From: Rhodanobacter panaciterrae
Lineage (GTDB): Bacteria; Pseudomonadota; Gammaproteobacteria; Xanthomonadales; Rhodanobacteraceae
DNA: 64,000 nucleotides
Assembly: GCF_014651895.1 (NCBI RefSeq)
Contig: NZ_BMXT01000002.1
Coordinates: 434,001-498,000, forward strand
Direction of reading: 5' to 3'
Shown: piece after piece, positions 1-64,000 of the stretch
Layout: the number at the start of each line of letters is the position of its first letter
How positions within the stretch are numbered: position 1 is the first letter of the stretch
Translations under genes and position numbers: made by a program
Notes under the pieces: generated by a model
What the model was told of the DNA's origin: nothing
Databases searched by the model: none
The model's input: the letters and a program-made list of their open reading frames with translations, nothing else

Positions 1-45
1 CTGTACTAATGCGGCTGTATTGAAGCCAGCTATATCGAAAGATGA

Positions 46-828
46 TCAGCCTGGGTCAGGCCGCAATGACCCCGGTTTCACCAGCCAACGCACCGCCAGT
101 ACACCCAGCTCGTACAGCAGGCACATCGGAATGCCGAGCATCAGCATCGAGGTGATATCCGGTGGCGTGATCACCGCGGCGATCGCGAACGCACCGACGA
201 TCGCGTAACGCCGGCCGCTGCGCAGCTTGTCCAGGTCGACCACGCCGACCGCGGCCAGCACCACCACCGCCACCGGCACTTCGAAGCACAGCCCGAACGC
301 GAAGAACATCAGCATCACGAAATCGAGGTAGTGGGTGATGTCGGTCATCATCTCCACGCCCTGTGGCGTCACCGCGGTGAGGAAGCGGAACGCGGCCGGC
401 AGCACCAGGAAGTACGCGAACGCGCAGCCCAGATAGAACAGCCCCATCGCCGCGATCAGCAGCGGCCGCGCCAGTCGCTTCTCGTGCTTGTACAGGCCCG
501 GGCTGACGAACGCCCACAGCTGGTACAGGATCACCGGCATGCTGATGAAAAGAGCCGTATAGAAGGCCAACTTCAGCGGCGTGATGAACGGGCTGGTGAC
601 TTCGGTGGCGATCAGGTGCGCACCCTGCGGCAACCGTGCGACCAGCGGCGCGGCCAGCTCGGCATACAGCCGGTTCGCAAACGGCACCAGCGCCAGCAGT
701 ACCAGCACCACCGCCGCCATCGACTTGAGCAGGCGCGTGCGCAGCTCCAGCAGATGCGAGAACAAGCCCTGCTGCAAGCTGTCGGCGATGTCTTCGGATT
801 CCGGCACGTCGGACTCAGGCGTCGTCAT
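46..828 (-). CDS. tatC: Sec-independent protein translocase TatC
   Basis: Multispanning core of the twin-arginine translocase in the inner membrane. It binds the RR signal peptide and recruits TatA. The 260-residue product has the typical TatC layout: a cytoplasmic start, then HLLELRTRLL before the first membrane helix, then about six hydrophobic helices. I chose the ATG at 828 because the family normally starts a few residues before the HLxELRxR motif; the frame stays open 33 codons further upstream but reads as junk. The gene overlaps tatB by 14 bases and is the last of tatABC. It ends 45 bases from the window edge. Confidence 0.96.
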   Translation of the reverse strand: MTTPESDVPESEDIADSLQQGLFSHLLELRTRLLKSMAAVVLVLLALVPFANRLYAELAAPLVARLPQGAHLIATEVTSPFITPLKLAFYTALFISMPVILYQLWAFVSPGLYKHEKRLARPLLIAAMGLFYLGCAFAYFLVLPAAFRFLTAVTPQGVEMMTDITHYLDFVMLMFFAFGLCFEVPVAVVVLAAVGVVDLDKLRSGRRYAIVGAFAIAAVITPPDITSMLMLGIPMCLLYELGVLAVRWLVKPGSLRPDPG

Positions 829-1264
829 GCGCAGGATTCCTTGCCGGTTTCGACAACGACAACGGTTCGCCCAAGGGCAACTCGGACTGCCGGCTGTCCA
901 TTGGCTCGGCGGCCATCGGCGATTCATCAGTCGCTGGGGTTTCCGCAGCGGCGACGGGTTCCGGCCTCACCAGTGCGGCAATCTCGGCAGCAGTCTTGCT
1001 CAGCGGCTCGTGCACCTGCAGCACACCGTCTTTCAATTCATTCTGCGCTGCTTCCGCACGGGCGGCCGCCTCACGGGCCGTGCGCTTGATCTGTTCGATC
1101 TCCAGCTCGCGTTCGACTTCGGCGCGCACGTTGTCCCAGCCACTGCGCACGCGTCGCAGCAGGGCGCCGGCAGTACGCGCGGCGCCAGGCAGCTTCTCGG
1201 GACCGAGCACGATCAACGCGATCAGGGCGAGCAACACCATTTTGCCGAGACTGATCTCGATCAT
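815..1264 (-). CDS. tatB: Sec-independent protein translocase TatB
   Basis: Receptor subunit of the Tat translocase, paired with TatC. The 149-residue product opens with MIEISLGKMVLLALIALIVL, a short N-terminal membrane helix, followed by the GPEKLP hinge typical of TatB. A long charged amphipathic and coiled helix follows, then an acidic/alanine-rich tail that is poorly conserved in the family. It lies between tatA (24-bp gap) and tatC (14-bp overlap), the usual tatABC order, and is presumably co-transcribed with both. Confidence 0.95.
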   Translation of the reverse strand: MIEISLGKMVLLALIALIVLGPEKLPGAARTAGALLRRVRSGWDNVRAEVERELEIEQIKRTAREAAARAEAAQNELKDGVLQVHEPLSKTAAEIAALVRPEPVAAAETPATDESPMAAEPMDSRQSELPLGEPLSLSKPARNPAHDDA

Positions 1265-1288
1265 CGCCGCGCTCCGCCCACCGCGCGC

Positions 1289-1546
1289 TTACTTGGTTTC
1301 GCTGGAGTCGCGCTGACTCTGCGTGCTGCTGTCGGCGACCGGCGGGTCGGCGCGCAGCTGCTCGGCGGCCTTGCGGGCGGCTTCCGCTTCCTTCTGCTTC
1401 GCCTCGTCCTCACCGCTGAGGCCTTTCTTGAAGTCGCGAATCGCCGCGCCGAGATCCGGCCCGAGATTGCGGATCTTCTTGGTGCCGAATACCACCAGCA
1501 CGATCACCAGAAGGATCAGCCAATGCCAGATACTGTCAAAACCCAT
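1289..1546 (-). CDS. tatA: Sec-independent protein translocase TatA
   Basis: Pore-forming subunit of the twin-arginine translocase. The 85-residue product begins [20 protein letters not shown] (N-terminal membrane helix), followed by the [10 protein letters not shown] hinge and the amphipathic helix with the conserved AIRDFKKGL motif. The tail is charged and Ala/Glu/Lys-rich. The ATG at 1546 is chosen because the family starts directly before the membrane helix; an upstream in-frame start would add 21 unrelated residues. It is the first gene of tatABC, 66 bp downstream of the SYLF gene on the same strand. Confidence 0.95.
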
Positions 1547-1612
1547 AGTCAACCTCGAGGCGGATTCCAGCCAAGTCGTCTTGGCGCCCATCGCGCCGAC
1601 ACTTCGCAATAA

Positions 1613-2302
1613 CTAGCGCGAAGTGTACTCCTCAAGCCGGTCGCGGAAATCGACCACCGGCCCCGGCACATTGCTGACGCCGCCTTCGAAGATGCGTCGC
1701 GGCGTGATGCCGGCGCCATACACGGCTTCATTCGCGTCGTAATCGATGCGCAGTGCCGCGCCATCGATCGCCACGCCGGCGAACAGGCCGCGGGCGCGCG
1801 AGTAGGAGTAGATCTCGGCCTTCATCTGCTCATCGGTGGACGCGCTGGTGGTGCGTCCGACCGGGCCGGCCGCGGCCGACGCGTCGGCGCCGAGGGTGAA
1901 CTTGCCGCGCACGATCGAATCCACACCGCGCTGGGTGCGGAACACCAGGATCACGTCGGTCGACGACACGCCGATCTGGAAGCCCACACTGCCGCCGGTC
2001 ATGCTGATGAAGCTGGGATTGGACCAGGTGCCGTCCGGCCCCTTCACCGAGATCAGGCCTTCACCGCGGCGGCCGCCGAAGACGAAGCCGACCTTCAGCA
2101 TGTCGGGAATCACCGCGATCGCCCGGGCATCGCGCAGCAGATCCTGCGGGATCGCCTTGTCCGGCGCCTGCATGATGTCGTTGAGCACGCGTACGGCGTT
2201 CTGCGCGCGCACCAGCGGCGGATCTTCGGCATGCGCAGCCATCGCCGGCAGCAACAGGGCGAGGCCAATCAGCAGCAAACGATGCAGTGGTGTCTTGAAC
2301 AT
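1613..2302 (-). CDS. Exported SYLF/Ysc84-family lipid-binding protein
   Basis: A 229-residue protein with a cleavable signal peptide (a hydrophobic stretch ending ..AMAAHA before EDP) and a SYLF (Ysc84) domain over nearly all of the mature part. Recognisable blocks are DARAIAVIPDMLKVGFVFGG near the start, then GGSVGFQIG, DVILVF and RGLFAGVAIDGA. SYLF domains bind phosphoinositides in eukaryotes; bacterial versions are periplasmic and their role is poorly known. It lies 66 bp before tatA on the same strand and diverges from hemH. Whether it depends on Tat is unknown; the signal has no twin arginine. Confidence 0.88.
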   Translation of the reverse strand: MFKTPLHRLLLIGLALLLPAMAAHAEDPPLVRAQNAVRVLNDIMQAPDKAIPQDLLRDARAIAVIPDMLKVGFVFGGRRGEGLISVKGPDGTWSNPSFISMTGGSVGFQIGVSSTDVILVFRTQRGVDSIVRGKFTLGADASAAAGPVGRTTSASTDEQMKAEIYSYSRARGLFAGVAIDGAALRIDYDANEAVYGAGITPRRIFEGGVSNVPGPVVDFRDRLEEYTSR

Positions 2303-2385
2303 GGACGGCTCCACTTGGGTTCGAGGATGAGGAGGTGCGCCGCGGCACACCAGGGCTTGTGGCAGACTCCACGATTGATTCCGTC

Positions 2386-3453
2386 ATGACTGCCACCATG
2401 CCACGCAGCAATCACTATACCGGCGTTGCCGACCAATCCGACGCGTCGTCCGTTCAGTCCGTTCAGGCAGGTGTACTGCTGGTCAATCTGGGCACACCCA
2501 CGGCGCCGACCGCGAAGGCGCTGCGCCCGTATCTGGCTGAATTTCTCGGTGACGCGCGGGTGATCGACTACCCACGCTGGCTGTGGTGGCTGATCCTGCA
2601 TGGCGTGATCCTGCGTGTACGACCGGCCCGTTCGGCCCGTGCCTACGGCAAGATCTGGACCGCGCAGGGCTCGCCGTTGCGCTTCGGCAGCGAAGCACTC
2701 GCCGCGGGCCTGCAGGCCGAACTGGACCGGCAGCAACCGGGGACGCTGCGGGTGGCGCTGGCGATGCGTTACGGCGAGCCGTCGGTGGCGCACACGATCG
2801 AACAGCTGCAGCGCGAAGGCGTGCGCCGTCTGCTGGTGTTGCCGCTGTATCCGCAGTATTCGGCCACGTCCACCGGCGCTGTGATCGATGCCGTGGCCGA
2901 CACGTTCAAGACGCTGCGCTGGCCGCCGGAGCTGCGCTTCGTCAACGACTATCACGACGATGCGAGGCATATCGACGCGCTGGCGACCAGTATCGAACAC
3001 TGGTGGGTGACGAATGGTCGCGGCGATAAATTGCTGCTGTCGTTCCACGGCATTCCGGAACGTTATGTGCGACTGGGCGATCCGTACTTCGACCAGTGCC
3101 AGCGCACCGCGCAATTGCTGCGCGAGCGTCTGCATTTGGGCGAGGACGAGTTGCTCGTCAGCTTCCAGTCACGTGTGGGCCGCGAGAGCTGGCTGCATCC
3201 GTATACCGACACCACCGTGCGACAGCTCGCCGCCAGCGGCGTGAAGAAACTCGACGTCGCCTGCCCCGGTTTCGCAGTGGATTGCCTGGAGACATTGGAG
3301 GAGATCGCGATGCAGAACCGTGATTTCTTCCTCGCCGCCGGCGGCGAAACGCTGCGCTACATCCCTGCACTCAATGACAGTGCCGAACAGGTACGCAGCC
3401 TCGCTGCACTGGTACGACGGCATGTTCGTGGCTGGCCGGAATCCATCGCGTGA
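2386..3453 (+). CDS. hemH: Ferrochelatase HemH
   Basis: Inserts Fe2+ into protoporphyrin IX, the last step of haem synthesis. The product is about 355 residues. GVLLVNLGTPTAPT near the N-terminus, LPLYPQYSATSTG, the catalytic-His motif LLSFHGIPERYVRLGDPY, and CPGFAVDCLETLEEI with the conserved acidic residues are all present. The start is uncertain: ATG at 2386 or 2398 are both plausible and neither has a clear Shine-Dalgarno. The gene diverges from the SYLF gene across 83 bp, and its stop overlaps the GTG of the next gene (GTGA). Confidence 0.95.
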   Translation: MTATMPRSNHYTGVADQSDASSVQSVQAGVLLVNLGTPTAPTAKALRPYLAEFLGDARVIDYPRWLWWLILHGVILRVRPARSARAYGKIWTAQGSPLRFGSEALAAGLQAELDRQQPGTLRVALAMRYGEPSVAHTIEQLQREGVRRLLVLPLYPQYSATSTGAVIDAVADTFKTLRWPPELRFVNDYHDDARHIDALATSIEHWWVTNGRGDKLLLSFHGIPERYVRLGDPYFDQCQRTAQLLRERLHLGEDELLVSFQSRVGRESWLHPYTDTTVRQLAASGVKKLDVACPGFAVDCLETLEEIAMQNRDFFLAAGGETLRYIPALNDSAEQVRSLAALVRRHVRGWPESIA

Positions 3454-4295
3454 GCGCACCCATCGAGCGCCGCATCGCGCTGCAACACCTGAGTTTGAGT
3501 GCGCAGGTGTGGGGTGATGAAGCGCTCCCGCCGCTGCTGGCGCTACACGGCTGGCTCGACAATGCCGGCAGTTTTGCGTTGCTGGCGCCGCGGCTGGCAA
3601 CGCGCTTCCGGGTGATCGCGCTGGACCTGCCCGGCCACGGCTGTTCCGATCATCTGGCGCCGGGCGCCAGCTATCACTACCTCGATTATGTGCGCGTGGT
3701 ACTCGCCACCGCCAAGGCCCTGCAGCTGGATCGCTACAGCTTGCTCGGCCATTCGCTGGGCGCGGGCATCGCCGCGTTGGTCGCTGCCACGATGCCCGAA
3801 CGGATCGAACGACTATGGCTGATCGAAGGCCTCGGCCCGCTCGGTGACGATGGCTCGCACACGCTGCAGCGCTTCCGCGACGCGCTGACGCCGCGTGGCG
3901 ACAACGGCAAACCGTTGCGGGTGTTTCGCGATATCACGCAGGCGATCGACGCGCGCAACATGGTCAGCGGCCTGCCCGCCGAACTGGCGCGACCGATCGT
4001 CGAACGCGGCCTGATCGAGACCGAGGGCGGCTGGCAATGGCGCAGCGACCCGCAACTGACCCGGCCCAGTGCAACCCGGCTGGCCGAGTCGCAGATCCAC
4101 GCCCTGCTGCGCGGCATCACCACGCCCACGGCCTTGCTGCTGGCGCAGCCGGCCACCTCGTACCTGCCCAGCGCACCGATGCAGGCCCGCGCAGATTGCG
4201 TGGCGGACATCCGCGTCAGTCATCTCGACGGCGGTCACCACCTGCATCTCGAACATCCGGCCGAAGTTGCCGAGTGGATCCACTCGGCAACCTGA
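3450..4295 (+). CDS. Alpha/beta-fold hydrolase
   Basis: A 281-residue hydrolase of the alpha/beta family. It has HGWLDNAGS (oxyanion-hole region), DLPGHGCSD, the nucleophile elbow GHSLGAG, and a C-terminal GGHHLHLEHP block carrying the catalytic His. No signal peptide is present, so it is cytoplasmic. It starts at a GTG that overlaps the hemH stop by 4 bases, so it is probably translationally coupled to hemH; no functional link to haem is evident. The substrate cannot be read from sequence; relatives include esterases and haloalkane- or epoxide-type hydrolases. Confidence 0.88.
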   Translation: MSAPIERRIALQHLSLSAQVWGDEALPPLLALHGWLDNAGSFALLAPRLATRFRVIALDLPGHGCSDHLAPGASYHYLDYVRVVLATAKALQLDRYSLLGHSLGAGIAALVAATMPERIERLWLIEGLGPLGDDGSHTLQRFRDALTPRGDNGKPLRVFRDITQAIDARNMVSGLPAELARPIVERGLIETEGGWQWRSDPQLTRPSATRLAESQIHALLRGITTPTALLLAQPATSYLPSAPMQARADCVADIRVSHLDGGHHLHLEHPAEVAEWIHSAT

Positions 4296-4305
4296 CGCGG
4301 GCGGT

Positions 4306-6039
4306 TCAGGGCTGCTTGAGCCCCAGCACATCCAGTCCCTGCTCGAAACGGATGTCGACCGGTATATGCGCCTGATCGAGCCGCTTCAGATCGCCAGCCA
4401 GCTGCGCGTCGACCGCGCCCATCTGATCGGTGAGCTGCTTCGCCGCGGTGTAGTCGCCGTCGCCCTGGATGGACAGCAGCTTGGCTGACAGCGCGTTCAT
4501 CGCCGCCGTCATCTTGTCGAAATCGACGCGGTAGCGGCCGCTCTTCTCATCGCGGGTGAACGCGCCCTGCTGCTTGAAGAAGTTGAAGCGCACCATGTTC
4601 GCCTTGGCGTGCGCGTCGCTGGCGCCGAAGCGCACCGAGCGCAGGATGCCGGCGAGGAAGGTGACGTAGTTGTCCATCAACTTCGACTTGTCCAGCTCGC
4701 CTTTCTCGGCGAGCTTGCTGACCATGTACAGGCCGAGGATGTCGGCCTTGCCTTCCTCGAAGCTGGAGGCCTGGTCCTTCAGCGCCTTGCGCACGGTGCC
4801 CTTACCGTCCAACGTGTTCTTGATGCCGAGGCCGTGCGCCACTTCGTGGAACATGGTGTTCTGGAAGAACGCATCGAAGGTGAGATCCTGCTGCTGATCC
4901 TCAGTGATCAGTTCCTTGGCGATCGGCAGCATGATCTGCTCGAACTTTGCCTTCATCACGTTTTCCAGCTGCAGCCGGCGCGTGCCCTTCTTCAATTGCA
5001 CCTGCTCGTCGTTCGGCAGGTTGATCGCGATGGTCTTGGCGCCGGCGTTGGCGTCGCCGCCGTAATAGATCGCGAAGTAGGCATTGAGGTCAGCATCGGA
5101 ACCGGGCTGCTCGGCCTTGTATTTGTCTGGCACCGGCAGGCCGCGCTGCAGTTCGGGCAGGTATTGGGCGAAGCGTGCCAGCTTCTTGCTCCAGGCCTGG
5201 TCCTTGATCAGCACGTACGATTCGTAGCTGGCCTTGTAGCCGTACAGCTGATCCTCGTAGGTCTCGATCGGGCCAATCACGATGTCGACCAGATTCTTCT
5301 TCATCGCCATCCAGGCGAAATCGCTGGCCTGGTAGTCGTCGCTGAGCAGCGCGTCGGCGCGCAGGGTCAGGTATTTCCTGAAGCCGGCATCCTGCGACAG
5401 CTTGGCGGCATCACGCAGCAGGCCGGCGGCTTTCTGCAGCTGATCCTTGTATGCCTCGTGATACGGCACGCTGATCAGCTGACCTTGCGCATCGCGGCGC
5501 AGCAAGGTGTACAGCGCAGTCTTGTCCTTCAGCGCGGACTTCTCGAACTCTTCCTTGCTCATGTCGGCCGGATAGAACTGCGCACCGGCGGGACGTGCGC
5601 CGATGCCCTCGATGAACGGCTGGTCGTTGTCGAGCCGGTCCCACGGGCCGTAGTTGATTTCGGCGAATTCGCGCATGGTCGGATCGCTGATCTTTTGCAG
5701 CAACGCGTCCTTGTCGCCCCACGCCTGCTGCCAGTAGATCGCGTTCATGCTGTCGGCCGCCTCGACCAGCAGCGCGATCATCTTCTTCTGCTTCGCGTCG
5801 AACGCGGACAGGTCGGCTGTGAGTTTCACCGTGGCGTAATCGGCCAGGTGCTGCTTCACCGCGGCGCTGGTCTTGCTGTCGACCGTGACCGCCGCACTGG
5901 CTGCCGTGGCGGGCGCCGTGCTGGTGGGTGCCGGGGCCAGCTCCTCCTTCGATACGGGCGCCATCGGGGCGGCGTCATGGCTGGAGGAGCAACCGGCCAG
6001 CGCCAGCAGCAGGCACAAGGGAAGCAGACGTCGGTACAT
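4306..6039 (-). CDS. M49-like (dipeptidyl-peptidase III-type) zinc peptidase, lipoprotein
   Basis: A 577-residue predicted lipoprotein: signal peptide MYRRLLPLCLLLALAGCSSS with lipobox LAGC. The zinc site is visible as HEVAH (residues 398-402) and EEGKAD (428-433), matching the M49 arrangement except that the first motif is a normal HExxH rather than the HExxxGH of classical dipeptidyl-peptidase III. It should be anchored on the periplasmic side or in the outer membrane, with peptides as likely substrate. It converges with the hydrolase gene (10-bp gap) and diverges from the MFS gene. An open frame continues 38 codons upstream, but the lipoprotein signal fixes the start. Confidence 0.85.
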   Translation of the reverse strand: MYRRLLPLCLLLALAGCSSSHDAAPMAPVSKEELAPAPTSTAPATAASAAVTVDSKTSAAVKQHLADYATVKLTADLSAFDAKQKKMIALLVEAADSMNAIYWQQAWGDKDALLQKISDPTMREFAEINYGPWDRLDNDQPFIEGIGARPAGAQFYPADMSKEEFEKSALKDKTALYTLLRRDAQGQLISVPYHEAYKDQLQKAAGLLRDAAKLSQDAGFRKYLTLRADALLSDDYQASDFAWMAMKKNLVDIVIGPIETYEDQLYGYKASYESYVLIKDQAWSKKLARFAQYLPELQRGLPVPDKYKAEQPGSDADLNAYFAIYYGGDANAGAKTIAINLPNDEQVQLKKGTRRLQLENVMKAKFEQIMLPIAKELITEDQQQDLTFDAFFQNTMFHEVAHGLGIKNTLDGKGTVRKALKDQASSFEEGKADILGLYMVSKLAEKGELDKSKLMDNYVTFLAGILRSVRFGASDAHAKANMVRFNFFKQQGAFTRDEKSGRYRVDFDKMTAAMNALSAKLLSIQGDGDYTAAKQLTDQMGAVDAQLAGDLKRLDQAHIPVDIRFEQGLDVLGLKQP

Positions 6040-6176
6040 GGCAGTTCCTTGACGAGGGGATCGCCCATGGTATCGCGCCGCGCGCCGCACCGGTTTCCGG
6101 TGACGCCGGCACTTACGCACATGTCGCGCCCGCGCCGTTCGGCTATCGTGCATCTCCCAACGCCTCGCCTCGCCCC

Positions 6177-7514
6177 ATGGATCAGTCGCCCACCCTCGCC
6201 GCTCCGCGCCACCGCGCCGCCATCAACTTCATCTTCGTCACCGTGATGCTGGACATGCTGGCGTTCGGCATCATCATCCCGGTGCTGCCGCACCTGATCG
6301 TGCAGCTGATCGGCGGCAGCATCTCGCAGGCCGCGGTATGGGCCGGCGCGTTTGTCACGCTGTTCATGCTGATGCAGTTCATATTTTCGCCGGTGCAGGG
6401 CGCGCTGTCGGATCGCTTCGGCCGGCGCACGGTGATCCTGATCTCGAGCTTCGGGCTCGGCATCGACTTCATCGTGATGGCGCTGGCGCCGGTGCTGTGG
6501 CTGCTGTTCGTCGGCCGCGCGGTGTCCGGCATCTGCGCGGCCAGCTTCTCCACCGCGAATGCGTATATCGCCGACATCGTGCCGAAGGAGAAGCGCGCGG
6601 CGGCGTTCGGCACGCTCGGCGCCGCGTTCGGCATCGGCTTCATCGTGGGTCCGGCGCTGGGCGGCTTTCTCGGCCACCTGCATATCCGCCTGCCGTTCTG
6701 GGTGGCGGCCGGCCTGTCGCTGATCAACTTCTGCTACGGCTACTTCGTGCTGCCCGAGTCGCTGCCGAAGGAAAAACGCAGCCCGCGTTTCGACTGGCGC
6801 CATGCCAACCCGTTCGGCGCCGTGGTGCTGTTGCGCCGCTATCCGCAGGTGTTCGGGCTGGCCGCCGTGTACTTCCTGATCAACCTGGCACAGTTCTCGC
6901 TGAACTCCACCTACGTGCTGTACACCGACTACCGCTATGGCTGGGGACCGCAGGCGGTCGGCTATACGCTGGGTCTGGTCGGGCTGTGCAGCGGGCTGGT
7001 GCAGGCGGTGCTGGTACGCCGACTGATGCCCAAGCTGGGCGAGCGGCGGATGATCCTGACCGGGCTCGCGTTATGCATCGTCGGCTACATTTTCTTCGGC
7101 TTTGCCTCGCTACCGTGGGTGTTCCTGCTCGGCATTCCGTTCCTGAGCCTGGGCGGACTGGCCGGGCCACCGGCACAGGCGATGATGACGCACCAGGTCG
7201 ACCCGCATGAGCAGGGTCGCCTGCAAGGCGCGCTGAGCAGTCTGGCCAGCCTCGCCGGCATCTTCGCACCGGCCCTGTTCTCCAATCTGTTCGCGCTGTT
7301 CATCAGCGACCACGCGCCGGTGCAGCATTTACCGGGCGCTGCGTTCGTGCTGGCTGCGGCGCTGCTGCTGATTGCGGGCTTGATTGCCATAAAGGTGACC
7401 CGTCACGTGCCGGCGGCTGCCCCCTTGGCGGCGGACGAGATCGTCCCCACCCTGCCATTCAACGATTTCCCGTCCGAATCGATTCCCCACGCCCCACCGG
7501 AGCAAACCCCATGA
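6177..7514 (+). CDS. MFS transporter, TetA/TCR-like drug:H+ antiporter group
   Basis: A 445-residue membrane protein with about 12 hydrophobic segments. The N-terminal [19 protein letters not shown] and the loop motif [12 protein letters not shown] (the GxxSDRxGRR signature between helices 2 and 3) are typical of the TCR/TetA branch of the major facilitator superfamily. [19 protein letters not shown] matches the antiporter motif in helix 5. The substrate is unknown. The ATG at 6177 sits directly before the membrane domain; longer in-frame starts overlap the divergent peptidase. The stop overlaps the next start by 4 bases (ATGA). Confidence 0.92.
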
Positions 7515-8017
7515 CACTGTCCATGTACCAGGCTTCCGTTCCCGTCTTCATCCGCGCGCTCGGCAATCTCAAGCACGTGCTGCAGAAAGGCGCGGAACAC
7601 GCGAAGGCGAAAAGCGTCGCCGACGAAGTGCTGCTGCAGACCCGGCTGATCCCCGACATGCTGCCGCTGGTCAAGCAGGTACAGATCGCCGCCGACATGG
7701 CCACCCGCGGCAGCGCCCGCCTGGCCGGGGTCGAGCCGAAGTCGTTCGAGGACAACGAGACCACGCTGGAGCAGGTCTACGCGCGCATCGACAGCGCGAT
7801 CGAGTACATCAAGACGTTCAAGCCCGAGCAGATCGACGGCAGCGAAGGTCGCAGCATCGTGCTCAAGATGCGCACTGGCGAAATGACCTTCGAAGGTCAG
7901 GCCTACCTGCTGGGCTTCGTGATCCCGAATGTGTTCTTCCATTGCACCACCGCGTACAACATCCTGCGCGAGGCGGGTACCGAGATCGGCAAGATGGATT
8001 TCATCGGCCAGGCGTGA
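7511..8017 (+). CDS. DUF1993 family protein
   Basis: A 168-residue cytoplasmic protein matching DUF1993, a family distantly related to DinB/YfiT-like helical bundles. The start [20 protein letters not shown] and the end FVIPNVFFHCTTAYNILREA, with a conserved His near the C-terminus, are characteristic. The function is unknown. Its ATG overlaps the stop of the MFS gene (ATGA), so the two are translationally coupled. A gap of 112 bp separates it from the next gene. Confidence 0.85.
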   Translation: MTLSMYQASVPVFIRALGNLKHVLQKGAEHAKAKSVADEVLLQTRLIPDMLPLVKQVQIAADMATRGSARLAGVEPKSFEDNETTLEQVYARIDSAIEYIKTFKPEQIDGSEGRSIVLKMRTGEMTFEGQAYLLGFVIPNVFFHCTTAYNILREAGTEIGKMDFIGQA

Positions 8018-8129
8018 TCACGACCGGCGCCGCGGCCACGGTCGCGGCGCCATTCCCGCGCGCGCAACGCCAGCGGGAGATATCTGCGAAAATCCGGCCG
8101 CTCACTTCAGTTTCCGGATTCCCAGGCAC

Positions 8130-9776
8130 ATGTTGCGACTGACCGACCTCAAGCTGCCGCTGGACCACAGCGAGGCCGCACTGACCGCCGCGATCCTCAA
8201 GCGGCTGGATATCGAGGCCGTCGCACTCACCAGCTACAGCGTCGCCAAACGCAGCCACGACGCGCGCAAGCGCGGTGCCATCGCGCTGATCTATGCGCTG
8301 GACATCGAGACCACGCAGGAAGCGGAGCTGCTGCGGCGCTTTGCCGACGATCAGCACGTCCAGCCCACACCGGACACCGATTACCACTTCGTGGCAAAGG
8401 CGCCGGCCCAGCTGGCACAGCGTCCACTGGTGGTCGGCTTCGGCCCGTGCGGCCTGTTCGCCGGGCTGATCCTGGCGCAGATGGGTTTCCGCCCGATCAT
8501 CCTCGACCGCGGCAAGGAAGTGCGCGAACGCACCAAGGACACCTGGGAGCTGTGGCGCAAGCGCAACCTGCATCCGGAATCCAATGTGCAGTTCGGCGAG
8601 GGCGGCGCCGGCACGTTCTCCGACGGCAAGTTGTACAGCCAGATCCGCGATCCGCTGCACCACGGCCGCAAGGTGCTCACCGAGTTCGTCAAGGCCGGTG
8701 CGCCGGCGGAAATCCTCTACGTCAGCAAACCGCATATCGGCACGTTCCGGCTGGTGACGATGGTGGAGAACATGCGCGCCACCATCGAATCGCTGGGCGG
8801 CGAGATCCGTTTCAGCAGCCGCGTCGACAACCTGCTGCTGGAACCGACGGCAGATGGTCAACAGCAGGTGCGCGGCGTGACCCTGGCCAGCGGCGAACAG
8901 TTGCTCGCCGATCATGTGGTGCTGGCGCTCGGCCACAGCGCGCGTGACACCTTCGAGATGCTGCATGCGCGCGGCGTGTATCTGGAAGCGAAGCCCTTTT
9001 CGATCGGCTTCCGCATCGAACATCCGCAGTCGGTGATCGACCGCGCCCGTTTCGGCCCGCAGGCCGGCCATCCGGTGCTGGGCGCCGCCGACTACAAGCT
9101 GGTGCACCACTGCAAGGGATCGCATGAAGGCAGCGGCCGCACGGTATACAGCTTCTGCATGTGCCCCGGTGGCACCGTGGTCGCCGCCGCTTCCGAGCCG
9201 GGCCTCGTGGTCACCAACGGCATGAGCCAGTACTCGCGCAACGAGCGCAACGCGAATGCGGCCGTCGTGGTCGGCATCGATCCCGCCGACTTCGCGCCAT
9301 TCGACGACAGTGGCAGTCCGCTCGCCGGCATCGCGTTGCAGCGTGCACTGGAAAGCCATGCCTATGTCCTCGGCGGTGAAAACTACAGCGCACCCGGCCA
9401 GCTGGTCGGCGACTTCCTCGCCGGCCGCACCTCGCATGAATTCGGCGACGTGCAGCCGTCGTACAAACCGGGCGTGACCCTGGGCAATCTCGACAGCACC
9501 CTGCCCGCTTACGCGATCGCTGCGATCCGCGAGGCATTGCCCGCGTTCGAGCGCCAGATTCGCGGCTACGCCATGCACGACGCCATCCTCACCGGCGTCG
9601 AAACGCGTACTTCCTCGCCGGTGCGGATCACCCGCGACGACAGCCTGCAGAGCCTCAATACCCGCGGCCTCTACCCCGCCGGCGAAGGCGCCGGCTACGC
9701 CGGCGGCATCCTGTCCGCCGCGGTCGATGGCATCCGCATCGCCGAGGCGGTGGCGCTGAGCATCAACGGAAACTGA
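8130..9776 (+). CDS. NAD(P)/FAD-dependent dehydrogenase, COG2509 type
   Basis: A 548-residue flavoprotein. After an N-terminal domain of about 95 residues, the dinucleotide-binding fold starts at LVVGFGPCGLFAGLILAQMG, followed by NVQFGEGGAGTFSDGKL, YVSKPHIGT, and a C-terminal GLYPAGEGAGYAGGI block that closes the FAD site. This is the architecture of the uncharacterised COG2509 'FAD-dependent dehydrogenase' family. It is presumably cytosolic; no substrate can be assigned. The ATG at 8130 follows a 112-bp gap, and longer in-frame starts run into the previous gene. Confidence 0.88.
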   Translation: MLRLTDLKLPLDHSEAALTAAILKRLDIEAVALTSYSVAKRSHDARKRGAIALIYALDIETTQEAELLRRFADDQHVQPTPDTDYHFVAKAPAQLAQRPLVVGFGPCGLFAGLILAQMGFRPIILDRGKEVRERTKDTWELWRKRNLHPESNVQFGEGGAGTFSDGKLYSQIRDPLHHGRKVLTEFVKAGAPAEILYVSKPHIGTFRLVTMVENMRATIESLGGEIRFSSRVDNLLLEPTADGQQQVRGVTLASGEQLLADHVVLALGHSARDTFEMLHARGVYLEAKPFSIGFRIEHPQSVIDRARFGPQAGHPVLGAADYKLVHHCKGSHEGSGRTVYSFCMCPGGTVVAAASEPGLVVTNGMSQYSRNERNANAAVVVGIDPADFAPFDDSGSPLAGIALQRALESHAYVLGGENYSAPGQLVGDFLAGRTSHEFGDVQPSYKPGVTLGNLDSTLPAYAIAAIREALPAFERQIRGYAMHDAILTGVETRTSSPVRITRDDSLQSLNTRGLYPAGEGAGYAGGILSAAVDGIRIAEAVALSINGN

Positions 9777-9866
9777 ATCGTATCGCCAATTGATTGCACG
9801 GCCCGGCGACCCTATCTAGTAGCGATCTGCAGCTGCCCGCTGCGTATTTCTCACGAAGGTTCACCC

Positions 9867-10529
9867 ATGTCCACCGCAACCACACCCGCTCCGCTGCGTA
9901 TCGATTTCGTCTCCGATGTCTCCTGCCCATGGTGTGCAATCGGGCTCGCCTCGCTGCAGCAGGCGTTGGCAAAACTGGATGGCGAGGTCGCTGCGGAAAT
10001 CCACTTCCAGCCGTTCGAACTCAATCCGCAGATGGCGCCGGAAGGTGAGGACTCCACCGAACATCTGGTGCGCAAGTACGGCAGCTCGGCCGAACAGATC
10101 GACGCGAACCGCGCGGCGATCCGTGACCGCGGCGCGGCGCTGGGTTTCACCTTCAACATGGATCGGCGCAGCCGCGTCTACAACACGTTCGACGCGCACC
10201 GGCTGCTGCACTGGGCCGAACTGGAAGGTCGCCATCTCGCACTGAAGCAGGTGCTGCTGCGTGCCTACTTCACCGATGGTGAGGACGTCAGCGCGCACGA
10301 CACGCTGCTTCGGCTGGCTGTCGAAGCGGGACTGGATACCGAGCGAGCGCGACAAATTCTCGCCAGCGACGAATTCGCCGACGAGGTGCGTGCGCAGGAG
10401 CAGTTCTTCCAGAGCCGCGGTATCCATTCGGTACCGGCGACGATCATCAACGGCCAGCACCTGATTTCCGGCGGACAGCCGCCCGAGGCGTTCGAACAGG
10501 CTTTGCGACAGATCGCCGCCACAGCGTAA
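9867..10529 (+). CDS. DsbA-family (FrnE-like) oxidoreductase
   Basis: A 220-residue thioredoxin-fold protein with CPWC at residues 20-23 directly after the first strand (RIDFVSDVSCPWC) and the cis-Pro region HSVPATIINGQHLISGGQ near the end. The absence of a signal peptide marks it as the cytoplasmic FrnE-type branch (2-hydroxychromene isomerase/DsbA superfamily), not periplasmic DsbA. In relatives the role is stress-linked disulfide chemistry or isomerisation. It converges with the EAL-domain gene across 28 bp. Confidence 0.9.
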   Translation: MSTATTPAPLRIDFVSDVSCPWCAIGLASLQQALAKLDGEVAAEIHFQPFELNPQMAPEGEDSTEHLVRKYGSSAEQIDANRAAIRDRGAALGFTFNMDRRSRVYNTFDAHRLLHWAELEGRHLALKQVLLRAYFTDGEDVSAHDTLLRLAVEAGLDTERARQILASDEFADEVRAQEQFFQSRGIHSVPATIINGQHLISGGQPPEAFEQALRQIAATA

Positions 10530-10557
10530 ATCCATTCACGCATCGACCACGCGCGGC

Positions 10558-13506
10558 TCAAGCCAGCGCGTGGTCGACCCAGTGCATGATCGGCGAAGGA
10601 TGGCCGAGCAGATAACCCTGCCCCATCTCGCAGCCCATCGCCATCAGTGCGCCGTACTGGATCTCGGTTTCGATGCCTTCGGCGATCACCTGGATGTTCA
10701 GCGCACGCGCCAGCGCGAGGATCGCCGCCACCACCGTGGTGCTGTTGGTATTGGCGCCCTTGTCCAGCTCCTGCACGAACGCACGGTCGATCTTCAGGAT
10801 GCGCAACGGCAGCGAGTGCAGATAGCTGAGCGAGGAGTAGCCGGTACCGAAGTCGTCCAGCGCGGCACCGACGCCGATCGTGCGCAGGCGGTCGAGCGTG
10901 GCGCGCACGCGCTCGGGGTTGTCCAGCAGCGCGCCTTCGGTGACTTCGACGACCACCCGCGACGGCGAAAGCCCGGTACGTTCAAGCAGCTGGATCAGAC
11001 GCCCGTCGAAATCCGCGTGGCGCAGGTGCAGCGCCGAAACGTTCACGGTCATGAAGGTATCGGCGCTACCGTGTTTCAGCAGCAGGTTGCAGCTGAGCTC
11101 GAACATGCGCCAGTCGATCGTCTCGATCAGCCCGCTGTCCTCGGCGATCTTCAGGAAGTCGCCCGGTCGCAGCACACCACGCTGCGGGTGGTTCCAGCGG
11201 ATCAGTGCCTCATAGCCGACCACGCGGCCATCATCAAGCCGGCAGATCGGCTGGAAATACGGCTCGAACTGATCCAGCTGCAGCGCCTGGCGCAGCTCGC
11301 CTTCCAGCGCCAGCACGTCGACTACGTTTTTCGCCAGCGTCTCGTCGAACAATTCGAAGCGCTTGCGTCCGAGCTCCTTGGCCCGATACAGCGCGATGTC
11401 GGCGTCGCGCAGCACTTCGTCGGCGGCATCGTAGTGATGGTCGCCGATCGCGATACCGACGCTGGCGGTCACCTGAAGTTCCTTGCCGGCGATCAGCATC
11501 GGTGCACTCAGCGCATCCATCACGCGCTGTGCCACGGCCGTGGCATCGCGCGGAAACTCCACATCTTCCAACAGGATGGCGAACTCGTCGCCGGACAATC
11601 GCGCCACCAGATCAGGGTGACGCACGCAGCCGGCCAGCCGGGACGCCACCTCTTTCAGCACCTCGTCACCGGCCAGATGGCCGAGGCTGTCGTTGATGAT
11701 CTTGAAGCGGTCGACATCCAGATACAGCAACGCGCAGTGTTGCTGCGGTTCGCGCCGGATCGCGGCCAGCACACGGTCGATGCGATCGCGCAGGTAACCG
11801 CGATTGGGCAAGCCGGTCAGCGAATCGTGCATGACCTGATGGCGCAGCTGATCCTGCATGCGTTCGCGTTCGATGATTTCCTTGCGCAACGCCAGCGTGC
11901 GCTCTTCCACCCGATGTTCGAGTTGTTCGTAGGCGCGCTTCAGCGACTCGGCGGAACGGCGACGGGTCAGGCTGTTGGCGATCTGCGAGGCGACGAAGCT
12001 GAGCAGTTCCTGATCCGCCGGGCCGTAGACCACGCTGGGCCGGTAGCTTTGCACGGTGACCAGTCCGATCACTTCGTCGCCCACGATCAGCGGCACGCCG
12101 AGCCAGCACATCGCCGGTGAACCCGAGCGCCCGGGTGCAATCTCGCCTTGCCGATCGAGCTCCTCGATATCCGCGTTGTCCGCACGCAGCGCCGTGCCAC
12201 GACGCAACACGTACTCGCTGAGGCCACGGCCCAGTGAGCGTTCGGCCGGCGGCAGTTTCACGGCATCCACGGCATAGGGAAAGGTCAATCGCTGGCGATC
12301 ATCGGAGAGCAACGCGATGAAGAAATTTTCCGCATTCAGCAACTCGCCGACCACCGCGTGCACGCGCCGGTAGAACTCGTCCTGGTCGATATCCGCGGTG
12401 GCCAGCTCGGCGAGCTGGAACAGCGCCGCCTGCAGATATTCGGCGCGCTGCCGCTCCAGGATTTCCAGTTGCAGCCCTCGATTGGCCTCGGCCAGCTGCT
12501 GGGTGCGCAGCTGCACGCGCTGCTCCAGATCGGCCTTGGTCTGCTTGCGTTCCAGCGCGGTGAGGATATGGCTGCCGACAAATTCCAGCAGGGCCAGGTC
12601 CTCGTCGGTGAAGCCGATATCCTGCTGATAGCTCTGCACCACCAGCGCGCCGCGTGGCTGGCCATCGCGCAACATCGGCACCCCGAGCCAGTCATAACTG
12701 TCCGGCCCGATCAGGGCGACCGGCCCCGACACCTGGCTGCGCAGTTCCTCGGCGTTGCCCATGCGCGCCTTGCCGTCGCGGATCATGTACCAGGTCAGCG
12801 TGTATTCGATCGCGCTCAGCGGCATGTCCTGCCCGACACCCGGAATCGTCGGGTCCTCGACGTCGATGAAGTACAGGAAGCGGATCGTGTCCTGCTCGGC
12901 GTTGTGCAGCACGATGAAGAAGTTTTCCGCGTACATCAGCGTGCTGACGATGGCATGGATGCCGCTCAGCATCGCCGGCATGTCGCGCTCGGAACCGGCC
13001 AGGTCGGAGATCGCGAACAGCGCACGCTGCAGCGTCTCGGAGCGCTCGAGTTGTTGATGCGAATGCTGCAACTCGCGCCATTCCAGCGCCCGTCGCAGAT
13101 ACTCGCCGGCGAGTTGCAACGGCGCCGCCAGTTCGTCGAGAAAGCCGAAACCATCATGGCCCGGCTGCATGGTCAGCAACAGCAGCGCCGACTCGGGCTG
13201 CTGGCACAAACGGATCGCGACGCGGTGGCGATCGGGATGCCAGTGTGGCGTTTCCGCGCGGCTGGCCGCGTCCAGCCACGACAAATCTGCTGCATCGATT
13301 CGTGTCGCCGGCACGCAGTGATGACGACCCGGCACATCCAGACCCCACAGCATGCAAGCTGCCGCGCAACCCGGCCGTGCCTGAACCAATGCGGCGATCG
13401 TCGCGCCCACTTCATCGGGAGTGTTGCCCGCTGCCAACCGAGCCAGCCAGCTCAATTGCAGTGAGCCGTCAGACGGCGTCGATTCAAGCGCACCCACATG
13501 TTTCAT
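10558..13506 (-). CDS. GAF-GAF-GGDEF-EAL cyclic-di-GMP signalling protein
   Basis: A 982-residue soluble sensor that likely hydrolyses and perhaps makes c-di-GMP. Order: an N-terminal region of about 165 residues, GAF domain 1, a coiled linker, GAF domain 2 (about 370-530), a second coiled linker, GGDEF (about 560-720), then EAL (about 735-980). The diguanylate cyclase signature reads SGDEF at 638-642, while the EAL motif (E766) and DDFGTGYSS are intact, so phosphodiesterase activity is the safer prediction. There is no membrane segment. The ATG at 13506 has a GGGGGAG Shine-Dalgarno. It diverges from dinG. Confidence 0.93.
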   Translation of the reverse strand: MKHVGALESTPSDGSLQLSWLARLAAGNTPDEVGATIAALVQARPGCAAACMLWGLDVPGRHHCVPATRIDAADLSWLDAASRAETPHWHPDRHRVAIRLCQQPESALLLLTMQPGHDGFGFLDELAAPLQLAGEYLRRALEWRELQHSHQQLERSETLQRALFAISDLAGSERDMPAMLSGIHAIVSTLMYAENFFIVLHNAEQDTIRFLYFIDVEDPTIPGVGQDMPLSAIEYTLTWYMIRDGKARMGNAEELRSQVSGPVALIGPDSYDWLGVPMLRDGQPRGALVVQSYQQDIGFTDEDLALLEFVGSHILTALERKQTKADLEQRVQLRTQQLAEANRGLQLEILERQRAEYLQAALFQLAELATADIDQDEFYRRVHAVVGELLNAENFFIALLSDDRQRLTFPYAVDAVKLPPAERSLGRGLSEYVLRRGTALRADNADIEELDRQGEIAPGRSGSPAMCWLGVPLIVGDEVIGLVTVQSYRPSVVYGPADQELLSFVASQIANSLTRRRSAESLKRAYEQLEHRVEERTLALRKEIIERERMQDQLRHQVMHDSLTGLPNRGYLRDRIDRVLAAIRREPQQHCALLYLDVDRFKIINDSLGHLAGDEVLKEVASRLAGCVRHPDLVARLSGDEFAILLEDVEFPRDATAVAQRVMDALSAPMLIAGKELQVTASVGIAIGDHHYDAADEVLRDADIALYRAKELGRKRFELFDETLAKNVVDVLALEGELRQALQLDQFEPYFQPICRLDDGRVVGYEALIRWNHPQRGVLRPGDFLKIAEDSGLIETIDWRMFELSCNLLLKHGSADTFMTVNVSALHLRHADFDGRLIQLLERTGLSPSRVVVEVTEGALLDNPERVRATLDRLRTIGVGAALDDFGTGYSSLSYLHSLPLRILKIDRAFVQELDKGANTNSTTVVAAILALARALNIQVIAEGIETEIQYGALMAMGCEMGQGYLLGHPSPIMHWVDHALA

Positions 13507-13747
13507 TGGTGGAGCTCCCCCCGAGCCTGGCCGCCAACGCCTGTGGGTTAGCATACCCTTTCGATGCCGCACGATAACTCTCACCTCGCTCCGTTTGCAC
13601 CGGTCCGCCTGCGACCGGATGCGCAAAACCGATAAACTGCCCTCTTGCATCCGGCCAATGGCGCTTTTGGCGCAACGTGCCTGCCCGCAAGCCGTCGCCG
13701 CTGTCCGGGCTCCATGCGTCATCCGCGCCACAGGTTCTCGATCCAGC

Positions 13748-15853
13748 ATGCTCGCCGACACCACCAAAGACGCCATCCGCGCCGCCTATGCACGCCTGAA
13801 GGACGGGCTGCCGGGCTTTCGCGCGCGCGCGTCGCAGGGAAAGATGATCGCCGAGGTGGCCAAGGCGTTCGGCCGCACCGGCGGCGTGGCGGTGATCGAG
13901 GCGCCGACCGGCACCGGCAAGTCGATGGCTTACCTGATCGCCGGCGTGGCCGTGGCGCGCTTCCAGAAGAAGAAACTGCTGATCGCCACCGCCACGGTAG
14001 CGCTGCAGGAACAGCTGGTGCAGCGCGATATTCCGCTGTATCTGCAGCTCAACGGCATCGAGGCGAAAGTGGCGCTGGCCAAGGGCCGCGGCCGTTACCT
14101 GTGCCCGCGCAACCTGATGATGGCGGCGAACAGCATCAACGACACCGCGCAGATGGGTCTGGCCGGTTTCGACGCCGACCTGGTGCTGTGGACCAAGCCG
14201 CCACAGGCGCGCGACAAGCAGGCGCTGACAAAACTGCGCAGCGCATTCGACCGCAACGAGTGGAACGGCGACATGGACAGCGCGCCGGAAGCCGTCAGCG
14301 ACCTGCTGCGCCCGATGGTGACCACCAGCGCCGGCGGCTGCACCGGGCGCAAGTGCGGCCAGTTCATGATCTGCCCGTTCTTCGCCGCGCGCCGCGCGGT
14401 GGACGATGCCGAGATCATCGTGGCGAACCAGGACCTGGTGCTGGCCGATCTCACCATGCCGGGTGAGGATGAAGGCTGGGGCGGCATCATTTTGCCGCGG
14501 CCGGACGAGACGCTGTACATCTTCGACGAAGGCCACCACGTGCCGGGCAAGGCGATCGACCGCGGCGCCAGCGAGGTCTACATGAATGTCACGGTGCGCC
14601 AACTGAGCCGGCTTGGTCGGCAGGTGCACGCGGCCTATTCGCTCACCGACAAGCAGACGCTGGGCAAGCTGTCGCTGGATGCCGGCGACGCCAAGCTGCA
14701 GGAACTGAGCAATACGCTGGAAGAGCTGGAGAAAGAAATCCGCCTCGGCTGGCTGCCCGACCCGGCCGAAACCGAGCCGATGTACCGCGGTTCGCTGGGC
14801 CAGCTGCCGGAAGCATGGGTGGAGCACGCGCGCGCACTCAGCCTGTACACCGGCGAGGTGCAGCGCTGGCTGACCGCGGTGCGTCGCGCCGTGGTCGAGA
14901 TGACCGACGGCGGCCCGACTCAGGAAGCGCTGTCGCGCGAGCTGGGCATCGCCCTGGAGCGCATCGGCAAACAGGCCAGTTGCTGGCGCGCGTGGGCCAA
15001 CGACGATCCCGATGGCGTGCCGCCGCTGGCGCGCTGGGTCACCTTGAGCGGCGATCAGCAACTGGTCTGCCATGCCTCGGCGGTCTCCGCCGGTGGTTTG
15101 CTGCGCAGCGTGCTGTGGGGTAACGCCAGCGGCGTGTTGATGACCTCGGCCACGCTGAGCGCGGGCGGCAACTTCCGCGGTTTCGTCGATGCGGTGGGCC
15201 TGCCTGACGATGCAGTGTGCCTGAGCCTGCCCTCGCCATTCGACCTCGCCGCACAGGCACGTCTGGAAGTACCGGCGATGCGCACCCTGCCCGACGCGCG
15301 CGAAGCCCACGCCGAGGAAATCAGCGAGTGGCTCGCGGAAAACCTCGACTGGGACGCCGGCAACCTGGTGTTGTTCACCTCGCGGGTGAAACTCGATCGC
15401 GTATTGCAGAAGCTGCCGATCGCGCAGGTGCGCAAAGTGCGCGCGCAGGGTTCGCTGGGCAAGTCGCAGCTGATCGCCGAACACTGCGCCGACATCGAGG
15501 CGGGCAAGGGCAGCACCCTGTTCGGCCTGGCCTCGTTCGGCGAAGGCCTCGACCTTCCGGGCAAGCTGTGCGAGACGGTGGTGATCACCCAGCTGCCGTT
15601 CGCGGTGCCGACCGATCCGGTCGGCGCCACCTATGCAGAATGGCTGGAATCGCGCGGGCGCAATCCGTTCATCGAGGTCAGCATCCCCGAAGCGACGCGC
15701 CTGCTGACGCAGTACTGCGGCCGCCTGATCCGCAACGAGACCGACCGCGGCCGCGTCGTGCTGCTGGATCGTCGCGTGGTGACCAAACGTTACGGCAGCG
15801 GCATGCTGAAGGCGCTGCCGCCGTTCCAACGCATCATCGAGCGCACCGCATGA
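13748..15853 (+). CDS. dinG: ATP-dependent DNA helicase DinG
   Basis: A 701-residue superfamily 2 helicase of the XPD/DinG type, 5'-3' polarity and iron-sulfur containing, which resolves R-loops and D-loops. Walker A is EAPTGTGKSM near residue 55. The Fe-S cysteines are visible at RYLCPRN and in GCTGRKCGQFMICPFF. The DEAH-box equivalent reads FDEGHH, and the C-terminal motifs run from TSATLSAGG to QYCGRLIRN. The ATG at 13748 precedes the conserved start; earlier in-frame starts overlap the divergent EAL gene. Its stop overlaps hutD by 4 bases. Confidence 0.95.
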   Translation: MLADTTKDAIRAAYARLKDGLPGFRARASQGKMIAEVAKAFGRTGGVAVIEAPTGTGKSMAYLIAGVAVARFQKKKLLIATATVALQEQLVQRDIPLYLQLNGIEAKVALAKGRGRYLCPRNLMMAANSINDTAQMGLAGFDADLVLWTKPPQARDKQALTKLRSAFDRNEWNGDMDSAPEAVSDLLRPMVTTSAGGCTGRKCGQFMICPFFAARRAVDDAEIIVANQDLVLADLTMPGEDEGWGGIILPRPDETLYIFDEGHHVPGKAIDRGASEVYMNVTVRQLSRLGRQVHAAYSLTDKQTLGKLSLDAGDAKLQELSNTLEELEKEIRLGWLPDPAETEPMYRGSLGQLPEAWVEHARALSLYTGEVQRWLTAVRRAVVEMTDGGPTQEALSRELGIALERIGKQASCWRAWANDDPDGVPPLARWVTLSGDQQLVCHASAVSAGGLLRSVLWGNASGVLMTSATLSAGGNFRGFVDAVGLPDDAVCLSLPSPFDLAAQARLEVPAMRTLPDAREAHAEEISEWLAENLDWDAGNLVLFTSRVKLDRVLQKLPIAQVRKVRAQGSLGKSQLIAEHCADIEAGKGSTLFGLASFGEGLDLPGKLCETVVITQLPFAVPTDPVGATYAEWLESRGRNPFIEVSIPEATRLLTQYCGRLIRNETDRGRVVLLDRRVVTKRYGSGMLKALPPFQRIIERTA

Positions 15854-16404
15854 TCATCCGACTCGCCGATTGCCCGCCGCAGCCATGGAAGAACGGCCTC
15901 GGAAGCACGCGTGAAATAGCCATCCATCCGGATGGTGCCGGCAACGACGATTTCCTGTGGCGCGTGAGCATCGCCGAGGTCGACAGTGCGGCACCGTTCT
16001 CCAGCTTCCCCGGCATCGACCGCCAGATCGCCCTGCTCGACGGCAACGGCTTCACGATGACGCTGGACGATGACCGCATGCACGCGCTGACCACACCGTT
16101 TGAACCGTTCGCGTTTGCCGGCGAGGCGAAGGTGGCGGTGACCCTGGTCGACGGCCCGACACGCGATTTCAATCTGATGGTGCGGCGTACGCAGGCGCGT
16201 GGCGAAGTACAGGTATGGCAGGGGCCGGACACCCGGATGCCCGATCCATCCACCGTGCTGGTCTACTGCGCCCGCGGCGTTATCGACACCACCGAAGGCC
16301 CGCTGCACGCCGGCGATGCATGGCGACCTGCGCCGGCAAGTCCGCTCAGGCTGCACCACAACGCCTTGGCGCTGGTCATCCGGATCGAGCCAAACGCCAG
16401 CTGA
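15850..16404 (+). CDS. HutD/Ves family protein
   Basis: A 184-residue cupin-like protein of the HutD/Ves family. Blocks seen are PPQPWKNGLGSTREIA at the start, FLWRVSIAEVDSAAPFSSFPGIDR, and DFNLMVRR. Ves in E. coli is cold- and stress-related, and HutD proteins accompany histidine-utilisation genes as presumed regulators or chaperones; no hut genes lie in this window. The ATG overlaps the dinG stop (ATGA). The role here is unknown. Confidence 0.85.
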   Translation: MIIRLADCPPQPWKNGLGSTREIAIHPDGAGNDDFLWRVSIAEVDSAAPFSSFPGIDRQIALLDGNGFTMTLDDDRMHALTTPFEPFAFAGEAKVAVTLVDGPTRDFNLMVRRTQARGEVQVWQGPDTRMPDPSTVLVYCARGVIDTTEGPLHAGDAWRPAPASPLRLHHNALALVIRIEPNAS

Positions 16405-16457
16405 CCGAAACCGGTGGTCGCCTATACTCGACCGATCCCATTCGCGAGGTAGCCGCC

Positions 16458-17036
16458 ATGTCCGTGCTGATTCTCGGCCTGCTGATCTTTCTCGGCATTC
16501 ACTCCCTGCGCATCTTCGCCAACGACTGGCGCGACCGGCAGGTCGCCCGGCTGGGCGCGAAACGCTGGAAGGGCCTGTACGCGCTGGTCTCGATCGTCGG
16601 CTTCGTACTGATCTGCTGGGGCTTCGGGCTGGCCCGCCAGCAGCCCGTGCTGCTGTATGTGCCCCCGCTGCCACTGCGCCATCTCAATGCGCTGTTCACG
16701 CTGATCGCGTTCGTGCTGTTTTTCGCGGCACGCGTGCCGCACAACCGCATCAAGGCGAAGCTGCACCATCCGCAGGTGCTGGCGGTGAAGGTGTGGGCAT
16801 TCGGCCACCTGCTGGCCACCGGCATGCTGCACGACGTGGTGCTGTTCGGTGCGTTCCTGCTGTGGGCGATCGTGTTGTTCGCCGTATCGCGCCGACGTGA
16901 CCGGCAGACCGGTACCACGTATCCGGCAGGTACGCTCAAGGGCGACGTGATGACCGTCCTGATCGGCGTCGTGGTGTGGGCCCTCTTCGCGTGCTGGCTG
17001 CACCTGTGGTTGATCGGCGTGAATCCGATGAGCTGA
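16458..17036 (+). CDS. NnrU-family membrane protein
   Basis: A 192-residue inner-membrane protein with about five to six hydrophobic segments. It matches the NnrU family: an LGIHSLRIF start, HPQVLAVKVWAFGHLLATG in the middle and a C-terminal hydrophobic pair. NnrU was named for a nitrite/nitric-oxide reduction locus, but most members, like this one, occur without denitrification genes. It lies 53 bp after hutD on the same strand. Confidence 0.82.
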   Translation: MSVLILGLLIFLGIHSLRIFANDWRDRQVARLGAKRWKGLYALVSIVGFVLICWGFGLARQQPVLLYVPPLPLRHLNALFTLIAFVLFFAARVPHNRIKAKLHHPQVLAVKVWAFGHLLATGMLHDVVLFGAFLLWAIVLFAVSRRRDRQTGTTYPAGTLKGDVMTVLIGVVVWALFACWLHLWLIGVNPMS

Positions 17037-17130
17037 CCGGTTGAGCTGAATGGGGTGGCATCAGTCATCTACGCACGCGCACCAGCGTGCGCTAGAGTCT
17101 GCCCATTCCACCCATCCCGAGGTCATCCTC

Positions 17131-17328
17131 ATGGCCGCTTTCCTGCTCTGGTTGTTGCTGCTGGTGTTCTGCTGGCCACTCGCCCTGCTGGCGCTGGTGC
17201 TGTACCCGATCGTGTGGTTGCTGCTGTTGCCGTTCCGGCTGGTCGGCTTCACCGTCGGCGCCGTGTTCGCCTTCCTCGGTGCCCTGCTGATGCTGCCGGC
17301 ACGCGTGCTGCGCGGCCGACCCGTCTGA
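17131..17328 (+). CDS. Small hydrophobic membrane protein
   Basis: A 65-residue, very hydrophobic protein with two predicted membrane segments (MAAFLLWLLLLVFCWPLALL and the stretch after FRLVGFTVGAVF), ending in a basic ARVLRGRPV tail. I do not recognise a named family. The frame is open further upstream, but the ATG at 17131 is preceded by CGAGGTC as a possible Shine-Dalgarno. The neighbours (NnrU-like and DUF938 genes, 94 and 22 bp away) are on the same strand, so it is probably in a shared transcript. Confidence 0.65.
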   Translation: MAAFLLWLLLLVFCWPLALLALVLYPIVWLLLLPFRLVGFTVGAVFAFLGALLMLPARVLRGRPV

Positions 17329-17350
17329 GCGACATCGGGCTTTTCCAAGC

Positions 17351-17947
17351 ATGAGCAAGCCTCACTCGCCTTCGTGCGAGCGCAACCGCGAACCGATTCT
17401 CGATGTACTGCGCGAGCAGCTGTCCGATCGACGGCATGTGCTGGAAGTCGGCAGCGGCACCGGCCAGCATGCGGTGCATTTCGCCGCGGCGCTGCCGCAG
17501 TTGATCTGGCAGAGTTCGGATCGCGCGGAGAACCTGCCGGGCATCCGCGCGTGGCTGGACGAGGCGGCGCTGCCGAATACACCCGCACCGCTGGAATTCG
17601 ACGTGGCCGGTACCTGGCCGACGATGCAGTTCGATGCGGTATTCAGTGCCAACACCTTGCACATCATGGCGTGGCACGAAGTGGAGTCGCTGTTCGCCCG
17701 CTTGCCCACGATCACCACCGACGACGCAAGCCTGATCATCTACGGTCCGTTCAACTATCAGGGCCGTTACAGCAGCGACAGCAATGCCGCGTTCGATCAG
17801 TGGCTGCAGGCGCGCGGTGCGCACATGGCGATCCGCGATGCCGAGGCGGTGGATGCGCTGGCAAGCCGGGCCGGCTTCAACCTGATCGACGATATCGCGA
17901 TGCCAGCCAACAACCGCTGCCGTGTGTGGCGCCGCAACCCTGCCTGA
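17351..17947 (+). CDS. DUF938 class I SAM-dependent methyltransferase-like protein
   Basis: A 198-residue protein of the DUF938 family. It contains a Rossmann SAM-binding start ([16 protein letters not shown]), [13 protein letters not shown] as the second strand, and [11 protein letters not shown] in place of the usual motif. The start [19 protein letters not shown] and [19 protein letters not shown] are family hallmarks. The substrate is unknown. It sits 22 bp after the small membrane gene and 56 bp before ychJ. Confidence 0.88.
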
Positions 17948-18003
17948 GCGCGTGCCTGCACAACATGCCTGTACAAACGCGCCGAAGCGGGTACAAAGGC
18001 GGC

Positions 18004-18405
18004 ATGAAGTCGATCGACACACTGACCCCATGCCCTTGCGGCAACCCGGCTGGCTACGCCCAATGTTGCGGCCCTCTGCACGAGGGCGTCGCTGCCGCGA
18101 CGGCCGCGCAGTTGATGCGTTCGCGCTACAGCGCCTACGTGCTCAGGCGCGAGGATTATCTGTTGGCGAGCTGGCATCCCGACACGCGCCCGGCATCGCT
18201 GCGACTGGCCGCGCAGCAACCACCACCGACCTGGCTGGGACTGGAGATCCGCCAACATCAGCAGAGCGACGACGACCACGCCACCGTCGAGTTCGTCGCC
18301 CGCTATCGTCTCGGCGGCGGCCGCGCACAGCGGCAGCACGAAACCAGCCGCTTCGTGCGCGAGGCCGGTCGCTGGTACTACCTCGACGGCGAACTCAATA
18401 GCTGA
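18004..18405 (+). CDS. YchJ family protein (SEC-C-like zinc motif)
   Basis: A 133-residue protein of the YchJ family (UPF0225). The N-terminal metal-binding motif [17 protein letters not shown] is followed by the family sequence [23 protein letters not shown], which folds as an NTF2-like domain. The four Cys residues probably bind zinc. The function is unknown. The ATG at 18004 lies just before the first Cys block; upstream in-frame codons overlap the methyltransferase gene. It converges with ligB with only 3 bases between stops. Confidence 0.9.
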
Positions 18406-18408
18406 AAC

Positions 18409-20103
<1,695 letters not shown>

Positions 20104-20207
20104 TCACTCCGCTCCGTGGACGATGCGAGCAGGCTAGCCAGCCGCCAGCCGCATCGGCAGCCGACGATGCCGCTGACGCGCGTAGGCGTCGACCTTTCGG
20201 CAGGATG

Positions 20208-20981
20208 CTACGTCGGCGACGAACCCGCGAAGCGCAGCATCGTCTCACCAGTGAAACGGCCATTCGGTCCGAACCGGCGCTCCACGATCACACCATGACC
20301 GTCGTGACCGATCGCCACCACAGTGCTGGCTCGCGTGCCATATGACTCGCCGCGAATGAACGCGGCCGACAGCCAGCGCTCGCGTTCCAGCCCGACGCCG
20401 GTATCCGGCAGCTGTTCATCCGGCGCCACTTGTTCATCGGCAAGCGCCACAAACAGCGGTGCGAAATCCGCGGCATCGCCCGCGTCGATCCAGTGTTGCA
20501 GGTGCTGCATCAAGAAACGCGTCTTCGGCCATGGCGTATTGAAGTCCGCATTCGACAGCCCGTGCACGCCGGGCGTCACCGCCTGCGCGCGCGGCTCGGG
20601 GCGGTTGCCGATATAGAACGCCGCGTCACTGTCGAAGGTGAGCAGGTTGAACGGGCGGTAATCGCCGGCACTATGCAGCAGTTGTCGCGCGTGCGCCGCT
20701 GCGTCCGCATGACCATTGAGGTAGTCGGTCGCCAGCAGGCCACGCGAAACACCGAGCTGCGGATCGCGTGGATCGCGCACATTGGTCACCACACAACAGC
20801 GCCCGCTGCCGGTGACGCCGAGCCAGGTGCCCCCAGCTTCGAGATCCCGACCACCAGTGATCGGTGCATCGTCCCAGCGAGCCAATGCGGCACTGGGACG
20901 CGCATGGAATTCATCGCGATTACCCGCCAGCAACAGACGCCAGTGCGGGTGCGCATTCCAGGCAAAGGCAATCAGGCACAT
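20208..20981 (-). CDS. NRDE family (TANGO2-like) protein
   Basis: A 257-residue protein of the NRDE/TANGO2 family. It starts MCLIAFAWN with Cys2 at the N-terminus, and the name-giving NRDE motif lies at residues 21-24 (LLLAGNRDEFHARP). GGRDLEAGGTWLGV, TNVRDP and HGLSNADFNTPWPKT are further family blocks. The fold resembles N-terminal nucleophile hydrolases, and TANGO2 proteins have been linked to haem or lipid handling; the bacterial role is unclear. It lies 9 bp downstream of gltD on the same strand. Confidence 0.9.
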   Translation of the reverse strand: MCLIAFAWNAHPHWRLLLAGNRDEFHARPSAALARWDDAPITGGRDLEAGGTWLGVTGSGRCCVVTNVRDPRDPQLGVSRGLLATDYLNGHADAAAHARQLLHSAGDYRPFNLLTFDSDAAFYIGNRPEPRAQAVTPGVHGLSNADFNTPWPKTRFLMQHLQHWIDAGDAADFAPLFVALADEQVAPDEQLPDTGVGLERERWLSAAFIRGESYGTRASTVVAIGHDGHGVIVERRFGPNGRFTGETMLRFAGSSPT

Positions 20982-20990
20982 CCGGGAAAC

Positions 20991-22587
<1,597 letters not shown>

Positions 22588-25500
22588 TCATGCCGCCCTC
22601 CGCAATTCGTCGGCCAGTGCGGCCAGGCTCGCCGCCTTCGGTTTGACCAGCCAGAAACGCTGAAGCAACCCCCGGAAATCGCTGAGCAGATGCCGTGCCC
22701 AGGCACTGCCGGTGAGTTCGGCGTGACGCGCGATCAAACCGCGCAGATGCTGCATGTAATGCTCCATGCCTTCCGGCGAGATGCGCACGATGTCGACCAA
22801 CTCGTGGTTGTAGCAATCGACGAAGGCGCGCTCGAGATCGAGCACATAGGCAAACCCGCCGGTCATGCCCGCACCGAAGTTCAGCCCGCACGAACCAAGC
22901 ACGGCGACCACGCCACCGGTCATGTATTCGCAGCAGTGGTCGCCGGCGCCTTCGATCACCGCCAGCGCGCCGGAGTTGCGCACGCCGAAGCGCTCGCCTG
23001 CGCGGCCCGCCGCAAACAGTTCGCCGCCGGTGGCGCCATACAGGCAGGTATTGCCGAGGATCGAGGCGTCCTGGCTGGCGAACGGCGACTCCGGCGATGG
23101 CCGTACCAGGATGCGGCCACCGGTCATGCCCTTGCCGACACCGTCGTTCGCTTCGCCGGTCAGCTCGATCTGCACACCGCCGGCATTCCATGCGCCCAGG
23201 CTTTGCCCGGCACTGCCTTCCAGTTGCAGCGTGATCGGTTCAAGCATGCCGTGATCGCCCCAGCGCCGTGCCACGTCGCCGGACAGGCGCGCACCGATCG
23301 CGCGATCGGTATTCGCGATCGCATAGCGGAACGTGCCGCCGCTACCCAGCTCGACCAGTGGCGCCGCATCGACGGCAATGCGCGTGGCCAGCGCGGCTTC
23401 ATCGCGCATGGGATTGCGTGGCAATGTGCAGGCGCTGTCCACCTCGACGCTCAAGCCGTCCTCGGCAATCAGTCGCGACAGGTCGAGCTGCTTCTGCACC
23501 GGCGTGCTGCCCTCGGCCTGGCTCAGCAGATCGCTGCGGCCGACCAGTTCGCCCAGGCTGCGCACACCCAGCTGCGCCAGATGGCCGCGCACATCTTCGG
23601 CGACGAAACGGAAGTAGTTCATCACCATCTCGGGCAGCCCGATGAAGTACTCCTTGCGCAATACCTCGTTCTGCGTGGCCACGCCGGTGGCGCAGTTGTT
23701 GAGGTGACAGATGCGCAGGTACTTGCAGCCCAGCGCCACCATCGGGCCGGTGCCGAAGCCGAAGCTCTCGGCGCCAAGCATCGCCGCCTTGATCACGTCG
23801 AGGCCGGTCTTCAGGCCACCATCGGTCTGCAGCCGCACGCGCCCGCGCAGGCCGTTGCGACGCAGCGTTTGCTGTGCTTCGGCCACACCGAGTTCCCACG
23901 GCGTACCGGCGTACTTGATCGAGGTGAGCGGGCTGGCACCGGTGCCACCATCGTGACCGGAGATCGTGATCAGGTCCGCGCCGGCCTTGACCACGCCAGC
24001 GGCGACCGTGCCTACGCCAGCATGCGAGACCAGCTTCACCGAGATCAGCGCGGTCGGGTTCACTTCCTTGAGGTCGTGAATCAGCTGCGCCAGATCCTCG
24101 ATCGAATAGATGTCGTGATGCGGCGGTGGCGAGATCAGGCCAATGCCGGGCTTGGCGTAGCGCAGTCGCGCGATGGTGGCGTCCACCTTGTGGCCAGGCA
24201 GCTGGCCTCCCTCGCCGGGCTTCGCGCCCTGCGCGATCTTGATCTGCAGCACCTCGGCGTTGATCAGGTATTCGGCCGTAACGCCGAAGCGACCAGATGA
24301 AACCTGCTTGATCTTCGAGGTCTTCTCGGTGCCGTAGCGCGCCGGATCTTCGCCACCTTCGCCCGAATTGCTGCGACCGCCGAGCCGGTTCATCGCAATC
24401 GCCAGCGCCTCGTGCGCTTCCGGCGACAGCGCGCCGAGCGACATGCCGGCCGAATCGAAACGCTTGAGGATCGCCTCGACCGGCTCGACTTCGTCCAGCG
24501 CAATCGCGGCACGGGCCGCATGCGGCAACAACAGGTCGCGCAGCGCAGACGCTGGCCGCGCATCGACGTGCTGCGCGTAACGGCGATAGTCGTCCATCGA
24601 GCCGGTGCGCACGGCGGTCTGCAAGGTGTCGATCACGTCCGGGTTGTACATGTGGTATTCGCCGCCGTGGACGAATTTGTACAGACCGCCGGCACGCAGC
24701 GGCTGCGCCTCGTTCCACGCGTCGGCGGCGAGGAGTCGCTGGTCGTGCTCGAGGTCCGCGAATCCTGCACCGCCGACCCGCGACGGCGTGCCGGCAAAAC
24801 ACAACGCCACGACTTCGGGCGCCAGGCCGACGATCTCGAACAACTGCGCACCGCGGTAACCGGCGACCGTGGAGATGCCCATCTTCGACAGGATCTTCAG
24901 CAGTCCCTTGCGGATGCCACGGCGATAGCTGCGGCCGATCTCGCGCGGGGCGCCGTCGCCGCGCTTGATATGCCCATCACGACCCAGTTCGAACAGGCTC
25001 TGGTAGGCCAGCCACGGATAGATCGCGGTGGCGCCGAAACCGATCAGGCAGGCGAACTGGTGCGCGTCACGCGCGGTAGCGGTTTCCACCAGCAGGTTGC
25101 ACTGGCAGCGCAGCCCGGTCTCGATCAGGTGGGCATGGACCGCGCCCACCGCCAGCAGCGCATGCGCCGGCAGCGTGTCCTTGTTCGGATAACGGTCGGT
25201 GATGAACACCATGCCGGCACCCGCGCGCACGCCTTGCTCCGCCTCGCGGCAGAAACGCCGCAGCGCCGCTTCCAGCGCTTCGCCGAGCGGATAACACAGA
25301 TCGATCTGCACGGTGGCGTTGACGAACTGCGGCAACGCCAGCAACTGCCGCAACTTGCGCTGCGAACAGATCGGCGAATTGAGCAGGACCTGTTTCGCGT
25401 TGTCGGCCGACAGCTCGAATAGATTGCCCTCGCGACCAAACTGGGTCACCAGCGACATCACCAGTCGCTCGCGCAGCGGATCGATCGGCGGATTGGTGAC

Positions 25501-27051
25501 CTGGGCAAAGCCTTCGCGGAAGCGATCGAACAGCGGCCGTATCTGGCGTGACATCGCCGCCATCGGGGTGTCGTCGCCCATCGCGCCGGTGGCTTCGGCT
25601 TCGGTTTCGGCAAGCACCTTGAGCACGCTCTCGCGCTCTTCGCGGCTCAAGCCATAGAGCTTCTGGCAACGACGCAATTCATTCGTCGGCAGCGGTTCGG
25701 CGGCGAGGCTGGGGTCGATCAGGTCTGATTCGAGATAGCTGACGCCAGCGCGCAACCAGTCGCGGAACGGTGCGCGACTGCGGTTGATTGCGTCGATGTC
25801 GGCGTCGTGCAGCAAGCGCCGTTCGGCGAAATCCACCGCCAGCATCTGGCCCGGTCCCAGCCGCCCCTTCGCCACCACGCGCGCCGGTGGCATGTCCCAC
25901 AGGCCAGCTTCAGAGGCGACGATCAGGTGGTTGTCGTCGGACAGCGCCCAGCGCGCCGGGCGCAAGCCATTGCGGTCGAGCGTGCATACCGCATAGCGGC
26001 CGTCGCACATCACCAGCCCGGCCGGGCCGTCCCACGGTTCGCTGTGCAGCGCGTAGTACTCGTAGAAACCCGTGAGATCCTCGTCCAGATCCTCGCGCGC
26101 CGCATACGCCGGCGGCACCAGCACGCGCATCGCGGTGAGCATGTCGAGGCCGCCGGCCAGCAGCACTTCCAGCGCGTTGTCCAGACTCTCCGAGTCCGAA
26201 CCGGTCTGGCGCACCAGCGGACCGATGTCGGTGAGGTCGACCAGCGGCGAACGCAGCACCGCCTCGCGCGCCTGCATCCAGCGACGGTTGCCACGGATGG
26301 TATTGATCTCGCCGTTGTGCGCGAGCAGGCGGAACGGCTGGGCCAGCCGCCACTGCGGCGTGGTGTTGGTGGAGAAGCGCTGGTGAAACACCACCGCATC
26401 GCTGACCAGTGCCGGATGCCGCAGGTCCGCGAAAACCTCACGCAGCCGGCCCGGCGCCGCCATTGCCTTGTAGCCGATCACCTGGGCGGAAAGACTCACC
26501 ACGTAGAACTGCGGATCGTCCACCAGCGCCGTTTCGGCGCGACGACGCGCACGGAACAGCGCGCGCTCGAACGCGTCATCGTCCATCCCGGCCGCGGCAT
26601 TCACGAACACCTGGCGCACGCGCGGACAGGTAGCGCTGGCGAGCGGGCCACAGGCTTCGGCGTCGATGGTCACGTCGCGCCAACCGGCCAGCGCCAACCC
26701 GGCTTCGAGCAGATGCCGCTCGAATTCGATCGCCGCCGCTTCGCCACCAGCCGGGTCGAGAAATACCAGGCCGGCGGCAAACCGCTCGGCCGGCATGATG
26801 CCGTCGGCGACGGCCAGCGCGCGCAGCCATTGCGCCGGTCGATGGATCAGCACGCCGCAGCCGTCACCGCTGATGCCATCGGCGTTCACGCCACCCCGAT
26901 GGGAAAGCCTGGCCAGCGCGGCAAACGCCGTATCGACAACCCAGGCACTGGCATGGCCATCAATCTGCGCGACCAGACCAAAGCCGCAGCTGTCGTGCTC
27001 GAAAGCCTCGTCGTAAAGCGTTGTTGCGCCAATACCTGCCATCGAGCCCAC
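22588..27051 (-). CDS. gltB: Glutamate synthase (NADPH) large subunit GltB
   Basis: A 1487-residue ammonia-channelling enzyme making two glutamates from glutamine and 2-oxoglutarate. The N-terminal nucleophile is Cys22 (EHDSCGFGLVAQIDG), so a 21-residue propeptide should be removed. The order is glutamine amidotransferase domain, central domain, FMN-binding synthase barrel with GGKSNSGEGGEDPARYG-type motif (here GGRSNSGEGGEDPARYG), Fe-S binding CKYLRICHLNNCATGVATQ, then the C-terminal beta-helix (GMTGGRILV, GATGGELFAAGRAGERF). First gene of gltB-gltD. An internal ATG at 27042 is an alternative start. Confidence 0.97.
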   Translation of the reverse strand: MGSMAGIGATTLYDEAFEHDSCGFGLVAQIDGHASAWVVDTAFAALARLSHRGGVNADGISGDGCGVLIHRPAQWLRALAVADGIMPAERFAAGLVFLDPAGGEAAAIEFERHLLEAGLALAGWRDVTIDAEACGPLASATCPRVRQVFVNAAAGMDDDAFERALFRARRRAETALVDDPQFYVVSLSAQVIGYKAMAAPGRLREVFADLRHPALVSDAVVFHQRFSTNTTPQWRLAQPFRLLAHNGEINTIRGNRRWMQAREAVLRSPLVDLTDIGPLVRQTGSDSESLDNALEVLLAGGLDMLTAMRVLVPPAYAAREDLDEDLTGFYEYYALHSEPWDGPAGLVMCDGRYAVCTLDRNGLRPARWALSDDNHLIVASEAGLWDMPPARVVAKGRLGPGQMLAVDFAERRLLHDADIDAINRSRAPFRDWLRAGVSYLESDLIDPSLAAEPLPTNELRRCQKLYGLSREERESVLKVLAETEAEATGAMGDDTPMAAMSRQIRPLFDRFREGFAQVTNPPIDPLRERLVMSLVTQFGREGNLFELSADNAKQVLLNSPICSQRKLRQLLALPQFVNATVQIDLCYPLGEALEAALRRFCREAEQGVRAGAGMVFITDRYPNKDTLPAHALLAVGAVHAHLIETGLRCQCNLLVETATARDAHQFACLIGFGATAIYPWLAYQSLFELGRDGHIKRGDGAPREIGRSYRRGIRKGLLKILSKMGISTVAGYRGAQLFEIVGLAPEVVALCFAGTPSRVGGAGFADLEHDQRLLAADAWNEAQPLRAGGLYKFVHGGEYHMYNPDVIDTLQTAVRTGSMDDYRRYAQHVDARPASALRDLLLPHAARAAIALDEVEPVEAILKRFDSAGMSLGALSPEAHEALAIAMNRLGGRSNSGEGGEDPARYGTEKTSKIKQVSSGRFGVTAEYLINAEVLQIKIAQGAKPGEGGQLPGHKVDATIARLRYAKPGIGLISPPPHHDIYSIEDLAQLIHDLKEVNPTALISVKLVSHAGVGTVAAGVVKAGADLITISGHDGGTGASPLTSIKYAGTPWELGVAEAQQTLRRNGLRGRVRLQTDGGLKTGLDVIKAAMLGAESFGFGTGPMVALGCKYLRICHLNNCATGVATQNEVLRKEYFIGLPEMVMNYFRFVAEDVRGHLAQLGVRSLGELVGRSDLLSQAEGSTPVQKQLDLSRLIAEDGLSVEVDSACTLPRNPMRDEAALATRIAVDAAPLVELGSGGTFRYAIANTDRAIGARLSGDVARRWGDHGMLEPITLQLEGSAGQSLGAWNAGGVQIELTGEANDGVGKGMTGGRILVRPSPESPFASQDASILGNTCLYGATGGELFAAGRAGERFGVRNSGALAVIEGAGDHCCEYMTGGVVAVLGSCGLNFGAGMTGGFAYVLDLERAFVDCYNHELVDIVRISPEGMEHYMQHLRGLIARHAELTGSAWARHLLSDFRGLLQRFWLVKPKAASLAALADELRRAA

Positions 27052-27110
27052 CCAGTCGGATTGCCAGTCGCATGCGAGTTCCCCAACGCATACGCAAGAG
27101 TTTCTGCTCG

Positions 27111-27139
27111 ACTAGAACACAAATGTTGCGATGCGTCAA
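27111..27139 (-). promoter_or_regulatory. Possible sigma-70 promoter of gltBD
   Basis: On the minus strand a -35 TTGACG (27134-27139) and a -10-like TCTAGT (27111-27116) are 17 bases apart, about 60 bp before the gltB start. The -35 matches 5 of 6 consensus bases and the -10 4 of 6. The surrounding bases are AT-richer than the genes. Prediction by eye only. Confidence 0.35.
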
Positions 27140-27260
27140 AATATTTGTTTGGACGGCTATACTTCCAGTTGAAACCTTTTTCATGCCACGCGACCGGCAA
27201 CACGAAATACGGCGCGGCGGTTGCCCGCCGCGCCGCCTCACCCCGGCCAGACTTCAACGC

Positions 27261-30074
27261 TTACAGCTTGACCTTCACGCCGACATTGAAAAAGCGCCCG
27301 ACGATGCCCGCCTGCCCGTACGTCGGGTTGTAGTTGATCGCGGCGTAGTTGATCGGATCAAACGGCGGCTTGCGATCGAACAGGTTGAGCACCGCACCGT
27401 AGACCGAGACATGATCGTTGATGTCGTAATTGCCGGTCAGATCGAAGTCGGTGAATGACGGCATCCGGCAGCTCGCCGGGAAGTTGTTGCCGGTGTCGGA
27501 GTTGATCGAGATGCAGCCCGGCCCCTGATCCGCCGCGGTCATTTCCAGGCCACTGGTGTAATACAGCGTACCGGTCAGCGTGGCCTTGCCGTAGTTGATG
27601 CTGTTCGACCACGATCCGCGGATGCGCGGCGTACCCGCGCCGGACGAAAGCGCGTAAGGGCCTTGGGTACCAACGAATTGCTGCTGCGTACCATCCTGCA
27701 ACAGCAGCTTCCAGGTGAAGATCTCGGTACCGCTGAGCTCGCTGGTCCAGTGCATGCCATTGCTGAAATCGAACCTGCCGATCAGGTCGACGTCGACACC
27801 CTTGGTGCGCAGTGAGTTCTCGTTGAGGTAGCCGGCCGCGACGACCAGCGGCCGCGGCAACGCGTTCGGGAACTGCGGATCGGGAAGGTCCGGCGTGATG
27901 GTGACGCCGGCCGGCAGCGGCTGCCCGGCGTAGTACGCATCCAGCGCGGCACGTGCATCGCCGCCCGTGATGACACCGGTCTTCTTGATGTCGTAGTAGT
28001 CCACCGAGGCGCTCAACTCCTTGATCGGCTGGTACACCAGGCCGAACGTGAAACTGCGCGCCTTCTCCGGCTTGATCGCAGGATTGGCCGCCGACAGCAG
28101 CTCTACCGCAAACGGTTTCACGTAGCCGTCGTTGCCATGGGCGGCGGCGAAGTCGGCCGGTGGCGGACGGACGACGAAGCCACCGGATGCGCTCGATCCG
28201 TTTTCGGCGAAGCCCGGCGCACGGAAGCCCTTGGAATAGGTGCCGCGGACCGCCAGCGTCTCGAACGGTTTCCACTTGAAGCCGACTTTCGGCGAGAAGT
28301 TGCCGCCGACATCGGAGTAGTGGTCGTAGCGCCCGGATACATCGACTTCAAGCGACTGCAGCAACGGCGCATCCAGCTCCGCATAGACGCCGCCGACCGT
28401 GCGCCGGCCGATTGTGTGAGCCGTGCCGAGACCTTGTGCCGCACCGCCCGGATTCAGCTCGCCGTCGTGCTGTGCCTCGTACCGCCATTCGCCACCGAGG
28501 GCCAGGCCCAGCGAACCGCCGGAAAGATCCATCAGCGGACGCGATGCATGGAAGTCGACCGAGTCCAGATCGGTGGTCGAGATCTTGCTGAGCGTTGGTA
28601 CCAGCGCCTGCAGCGTCGCCGCCGAATTCTTCGACGGATCGATGAAGTTGTAGGTGCCGTTGGTGACGTCCTCGATCAGCTGGTTGTAGTTGAGGAAGCC
28701 GAAGTTGCTGACGTTGAGCCAAGTGTGGTTGACCACCACGCCGGCGTCATAGTCCCACTCGCCCCACACACCATTGACGCCGCCAGCGACGCGGACATTG
28801 TGGTTCTTCAGATCGGCCGAACCGGCAAACAGATTCGGGAACGCGTAGTTGATCAGCGCGTACTGCCCCTGCGCCGCGAACGGGTTGTTCGGGTTGAGCG
28901 AGCCATCCGGCAGCGTCGGCGGCAGTGCCAGCGCATTGGTGTTGTGGGGCGTGCCCGAGTTGATCTGGGTCGGCGCGGCAAGCACCGATACTTCATTCTG
29001 GTAATAGCTCGCGCCCAGATACGCCTGGGTGGTGGCGTTGAGCTTGACCGTGAAACGGCCATACACATTGGCCCGCTCCGTCTCCGGCTGGACGGCCAGA
29101 TAGTTGACGAAATTCTGCAGGCAATAGCTGCCCGGATTCTGCGGATCATTGGTCACCAGCGTGGTGCCCTGACCGCACGGCACCAGCGGTTGCGCCACAC
29201 CATCGGCGACACCGCTGGTGAGATCACCCGGCGTGTTGAGGTGACCCGGCGTCACCGTGCCGTAGATCGAGCCGCTGGGCGCCGAGGGTTGGCCGCCATT
29301 GCCGTTGACGCCGCCGATCGAGCGCAGGTCCAGCGTGTTGAACGGGAAGCTGCGATCACGATTCATGATCGCGTTGTCCTTCTGGTATTCGACGCTGAGA
29401 TAGGCGTTGTGACCGTCCTTGTCCAGATCGCCGCCGCCCAGGATGCCGGTGAACCGGCGGGTGAACCCGCCGCCATGCTGCGACGTGCCGACCTCGGCGG
29501 TGGCCTCGCCGCCCTTGTAGCTGTGCTTCAGGATCACGTTGACCACGCCGGCGATCGCATCGGCGCCATAGAGCGAGGATGCGCCGTCCTTCAGCACCTC
29601 GATGCGCTCGATCGCATTGACCGGAATCGTGTTGAGGTCGACGAAGGAGCGCTGGCCATCGTCCGCCAGCGCATAGTTCGCGCTGCGCTGGCCGTCGATC
29701 AGCACCAGGGTCGAATTGACCGTGAGGCCGCGCAACGCCACGCCGGCCGAACCCGCCGCGAAACCCGCGGTGAACGCATTCGGGATCGAACCGCTATTGT
29801 CGGCGGAAACCGCACGGATCACGTCGGAAACGGTCTTCAGGCCGCTGCGCTCGATCTGCACCGCGGTGATTACGGTGACCGGTGACGGCGTCTCCAGATC
29901 GACCCGCGGGATCGCGGAGCCGGTGACGGTGATGGTCTGCAATTGCTTGGCCGGCTGCGCTGGCGCCGGGTTCTGCGTGGTATCGGGAGATGCTGGGGCA
30001 GTCTGGGCAAGGATGGTTGCTGTCGGGGTCAACAACAAACCAGCCAACGCACAAGCGAGCTTGTTCGGTTTCAT
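27261..30074 (-). CDS. TonB-dependent outer-membrane receptor
   Basis: A 937-residue outer-membrane transporter. A signal peptide (ends ..ATILAQ) and a Pro/Ala/Gln linker lead to the TonB box-like LQTITVTGSAIPRVD, then the plug domain (PSPVTVITAVQIERSGLKTV, GVALRGL, LVLIDGQR, VNAIERIEVLKDGASSLYGADAIAGVVNVI) and a 22-strand-type barrel ending in FNVGVKVKL. No STN regulatory domain is present. The substrate is unknown; relatives in Xanthomonadales import iron chelates, oligosaccharides or peptides. No partner gene lies next to it; gltB follows 209 bp downstream. Confidence 0.93.
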   Translation of the reverse strand: MKPNKLACALAGLLLTPTATILAQTAPASPDTTQNPAPAQPAKQLQTITVTGSAIPRVDLETPSPVTVITAVQIERSGLKTVSDVIRAVSADNSGSIPNAFTAGFAAGSAGVALRGLTVNSTLVLIDGQRSANYALADDGQRSFVDLNTIPVNAIERIEVLKDGASSLYGADAIAGVVNVILKHSYKGGEATAEVGTSQHGGGFTRRFTGILGGGDLDKDGHNAYLSVEYQKDNAIMNRDRSFPFNTLDLRSIGGVNGNGGQPSAPSGSIYGTVTPGHLNTPGDLTSGVADGVAQPLVPCGQGTTLVTNDPQNPGSYCLQNFVNYLAVQPETERANVYGRFTVKLNATTQAYLGASYYQNEVSVLAAPTQINSGTPHNTNALALPPTLPDGSLNPNNPFAAQGQYALINYAFPNLFAGSADLKNHNVRVAGGVNGVWGEWDYDAGVVVNHTWLNVSNFGFLNYNQLIEDVTNGTYNFIDPSKNSAATLQALVPTLSKISTTDLDSVDFHASRPLMDLSGGSLGLALGGEWRYEAQHDGELNPGGAAQGLGTAHTIGRRTVGGVYAELDAPLLQSLEVDVSGRYDHYSDVGGNFSPKVGFKWKPFETLAVRGTYSKGFRAPGFAENGSSASGGFVVRPPPADFAAAHGNDGYVKPFAVELLSAANPAIKPEKARSFTFGLVYQPIKELSASVDYYDIKKTGVITGGDARAALDAYYAGQPLPAGVTITPDLPDPQFPNALPRPLVVAAGYLNENSLRTKGVDVDLIGRFDFSNGMHWTSELSGTEIFTWKLLLQDGTQQQFVGTQGPYALSSGAGTPRIRGSWSNSINYGKATLTGTLYYTSGLEMTAADQGPGCISINSDTGNNFPASCRMPSFTDFDLTGNYDINDHVSVYGAVLNLFDRKPPFDPINYAAINYNPTYGQAGIVGRFFNVGVKVKL

Positions 30075-30255
30075 TGACTTGTCCTCCTTGTGGGCGGCAA
30101 CGCGCTCGGCGTCGAGGAGGAGATACGTCTTGTCTTGATGACCACCAGAACGGGAGCGAGGGGAGTTGCCGAGGACAGGTTTTCACTTTCGCGACGCATT
30201 CTCAAGTGCCTTTTCACGCAACATGACTTACGACACATCACCTCGCACATGGCAT

Positions 30256-30358
30256 GCTAAATGCCGATAATTAATTTTCAAATTCAATTACTTATGAAAC
30301 TTCATATAAATCATCAAATAGACGTCTATACATCCATTCAGTAGTATCATTTGAAGTC
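30256..30358. other. AT-rich intergenic patch between the TonB receptor and envC
   Basis: About 100 bases with clearly lower GC than the surrounding DNA lie in the 488-bp divergent gap 30075-30562. The patch contains runs such as TTAATTTTCAAATTCAATTA and a perfect 12-bp palindrome ATAGACGTCTAT at 30318-30329. It may hold the promoter or a regulator site for the receptor, or be a remnant of inserted DNA. The rest of the gap shows no gene I can support. Confidence 0.5.
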
Positions 30359-30562
30359 CTGCTCAACATCTCGAAAATTGCCTCGACCGACAGGGAAAGC
30401 TCGATGCGCAGCGGCCGTCGATATCTAACCCGGCAACGGAATGCCAGCCCACGGATCGCGGTTGCCTGCCAGCGGAGGCCCCTCACCCAGGCGATGCCTT
30501 GAACTTCGACCCTGCGTCGGCAGCCCCTCGCCGCAGCCGCCGCTCTCAGGGATAATCGACCG

Positions 30563-31792
30563 ATGCATCCACTCGCCCGCCTTGTTCGTTCGTCCGTCCG
30601 CGGCCTGCTGGCTCTTGCCTTGCTGGCGAGTACCGCCACCACCGTGGCAGCACCGGGCGGCCAGAGCCGCGAGCAGCAGGCCGAAGCGAAGAAGCAACTC
30701 GCCGACATACGCAGCAAACTGGATGCGCTGGCCAAGCAGCAGGCGGAAACGGCCGAGCGCCGCGACAGCGTCAATGCCGAACTCGCCAGACAGGCCACCG
30801 CACTATCCGGCGCAGCGCGCGCCGTGCGCGACACCAATACGGCGATTGCCGCCAAGCAAACCGATCTCGACCATCTGCAGCAGCAGCGCAACGAACTTCA
30901 GCAGCATCTGCACGACCAGCGCGCCGCGATTGCCGATCTGCTGCGCGCCACCTACGCGCTCGGCCACGGCTCGGATCTGCGCCTGCTGCTGGGCGACGAA
31001 GACGTGGCGCGCATCTCGCGTGCGCTGGTCTACTCGAAATACTTCCAGCAGGACCGCGTACAGCGGGTACAGCAGCTGATGACCGACCTGGCCAAGCTGC
31101 AGGAGCTGGAAAACACGATCACCAGCGAGCAACAGGCGTTGCAGGCCACCAAGGCGCAGCGTGAGCAGCAGGCCAAGACGCTGGCCCAGCAACGCGCTGC
31201 GCAGCAGAAACTGGCAGCCGAGACCGATGCGCAATACAAGGACCAGGCGGAGCGGCTGGCCGCGCTTAAGCAGAACGCGCAATCGCTCAACACCCTGGTC
31301 GACAAGCTGCAGAAGGTGATCGACGAGGCGGCGCGCGAAGCCGCCGCCCGCGAGGCCGCCGCGCGTGCCGCCGCCAGCAAGCACCCCGGCCACAAGCTGC
31401 CACCGCCATCAGTCGAGGTCGGCAGCGCCAGCGCCAATATCCGCGGCAACCTGCCATGGCCGGCCAGCGGCGATGTCCACAGCTACGGCAGCGGCGTGCT
31501 GATCAAGGCCAGCGGCGGCAGCGAAATCCATGCGGTCGCCCGCGGCCGGGTGATCTACGCCGGCTTCCTGCGCGGTTACGGCATGCTGCTGATCGTCAAC
31601 CACGGCAACGGCTGGATGAGCATGTATGGCAACAACGAGACCATGCTGCACGGCGTCGGCGATCAGGTCGATGCCGGCGAGGCGATCGGTACCGCCAGCG
31701 CGCCCACCGGGGTCAATACCGGCGTGTATTTCGAACTGCGCCAAGGCGGCCAGCCGGTCGATCCGCGCAGCTGGCTGAGCCAGCGCCGTTGA
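30563..31792 (+). CDS. envC: Murein hydrolase activator EnvC
   Basis: A 409-residue periplasmic protein that activates septal amidases (AmiA/AmiB type) during division, under control of FtsEX. Signal peptide (ends ..TTVAA), long Gln/Ala/Leu coiled coil over about residues 35-265, Ala/Pro linker, then a C-terminal LytM domain (about 290-405). The LytM metal ligands are missing: GSGVLIKASGGSEIHAV replaces the usual H/D pair and SMYGNNETML replaces YxHL, as expected of the non-catalytic EnvC class. ftsEX lie at 36-38 kb. ctpA follows 131 bp downstream. Confidence 0.92.
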   Translation: MHPLARLVRSSVRGLLALALLASTATTVAAPGGQSREQQAEAKKQLADIRSKLDALAKQQAETAERRDSVNAELARQATALSGAARAVRDTNTAIAAKQTDLDHLQQQRNELQQHLHDQRAAIADLLRATYALGHGSDLRLLLGDEDVARISRALVYSKYFQQDRVQRVQQLMTDLAKLQELENTITSEQQALQATKAQREQQAKTLAQQRAAQQKLAAETDAQYKDQAERLAALKQNAQSLNTLVDKLQKVIDEAAREAAAREAAARAAASKHPGHKLPPPSVEVGSASANIRGNLPWPASGDVHSYGSGVLIKASGGSEIHAVARGRVIYAGFLRGYGMLLIVNHGNGWMSMYGNNETMLHGVGDQVDAGEAIGTASAPTGVNTGVYFELRQGGQPVDPRSWLSQRR

Positions 31793-31923
31793 CGCAGTCG
31801 CCACGGCGTCGCAGGCTAGGCTCGTGTTTTTGATGAATTACTCCGGCGTTCGGTTGTCTCACGCTTTGTCTTTCTCCCGTCGCGTTCCGGCGCGATGTCT
31901 GCCCGTTGCACGGAGTCGCCCGC

Positions 31924-33333
31924 ATGCGTTTCCCCACCCGTAACCCAACCGCCGGTCTGACTGCCTTGCTGCTGGCCGCTCCACTGCTGCTGACGGTGCC
32001 GCACGCACACGCGCAGAGCACACCGACCGACAGCACCAGCGTGGCCGCACCCGCGCCGCCGGTCGACCTGCCGGCCACCGACAGCCATGCCAGCGCACCG
32101 GCCAGCGCCAGCTCCAGCAGCGACCAGGTCAGCCTGGACGACATCCGCAATTTCAGCCGGGTGTACGAGGTGGTGCGTCAGGCCTATGTGGAAAAGGTCG
32201 ACAACAAGACCCTGATGAAGGCCGCGATCACCGGCATGCTCAGCGGACTCGATCCGCACAGCGAATACCTGGACAAGGACGGCCTGACTCAGCTCAGCGA
32301 GGACACTACCGGCGAATACAGCGGCCTCGGCATCGAGGTGCTGCAGGTTGATGGTGGCTTGCGCATCGTGTCGCCGATCGACGACACGCCGGCCGCCCGC
32401 GCCGGCATCAAGGCCGGCGACAGCATCGTCAAGATCAACGGCACCCTGATCGATCCCGGGAATGTCGACGAGATGTTCAAGCAGCTGCGCGGCAAACCCG
32501 GCAGCAAGATCGAGCTGACCATCGTTCACGACAAGAGCGACAAGCTGATCGACCTGCATCTGGTGCGTGAGAACATCGCGGTCAGCAGCGTCAAGGTACG
32601 CGAGCTGGAACCCGGCTACGCCTACCTGCGGATCAGCCAGTTCCAGGAAGACACGGCCAGCGATCTGGATCGGAAACTCGGCGAGCTGATCAAGAAGAAC
32701 GGTGCGCAGAAGGGCGCCGTGCTGGATCTGCGCAACAACCCCGGCGGCCTGCTTACCGCCGCCGTCGGCGTCAGCGACGCCTTCCTCGACTCCGGCATCA
32801 TCGTCACCACCCGCGGCCGGCTGCAGGACGCCAACATGAGTTTCAGTGCCCACCCCGGCGACCAGCTCAACGGCGCGCCGATGATCGTGCTGACCAACAA
32901 CGGCACCGCCTCGGCCGCCGAGATCGTCTCCGGTGCATTGAAGGACAACCGCCGCGCGCTGATCATGGGCCAGCGCACCTTCGGCAAGGGCGTGGTGCAG
33001 ACCGTGTTGCCGCTGGACGCCGAGCATGCGGTGAAGATCACTACCGCGCGCTACTACACCCCGAACGGCACCTCGATCCAGGCCGAAGGCATCAAGCCCG
33101 ACATCGCGCTGGCCGACCTCACCGTCAACAAGGCCGATAGCGGGCCGGTGCTGATCAGCTCCGAAGCCGACCTGCCGAATCATCTGGCCAACGAGAACGC
33201 CAAGACCGGCACCGACATCAACGACGATGGCAGCGCTGCCGATGGCAAACTGGCCGCCAGCGACTACGCGTTGTCGCAGGCATTGAACGTGCTGAAGGGC
33301 ATGGCGCTGCGTCAGAGCCCTGCCCGCCGCTGA
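31924..33333 (+). CDS. ctpA: C-terminal processing peptidase, S41 family (CtpA-like)
   Basis: A 469-residue periplasmic serine protease. A signal peptide (ends ..PHAHAQ) and an Ala/Ser/Pro linker precede the PDZ domain (GLGIEVLQVDGGLRIVSPID..AGIKAGDSIVKINGT) and the protease core. The Ser-Lys dyad is S330 in NNGTASAAEIVSG and K355 in FGKGVVQT. CTPs trim cell-wall hydrolases and other envelope proteins. The position next to envC is the usual one in many proteobacteria. A C-terminal Asp-rich tail is less conserved. Confidence 0.93.
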   Translation: MRFPTRNPTAGLTALLLAAPLLLTVPHAHAQSTPTDSTSVAAPAPPVDLPATDSHASAPASASSSSDQVSLDDIRNFSRVYEVVRQAYVEKVDNKTLMKAAITGMLSGLDPHSEYLDKDGLTQLSEDTTGEYSGLGIEVLQVDGGLRIVSPIDDTPAARAGIKAGDSIVKINGTLIDPGNVDEMFKQLRGKPGSKIELTIVHDKSDKLIDLHLVRENIAVSSVKVRELEPGYAYLRISQFQEDTASDLDRKLGELIKKNGAQKGAVLDLRNNPGGLLTAAVGVSDAFLDSGIIVTTRGRLQDANMSFSAHPGDQLNGAPMIVLTNNGTASAAEIVSGALKDNRRALIMGQRTFGKGVVQTVLPLDAEHAVKITTARYYTPNGTSIQAEGIKPDIALADLTVNKADSGPVLISSEADLPNHLANENAKTGTDINDDGSAADGKLAASDYALSQALNVLKGMALRQSPARR

Positions 33334-33434
33334 TGCGCGCCAAAAGCACGCGGCGAGCTTGCCGCGTCTGCGTTTATGTCCCGAGCGAATGGATCAAGCT
33401 CGCCGGATACTTCGGATGAGTCTCTGCCGACATG

Positions 33435-33460
33435 CAAACGGCCCCTTTCGGGGCCGTTTG
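33435..33460. terminator. Bidirectional hairpin between ctpA and rpoH
   Basis: A perfect 11-bp stem, CAAACGGCCCC (33435-33445) with GGGGCCGTTTG (33450-33460), and a 4-base loop TTTC lie between two convergent genes. The U-tract is only the TTT inside the stem end, so termination is likely but not textbook. Confidence 0.7.
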
Positions 33461-33483
33461 CGATGACAACCATGAAGGCTTGA

Positions 33484-34347
<864 letters not shown>

Positions 34348-34376
34348 GGGTGGAACCTCCTGAATGACATCAAAGT

Positions 34377-34403
34377 TTAGCACTCGGGTCATTGGAGTGC
34401 TAA
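34377..34403 (-). promoter_or_regulatory. CIRCE operator (HrcA binding site) upstream of rpoH
   Basis: TTAGCACTC (34377-34385), nine spacer bases, then GAGTGCTAA (34395-34403). This is an exact match to the CIRCE consensus TTAGCACTC-N9-GAGTGCTAA, the operator of the heat-shock repressor HrcA. The dyad extends by two more base pairs on each side (34375-34405). It lies 29 bp before the rpoH start, downstream of the predicted promoter, so it would also form a hairpin in the mRNA leader. Confidence 0.92.
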
Positions 34404-34413
34404 ACCCTGGATT

Positions 34414-34449
34414 GGTTCAGCACGGCTTGACCCCGTGCTTTAATGAACC
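34414..34449 (-). promoter_or_regulatory. Second inverted repeat in the rpoH leader
   Basis: AGCACGG (34419-34425) and CCGTGCT (34433-34439) flank a 7-base loop. Outside them GGTTCA (34414-34419) pairs with TGAACC (34444-34449) across a short bulge. In RNA this would make a bulged hairpin of about 12 bp close to the predicted 5' end. It may be a second operator or an RNA element; it shares the AGCAC/GTGCT core with CIRCE, so alternative pairing is possible. Confidence 0.6.
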
Positions 34450-34451
34450 GA

Positions 34452-34480
34452 ATAGTATAGATATTTATCGCTCTTGTCCA
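34452..34480 (-). promoter_or_regulatory. Predicted sigma-70-type promoter of rpoH
   Basis: On the minus strand, -35 TGGACA (34475-34480) and -10 TACTAT (34452-34457) have a 17-base spacer; an overlapping TATACT at 34454-34459 is an alternative -10 with a 15-base spacer. The expected start of transcription is near 34445, at the edge of the second dyad and upstream of CIRCE. Read by eye only. Confidence 0.5.
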
Positions 34481-34520
34481 GCGCCCCAAGCGCATCGACA
34501 TGAGGGTCGCCAGGCGGCAT

Positions 34521-35255
34521 TCAAGCAGGCGTGAAACCGGCCTGCAGCACGGCGCGCGGCGGCAGCGACCAGTCGATTGGCGCGTGGCCGCAGGCTTCGA
34601 GATAGTGATTGGCGGCGGAGAAATGGCCGCAGCCGATGAAACCGCGGTGCGCCGACAGCGGCGACGGATGCACCGAAGTCAGCACGCAGTGGCGACTGGT
34701 GTCGATCAGCTGGCCCTTGCGCTGGGCGTACGAACCCCACAGCAGGAAGACCAGGCCTTCGCGTTCGCGGTTGAGCGCGTCGATCGCCGCATTAGTGAAG
34801 CCTTCCCAGCCTTTGCCCTGATGCGCACCGGCGCGGCCGTCTTCCACGGTCAGCACACTGTTGAGCAACAGCGCGCCGCGATCGGCCCACGGCGTGAGGC
34901 AGCCATGATCGGGCCGCGCGATACCGAGGTCACGCTGGATTTCCTTGAAGATGTTTTCCAGCGATGGCGGCACCCGTACGCCGGGACGCACCGAGAAGCA
35001 CAGACCGTGCGCCTGGCCGGGTCCGTGATACGGATCCTGACCCAGGATCACCACCCGCACCGCATCGAACGGCGTGTGCTCGAATGCCGCGAAGATTTCA
35101 GGGCCGGGCGGATAGATCCGTTTGCCCGCATGTTTCTCCGCACGCAGGAACGTCGACAGCGCCTGCATCTCCGGGCGCTGCAGATAGTCGCCGATGCGCG
35201 CCTTCCACGACGGCTCCAGCCGGATCCTTTCCGGAATGATCCGCTCGTCGCTCAT
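34521..35255 (-). CDS. ung: Uracil-DNA glycosylase
   Basis: A 244-residue family-1 uracil-DNA glycosylase that removes uracil from DNA in base-excision repair. The catalytic Asp is D74 in [18 protein letters not shown]. The [10 protein letters not shown] block and the leucine-loop motif [11 protein letters not shown] near residue 200 are intact. Length is normal for the family. The ATG overlaps the stop of the upstream two-receiver gene by 4 bases (ATGA), so the two are translationally coupled. Confidence 0.97.
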
Positions 35256-36094
35256 GCCACTTTCGCGCGCTCACGCAGATGTTGTGCCACGCGCAACTGG
35301 AACAGCAGCTTGGTGATCAGCAGTTTTTCCTCGACCGGCTTCTCGACCAGGTCGTTCGCGCCGGCACGGATCAACGCGGCCTGATTGGCCGGGTTCTCAT
35401 CACCGGTCATCACCAGCACCGGCAAGCGGCCCTTGCCGTAGCCGAACTCGCCACGGATGTGCTTGAGCAGGTCGCCGCCGGTCAGCTCACCCTTCAGACT
35501 GACATCGGTCAACACCACGTCGGCGCCGATCCAACCCAGCGCGCGATCCGTTTCCAGCAGGGCCAGCGCATCCTCCACGCTGACTACGTGACGCACCGTA
35601 AGACCGATCTTCTCCAGCATGCGCCGGGTCGCCAAGGCCACCACGCGGCTGTCCTCGACGTACAGCACGGTGCCCTCCGCCGTGGTCTGCGCACTGACAT
35701 AGCCACGGATGAACTCGGCCAGCGCCTGGAAGCCCAGCGCCTTGTCGAAATAATCGGTGACGTGCTCGCCGAGCGAGCGTCGGTGCAGGCGATCCTCGAC
35801 ATCGCCGGACACCACCACGATCGGCACGTAGATCTGCGGCGCCGACTCGCGCACGAACTTCGCCAGCTCCAGCCCGTCCATGTCAGGCAGGCGCAGCGCG
35901 ATGGTGATGAAATCGAACACGCCTTCGCCGAGCACCTGCTGCGCATCGGCACCGCTGCCGCAGCCGACTACCTCCACGCCGGGCAGCTCGGCCTGCAGCA
36001 CACGGGTAATCAACTGGCGCACCACACGCGAGCCATCGACCACCAGCACACGCGGCGCTTCGGTGAGCAGACGACTGCTGATATTCGTACTCAT
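35252..36094 (-). CDS. Tandem two-receiver response regulator, first receiver degenerate
   Basis: A 280-residue protein made of two CheY-like receiver domains and no output domain. Receiver 1 (about 14-130) has VVDGS in place of the acidic pair (D20-G21) and A66 where the phospho-accepting Asp should be ([11 protein letters not shown]), although K118 remains. Receiver 2 (about 142-270) has E147-D148, phospho-acceptor D197 (LTDVSLKG) and K252 (VEKP). Only the second should be phosphorylated. Partner kinase unknown; none lies here. It sits between ftsX (137-bp gap) and ung (overlap) on one strand. Confidence 0.9.
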
Positions 36095-36231
36095 GCCTTA
36101 GCTCATCCACCTGACCCGCGGCGATCCTTGCCGATGAACCTGCGGCCGCGCCCCTGCGCCCGCCTCCATGCAAATAGTGCACTGACCGCCGCGTCGATCG
36201 CTGCGATTCGCATCACCTTCGACAAAACCGA

Positions 36232-37215
36232 TCAACCCAACTTGCGCAATTGCCAGGCACTGACCAGCCGTGCACCCAGCCAGCCCAGTACCGCCGCCGC
36301 CAGTGGCACCGCCAGCAACAGCCACAACGGCAGGCCACCTACATGCAGCTTGCCATCATAAGCCTGGCTCAACTGCGCCACCGGCCCGGCCAGCGCGAAT
36401 TCGATCAGCACCGCCAGCAACGCGGCGAGGATGCCGCTGAACAGGCCATACCAGATCCCAGCATACAGATACGGCCGGCGCACGAACGCATTGCTGGCGC
36501 CGACCAGCAACAGCACGCCGATCTCCTCGCTGCGACTGGCGATATCCACCCGCACCGTATTGCCGACCACCAGCAAGGCTGCCAGCGCCAGCAACGAAGC
36601 CAGCACCAGCACGACACGATTGCCGACACCGAGCAGCGCATCCAGCCGCTGGCGCCAGCTGCCGCTGTCCTGCACCAGCTCGACGCTGCGCATCGTGCGC
36701 ACATCGGCCACCAGCTGTTCGAGCGCGCTGGCAGTTACCTCGGCGCGCGGCTGCAGCTGCAGCACATAGGGCAGCGGGTTGTCGTCCAGCGTCTGCACGG
36801 CGCCGGAGAAGCCCTGCATTTTCGCCAGCTCATCCATGCCTTGCTGCGGCGTCTTCACGACGACCGCTGCCACCTCGGGCCGATCGCCCAACTGTTTGGC
36901 CAGCAGCTGCGCCTGCTGTTCGTTCTGCCCGGGCTGCATGAACACGCTGATCGCCTGACTCTGGCCCAAGGCATCGCCGAGCTTCTGCACATTGCCCAGC
37001 AACAGGTAGAACGCCAGCGGCAACGCCAGCGCCAGACCCATCACCGCGATGGTAAGCAGACTACCGAGCGGGCGTGAGGCGAGCCGGCGCAGACTGGCCG
37101 CCGCGCTCCAGCCGTGATGCTCCCGCCAGTTGCCGAGGCGGCGGCCGCGAGTGTGCTCGTTACGCGGCGGCGCATCGGGCGTGGTCGTGTGGAGGATTTC
37201 GGGCGGCGTGTTCAC
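36232..37215 (-). CDS. ftsX: Cell division ABC permease FtsX
   Basis: A 327-residue inner-membrane protein with one N-terminal membrane helix (after LASRPLGSLLTIAVMGLAL), a large periplasmic domain of about 120 residues, then three C-terminal helices, the FtsX topology. With FtsE it controls EnvC and so the septal amidases. It starts with GTG at 37215, overlapping the ftsE stop as GTGA; a much longer in-frame extension runs into ftsE and is rejected. The first ~55 residues are a Pro/Arg-rich cytoplasmic segment, common in this group. Confidence 0.94.
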   Translation of the reverse strand: MNTPPEILHTTTPDAPPRNEHTRGRRLGNWREHHGWSAAASLRRLASRPLGSLLTIAVMGLALALPLAFYLLLGNVQKLGDALGQSQAISVFMQPGQNEQQAQLLAKQLGDRPEVAAVVVKTPQQGMDELAKMQGFSGAVQTLDDNPLPYVLQLQPRAEVTASALEQLVADVRTMRSVELVQDSGSWRQRLDALLGVGNRVVLVLASLLALAALLVVGNTVRVDIASRSEEIGVLLLVGASNAFVRRPYLYAGIWYGLFSGILAALLAVLIEFALAGPVAQLSQAYDGKLHVGGLPLWLLLAVPLAAAVLGWLGARLVSAWQLRKLG

Positions 37216-37889
37216 AGCACCTCCTGCGCAGCCAGATCGGCCACCAGCCGGCCATGATCGAGCACGATCACCCGCTTCTTCATGCGCTTGATCAGCGGCA
37301 GATCGTGACTGGCGACCAGCACGGTGGTGCCGACCTGCTGAAACTCGCCGAACAGACCCATGATCTCCACCGCCAGTTGCGGATCGAGGTTGCCGGTCGG
37401 TTCGTCGGCGATCAGCAAGGTCGGCCGCGCCACGATCGCACGGGCAATGCCGACGCGTTGCTGCTCGCCGGCAGACAGGGTGTCCGGCAGCTGGCGTTCG
37501 TAGGCAAGCAGGCCGACTTTCTCCAACGCTGCGCGTACACGCCTGGCGCGCTCGGGCTTGGCGATGCCGCCGATCACCAGCGGCAGTTCGACGTTGGCGA
37601 ATACCGTGCGTTCCATCAGCAGCCGGTGATCCTGGAACACCATGCCGATTTGGCGACGCCACTTCGGAATGCCGCTGCGACGGATCTTCGCGAGGCTTTT
37701 GCCGTCCATGCTGATCGAACCCTGCGAGGGTCGTTCGATCAGACCCAGCAACTTGAGCAGGGTGCTCTTGCCGGCGCCGGAGTGCCCGGTGATGAAGGCC
37801 ATCTCGCCGGTCGGCACCTCGAACGAAAGCTGCGAGAGCGCCTCATGGCCGCTCTCGTAGCGCTTGCTGACTTGATCAAAATGGATCAC
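37212..37889 (-). CDS. ftsE: Cell division ATP-binding protein FtsE
   Basis: A 225-residue ABC ATPase. Walker A is GHSGAGKST, the signature LSAGEQQRVGIARA, Walker B LLIADEPTGNLDP, and the switch His is in VASHD. It starts MIHFDQVSKRYESGHEALSQ, typical of FtsE. It pairs with FtsX to transmit cytoplasmic division state to periplasmic EnvC (encoded at 30.6 kb). The first gene of ftsE-ftsX, with a 338-bp repeat-rich gap upstream. Confidence 0.96.
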   Translation of the reverse strand: MIHFDQVSKRYESGHEALSQLSFEVPTGEMAFITGHSGAGKSTLLKLLGLIERPSQGSISMDGKSLAKIRRSGIPKWRRQIGMVFQDHRLLMERTVFANVELPLVIGGIAKPERARRVRAALEKVGLLAYERQLPDTLSAGEQQRVGIARAIVARPTLLIADEPTGNLDPQLAVEIMGLFGEFQQVGTTVLVASHDLPLIKRMKKRVIVLDHGRLVADLAAQEVL

Positions 37890-38227
37890 CGGTTATCCCC
37901 GAGCCTGCGTGCCGTCGTATCAGCGCCAAGGATAAGGGAAGCCGGGCGAGTTAGCTCCCTCTCCCCGGAGGGGAGAGGGCCGGGGTGAGGGGTCAATCTT
38001 GCGACAAGCCAGCAATGAAACGCTCTTCTTTGATGCGGTGCTGCCGCGAGCACCCGCCCCTCATCCGCCCTTACTCGCGTCATCCATGACGCTCGCCCTT
38101 CGGGCCAGCTTCGCTGTTCCACAGGCGCTTCCTGCGCTTGCAGGTCGGGCACCTTCCTCGCTCCTCAATGCCGTCGCCATCCATGGCGACTCCCCGCGTA
38201 CTCCCCAGTGGGGAGAAGGGACAGAGA
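37890..38227. repeat. Composite REP-like palindrome region upstream of ftsE
   Basis: A gene-free gap. At about 37953-37995 lies a REP-like unit (CTCTCCCC/GGGGAGAG with a CCGGGGTGAGGGG tail). A broken inverted partner occupies about 38050-38220 (CCCCTCATCCGCCC .. GGGCACCTTCC .. CTCCCCAGTGGGGAG). Inside it are small perfect palindromes: GCGTCAT-cc-ATGACGC (38077-38092) and GTCGCCAT-cc-ATGGCGAC (38173-38190). The ftsE promoter must lie in or beside this block. Confidence 0.75.
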
Positions 38228-39994
38228 TCAGCGCCCAGTGAACAGCCGGGTCAGCCGGCGGAACAAGCCGGGCTTCTTCGCGTGAGCATGCTCGCCCGTC
38301 TTGCCGGAGGTTACCGCGACCTGTCGCGACGGCCGGTTGTGGGGGGTGCTGCCGGTGGACTCTGTCGTGTTGCGCTCGCGCGGCGGGCGACGCTCACCAC
38401 GCGGCGCTCGGTTGCCTTCGGCCACAGCGGCAGTGTGGCCAGTCGTCTCGACACCGTCGGTCGGTGCACCTTCGCGACGGCGATTGCGACCACCACGACG
38501 ACGACGCGGCTTGCGTGCGCCTTCGTCGGTGATGCTGCCATCACCGGTCGGCGCTGCCTCGGTCTTGTGCACAGCCACGGCAACCGGCTTCTCGGTCGCA
38601 ACGGCGACACCGCCGTCGACGACGGGCACGAACGGCTTGCGTTCGCGCGGCGGACGCGGAGAACCGGTACGACCGGCGCCACTGCGCTCGCCACTACGAC
38701 TCGCACCACCACCCGAACGGCGCGGCTTCTCGCCGGGACGCGGCGCCACCACGTCGCCGAACGCGGCGCTGTCAGCGGCAGCGTTCGCGGCGAATTCGGC
38801 GTCGACCTCGCGCGGCTTCGGCATGATCAGCAGCTCCGGATCCATCGACGCTACCGGGATGCTCTGGCCGATATACGTCTCGATCTCCGGCAGCGACATC
38901 GCATACAGGTCGCAGGCGAAGCTGATCGCGTCACCTTCGGCACCGAGGCGCGCGGTACGGCCGATGCGGTGCACGTAATCCTCGGCCTCGTGCGGCAGGT
39001 CGTAGTTGAAGACGTGGCTGACCGCGGGAATGTGCAGGCCGCGCGCGGCCACATCGGTGGCCACCAGGATGTCGAGCTGGCCTTCCTGGAAACGCTGCAG
39101 CAGCTTCTGCCGCTTCAGCTGCGGCACGTCGCCGGAGATCGCGCCGACACGGCAGCCGTGACGCTTGACCCGCTCGGTGATGCGCTCGGCGGCGGCCTTG
39201 GTGTTGACGAAGATGATGCTGCGGCTCGGCTTGGTGCGATCGAGCAGGTTCAGCAGCAGCGGCATCTTCTCTTCCTTGGCCGGGAAGTAGACCAGCTGGC
39301 GCACCTTGTCGGCGGTGACGTTGTCGCTCTCCACCACCAGCTTCTCGGCGTTGTGCATGTGCTCGTAGGCCAGCTCCAGCACGCGATGGCTCAGCGTGGC
39401 GGAGAACAGCAGCACCTGGCGCTGCTCGCGTGGCGGCAGGCGACGGAAGATGAAGCGCACGTCCTTGATGAAGCCGAGATCGAACATGCGATCGGCCTCG
39501 TCGATCACCATCACCTCGACGCTGTTGAGGCTGAACACGCCCTGCTTGTGGTAGTCGAGCATGCGGCCGGGTGTGGCGATGATGATGTCGCAGCCGTCTT
39601 TCAATTGCTGGCGCTGCTTGTCGTAATCGACGCCGCCGTAGATCAGCGCGCTGCGCAGGCCGGTGTGGCGGCCGATCGCCTTGGCGTCCTTCTCGATCTG
39701 GATTGCCAGCTCGCGGGTCGGCGCGATGATCAAGGCGCGCGGGTCGCTGTCCTTGCGGTCGGCCACGGCTGGCGTGGTCAGCAGGCGATTCATCAGCGCG
39801 ACCAGGAACGCACAGGTCTTGCCGGTGCCGGTCTGCGCCTGGCCGGCGACATCGCGCCCGGCCAGCGCCAGCGGCAAGGTCATTTCCTGGATCGGTGTGC
39901 AGCGGGTGAAACCGCTGTCGTCCAGGCCTTGCTGCAACAGCGGGTGAAGATCGAAATTGGCGAAGAAAGTGTCGGTGAGTACGGTTTGTGACAT
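38228..39994 (-). CDS. rhlB: ATP-dependent RNA helicase RhlB (DEAD-box)
   Basis: A 588-residue DEAD-box RNA helicase, the degradosome-type RhlB. The Q-motif region [17 protein letters not shown], Walker [35 protein letters not shown] (LLFSATLS) and the motif [12 protein letters not shown] are present. Residues after about 400 form a long basic, disordered tail rich in Arg/Gly/Pro ([16 protein letters not shown]) ending [12 protein letters not shown], likely for RNA or RNase E binding. The ATG at 39994 matches the family start; a 20-codon upstream extension is rejected. Divergent from trxA. Confidence 0.93.
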
Positions 39995-40385
39995 ATGCGG
40001 AATGAAAACCTTGCCAGACGGCGGCGGGATGCGCTGTGCCGCTTCAGACGCCAAAGGTCGGCGGAGGGCGGTGCAGGACGGGTGCGCGGTGCGCAGCGAA
40101 GCGGCTCAATAGTCAGGGTCAACAAGGTCGCGCCGCGGCTGGCGACGCCGTATTTGCCGGCGGTCTGACGAGCAGCTGTGCAAGCCGCCCTTGAATCGTG
40201 CCCGGAGTTGCGCTGGAATGAAGACTTGCCGCCATGGCATCTCTCGTTCCTGCCCAACCCGCGCTTCGTGGGCGCCTGAGTGTAGCTGATGACGGCCTCG
40301 CGGTCGCTATCTCCTTGTTTTCCCGCGTTTGCCACCCCACTTTTACTTACCCGCACGTTTTGCGCCCCAGCCACGGAGATCCCCG
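39995..40385. other. Divergent intergenic region rhlB-trxA
   Basis: A 391-bp gap between two divergent genes. Short open frames occur but none has a recognisable product, and their composition looks like noise. It must hold the promoters of both genes; T-rich stretches before trxA (TTGTTTTC, CACTTTTACTTAC near 40315-40350) are the best promoter candidate. Nothing else is visible. Confidence 0.4.
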
Positions 40386-40712
40386 GTGAGCGACCTGATT
40401 ACCCATGTGAATGATGACGCCTTCGACGAGCAGGTGCTCAAGTCCGAAACCCCTGTGCTGCTGGATTTCTGGGCGGAATGGTGCGGCCCGTGCAAGGCCA
40501 TCGCGCCGATGCTCGATGAGCTGGCCGTGCAGTACGAAGGCAAGCTGCGCATCGTCAAGGTCAATATCGACCAGAACCAGCAGACCCCGCGGGCCTATGG
40601 CGTGCGCGGCATCCCGACCCTGATGGTGTTCAAGAACGGCAAGGTCGAGGCGACCCAGATCGGCGCCGTCAGCAAGGGCCAGCTGACCCAGATGATCGAC
40701 AAGGCCATCTGA
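40386..40712 (+). CDS. trxA: Thioredoxin TrxA
   Basis: A 108-residue thioredoxin that reduces protein disulfides in the cytoplasm. The active site WCGPC has cysteines at residues 33 and 36; [23 protein letters not shown]-like [27 protein letters not shown] with cis-Pro and a normal C-terminus follow. The start is GTG at 40386 ([11 protein letters not shown]), as in E. coli TrxA, with GGAG 8 bases upstream; 19 further in-frame codons upstream are not part of the family. It lies 185 bp upstream of rho, as in many gammaproteobacteria. Confidence 0.97.
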
Positions 40713-40897
40713 TCCACTGTTGCAAACCCGCTGCATGAGCCGGCTCGGCTGAGTACGGCCGGCTCACGAGGCTTTACGCCGATGTGCAGCGGGTGCTAGA
40801 TTCAACGCGTCCGTCGGGACAGTCCTGTCCCCTTGCGCCTTCCGCGCGACGCACACCCTCCCTCCTGTAATTCAACGGCGCCCTGCGAGGATTGCCC
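40713..40897 (+). promoter_or_regulatory. rho leader region with hairpin
   Basis: The 185-bp gap between trxA and rho contains a 9-bp hairpin TGAGCCGGC (40736-40744) / GCCGGCTCA (40758-40766) with a 13-base loop and no clear U-tract. In other bacteria rho autoregulates through its leader; this hairpin could be a weak trxA terminator or part of such control. Confidence 0.4.
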
Positions 40898-42766
40898 GTG
40901 TCCGATACCGATAACAACATGCCAAACGACGCCAAGAGCGCCGATACCAAGCCTGTGTCCGAAGGCAAGCCCGAGCCGCGCCCGCGCGCGCCGCGCCGCA
41001 CGGCGGCAGCGATCGCCGCGGCGAATGCGGAAAAGGTGGCGTCTGCCGACAGGCCGGCTGCTGCTCCCGCACCGGCCGAACGCGCGGCGCCCGCACCATC
41101 GGCGCCTGCCGCCACGCCACCGGCTCCGTCGATGACGCCACCGTCATACAGCGAGGCACCGCCACCGCGAGCCACGCAGGAACCGCGCGAGTCGAATCCG
41201 CCACAAGGCCAGGATCAGGCGCAGAACCAGAATCAGGGTCAAGGCCAGAACCAGGGTCAGAACCAAGGCCAAGGTCAGAATCCGAACCAGGCCCAGGGTC
41301 AAAACCAGGGCCAGAACCCGAACCAGGGTCAGAACAACCCCAACAATGGTCCCCGCGAAGGTCGCGACGGCCGCGGCCGGCGCCGGCGCAACGAGCGTGG
41401 TGGCAATCCCAATCCGCAGCAGCCACGCCCGCAACATCAGCGCCCCAACCCGAACGGCCTGCCGGTGGATGACGACAACGCCGATCCCGGCAGCAACGAC
41501 CGGGTGATCAACCTCACCGAGCTGAAGCGCAAGAACGCGATCCAGCTGCTGGAATTCGCCGAGTCGCTCGGCGTGTACGAAGGCGTCGCCCGCGCGCGCA
41601 AGCAGGACGTGATCTTCAACGTACTCAAGGCGCACGCCCGCTCCGGCGGCGGCATCTGGGCCGAAGGCGTGCTGGAAATCCTGCAGGACGGCTTCGGCTT
41701 CCTGCGCTCGGCCGACGAGTCCTACCTGGCCGGCCCGGACGACATCTATGTGTCGCCCAGCCAGATCCGCCGCTTCAACCTGCGCACCGGCGACTACATC
41801 ACCGGCCGCGTGCGCCATCCGAAGGAAGGCGAGCGTTACTTCGCGATGCTGCGTGTCGACGACATCAACGGCGACCCGCCGGAAGCGTCGAAGAACAAGA
41901 TGCTGTTCGAGAACCTCACCCCGCTGTTCCCGCGCAAGGCGTTCAAGCTCGAGCGCGGCAACGGTTCGAGCGAGGACATCACCGGCCGCATCCTCGATCT
42001 GATCGCACCGATCGGCAAGGGCCAGCGCGGCCTGATCGTCTCGCAGCCGAAGTCCGGCAAGACGATGATGCTGCAGAACATCGCGCAGGCGATCCAGTAC
42101 AACCATCCCGAAGCGCATCTGATCATGCTGTTGATCGACGAGCGCCCGGAAGAAGTCACCGAGATTGCCCGCACCGTGCGCGCCGAGGTGATCTCCTCGA
42201 CGTTCGACGAGCCGGCCGTGCGCCACGTGCAAGTCGCTGAGATGGTGATCGAGCGGGCAAAGCGCCTGGTCGAGCACAAGAAGGACGTGGTGATCCTGCT
42301 CGACTCGATCACCCGTCTGGCGCGCGCCTACAACACCGTAATCCCCAGCTCCGGCAAGGTACTCACCGGTGGTGTCGACGCCAACGCGCTGCAGCGCCCG
42401 AAGCGTTTCTTCGGCGCGGCGCGTAACGTGGAAGAAGGCGGCTCGCTGACCATCATCGCCACCGCGCTGACCGAAACCGGCAGCAAGATGGACGAGGTCA
42501 TCTACGAAGAGTTCAAGGGCACCGGCAACATGGAAGTGCACCTGAGCCGCCGCATCTCCGAGAAGCGCGTCTACCCGGCGATCGACATCAACCGCTCCGG
42601 CACCCGCCGCGAAGACCTGCTGATCGAGCCGGACATGCTGGCCAAGATCTGGATCCTGCGCAAACTGCTGCACCCGATGGACGAACTCTCCGCGATGGAG
42701 TTCATGCTCGACAAGATGAAGAACACCAAGTCCAACGACGAGTTCTTCAATTCGATGAAGCGCTGA
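40898..42766 (+). CDS. rho: Transcription termination factor Rho with Q/N-rich insertion
   Basis: A 622-residue hexameric RNA helicase, about 200 residues longer than E. coli Rho. The extra N-terminal part comprises an Ala/Pro/Lys-rich stretch (1-100), a Gln/Asn/Gly repeat tract (about 103-155, GQNQ/GQNP units) and an Arg-rich RGRRRR stretch. The canonical Rho follows from about 203 ([22 protein letters not shown]), with cold-shock-like RNA-binding GFGFLRS, P-loop SQPKSGKT and [12 protein letters not shown] chose the GTG at 40898 (GCGAGG 8 bases upstream); TTG at 40892 and ATG at 40919 are alternatives. Confidence 0.96.
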
Positions 42767-42787
42767 TCGGCTCATCGATCTGCGTCG

Positions 42788-42815
42788 AAACGGGGCCTGC
42801 GGGCCCCGTTTTCTT
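42788..42815 (+). terminator. Rho-independent terminator after rho
   Basis: A perfect 10-bp stem AAACGGGGCC (42788-42797) / GGCCCCGTTT (42802-42811), loop TGCG, then TCTT. It starts 21 bp after the rho stop codon. Confidence 0.85.
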
Positions 42816-42924
42816 GCCTGCCGTACGAATCTGCACCGCCACGTACAATTATTTCCCGTTACCCCCTTTTCGTTGTCATGCAACACCCCCATAGTGACTC
42901 GCTCAACCAGCGAGGACGTTGCCC

Positions 42925-44292
42925 GTGTCCATACCCAGTGCCGTCAAGAGCACCCCGATCCGGGACCGCCAGCAGTTAACTGACTACCTCGCCGCGGGCG
43001 AGAAGCCGCGCGAGGCGTGGCGCATCGGCACCGAACACGAGAAGTTCGGCTTCCTCACCGACACTTTGCGTCCGCCCACCTTCGAAGGTGACCGCGGCAT
43101 CAAGCTGCTGCTGGAAACCATTGCCACCCGCTATGGCTGGGATGTAGCCCGCGAAGGCGAGAATCCGGTAGCCCTGTCGCGCGACAAGGCCTCGATCACG
43201 CTGGAGCCGGCCGGCCAGCTGGAGTTGTCCGGCGCGCCGCTGGAGACGATCCACCAGACCTGTTGCGAGGTGAACTCGCATCTGGAGGAAGTCCGCTCGA
43301 TCGCCGACGGCATGGGCCTCGGCTTTCTCGGCATGGGCTTCCAGCCGAAGTGGCGCCGCGACGAGATGCCGTGGATGCCGAAGGGCCGCTACAAGATCAT
43401 GCGCGAATACATGCCCAAGGTCGGTTCGCTCGGCCTGGACATGATGACGCGCACCTGCACCGTGCAGGTGAACCTGGATTTCTCCAGCGAAGCGGACATG
43501 ATCAAGAAGTTTCGCGTGAGCCTGGCGCTGCAGCCGATCGCCACCGCGTTGTTCGCCGATTCGCCGTTTACCGAAGGACGTCCAAACGGCTATCTGTCGT
43601 ATCGCTCGCACATCTGGACCGATACCGACCCGCACCGAACAGGGATGCTGGACTTCGTGTTCGCCGATGGCTTCGGTTACGAACGCTATGTCGACTACAT
43701 CCTCGACGTGCCGATGTACTTCAGCTTCCAGGACGGCAAGTACATCGATCTCGCCGGGCAGGACTTCAAGAAGTTCATGGCCGGCGAACTGCCGATGCTG
43801 CCCGGCGCCAAGGCGAACATGAAGGACTTCGCCGACCACCTCACCACCGCGTTCCCCGAAGTGCGGCTGAAGCAGTATCTGGAAATGCGCGGCGCCGACG
43901 GCGGCCCGTGGAACCGGCTATGCGCGCTGCCGGCGTTCTGGGTCGGCCTGCTGTATGACGACGAAGCGTTGGATGCCGCGTGGGATCTGGTCAAAGACTT
44001 CAGCCGCGAGGAACGCCATGCACTGCGCGACGGTGTGCCGAAGCATGCGCTGAAGCTGCCGTTCCGCAACGGCACTGTGCGCGACCTCGCCGAGGAAGCG
44101 TTGAAGATCGCCGGCAACGGCCTGCGGCGGCGCGCGCGCCTCAACAGGAACGGCGCCGACGAAAGCATCTTCCTGGAACCGATGATCGAGATCGTGCAGG
44201 CCAACCAGACACCGGCCGAACGCAAGCTGGAACTGTTCCATAGCGCGTGGAACGGCAGCGTCGATCCGGTGTTCCGCGAGTTCGCCTACTGA
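42925..44292 (+). CDS. gshA: Glutamate-cysteine ligase, plant-type (GCS2)
   Basis: A 455-residue enzyme that joins glutamate and cysteine, the first step of glutathione synthesis. It belongs to the plant/alphaproteobacterial branch, not the E. coli branch. Signature blocks include [12 protein letters not shown] (metal/glutamate site), [73 protein letters not shown]. The start is GTG at 42925 inside TTGCCCGTGTCC, the same 12 bases that surround the rho start. It converges with pyrC around a REP-like repeat. Confidence 0.92.
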
Positions 44293-44320
44293 TTCATTGC
44301 GTCTAGACAGACGTTTATCC

Positions 44321-44370
44321 CCTCCCCTGCTTGCAGGGGAGGGCTAGGGCGGGGTCGCTCTTGGTGCCTG
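44321..44370. repeat. REP-like palindrome between gshA and pyrC
   Basis: CCCCTCCCC-tgcttgca-GGGGAGGG followed by a GGGCGGGG tail. It is the same family as the units near 22460 and 37953 and sits between two convergent 3' ends, a usual REP location, where it may act as a transcript-end stabiliser. Confidence 0.75.
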
Positions 44371-44390
44371 CTCTTTTCGATTCCGCTCGA

Positions 44391-45443
44391 TCAGACTGGT
44401 GCCAACTCAGCGATCGACCACGCCACCGACTCGCCCGCCCGCATTGGCTTGCAGGTAGATCCAGCCAGCGGATATTCACTCGGCACCGTCCATGACGTGC
44501 GCTCAAGCGCAATGCGATCCTCGTTCCGCGGCAAACGGTAAAAGTCCGGACCATGGAAGCTGGCAAACGCCTCCAGCCGATCCAGGCTGCCCGCCTGCTC
44601 GAACGCTTCGGCATACAGCTCCAGCGCCGCATGCGCGGTGTACAGCCCCGCGCAGCCGCAGTCAGCTTCCTTCGCCTCGCGCGGATGCGGCGCACTGTCC
44701 GTGCCGAGGAAGAAGTGCGGATCGCCGCTGGTAGCCGCCTGCAGCAGGGCAGCGCGATGCGTCTCGCGCTTGAGGATCGGCGCGCAGTAGTTATGCGGAC
44801 GGATGCCACCCTCGAACAGCGCGTTGCGATTGAGCAGCAGATGATGCGCAGTGATCGTGGCCGCCACATTGGCCGGAGCGCCGCGGACGAACTCGACTGC
44901 ATCACGGGTGGTGATGTGCTCCAGCACCATGCGCAAGGCCGGGAATCTGGCCTGCAGCGGCAGCAGGTGGCGCTCGATGAAAACGCGCTCGCGATCGAAG
45001 ATGTCGATGTCCGGATCGGTGACCTCGCCATGCAGCAGCAAGGGCAGATCGTGCCGCTCCATCGCCTCGATCACGCGATACACACGTGACAGCTCGCGCA
45101 CACCGGATTGTGAATTGGTGGTGGCACCGGCGGGGTAATACTTGACCGCAAACACGCTGTCGCTGTCCTTGGCACGGGCGATCTCCTCGGCTGGGGTGTC
45201 CTCGGTGAGGTACAGCGTCATCAGCGGCTGGAAGCGCATGCCCGTCGGCAGACTCGCCAGAATCCGTCGCCGATAGTCTTCCGCCTGCGCGACCGTCGTC
45301 ACCGGCGGCTTCAGGTTCGGCATCACGATGGCGCGCGCAAAGCGCTGCGCGGTGTGGCCGATCACCGAGGCCAGCGTGTCCCCATCGCGAAGGTGCAGGT
45401 GCCAGTCGTCGGGGCGGGTGATTTCAAGGCGCGTGGGTGTCAT
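44391..45443 (-). CDS. pyrC: Dihydroorotase PyrC
   Basis: A 350-residue class II dihydroorotase that makes dihydroorotate in pyrimidine synthesis. Metal ligands are visible in [10 protein letters not shown], the carboxylated lysine in [17 protein letters not shown], then [17 protein letters not shown] and the catalytic Asp in [11 protein letters not shown]. The ATG at 45443 fits the family start [21 protein letters not shown] closely; the frame is open another 83 codons into the palindromic region but that part is noise. No Shine-Dalgarno is obvious. Confidence 0.96.
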
Positions 45444-45530
45444 GGGGTGGGGACTCGGGTTTGCGATCTGAGATGGCAATGGTATCTCGCGGGCACGGCC
45501 CGTTTGTCCGCTGTGATGGATCGTCATGAA

Positions 45531-46164
45531 AAGCAGAGCTTTCACCCTCCTTCGGAGGGCGAGGTACTTCTCTTTTGCTTGTCCAAAAGAGAAGTACCCA
45601 AGAGAAAACGACACCCCGCTTACGCGCCTTGCGGGCACCCCTGCCCGCAAGGTCCGCGGTCGGGTTGCGGGGTTTGTCGACAGTCCATCCATGGACTGAC
45701 GCCAAACTGGTTCGCATCCCTGCGAACCACCCTGCGGGCTTTTCCTCCACCCGCCCGCCGCTTCAGAGGGGCCCCGGGTAGAGCGACGCGCATCCTGCGC
45801 GTACTTTTCAGAAGAGCCAGATCAAGAGTATGGCAAGAGCAGAGCAACGCTCTGCTCTTGCCATGGCTTTGCTTTTCGGCTCTTCACCGAGTGCGGGCCA
45901 CGATGGCCCGCTGCTCTACCGGGGCCCCTGTGCGGCGGTGAGTCGGGGACGACAGGCCCGTAGGGGAGTCGACAGGGATGTCGACTCCTTTTCGCCAGGA
46001 CAGGAGTCCTGTCGAAAAGCCCGGCCCCGGCTCACGAACTTGCCGGGCAGGATGCCCGGCAAGCGCCAAGCGGGGTGGCCTTTCTCTTTGGTTAGCTTTC
46101 TCTTTGGCCACGCAAAGAGAAAGTAACTCGGGCGCCAAAGGCGCACGAAAGCTCTTGCTTCTGC
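45531..46164. repeat. Giant (~634 bp) palindrome with paired side hairpins
   Basis: The two halves are imperfect reverse complements around 45847. The apex is a perfect 16-bp stem (45830-45845 / 45849-45864) with an AAC loop. Each arm carries six small palindromes at matching positions, with unlike sequences: 45545-45559 and 46132-46144; 45563-45598 (14-bp stem) and 46091-46127; 45627-45652 and 46039-46063; 45681-45698 and 45999-46013; 45708-45729 and 45965-45988; 45786-45802 and 45893-45911. Blocks between them are conserved (GGGGCCCCGG..TAGAGC; CACCCCGCTT; GAGCTTTC). No gene is credible here; open frames are by-products of the symmetry. Confidence 0.88.
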
Positions 46165-46224
46165 AAGGCACCAAGACGCGTCCGGAACTAAACCAACCCC
46201 GATATCCATTTTGCGCTTGAGTGG

Positions 46225-46887
46225 CTATCCACCCACGATCATCAAGCAGGGCTGCCTTCGCAAATCACCCGATCTGTCCAGCAGGAGGCACTGCGCATGC
46301 ACGCCATCGAACAGACCATCACGGGACACGTAGTGAACTGAAAAAACCAGATCACCAGATGTTGTCCAACGGACATCGCCCGGTGCACCGCGAAGGGAAT
46401 GCATTCGTGTCGCAACTACAGCGCCATCGTTGCGTTTCTCTATGCGAAAGATGGCACCCGCGCTTTGCCCCATATGCGCCAATCCAGTAAATACGACCAC
46501 TCCGAAAGGCATCCTCACGATGCCATGCACATTACGCTGTAGTACCGGATGCACCGTACCGCTAGCGTCACGGAAAACCAGCTCTCCACCCCACTCGCCG
46601 CGATCAGCACCGAGCAGTTCACCGTCAAACGCTGCAAAAGTGTACTCAGCGTTCTGGAGGAAGCGGTGGACATGCGTGCCGGTCTCGTCAAGCCCGATCG
46701 TTTCGGCGGGATAACCCAGAATGGACGCAGCACCTGCTGGAGCGGAGGCCGCTATCCCGTGCGTGACTTCGGGCCCACGCACGTGGACCACTACGCGATC
46801 CCAGAGTGCGAACCCCGCGCAAAGGCAGAACGCGGCGAACAGTAGCGCGGCAAACGAGACTTTCAGGTTTTTTTCGTGACCTACCAT
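46225..46887 (-). CDS. Membrane-anchored protein of unknown function
   Basis: A 220-residue protein not recognised by me. It has a short basic start (MVGHEKNLKVS), one N-terminal hydrophobic segment (FAALLFAAFCLCAGFALW) that is an uncleaved anchor or signal, and a periplasmic-looking beta-rich domain with repeated Gly/Asp/Val turns (AAFDGELLGADRGEWGGELVF; GVVVFTGLAHMGQSAGAIFRIE). Two cysteines near the end (QCLLLDR, QPCLM) could pair. It lies 52 bp after hemB on the same strand and next to the giant palindrome. Base use is less GC-biased than its neighbours, hinting at acquired DNA. Confidence 0.6.
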   Translation of the reverse strand: MVGHEKNLKVSFAALLFAAFCLCAGFALWDRVVVHVRGPEVTHGIAASAPAGAASILGYPAETIGLDETGTHVHRFLQNAEYTFAAFDGELLGADRGEWGGELVFRDASGTVHPVLQRNVHGIVRMPFGVVVFTGLAHMGQSAGAIFRIEKRNDGAVVATRMHSLRGAPGDVRWTTSGDLVFSVHYVSRDGLFDGVHAQCLLLDRSGDLRRQPCLMIVGG

Positions 46888-46939
46888 GGCAGCCCCGCAT
46901 CATCGTCTTTGAATACATCCCGCTATCTGAAAAACCGAA

Positions 46940-49757
<2,818 letters not shown>

Positions 49758-49871
49758 ATCTGGCCGGACCATCGAACATTGCCCGCCAGCTTCCCGGATT
49801 CGCCAGGATGCTGGACGATGGCCAGCAATCACGGCACGCTTGCCGTTTCCGCGTCACCCGATGGAGTTCCG

Positions 49872-50882
49872 ATGCACGTTCCGGCCCCGACCCTGCTCGC
49901 CGATCTCGGCGGAACCAACGTGCGTTTCGCCGTTTCGGATCCGGCCGCGAGCATGCCGTTCCAGATGGACAACGTGCGGCGTTACCAGGTCAGTGAGTTC
50001 GCTTCGCTGGCCGACGCAATCCGCCAGTATTTTGCCGACAGTGGACTGCGCGCGGAGCATGCGCTGATTGCCGCCGCCGGCCGCATCTGCGATGGCGAGA
50101 CGGTGCAGATCACCAACAACCCGTGGGCGATCTCGGCACACAAGCTGCAGGCCGAGCTGAACCTGCAATCGGTACGGCTGGTCAACGATTTTGCCGCGCA
50201 GAGCATGGCCGTGATGCTGCTGCAGCCGAGTGATCTGGTACCCGTCGGCAAGCTGCCATTGCCGCAGCTCGGTGCGCAGGACGAACAGACCTTCGTGATC
50301 GTCGGCCCCGGCACCGGGCTTGGTGTCGGTGGCTTGCTGCTGCGTCAGGGCAAGTGCAGCGTGCTGCAGACCGAAGGTGGGCACGCCGGCTTCGCCGCGC
50401 ACACGCCGGAGGACATCGAAATCCTCAAGCGGCTCAACCAGCGCTACGGCCGGGTCTCCAACGAACGGATTGTCTGTGGCAACGGCCTGGTGAATCTGTA
50501 TACCGTGCTGTGCGAAATCGCCGGGCAGACGCCCGAGGCATTGAAGCCCGAAGACATCAGCGCGCGCGCCAACGCGAACAGCGACCCGATGTGCGTGCAG
50601 GTGGTGGAAACCTTCGCCGGCATCTTCGGCAGCGTCGCCGGCGATCTGGTGATGACCCTGGGCGCGTGGGATGGTGTGTATCTCACCGGCGGACTGGTAC
50701 CGATCCTGCTGCCGTGGATGGAGCGCGGCGGTTTTCGCGAGCGCTTCGAGGCGAAGGGTCGTTTCCGCGTCACCATGGAACAGGTGCCGACGCAGGCGAT
50801 CATGAATCCCGAACCGGGCCTGATCGGCGCCACTGCATTGGCGGTGGTGGATTCGGGTGGGTCGCTGTTGCAGCGTCGTTAG
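49872..50882 (+). CDS. glk: Glucokinase
   Basis: A 336-residue ATP-dependent glucokinase of the ROK-unrelated E. coli Glk family, making glucose-6-phosphate. The phosphate-binding LLADLGGTNVRFAVSD opens the protein; LVNDFAAQSMAV, IVGPGTGLGVGGLL and TEGGHAGFAAHTPEDIEIL (sugar site) follow. I chose ATG 49872 (TGGAG six bases upstream); ATG 49818 would add 18 residues. It stands 57 bp upstream of an exported protein gene. Confidence 0.92.
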   Translation: MHVPAPTLLADLGGTNVRFAVSDPAASMPFQMDNVRRYQVSEFASLADAIRQYFADSGLRAEHALIAAAGRICDGETVQITNNPWAISAHKLQAELNLQSVRLVNDFAAQSMAVMLLQPSDLVPVGKLPLPQLGAQDEQTFVIVGPGTGLGVGGLLLRQGKCSVLQTEGGHAGFAAHTPEDIEILKRLNQRYGRVSNERIVCGNGLVNLYTVLCEIAGQTPEALKPEDISARANANSDPMCVQVVETFAGIFGSVAGDLVMTLGAWDGVYLTGGLVPILLPWMERGGFRERFEAKGRFRVTMEQVPTQAIMNPEPGLIGATALAVVDSGGSLLQRR

Positions 50883-50939
50883 CCGGTAGTGCCCGGACTG
50901 CTGCACTGATTCTTTCGACAGGAATGCGGGGAGCGCGAT

Positions 50940-52193
50940 ATGTCGTACACCGTCATCGCCCGTCTGCTGTTTGTGTTGACGCCGATGCTGCCATGCGCCG
51001 TGCTGGCAACGGAGCCGCCGACAGCGTCGGATGCCGACGTCACCATCCGTGCGGAACCGGTCATTCCTGCCAAACCGATCGTCACGCGCGCGCAGCTGGA
51101 TGCCTATCTGCATGACACGCCGGCGGCGAGTTCGCCGCTGAGCTGGCTCACGCCGGGCGCGCAGCGACGGTTCCTCGACAGCATGGTGTTTGGCGAGCAT
51201 GGTCTGGGCGGGATGAGCCTCGACGATCTGAGCTATGAGCTCACCCGCGAACAGGCTTATGACTTGTTGCGTCTGTTCGGCGCACAGAGCTATGCGATTG
51301 ATCTGGACGCACGCAGCACGCCACGCCCTGCCGGCGACGACAAACAGGTCAGCACGCTAGAGTCCCGTTACGACCAGCTGATCGCCGCGGCCGATCAGGG
51401 CGACGACAACGCCACCCATACGCAAAACCTCAAACACATCTATACCGAACAGTTCGCCCCCTTTCAGACGGATGCTCAACGGCATGTCCTGAGCGACCGC
51501 GACGTGGAATTCCTGTTTCGTGCTGCGACGACGCTGGCTTTCCGCATTACCAGCCAACCGGACTATCTGGCCGACATGCGCAGTGACTTCGCCGAGTTGG
51601 CGCACCGTCACCGCATCGATCGACCGCATGCCGGCAACCTCTACAACGCCTTGATCACTGCCCACCATGTCGACGAGGCCCGCGCGCTGCGCGCCGCGTA
51701 TCCGCTGGTCGAACGCAGTCCGGCGCCGGTCATGCGTTCGTCCACCCGTATCCGCGATGGCCAACCCAGCCTGTGGATCGTCACGCCCGGCGCGCGCAAG
51801 CGCGAGCTGGTGCGCTTTCGCTTCAATATCCGCACCCCCGCGCAAGTGGTGGTGCTGGCGTCGACCGGCTGCCATTTTTCGCAGAATGCCGCACGCGACA
51901 TCGAGGCCGATCTGCAGCTGCGCGAGGTGTTTCGCGACTATGCGCAATGGGTCGCTCCGGCCAGTGAAGTCACTGCGTTCGATGCGGTACAGGCCTGGAA
52001 TCAGGCGCATCCCACGCTGCGGCTTGGCATCGCCTACGACGATGCCACGCTGCCGATGGTCGAGCGCTTCGACACACCGACGTTCTATTTTCTCAGCCAT
52101 GGCCGAATCATCGACAAGGTTATCGGCTGGCCGGAGGGAGGCAACCTCGAAGCCATTCGGCGTGGCTTGCGCAAGATCGACCTGATGCGTTGA
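50940..52193 (+). CDS. Exported protein with C-terminal thioredoxin-like fold, function unknown
   Basis: A 417-residue protein. A signal peptide (ends ..CAVLA) is followed by an unrecognised helical region (about 30-270; FGEHGLGGMSLDDLSYELTREQAYDLLRLFG). The last ~130 residues resemble a thioredoxin fold: strand VVVLASTGCHFSQNAARDIE, then FDTPTFYFLSHGRIIDKVIGW with the cis-Pro-like TP motif. The active site has a single Cys (GCHFS), not CxxC, so ordinary disulfide exchange is unlikely. It lies between glk and a HAD gene. Family not identified. Confidence 0.65.
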   Translation: MSYTVIARLLFVLTPMLPCAVLATEPPTASDADVTIRAEPVIPAKPIVTRAQLDAYLHDTPAASSPLSWLTPGAQRRFLDSMVFGEHGLGGMSLDDLSYELTREQAYDLLRLFGAQSYAIDLDARSTPRPAGDDKQVSTLESRYDQLIAAADQGDDNATHTQNLKHIYTEQFAPFQTDAQRHVLSDRDVEFLFRAATTLAFRITSQPDYLADMRSDFAELAHRHRIDRPHAGNLYNALITAHHVDEARALRAAYPLVERSPAPVMRSSTRIRDGQPSLWIVTPGARKRELVRFRFNIRTPAQVVVLASTGCHFSQNAARDIEADLQLREVFRDYAQWVAPASEVTAFDAVQAWNQAHPTLRLGIAYDDATLPMVERFDTPTFYFLSHGRIIDKVIGWPEGGNLEAIRRGLRKIDLMR

Positions 52194-52277
52194 GCCAGAC
52201 CGGATTGCCGGACTGGTCCTGCATTTCCACCTCCCATCCGCCATGCTCGGCCTTCGGACCGACGATGGAGATTCGAC

Positions 52278-52961
52278 ATGCCGCGCAACGACACCGCCTT
52301 TCTGTTCGACCTCGACGGTACCCTCGTCGACAGCGTCTACCAGCACGTGCTGGCGTGGAAGGAGGCGCTGGACAAGGAAGGCGTGGAGCTGTCGGTATGG
52401 CGCATCCACCGCAAGATCGGCATGAGCGGTGGCTTGTTCGCGAACATCCTGCTGCGCGAGACCGGGCTGGAGATCACCGAGGAGCGCCTGGCGCGACTGC
52501 GTGAATGGCATGCTGAAGCGTTCAACCGACAGCACACGCAGGGTTCGGTACGGCCGCTGCCGGGTGCGCGCGAACTGCTGGCCTATCTGACTGCGCAGGA
52601 CATCCCGTGGGCAATCGCCACCAGCGGACGGATGGAAACCGCGGCACACAATCTGGAGGCGCTCGGCGTCGATCCGTCGAAGATACCGGTGGTGACGCGC
52701 GACCAGGTGCGTCACGCCAAGCCCGACCCGGACCTGTTCCTCGCCGCCGCCGCGCGCCTGGGCGTGGACATCCATCAGTCGCTGGTGATCGGCGACAGCG
52801 TGTGGGACATGCTCGCCGCCCAGCGCGCTCGCGCTCTCGGTGTCGGCCTGCTCTCCGGTGGCTACGGCCTGGCGGAGTTGCAGCAGTCGGGCGCGTTCCG
52901 CGTGTATGACGATCCGGCCGACCTGCTGCGGCATATCGACGAGGTTGCCGCACGCGACTGA
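52278..52961 (+). CDS. HAD-superfamily hydrolase (phosphoglycolate phosphatase-like)
   Basis: A 227-residue haloacid dehalogenase-type phosphatase. Motif I is FLFDLDGTLVDSVYQHV with the nucleophile Asp; motif II is WAIATSGR; motif III Lys is HAKPDPDLFLAAAARLG; motif IV is VIGDSVWDMLAA. The cap domain is helical. The substrate is probably a small sugar or glycolate phosphate. GGAG lies eight bases before the ATG. It is 84 bp after the exported thioredoxin-like gene. Confidence 0.9.
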   Translation: MPRNDTAFLFDLDGTLVDSVYQHVLAWKEALDKEGVELSVWRIHRKIGMSGGLFANILLRETGLEITEERLARLREWHAEAFNRQHTQGSVRPLPGARELLAYLTAQDIPWAIATSGRMETAAHNLEALGVDPSKIPVVTRDQVRHAKPDPDLFLAAAARLGVDIHQSLVIGDSVWDMLAAQRARALGVGLLSGGYGLAELQQSGAFRVYDDPADLLRHIDEVAARD

Positions 52962-53090
52962 ACGGACTCGCACGTCGCACCGACGCCTTCGCCGCAACGA
53001 CCTGAACGGGGTTGCCGGCATCATGAAAACTTAATCCTCCGCGCGTGCGCAGGCACTAGGCTCCTAGGCCTGTCATCCACGGAGCCGCCC

Positions 53091-53411
53091 ATGCGCCGAC
53101 TCGTCGCCAGCCTCCCGCTCGCCCTGCTGCTCGCCGCGTGTTCGCCTACGCCGGCACCATCGCAATCTGCAGCCAGTCAGACTGCACCCGCCAATGCCGC
53201 GCTCGGCTCCACCGAATGGTATGCATGGGTCGATCAATCGCTGGGCATCGACGATAGCAACGGACATGGCACACAGCCCGGTTCGGCCGAATGGAATCAG
53301 GCCGTGCAGAACAAGCTGGGCCAGGAGGCGCCGCAATCGAAACCCGGTTCGCCGGAATGGCAGCAGTCCGTCGATGCCTTGCTGCGCACACGCATGTCGC
53401 CATCGTCCTGA
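53091..53411 (+). CDS. Small lipoprotein with three GSxEW repeats
   Basis: A 106-residue lipoprotein: signal MRRLVASLPLALLLAACSPT with lipobox LAAC, then a Pro/Ser/Ala linker. The mature part is three copies of a ~20-residue unit: GSTEWYAWVDQSLG, GSAEWNQAVQNKLG and GSPEWQQSVDALLR (pattern GSxEWxxxVxxxL). I do not know a family of this name. It stands alone and converges with the SNF2 gene (30 bp). Likely periplasmic or outer-membrane; the function is unknown. Confidence 0.7.
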   Translation: MRRLVASLPLALLLAACSPTPAPSQSAASQTAPANAALGSTEWYAWVDQSLGIDDSNGHGTQPGSAEWNQAVQNKLGQEAPQSKPGSPEWQQSVDALLRTRMSPSS

Positions 53412-53441
53412 GCGATGCGTTGAACCATCAGTCGCCTGGCG

Positions 53442-56400
53442 TCAGCCCGGTGCCAGCAGGGTATCCAGGTCGGCCTGTTCGAAGCTGAGTTTTTCGCGGC
53501 TGCCGCCGCCTTCCAGTACCGCCGCGGCGAGTTCGGCTTTGCGCGCCTTCAACTCTTCGATGCGTTCTTCCACCGTGCCGCTGGTAATCAGGCGGAACAC
53601 GAAGACCGGCTTGTCCTGACCGATGCGATGCGCGCGGTCGCTGGCTTGCGCTTCGGCGGCCGGATTCCACCACGGGTCGTAGTGGATCACGGTGTCGGCG
53701 GCGGTGAGGTTGAGGCCAACGCCACCGGCCTTCAGCGACAGCAGGAACAGCGGCACCTCGCCGTTCTGGAAACGCTGCACCGGTTCGGCACGGTCACGCG
53801 TGTCGCCGGTGAGGGTGACGTAGCGAATGCGCCGACGATCGAGCTCGGCCGCGATCAGTTTCAGCATGCCGGTGAACTGCGAGAACAGCAGCACCTTGCG
53901 GCCCTCGTCGAGCAGCGCCGGCAGCATGTCCATCAGCAGTTCGAACTTCGCCGATTCGTGCACGCCACGCGCCACTTCCAGTTTCACCAGCCGCGGATCA
54001 CAGCAGACCTGACGCAACTTCAGCAGCGCATCCAGCACCACGATGCCGGAGTGCGCGATGCCGCGCTGGGCGATCACCTCACGCAATTCTTCCGCCAGCG
54101 ACAGGCGCAGGCCTTCGTACAGTTCGCGCTGGCGACCTTCGAGCACCACACGGCGGGTGATCTCGGTCTTCGGCGGCAGCTCCTTCGCCACCTGCGCCTT
54201 GGTCCGACGCAGGATGAACGGCGCCAACCGCAGATTGAGCCGCTGCTGGCATTCCTCGTCGTGCTGCTTCTCGATCGGCACGCGGTAGAAGCGACGGAAC
54301 GCGCCCTCGTCGCCGAGCAGGCCGGGTACGGCCAGATCGATCTGCGACCACAACTCGCCCAGATGGTTTTCCAGCGGCGTACCGGTGAGGCAGACATAAC
54401 GCGGCGTACGCAGACTGAGCAGCGCGCGGCGTGCCTGCGTGCGCGGGTTCTTCACCTGCTGCGCCTCGTCCAGCACGATCAGCGCGAACGACTGCTTGCG
54501 CAGTGCGATCACGTCGCGCGGCAACAACGCGTAGCTGGTCAGCACGATGTCCTGCGCGCCGAGCTGGGCGAATTCTTCGGCGCGCTGTGGCCCGTGCAGG
54601 GTCAACACCTGCAGCATCGGCGCGAAGCGCGCGATCTCCGATTGCCAGTTCGGAATCAAGCTGGTCGGCACCACGATCAAGGCCGGCTGGGTCAGCGCAC
54701 CGCTCTGTTTCAGCGACAACAGATGAGTGATCAGCTGCAGCGTCTTGCCCAGACCCATGTCGTCGGCCAGCACACCGCCGACGCCGGCTTCGGCCAGCGC
54801 GTTCAACCAGCGCAGACCTTCGCGCTGGTACGGCCGCATCTCCACCGTGAGTCCTTCCGGCACGGCATCGCTGGCGCGCTCGGCGGCGTCGCGCAGGCGC
54901 GCGGCGAAGCCGAGCAGCGGCTCGGCCGCTTCCAGCGTGCCGCCGCCGGGCATCGCCGCGACGAGCTCCTCCAGTCGGCCGGCCTGCACGCGCGGCAGAT
55001 GAAGTTTCTTGCGCGGCTTCTCCAGATATTCGGCCAACGGCGCCAGCAGCCCACGCAACTCCTTCAGGCGCACCGGCACGCGGCGGCGCGCATCGACCGG
55101 CGCGTACCACACCGCGTCTTCCGGCTCGTTCGGCGCCGGGCTCAGGTTCAACTGATGCTCGGCCAGTGCCTGCGCCACCGCGGGCAACAGGTTGTATCGC
55201 TGGCCATCCAGCTCGATGCCGATTTCCAGATCGAACGCGTGATCGTCGTTGTCTTCCACCGCCTGGCCGTACCAGCGCACCGGACCTTCCAGTACTTCGA
55301 ACGGGAAGCTCGGCGCGTACTCGACCTGGAAGTTTTCCGCCTCGAGCTTGGGCCGCAACGCCAGCCAGCGTGCCGGCGTGTTGACCTCCAGCGCGCCGGC
55401 GTAACCGGTGCCGGGAAACAGCCAGGCATCCTCGGGCAGGGTTTCGGCGACGTCCCACGGCAGGCCTTCGGTGTCCACGCCAGGAGTGAGGCCGGCACGT
55501 TCGAGCTGCTCCATCGCGGACAGTTCCTCGGCGCGACGGCGGGTGATCTCGACCAGTTGGCCGTTGCGCACACGCCGCACCAACGGCTCGCCGCCGCGAC
55601 CGGGCAGGCGTTCGCCGGCGTAGTCGAACGCCAGCCGCGCATAGCCCAGCGGCGGCGTGCCAGCGGCCAGTCGCGCGTGCCGGGTCAGCGCATGCAGGAT
55701 CAGTACCGGCTTCGGCGCCAGTTGCGAGCGGCGCAGTTCGCCGAATACCTGCGGCAACGGCACCCGGGTCGCCAGCCGGCTACCCGGCAGGCGGCTGCGC
55801 AGGCGACGACCGTGCTCGTGCTTCAGCGGCGGCAATTCAAGCCAGTGGGTTTCCTCGGCCGCGGCATCGAACAGGCCCAACGTGGCGCGCTCGGCGTCGA
55901 GATACCACAGAGCATCGATGCGCAGCAGGCGCTGACTGTGCGGCAGCAAGGGCAGCAGACGCTGGCTGCCGTCCGGCTCCATCTGCCAGTGCCAGTTGAG
56001 TTGATGCGACTTGCCGCGCGACAGCCGCAATCCGGCCAGTCCGCCGAGGAAGCACGGCGCGGTGTCGAGGATCTCGGCCAGCAAGGTGTCGCCGACATGA
56101 CCACCGAGGCGCGCATAGCTGCGCCCTTTGCGCACGCTCTGCGGCAAGCCCAGCATGGTGGCGGCAAGACGCTGCTCGTGCGGTTGCAGCGGCGACTGCG
56201 CCAGGTGCCGGCTGTCCAGCGGCACCGGTCGCGCATAGCGACCATGTTCGGCCACCGCCAGCAATACCGGCGCCACATCCAGCCGGGCGAACGCGGCGCC
56301 TTCTTCGGGCAGCACTTCCAGAAAGAAACCGAGCACGCCATGGTCGCTGACCACGGCCGGCTTCGGCGCAGCCAGCAGCCGTCGCCATGCCTGCGGCAAC

Positions 56401-56465
56401 GCTTCGTCCTCGCCGGCCGGCGCGGTGGCGTCGTGCTGTTTCTCGTCCGGTTGCTGCATGCGCAT
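53442..56465 (-). CDS. SNF2-family DEAD/DEAH-box helicase
   Basis: A 1007-residue SNF2/Rad54-type ATPase. The N-terminal half is a large domain of unknown function common to bacterial SNF2 proteins; no SWIM zinc finger is seen. Helicase motifs: Walker A LADDMGLGKT, motif II DEAQ (LDEAQQVKN), LTGTPLENHLGELWS, RRTKAQVAKELP, GGVGLNLTAADTVIHYDPWWNP and motif VI DRAHRIGQ. It probably translocates on DNA or remodels bound protein. The ATG at 56465 is uncertain; 56459 or a TTG at 56486 are possible. It follows gpsA by 106 bp. Confidence 0.93.
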   Translation of the reverse strand: MRMQQPDEKQHDATAPAGEDEALPQAWRRLLAAPKPAVVSDHGVLGFFLEVLPEEGAAFARLDVAPVLLAVAEHGRYARPVPLDSRHLAQSPLQPHEQRLAATMLGLPQSVRKGRSYARLGGHVGDTLLAEILDTAPCFLGGLAGLRLSRGKSHQLNWHWQMEPDGSQRLLPLLPHSQRLLRIDALWYLDAERATLGLFDAAAEETHWLELPPLKHEHGRRLRSRLPGSRLATRVPLPQVFGELRRSQLAPKPVLILHALTRHARLAAGTPPLGYARLAFDYAGERLPGRGGEPLVRRVRNGQLVEITRRRAEELSAMEQLERAGLTPGVDTEGLPWDVAETLPEDAWLFPGTGYAGALEVNTPARWLALRPKLEAENFQVEYAPSFPFEVLEGPVRWYGQAVEDNDDHAFDLEIGIELDGQRYNLLPAVAQALAEHQLNLSPAPNEPEDAVWYAPVDARRRVPVRLKELRGLLAPLAEYLEKPRKKLHLPRVQAGRLEELVAAMPGGGTLEAAEPLLGFAARLRDAAERASDAVPEGLTVEMRPYQREGLRWLNALAEAGVGGVLADDMGLGKTLQLITHLLSLKQSGALTQPALIVVPTSLIPNWQSEIARFAPMLQVLTLHGPQRAEEFAQLGAQDIVLTSYALLPRDVIALRKQSFALIVLDEAQQVKNPRTQARRALLSLRTPRYVCLTGTPLENHLGELWSQIDLAVPGLLGDEGAFRRFYRVPIEKQHDEECQQRLNLRLAPFILRRTKAQVAKELPPKTEITRRVVLEGRQRELYEGLRLSLAEELREVIAQRGIAHSGIVVLDALLKLRQVCCDPRLVKLEVARGVHESAKFELLMDMLPALLDEGRKVLLFSQFTGMLKLIAAELDRRRIRYVTLTGDTRDRAEPVQRFQNGEVPLFLLSLKAGGVGLNLTAADTVIHYDPWWNPAAEAQASDRAHRIGQDKPVFVFRLITSGTVEERIEELKARKAELAAAVLEGGGSREKLSFEQADLDTLLAPG

Positions 56466-56571
56466 GCGATCCGTGGCGACAACCAAAACGTTGAGCTTAG
56501 CAGCGCCGAGGCAGGATGCGATCGTCGTCGTGCGTGCAGATCAAAGGAACCTGCAGCGCCAACGGAATGGC

Positions 56572-57597
56572 TCAGGCCGTGCCGAATAATCCGTGCGGAT
56601 ATTCCGGCTTCTGCTCACGCGCCATCAGTGCCTTGAGCCCGTCGACCGGGGTGACCTCGCCATGCAGCACGGCGCGTACGCCGGCACTGATCGGCAGGTC
56701 CAACCCGTGCTTGTCGGCCAGCCGCGCCACTTCGTCGGCGGTGAGGATGCTCTCCACCACCTGACCGATCTGGCGCACCGCCTCGTCGATCGCCACGCCA
56801 TGTCCCAGCGCGAGGCCGAGCCGGCGATTGCGCGACAGGTCGCCGGTGCAGGTCAGCACCAGATCGCCGAGGCCGGACAGGCCGATCAGTGTCTCCGGTC
56901 GTGCACCTAGCGCCACGCCCAGACGCAGCATCTCGTTCATGCCGCGGGTGATCAGGCCGGCACGCGCATTCAGGCCCAGCTGCATGCCGTCGGCGATGCC
57001 GGTGGCGACCGCCAGCACGTTCTTCATCGCGCCGCCGAGTTCGGCACCAAGCATGTCGCTGCCGGAATACGCGCGCAGATTCGGCGCGTGCAGCAGGCTC
57101 GCCAGTTGCTGCGCGAATACCGCGTCGTCCGAATGCACGGTGACCGCGCTGGGCAGCCCGGCGGCCACTTCCTTCGCGAACGACGGGCCGGTGACCACCG
57201 CCGCGGCGCGGCCGGGCAACTGCTCAGCCACCAACTCATGCAGGAAGCGGCCGGTACCCGGTTCGAAACCCTTGGTTGCCCACGCGATCGCGGTATGGGC
57301 GTCGAGCAGCGGCGCCAGCTCGGCCAGCATGGCGGCGAACGCATGGCTGGGCACCACGATCAGCACGATGTCGGCACCGCGCACGGCGCTGGCCAGATCG
57401 CTTTCGTAGGCCAGCTCCGCCGGCAGTTCGATATCCGGCAGATAGCGCTGGTTGCAACGGCTCGTCGCCATCGCCGCCAGCGCGGTGCGGTCACGCCCCC
57501 ACAACCGGGTCGGCACGCCATTGCGCGCCGTCAGTGCCGCCAGCGCGGTGCCCCAGGAGCCGGCACCGAGAACGGTCAGCATCGGGTTTTCAGCCAT
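56572..57597 (-). CDS. gpsA: Glycerol-3-phosphate dehydrogenase [NAD(P)+]
   Basis: A 341-residue enzyme reducing dihydroxyacetone phosphate to glycerol-3-phosphate for phospholipid synthesis. The NAD site is [37 protein letters not shown] and the catalytic Lys motif [19 protein letters not shown] follow; [25 protein letters not shown] is the family signature. It is 9 bp downstream of secB, the usual secB-gpsA pair in proteobacteria. Confidence 0.97.
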
Positions 57598-57606
57598 GCC
57601 GTCGAC

Positions 57607-58110
57607 TCAGCTGTTGAGCGTGGCCGGGACCTCATCGCCACCCATCGCGCGGCGCTGCTGCTCGGCGAACAGCGCGTCGAAATTGATCGGCTGCAGCAGG
57701 AACGGCGGGAAGCCGCCTTCCAGCACCAGCGAGGAAATCACCTGACGGGCATACGGGAACAGCAGGTTCGGGCAGTAGCTGCCGATGATCCCGGCATGCT
57801 CCAGTTCGTTGAAGCCGGCGATGCCGAACAGGCCGGCCTGTTCCACTTCGGCCAGATAGGCAGTGCGCTGACCGACCGTGCAGGTCAGTGTGAGGCTGAG
57901 CACCACCTCATACATGTTGTTGCCCAGATCGGTGGCCTTCTGACCCAGGTTCAGCTGCACCTGCGGCTGATCCTGTCCGTCGATGTCCTGGAAGATCTGC
58001 GGCGCATTCGGCGCCTCGAAGGACACGTCCTTCACATAGATCTTCTGCATCACCAGCTGCGGCTGACTGGCCTGGCCGCTGGCCTGGTCGTTGGTGATCT
58101 CTTGCGCCAT
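57607..58110 (-). CDS. secB: Protein-export chaperone SecB
   Basis: A 167-residue tetrameric cytoplasmic chaperone that delivers unfolded precursors to SecA. Family blocks: QKIYVKDVSFEAPNAPQIF, MYEVVLSLTLTCTVGQRTAYLAEVEQAGLF, and GSYCPNLLFPYARQVISSLVLEGGFPP. A GAGGAA Shine-Dalgarno lies seven bases upstream of the ATG. It is transcribed together with gpsA. Length and composition are normal. Confidence 0.97.
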   Translation of the reverse strand: MAQEITNDQASGQASQPQLVMQKIYVKDVSFEAPNAPQIFQDIDGQDQPQVQLNLGQKATDLGNNMYEVVLSLTLTCTVGQRTAYLAEVEQAGLFGIAGFNELEHAGIIGSYCPNLLFPYARQVISSLVLEGGFPPFLLQPINFDALFAEQQRRAMGGDEVPATLNS

Positions 58111-58210
58111 CGGGAATTCCTCGGGGTCTAGTCAGGTAGAAAAAGAGGTCGATTGTTCCATACATCCCCTCGGCACGCACGCCAGGCGGCATCCGGCAGG
58201 GCGGAACAGA

Positions 58211-58240
58211 TTGCGCACAGCCTTGTTTTTCTGCGAGAAT
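58211..58240 (+). promoter_or_regulatory. Possible promoter of rpmB-rpmG
   Basis: In the 320-bp gap 58111-58430, TTGCGC (58211-58216) and GAGAAT (58235-58240) are 18 bases apart, giving a leader of about 180 nt before rpmB. Weak -10 match (4 of 6); read by eye. The rest of the gap holds no gene I can support. Confidence 0.3.
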
Positions 58241-58430
58241 ACGCGGCTCGCCTCGATCGACCCGGTGTTTCCGGGCAGTCCGCCACGCGGTACGGACCTC
58301 ACGATCATGCGTGGCAACAACCTCCAGCATCGCGTGGCGCATAGCGCCGCTGGGCCGATGTCACCCTGGCTAACGGGTGTTTACCGACTTTCAAAGCCAC
58401 GGCTTCTGAAGTCATTCAACGGAGGTCGTC

Positions 58431-58667
58431 ATGGCCCGTGTATGTCAAGTCACCGGTAAAGGTGTGCAGAGCGGCAACAACGTCTCGCACGCCAACAACC
58501 GTACCCGTCGCCGCTGGTTGCCAAACCTGCATGAGCGTCGCTTCTGGGTCGCCAGCGAGAATCGCTGGATCAAGCTGCGTGTGTCCAACAACGCCTTGCG
58601 CACGATCGACAAGAATGGCATCGAAGCCGTGATTGCCGAGATGCGCGCTCGCGGCGACAAGGTCTGA
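58431..58667 (+). CDS. rpmB: 50S ribosomal protein L28
   Basis: A 78-residue ribosomal protein of the large subunit. [40 protein letters not shown] is the typical L28 start, followed by the conserved [22 protein letters not shown] lies six bases upstream of the ATG. First gene of the rpmB-rpmG operon; rpmG follows 10 bp later. Confidence 0.98.
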
Positions 58668-58677
58668 GGATTAAATC

Positions 58678-58845
58678 ATGGCAAACAAGACCCAAGACAA
58701 GATCCGCATGATCTCCTCGGCCGGTACCGGCCACTTCTACACCACGCAGAAGAACAAGAAGAACACGCCGGAAAAGTTCGAGTTCAAGAAGTACGATCCG
58801 GTCGTGCGCAAGCACGTGATGTACAAGGAAGGCAAGATCAAGTGA
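58678..58845 (+). CDS. rpmG: 50S ribosomal protein L33
   Basis: A 55-residue ribosomal protein. The sequence runs [20 protein letters not shown], then [20 protein letters not shown] and [15 protein letters not shown], which is the L33 pattern. No zinc-binding cysteines are present, so this is the C-minus form. It is 10 bp after rpmB with GAGGA just before the ATG. Three hairpins follow directly, the last being a terminator. Confidence 0.98.
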
Positions 58846-58907
58846 CCAAATGGCCCACGCGCGCAGCGCGTGGCTAGCCATTTGGTCATCCCTGCGAAGG
58901 CAGGGAT
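58844..58907. repeat. Two tandem palindromes after rpmG
   Basis: Palindrome 1: GACCAAATGGC (58844-58854) pairs with GCCATTTGGTC (58877-58887) and encloses CCACGCGC-gca-GCGCGTGG (58855-58873). Palindrome 2: ATCCCTGC-gaag-GCAGGGAT (58888-58907), which resembles the CCTGCGAAGGCAGG class of dispersed proteobacterial repeats. They start at the rpmG stop codon and may protect the transcript 3' end. Confidence 0.65.
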
Positions 58908-58955
58908 CGCTTTTGCTCTTGCTCCCGCATCTGCAACAGCGACACTGGTGCCTCC

Positions 58956-58988
58956 AAGAAAACCCGCCCCCAAGGCGGGTTTTCTTTT
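58956..58988 (+). terminator. Rho-independent terminator of rpmB-rpmG
   Basis: A 13-bp stem AAGAAAACCCGCC (58956-58968) / GGCGGGTTTTCTT (58974-58986), loop CCCAA, ending in a T-run (TTTTCTTTT). It is about 110 bp after the rpmG stop. Confidence 0.88.
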
Positions 58989-59030
58989 GCCCGCTTGCTG
59001 CCAGCACAACGCAGCCGTCATCATCCCGTG

Positions 59031-59579
59031 ATGACCTCGGATCCGGCCCTGTTCCCCGCCTTGCTCGGCGAACGCTGGCACCAGCTGTCCGCGCCCGTAC
59101 AGCAGATGCATGGCAACGTACCCCACGTACTAGCACGCGGCACAGCCGATGTGGAAGGTGCCACCAACCTGCCCATCCGCTGGTTGCGGCACCTGCTGGG
59201 ACTGCCGGAGCCCGGCCTGCAACAACCACTGGAAGTGAGCATCGAGCGCCGTGGTACGCGAGAAATCTGGACGCGTCGCTTCGCCGGCAAGCAAATGCGC
59301 TCGGTACTGGATCGCGTGACCAACTTGCCGCTGCTGAGCGAACGACTGGGTCCGATCACGCTGCGTTTCGAGTTGCTTCGCGATGGCAAGGTCATCGACT
59401 GGCAGCTGCGCAGCGCACGAGTGTTCGGCCTGCCGCTGCCACTCGCACTGTTCGGCGAGGTGCTGTCGCGCAGTGGCGCACAGGACGGACGCTACACGTT
59501 CCACATCGACACTCGATTGCCTCTGCTCGGGCGCCTGGTCGCCTATCGCGGTTGGCTGGAGATCGTCGATGGCAACTGA
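59031..59579 (+). CDS. DUF4166 domain protein
   Basis: A 182-residue protein of the DUF4166 family: PALFPALLGERWHQLSAPVQQMHG at the start and LPIRWLRHLLGLP, IWTRRFAGKQMRS, ITLRFELLRDGKVIDWQLRSARVFGLPLP and FHIDTRLPLLGRLVAYRGWL. In relatives this domain often lies next to or is fused to saccharopine-dehydrogenase-like proteins, and such a gene is two positions downstream here. The function is unknown. It overlaps the next gene by 11 bases. Confidence 0.82.
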   Translation: MTSDPALFPALLGERWHQLSAPVQQMHGNVPHVLARGTADVEGATNLPIRWLRHLLGLPEPGLQQPLEVSIERRGTREIWTRRFAGKQMRSVLDRVTNLPLLSERLGPITLRFELLRDGKVIDWQLRSARVFGLPLPLALFGEVLSRSGAQDGRYTFHIDTRLPLLGRLVAYRGWLEIVDGN

Positions 59580-59979
59580 AGCCGCACCGGTGATCGTGTT
59601 CGACGGCGTTTGCCTACTGTGCAGCCGCTGGGTCGACTTCATCCTGCGGCACGATCGCGAAGGCCGTTTCCGGCTCGCCACCATGCAGAGCAGTCACGGC
59701 AGCAGCTTGCTGCGAGCGCACGGCCTGTCGCCGGACGACCCGACATCCTTCCTGCTGGTGCAGGACGGCCACGGCTACACCGATACCGACGCGATTGCGC
59801 GCGTACTGAGTCAGCTAGGCCGTGGCTGGGCACTGGTCAGCGGTTTGTTGCGTGCCATCCCGAAGTTTCTGCGCGACCCGGCGTACCGCTGGGTCGCACG
59901 CCATCGCTACCGACTGTTCGGGCGGCGCAAGCTATGTCGCGTGCCTGATGCCGCGCATGCCGCACGGTTTCTGGACTGA
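59569..59979 (+). CDS. DCC1-family thiol-disulfide oxidoreductase (DUF393)
   Basis: A 136-residue thioredoxin-like protein of the DCC family. The name motif is DGVCLLCSRWVDFIL (D12, C15, C18: DxxCxxC). LATMQSSHGSSLLRAHGL, LVQDG and FLRDPAYRWVARHRYRLFGRR complete the family pattern. The start at 59569 overlaps the end of the DUF4166 gene by 11 bases, implying coupled translation. The substrate is unknown. Confidence 0.87.
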   Translation: MATEAAPVIVFDGVCLLCSRWVDFILRHDREGRFRLATMQSSHGSSLLRAHGLSPDDPTSFLLVQDGHGYTDTDAIARVLSQLGRGWALVSGLLRAIPKFLRDPAYRWVARHRYRLFGRRKLCRVPDAAHAARFLD

Positions 59980-59985
59980 TTCCAC

Positions 59986-61095
59986 TCAATCCAGCACCTC
60001 CAGCCCTGTGTTCAACGCATAACCAGCGAAGCCATCCACCAACTGATCCAGCGTGAGCAGGCCCATACATGGTTGCGCGCCTTTCGCCGCCACCAGACCA
60101 TCGGCCAGCCGCTGCGCCAGCACCACCGCCGGGGTCACCGGTACTTGCGGGCCGTCACCTGCCGCCGCGTCGAGCCACCAACGCAGTCGCAACGACGCAC
60201 CATCGATACCGGAGCCGGCAAGTTCCACCACCATGCCACCGACATCCGAGCCGAAACGGATGAAGCGCTCACTGAAGCGACGCAGACGTGGCGCGTACGC
60301 GGCGAGATTGCGGACCAAACCCAGCCGCACCAGCCACGCCGCACACCAGGTACCCCATTGCAGCAGCGGCAACTCCAGTCCGGCGCGAAACAGCACCGTG
60401 CGCACTTGAGGGTAACGTTCCGGAAACAGCTCCAGATCCGGCACCTCGCAAACACCGACACGCCGGCGCCCGAACGGAAACGCTTGCCGCTTGCTGGATA
60501 TCCAGCCATAGACATGCTGCCAGCGGCCATCGCGCCAGACCCGGATCGGCCGCCCGCAATAGCCGAGGATCGAGGCCACCGTGGCATCGCCACGCGGTGT
60601 GCGATTGCCCGGATTGATCGCGTGCTCGATCGAGTGCAGGGCACTGAAACGCGGCAGCAATGCATCGACCACCGCACTGCTCAGCGCAGGTACGCTCGAC
60701 GCACCGCTCACCAGTAGTCGTCCGGCTTTGCGGGCGCGCTCGTCCAGGCGTCCGATCCCGCTGACAAAATCGCGACCATCGGCGAGATCGATATAGTCAC
60801 TGCCACAGACCAGACAGGCCTCGGCAACCCGATAGTCCTGACTCTGAAACGGGCCAGCAGTATGGATCACCAGCTGCGGTGCCAATCGCGCCAGTGCTGC
60901 CGGCAGATCGGAGGCAATGACGTCGAGCGTGGCGACCTCCACCGAGGCATCCCCGAGCTCATCGCGCAACGCTTCCAGCGCTGGCCGCTGCCGACCCACC
61001 AGTATCAGCATGAAGCGTGGATCGCCCGCCAGCCGTCGCGCAATACGTGAACCGAATACGCCCGTCGCGCCGATCAGGACCACCCGCAAAGCCAT
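59986..61095 (-). CDS. Saccharopine dehydrogenase-like NAD(P)-binding oxidoreductase
   Basis: A 369-residue oxidoreductase. The Rossmann start is MALRVVLIGATGVFGSRIAR, with RLAPQLVIHTAGPFQSQDYRVAEAC, DLADGRDFVSGI and SGASSVPALSSAVVDALL, typical of saccharopine dehydrogenase-like/trans-acting enoyl reductase proteins. A C-terminal substrate domain follows. True lysine metabolism is unlikely. GGGAG lies 5 bases before ATG 61095. It converges with the DCC1 gene (6 bp), so it is not co-transcribed, although the trio recurs in other genomes as I recall. Confidence 0.85.
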   Translation of the reverse strand: MALRVVLIGATGVFGSRIARRLAGDPRFMLILVGRQRPALEALRDELGDASVEVATLDVIASDLPAALARLAPQLVIHTAGPFQSQDYRVAEACLVCGSDYIDLADGRDFVSGIGRLDERARKAGRLLVSGASSVPALSSAVVDALLPRFSALHSIEHAINPGNRTPRGDATVASILGYCGRPIRVWRDGRWQHVYGWISSKRQAFPFGRRRVGVCEVPDLELFPERYPQVRTVLFRAGLELPLLQWGTWCAAWLVRLGLVRNLAAYAPRLRRFSERFIRFGSDVGGMVVELAGSGIDGASLRLRWWLDAAAGDGPQVPVTPAVVLAQRLADGLVAAKGAQPCMGLLTLDQLVDGFAGYALNTGLEVLD

Positions 61096-61170
61096 ACCCG
61101 CTCCCTGAGAAAGGTTCGCCACGTGCTATCCGCGGCACCTCCACAACTCTCGCACGCCTGTGGCCAAGCG

Positions 61171-61200
61171 CAAAAGAAAAGCCCGCCATGCGGCGGGCTT
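61171..61200 (-). terminator. Rho-independent terminator after the desaturase gene
   Basis: On the minus strand, AAGCCCGCC-gcat-GGCGGGCTT (stem 61179-61187 with 61192-61200) is followed by TTCTTTTG. It lies 27 bp after the desaturase stop codon. Confidence 0.85.
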
Positions 61201-61227
61201 GTTCAGACTGCTTCAGCAACTACGCGA

Positions 61228-62421
61228 TCAAGCGGTCGCGACGGTGTAGCCCTTGAGCCGCTGTGCGAATTCCTGCAAGGCACGGATGCCGCTTTCTTCG
61301 GCCTCGTGGATCCACTGCTGCAGGCCCTTCAGCGCCTGATCGGCACCGCGCTGCTCCATCAGCGCCGCGAGGCGGTTGCGGAAGTCGCACACGATATTGA
61401 GCGTGGGACGCTTGGCCAGCACGGCCTGCAGCTTCGCGCTGCCTTCGTTGTCCAGCCAGCGGCCGCCATCGGCAAGCGCCAAGCGCATGCGGCGCGGCAC
61501 GGCCTTCAGGTTCTCGCCAGCATGCTGGGCTTCGTCGCGCAGGGTCGGGATGATCACGCCGCGGTAGAAGTCGGTCATCGCCTGGAAGCGGTGGGTCAGC
61601 ACGGCCTTCAGCGTCTCGGCATCCGGCAGGCGCACGTTCGGACGCACATCCAGTGACGGCGCCACGCGCAACACTTTGGCCAGACCGACTGCACGGAACA
61701 TGCAGATGGCCGCCCAGCCGATGTCGAATTCCCACTTGCGCAGCGCAAACTTGGCCGAGCTGGGAAACGCGTGGTGATTGTTGTGCAGTTCCTCACCGCC
61801 GATCCAGAAACCCCACGGAATCAGGTTGCGCGCGGTGTCGGCGCTTTCGAAATTGCGGTAGCCGGCCCAATGGCCGATGCCGTTGACGAAGCCGGCGGCC
61901 CAGAACGGAATCCACACCATCTGCACCGCCCACAGCGCGGCGCCGATCACGCCGAACAGCGCGATGCTGATCAGCAGCATCAGGGTCGGGCCCCAATACG
62001 GATGCGCGCCATAGACCTTGTGCTCGACCCAGTCGTCCGGCGTGCCGCGGCCGTACTGTTCCATGTCCTGCTTCGACTCGCAGGCATCGCGGTACAGTGA
62101 GACGCCGTCCCAGAACACCTTCTTGATGCCGTAGATCATCGGGCTGTGCGGATCTTCCTCGGTCTCGACCTTGGCGTGGTGCTTGCGATGCACCGCCACC
62201 CACTCACGGGTGACCATGCCGGTGGTCAGCCAGCCCCAGAAACGGAAGAAATGCGCCAGCACCGGGTGGAAATCCACGCCGCGATGGGTCTGGCTGCGAT
62301 GCAGATACAGCGTCACCGTGAAGATGGTGAGCTGGGTCACGATCAGCATATAGACCACAATCTGGCCCCAGCTTGCGCCGGTGAGACCGTTGTTCAGGAA
62401 ATTGAGCACTGCATCGAGCAT
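61228..62421 (-). CDS. Fatty acid desaturase (delta-9 acyl-CoA/phospholipid type)
   Basis: A 397-residue integral-membrane desaturase that introduces a double bond in acyl chains using a di-iron centre. The three His boxes are HRSQTH (41-46), HRKHH (78-82) and ELHNNHHAF (box 3). Four to six hydrophobic segments lie between them. A long cytoplasmic C-terminal part (after about 250) is typical of this group. ATG 62421 is chosen over a GTG 9 bases upstream; neither has a good Shine-Dalgarno. It should serve membrane-fluidity control. Confidence 0.93.
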   Translation of the reverse strand: MLDAVLNFLNNGLTGASWGQIVVYMLIVTQLTIFTVTLYLHRSQTHRGVDFHPVLAHFFRFWGWLTTGMVTREWVAVHRKHHAKVETEEDPHSPMIYGIKKVFWDGVSLYRDACESKQDMEQYGRGTPDDWVEHKVYGAHPYWGPTLMLLISIALFGVIGAALWAVQMVWIPFWAAGFVNGIGHWAGYRNFESADTARNLIPWGFWIGGEELHNNHHAFPSSAKFALRKWEFDIGWAAICMFRAVGLAKVLRVAPSLDVRPNVRLPDAETLKAVLTHRFQAMTDFYRGVIIPTLRDEAQHAGENLKAVPRRMRLALADGGRWLDNEGSAKLQAVLAKRPTLNIVCDFRNRLAALMEQRGADQALKGLQQWIHEAEESGIRALQEFAQRLKGYTVATA

Positions 62422-62597
62422 GGAAGGCACCGGGTGAGGGATGGATTCAGTCTAGTTGAGGGGCTTCCATACCCGCCAGCATGGCCTAGCCCACAATTGT
62501 ATCAGGCCGTCAAGAGGGAGGAGCTAATACGTCGTTAGTTCGCGGGTCTGGCAATCGCCTGTTGTCTAAACAGTGGGGGCACCGTGACAATCAGGCA

Positions 62598-63362
62598 ATG
62601 ACCTTGCCAACCGCCGTTTCCACCGAGCCCGTCCTGCGCTTGGACCAGCTCAGCCGCCGTCGCGCCGGCCGTCCCGCTGTGCAGAATCTGAGCCTGGCGC
62701 TATCACCGGGCCAGGTGCTGGGCCTGCTCGGCGTCAACGGCGCCGGCAAATCGACCACCTTGTCGATGATTGCCGGCGCGCTGCGCCCGGACAGCGGCAG
62801 CATTCAGCTGAACGGCGCGGACTTCTTCGAGCAACCGGAACTGGCCCGCCAGCTGATCGGCTGGCTGCCCGAACGTGCCCCGTTGTGGCCGGAACTGACG
62901 GTAAGCGAGCATCTGGACGCCCATGGTCAGCTGCGCGGTTTGCGTGGTGCGGCGCTGACGCAGGCACGTGCCGCGATCATCGAGCGACTGGAACTGCAGC
63001 CGCTGGCGCGACGCTTGGCCGGCGTGCTGTCGCAAGGCCAGCGCCAGCGGTTGGGGCTGGCTTGTGCGCTGCTCCACAAACCGGCGCTGCTGGTGCTGGA
63101 CGAGCCGGCCAACGCACTCGACCCGGTCCAGGTCGCCGCGTTGCGCACGCTGATCCGCGAACAGTCCGCCACCGGCACCGCCGTGATCCTTTCCACCCAT
63201 CTGCTCGCCGAAGTCACCGCCGTCTGCGATCGCGTGGCGATCCTGCACGAGGGCACGCTGCGCCACGATGGTCCGGTACACAGCGACGATCACGCGGCGC
63301 TGGAGCGGACCTTCTTCGAGATTGCGATGAACGGCCACACTAACCCGGCGCGCGCCGCATGA
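62598..63362 (+). CDS. ABC transporter ATP-binding protein
   Basis: A 254-residue ABC ATPase of the DrrA/GldA-like exporter group. Walker A LLGVNGAGKSTTLSM, signature LSQGQRQRLGLA, Walker B LLVLDEPANALDP and switch His in LSTHLL. It is cytoplasmic and pairs with the permease that overlaps it by 4 bases. The substrate is unknown. The ATG at 62598 begins MTLPTAVSTEPVLRLDQLSR; an in-frame extension upstream is not supported. It diverges from the desaturase gene (176 bp). Confidence 0.92.
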   Translation: MTLPTAVSTEPVLRLDQLSRRRAGRPAVQNLSLALSPGQVLGLLGVNGAGKSTTLSMIAGALRPDSGSIQLNGADFFEQPELARQLIGWLPERAPLWPELTVSEHLDAHGQLRGLRGAALTQARAAIIERLELQPLARRLAGVLSQGQRQRLGLACALLHKPALLVLDEPANALDPVQVAALRTLIREQSATGTAVILSTHLLAEVTAVCDRVAILHEGTLRHDGPVHSDDHAALERTFFEIAMNGHTNPARAA

Positions 63363-64000
63363 GTCTGCTGACCGTGACACGACTGGAGTGGCGCCGGCTA
63401 CTGGTGCGTCCGCTGGCCTGGGTACTGGCCGCGCTGACGCTGGCATGGCTGGCGTGGAACTTCACCCTGCTGCTGGGCGGTTTCCTGGCCGGACAGATCC
63501 AGAACGCCGCACGGCCGGACAGCCCGGGCTTCACCGACCTTGTCGGCGTACCACTGCTCGGTCAGCTCGCCCAGCTGGCATTTCTGGTGGTGCCGCTGCT
63601 GACCATGTCGGTGATCGCCGGCGAGCGCCGCAATGGCACGCTGCCGTTGCTGTTCGCCGCCGGCGTGCCGGCCTCGCGCATCGTGCTCGGCAAATATTTG
63701 GCGGTGCTCGGCTGGTTGCTGCTGTGGCTGTTGCTGACTCTGGCGATGCCACTGGCGCTGGCGCATGCCACGCATCTCGACTGGGGCAAGCTGGCCGCCG
63801 CGACGCTGGGCCTGGCGCTGATGCTGGCCGCACTGGCCGCGCTGGGCGTAGCCTGCTCGACTTTCGCCTCACATCCGGCGATCGCCGCGGCTGCCGCCCT
63901 GATCCTCGCGCTGGCGCTGTGGGGCGTGAACCTCGGCGCGCAGATGGCCGGCATCAACGGCGGCGCCATCAACTGGCTGGCGATGAGCACACACCTGCAG
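63359..64000 (+). CDS. ABC-2 type transporter permease (partial, cut by window end)
   Basis: The frame opens at ATG 63359 (overlapping the ATPase stop as ATGA) and stays open to base 64000, giving at least 214 residues. It has about five hydrophobic segments (WVLAALTLAWLAWNFTLLLG, LAQLAFLVVPLLTMSVIAGE, LAVLGWLLLWLLLTLAMPLA and others) and the ERRNGTLPLLFAAGVPASRIV loop typical of ABC-2 permeases of the GldF type. The C-terminus lies outside the window. Confidence 0.88.
   Translation, partial: MSLLTVTRLEWRRLLVRPLAWVLAALTLAWLAWNFTLLLGGFLAGQIQNAARPDSPGFTDLVGVPLLGQLAQLAFLVVPLLTMSVIAGERRNGTLPLLFAAGVPASRIVLGKYLAVLGWLLLWLLLTLAMPLALAHATHLDWGKLAAATLGLALMLAALAALGVACSTFASHPAIAAAAALILALALWGVNLGAQMAGINGGAINWLAMSTHLQ

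Follow-up and report, generated by a model that had tools for sequence, protein, structure and literature searches.

The window, i.e. the whole 64,000-nucleotide stretch of Rhodanobacter panaciterrae DNA that was analyzed (contig NZ_BMXT01000002.1, positions 434,001 to 498,000), contains a large palindrome located between an amidohydrolase gene and a 220-aa ORF (Table 1). The amidohydrolase gene is presumably pyrC, with its start codon likewise assigned by our own reading. Two inverted arms of approximately 300 bp, with shared outer ends at approximately 45529 and 46160, flank a perfect 16-bp apex whose halves (45830-45845 and 45849-45864; 16 nt each) are 100% complementary across a 3-nt spacer.

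Table 1 Features of the palindrome and its flanking genes. Positions are those of the window; hairpins are numbered within each arm from H1, which adjoins the apex, to H6, farthest out.
Feature	Position	Strand	Basis and remarks
Amidohydrolase gene	44391..45440	-	Pfam Amidohydro_1; start approximately 90 bp from the element
Left arm	45529..45829	- (outward from apex)	nhmmer arm match 45537-45804 (-), model 2-264 of 265; outer end motif at 45529
Left H6 (outermost)	45545..45559	-	Located motif
Left H5	45563..45598	-	15-bp perfect stem; outward loop including closing pair GGACAAGC
Left H4	45628..45651	-	Loop GGGG instead of GGGA
Left H3	45681..45698	-	Outward loop CATGGATG
Left H2	45708..45729	-	Outward loop CAGGGATG
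Left H1	45788..45800	-	Outward loop CAGGATG; neighboring GTAG on + strand
Apex, perfect 16-bp inverted repeat, 3-nt loop	45830..45864	.	Inverted-repeat search and motif location
Right arm	45865..46160	+ (outward)	nhmmer arm match 45893-46153 (+), model 2-264 of 265; outer end motif to 46160
Right H1	45893..45911	+	Loop CACGATG, without GGA; neighboring GTAG on - strand
Right H2	45965..45988	+	Loop ACAGGGATGT
Right H3	45996..46011	+	Loop CAGGAG; C.T mismatch under upper stem
Right H4	46039..46063	+	Loop CAGGATG
Right H5	46096..46123	+	Loop GGCCACGC
Right H6	46130..46146	+	Located motif
220-aa ORF	46225..46887	-	No Pfam family at E 0.01

An earlier, sequence-only reading had placed the element at 45531..46164, a few bases from the ends given here, and had described it as a palindrome with an apex hairpin and six position-matched pairs of side hairpins. 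These features were seen directly in the sequence, in the inverted repeats and in the located motifs, the hairpin pair given as its example being H2 of the left and right arms. The left half was also found to resemble the reverse complement of the right, as claimed, with the element matching its own reverse complement at 70% identity (query 88-717). The proposed fishbone around the 16-bp apex was recovered in the minimum-energy RNA fold of the whole element, which consists of an arm-to-arm spine with local side hairpins (-403.6 kcal/mol; z -19.3 against 20 shuffles); the right arm folded alone gave z -7.9 against 200 shuffles. Elsewhere in the window, a weak Rfam match to PrrB/RsmZ at 47860-47969 (+) (22.8 bits, gathering 44, E 0.024) probably arose by chance.

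The 634-base palindrome belongs to a dispersed family of bacterial repeats. The R. panaciterrae genome holds 11 arms in total, comprising the window element, a second pair without cargo (C2:635496-636152, 88% over 627 query bases), two inverted pairs that enclose 1.4 and 2.2 kb, and three single arms. When the right arm was used as query (threshold 1e-5, at most 12 candidates scored per genome), 38 of 59 genomes of the family were matched, representing 19 of 26 genera, and a covariance model of H2-H4 under strict filters matched 42 of 151 genomes of the order in 25 of 64 genera, counts that take in the own genus and family. Outside the family, strong covariance-model matches were found in two families (f2, f4) and weaker ones in three (f3, f8, f12). 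The idea that the element belongs to a repeat family, for which a genome search for copies had been proposed, was thereby borne out. A phage collection gave no arm match, and a plasmid collection gave a single one, in a 4.9 Mb record of Aeromonas caviae, a genus outside the order, where 63 query bases spanning the H5 part were matched; the stretch concerned (NZ_AP026896.1:395885-395944) aligns over 60 bases with the H5 region at 89%. No earlier description of the repeat was recognized in the open-licence PMC literature, as judged mostly from titles and abstract openings, and excerpts of a study of CsrA-related sRNAs in Alcanivorax (PMC9788540) describe nothing comparable.

The predominant arrangement of the arms is an inverted pair facing outward. 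Of neighboring arm matches less than 2.5 kb apart in the loci read, 66 of 92 were arranged minus-then-plus, 15 minus-minus and 11 plus-plus, with no plus-then-minus case. Some loci had been fetched twice, and dropping repeats of one 40-base key, which also loses at least one distinct pair (L113), left 55 minus-plus, 14 minus-minus and 11 plus-plus neighbors of 80. Among the 25 same-orientation neighbors that remained, 19 were at most 70 bp apart, a spacing as would be expected for pieces of one split arm, and six were 117-1318 bp apart. Most pairs are nearly empty and some hold 0.9-3 kb of other genes: the spacing of the 66 minus-plus pairs was at most 260 bp in 55, 385 bp in one and 935-2200 bp in ten (one locus twice). 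In two wider pairs the arms lay 2.9 kb and 5.1 kb apart, the second of them with an IS1595-type transposase ORF inside and a partial right arm. A reading of the arms as integron attC sites was set aside because they face each other in inverted pairs.

Covariation was assessed in an alignment of 43 arms (out of 55, after a length filter) from genomes of several genera. Stem cells were paired in 97.6% of cases compared to 74.9% when shuffled, both-side changes occurred in 19 of 21 pairs with 179 double-change cells, and none of 500 shuffles equaled any of five covariation measures. The side hairpins are thus maintained by paired substitutions in other copies, and a loss of pairing among copies, which the sequence-only reading had named as a sign of chance or simple duplication, was not seen. 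In a larger set of 134 unique arms (from 249 hits), the six loop-nearest pairs were Watson-Crick in 98.3, 98.1, 98.1, 94.9, 99.1 and 85.2% of cases from H1 to H6, against 64, 51, 51, 61, 70 and 58% with shuffled partners, figures that are biased towards pairing by the choice of the best stem per segment and that omit 17, 0, 1, 1, 4 and 3 arms without a scorable hairpin. In H3, a pyrimidine-T mismatch six to seven pairs below the loop was kept in 76 of the 79 arms whose lower stem was clear; the other 43 of the 122 arms scored lacked such a stem under the rule applied.

The further claim that paired changes imply selection on structure fared less well: pairing is indeed kept in other copies, but template switching during replication, as described in excerpts of PMC8794818, can both create and repair perfect stems, and the wobble counts are indecisive. 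Departures from Watson-Crick pairing in the whole stems of H1-H4 (91 arms) comprised 24 G-U and 22 A-C pairs, and near the loop in the 134-arm set the counts were 43 and 41 over all six hairpins, 25 and 12 in H1-H4, and 18 and 29 in H5-H6, giving no consistent RNA signal or preference. The lack of a consistent wobble bias and the capacity of template switching to produce such stems both favor a view of the arms as inert or terminator-like debris, in which tolerated intergenic palindromes would have been perfected by template switching and would serve no function. Four terminator-like sites in 45300-46950, one of them the apex, against a shuffled mean of 1.5 point the same way. We nevertheless regard this explanation as unlikely, with the loops providing a counterargument.

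The outward perfect hairpins of 126 unique arms (459 in total) had GGA in the loop in 307 cases, TCC in three and neither in 149, whereas in 600,408 bases outside the arms in the same loci GGA was found in 26 loops, TCC in 27, both in one and neither in 432. The 307 GGA loops comprised 275 with CA(N)GGA, 22 in H5 and ten others. GGA was most frequent in H2 (128 of 134 arms), H3 (120 of 133) and H4 (112 of 133), followed by H1 (72 of 117) and H5 (25 of 130); H5 and H6 loops mostly lack GGA, those of H6 mostly being G-N-A. Exceptions to the loop rule in the window element are left H4, with GGGG, and right H1, with CGA where GGA is expected. The N positions of the arm loops vary and the A and GGA are mostly constant, CAGGA of H3 being invariant across the 43-arm alignment (A1). 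That GGA is strand-specific while adjacent loop bases vary argues for selection on the loop, and the persistence of these strand-specific loops beyond that of the stems, across genomes of several genera, speaks against functionless debris.

Two kinds of module have been inserted into hairpin loops. Ten insertions of a 47-bp module were found in eight arms, inside the loop of H2 (one), H3 (five) or H4 (four), and nine of them added two same-strand GGA hairpins, the remaining one a single such hairpin. A 68-bp module lies in the H5 loop of eight arms (loci L039, L073, L120, L123, L125, L127, L129 and L131), where in all eight the outward strand reads TCC, with GGA on the opposite strand. The preference for loops may reflect survival, since stem insertions may have been lost and the search covered only matches split along the arm.

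The GGA hairpin loops fit CA(N)GGA(N)G, the published binding motif of CsrA/RsmA, and constitute putative sites. The available passages of PMC7652899 give CAGGA(U/A/C)G for CsrB repeats, RUACARGGAUGU from SELEX and ANGGAN for RsmE, and those of PMC6849547 give a further CsrA/RsmA consensus, CANGGANG. One csrA gene is present in the R. panaciterrae genome. The arms may accordingly be conceived as primarily RNA, with outward transcripts that would capture CsrA/RsmA by means of several CA(N)GGA(N)G loops, either as a dispersed decoy or to regulate enclosed and neighboring genes from the 3'UTR. Besides the agreement with published consensuses, the fixed A and GGA among variable N positions, the same-strand hairpins added by the 47-bp modules and the near-loop excess of G-U over A-C in H1-H4 are in line with this possibility, for which RsmU of Xanthomonas, an RsmA-binding RNA derived from a 3'UTR according to excerpts of PMC7694677, offers a precedent. 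However, the G-U excess is absent in whole stems and over all six hairpins, the H5 and H6 loops mostly depart from GGA, and the 68-bp module carries its GGA on the other strand. The arm stems are also longer than those of CsrA SELEX ligands, which mostly had at most four contiguous pairs (PMC7652899, in part), and RsmU with all four GGA motifs changed did not lose RsmA binding in the portion of that report available (PMC7694677). A simple scan found no sigma-70-like promoter in 45300-46950, and Rfam gave no match at gathering level in 44000-48000, RsmX/Y/Z and CsrB/C included, the nearest at the element being SorX with 21.8 bits against 46.6. Taken as the primary role of the arms, RNA function appears possible but rather doubtful.

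The history of the arms was followed at individual sites, here called pyrC, murB and yjgA from what we take their ORFs to be, the product of pyrC being the one with a domain check (amidohydrolase). At the pyrC site, a match was found in 39 of 45 genomes and 30 orthologous loci were fetched, of which 11 had both arms complete by model match, four had two partial arms (one of these loci being cut by a contig end), one had end pieces and 14 had none. A distant arm could have gone unnoticed here, as the sequence of most loci stops 1.5 kb beyond the query and that of two stops earlier, at the end of a contig. Within the same limits of sequence, the 220-aa ORF was matched in the own locus alone among these 30 loci. 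In one relative (G065) the right arm at this site shares 95% identity compared to 85% for the gene, which speaks against inert debris but does not hold in most other relatives.

Of 21 murB loci, the own one holds 1,407 bp of cargo between its paired arms, seven are empty pairs (in L148 and L158 with an internal deletion of the far arm), two have partial arms and 11 lack a model match, two of the latter with end remnants by eye. At the yjgA site, arms or pieces of arms enclose 0.9-3.0 kb in six of 21 loci; three others have one arm, one has a remnant and 11 have none. A single site can thus be found as an empty pair, as a pair with cargo, or with a deletion remnant or nothing. The remnants at the murB site and at that of L029 resemble joined outer ends and were read as the result of deletion between H6 repeats; mini-palindromes from two outer ends only, seen in L197, L153 and L200, are likewise likely H6-repeat deletion products. 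The many deletion remnants are also in line with the debris view, as are the other palindromes seen by eye at the murB site of armless relatives (L147, L150, L155 and L162). Inverted REP-like repeats (TGTAGGAGCGC...GCGCGATGCTCTTGC) were noticed by eye just beyond some arms at murB loci L026, L145, L148, L149 and L151. The flanks had been proposed as a place to look for target duplications, but no clean duplication or empty site was found at the armless murB, L029 and L027 loci, which instead showed remnants, other repeats or diverged sequence.

The six yjgA stretches, one per species, share a mutual DNA match of 72 bp alone at E 1e-10, and their GC content is 0.50-0.61 compared to 0.65 for the window. 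They encode, among others, a CAP12/Pycsar TIR protein (PDC-S35 in PADLOC, 3.6e-81), a NERD protein, a DUF5131 protein, a LysR regulator, and proteins of the carboxymuconolactone-decarboxylase and metallo-beta-lactamase-fold types. Four of the first ten cargo ORFs scanned, two of which came from the yjgA site, had a Pfam family, namely CAP12 TIR, TIR_2, NERD and zinc ribbon. Defence-type genes are hence present among the cargo, yet not as an established rule. CAP12 homologues were found in seven of 233 family genomes, own included; as a marker of mobility this cargo was discarded, arms being found near the own copy alone among the seven loci (each read approximately 1.5 kb to either side), with three relatives lacking arms.

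Kinship was assessed for 53 complete arms at four sites, compared solely among themselves. The closest relative was an arm from the same site and side in 26 cases (label-shuffled mean 7.5, maximum 20), from another site in another genome in 19, from another site in the same genome in six and from its own site but the opposite side in two. On these counts, arms are inherited in place and apparently also exchanged between sites, and as about half of them are closest at the same site, exchange may be slow.

A dedicated enzyme was sought in the form of Y1_Tnp. The pair could be a MITE-like relic that was mobilized by a Y1 (HUH) tyrosine transposase recognizing hairpins in single strands, by analogy with REP/RAYT or TIRtrons. 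Stenotrophomonas belongs to the same order as R. panaciterrae. TIRYT genes with long TIRs, as well as TIR families of S. maltophilia, are described in excerpts of PMC3733652, and the GTAG beside the H1 hairpin in both window arms recalls the GTAG REPs of that source. Y1_Tnp matches occur in 36 of 45 genomes of the genus, and the pyrimidine-T mismatch kept in H3 looks as though the structure were read. Y1_Tnp is however absent by profile match from the R. panaciterrae genome, leaving RAYT mobilization unsupported there, and from G018 and G084, which carry 17 and 14 arm matches, respectively. Among the arm matches listed, one of 23 Y1 matches in six genomes lay within 5 kb of an arm (G065, 2.7 kb, E 5.9e-6; by eye), and the scanned cargo ORFs gave no Y1_Tnp hit. 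No autonomous parent element for the arms was seen. Movement by a Y1 transposase is hence improbable in our view.

We favor, at a probability of roughly 40%, a reading of the element as a two-armed, non-autonomous palindromic repeat that resides at old intergenic sites and may serve as a frame for exchangeable cargo, with arms that would recombine and loops that would be kept by a ligand. Cargo would come and go through homologous recombination of the arms and without a dedicated transposase, a route suggested by the length and likeness of the arms and by the Y1_Tnp searches, which showed no dedicated enzyme. The stems could be kept perfect largely by template-switch repair of hairpins at replication. 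The GGA loops, on the other hand, would be retained through binding of a ligand to the outward strand in single-stranded form, most likely of CsrA/RsmA to outward transcripts. In the case of enclosed genes, the part bound would be the 3' untranslated region. Against such a frame, most of the pairs read are empty, so that upkeep does not require cargo, and four of the six yjgA cargo cases have fewer than two complete arms: L025 and L170 have both, L165 has one, L174 and L177 have none, and L166 combines an end piece as near arm with a split far arm. The cargo could also represent ordinary gene gain at a tolerant site.

A bolder extension, which we consider unlikely as a whole, is a recombinase-free chromosomal cassette system in which order-wide frames would both swap accessory and defence-type genes via their arms and provide the enclosed genes with CsrA/RsmA-binding 3' ends. 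If true, 3' ends in either direction would be studded with CsrA/RsmA hairpins, and caught genes would therefore come at once under a global post-transcriptional regulator. The favored reading of the element as a frame would itself, if right, provide a testable turnover route for single accessory genes, with CAP12/Pycsar TIR, TIR_2 and NERD as defence-type examples, at fixed sites without an integrase or transposase of their own. It would also offer natural material for telling mutational maintenance of the stems apart from selection acting on the loops, a difficulty of long standing whenever covariation is taken as proof of RNA function.

Mobile insertion cassettes are non-autonomous Tn3-type elements in which short inverted ends surround passenger genes and no transposase is encoded. 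The pairs described here similarly have inverted ends around passenger genes without a transposase, but the ends are approximately 300 bp long and hairpin-rich, and target duplication was not found at the loci named above. With the TIRs of TIRtrons and TIRYT genes, as described in PMC3733652, the arms share the character of long, partly self-complementary inverted repeats that are multicopy and often dimers; they differ in the lack of a Y1 transposase inside (in the cargo ORFs scanned), in having about six hairpins per arm, in their conserved loop and in their varied cargo. Like the GTAG REPs, BIMEs and REPINs covered in the same excerpts (PMC3733652), the copies are extragenic palindromes in inverted pairs with GTAG beside H1 (by eye), and REP-like repeats adjoin several of them, also by eye. 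By the size criterion for GTAG REPs and REPINs, a palindrome of 20-40 bp with a GTAG end, H1 alone fits by eye and the 300-bp arm does not; the arms further depart from GTAG REPs in having stems that are free to vary with loops fixed, and kb-scale cargo in some pairs. Several GGA-loop hairpins on one strand are a feature shared with CsrB/RsmZ-type RNAs and RsmU (PMC7652899 and PMC7694677, both in part), from which the arms differ in being multicopy inverted pairs with long perfect stems and without a gathering-level Rfam match. Compared to the sequence-only reading, the outward GGA rule, the cargo between arms of other copies and the modules within hairpin loops are new. We place the element within the palindromic repeats of the REP, MITE and TIRtron kinds, where it is set apart by its fishbone arms, strand-specific GGA loops and changeable cargo.
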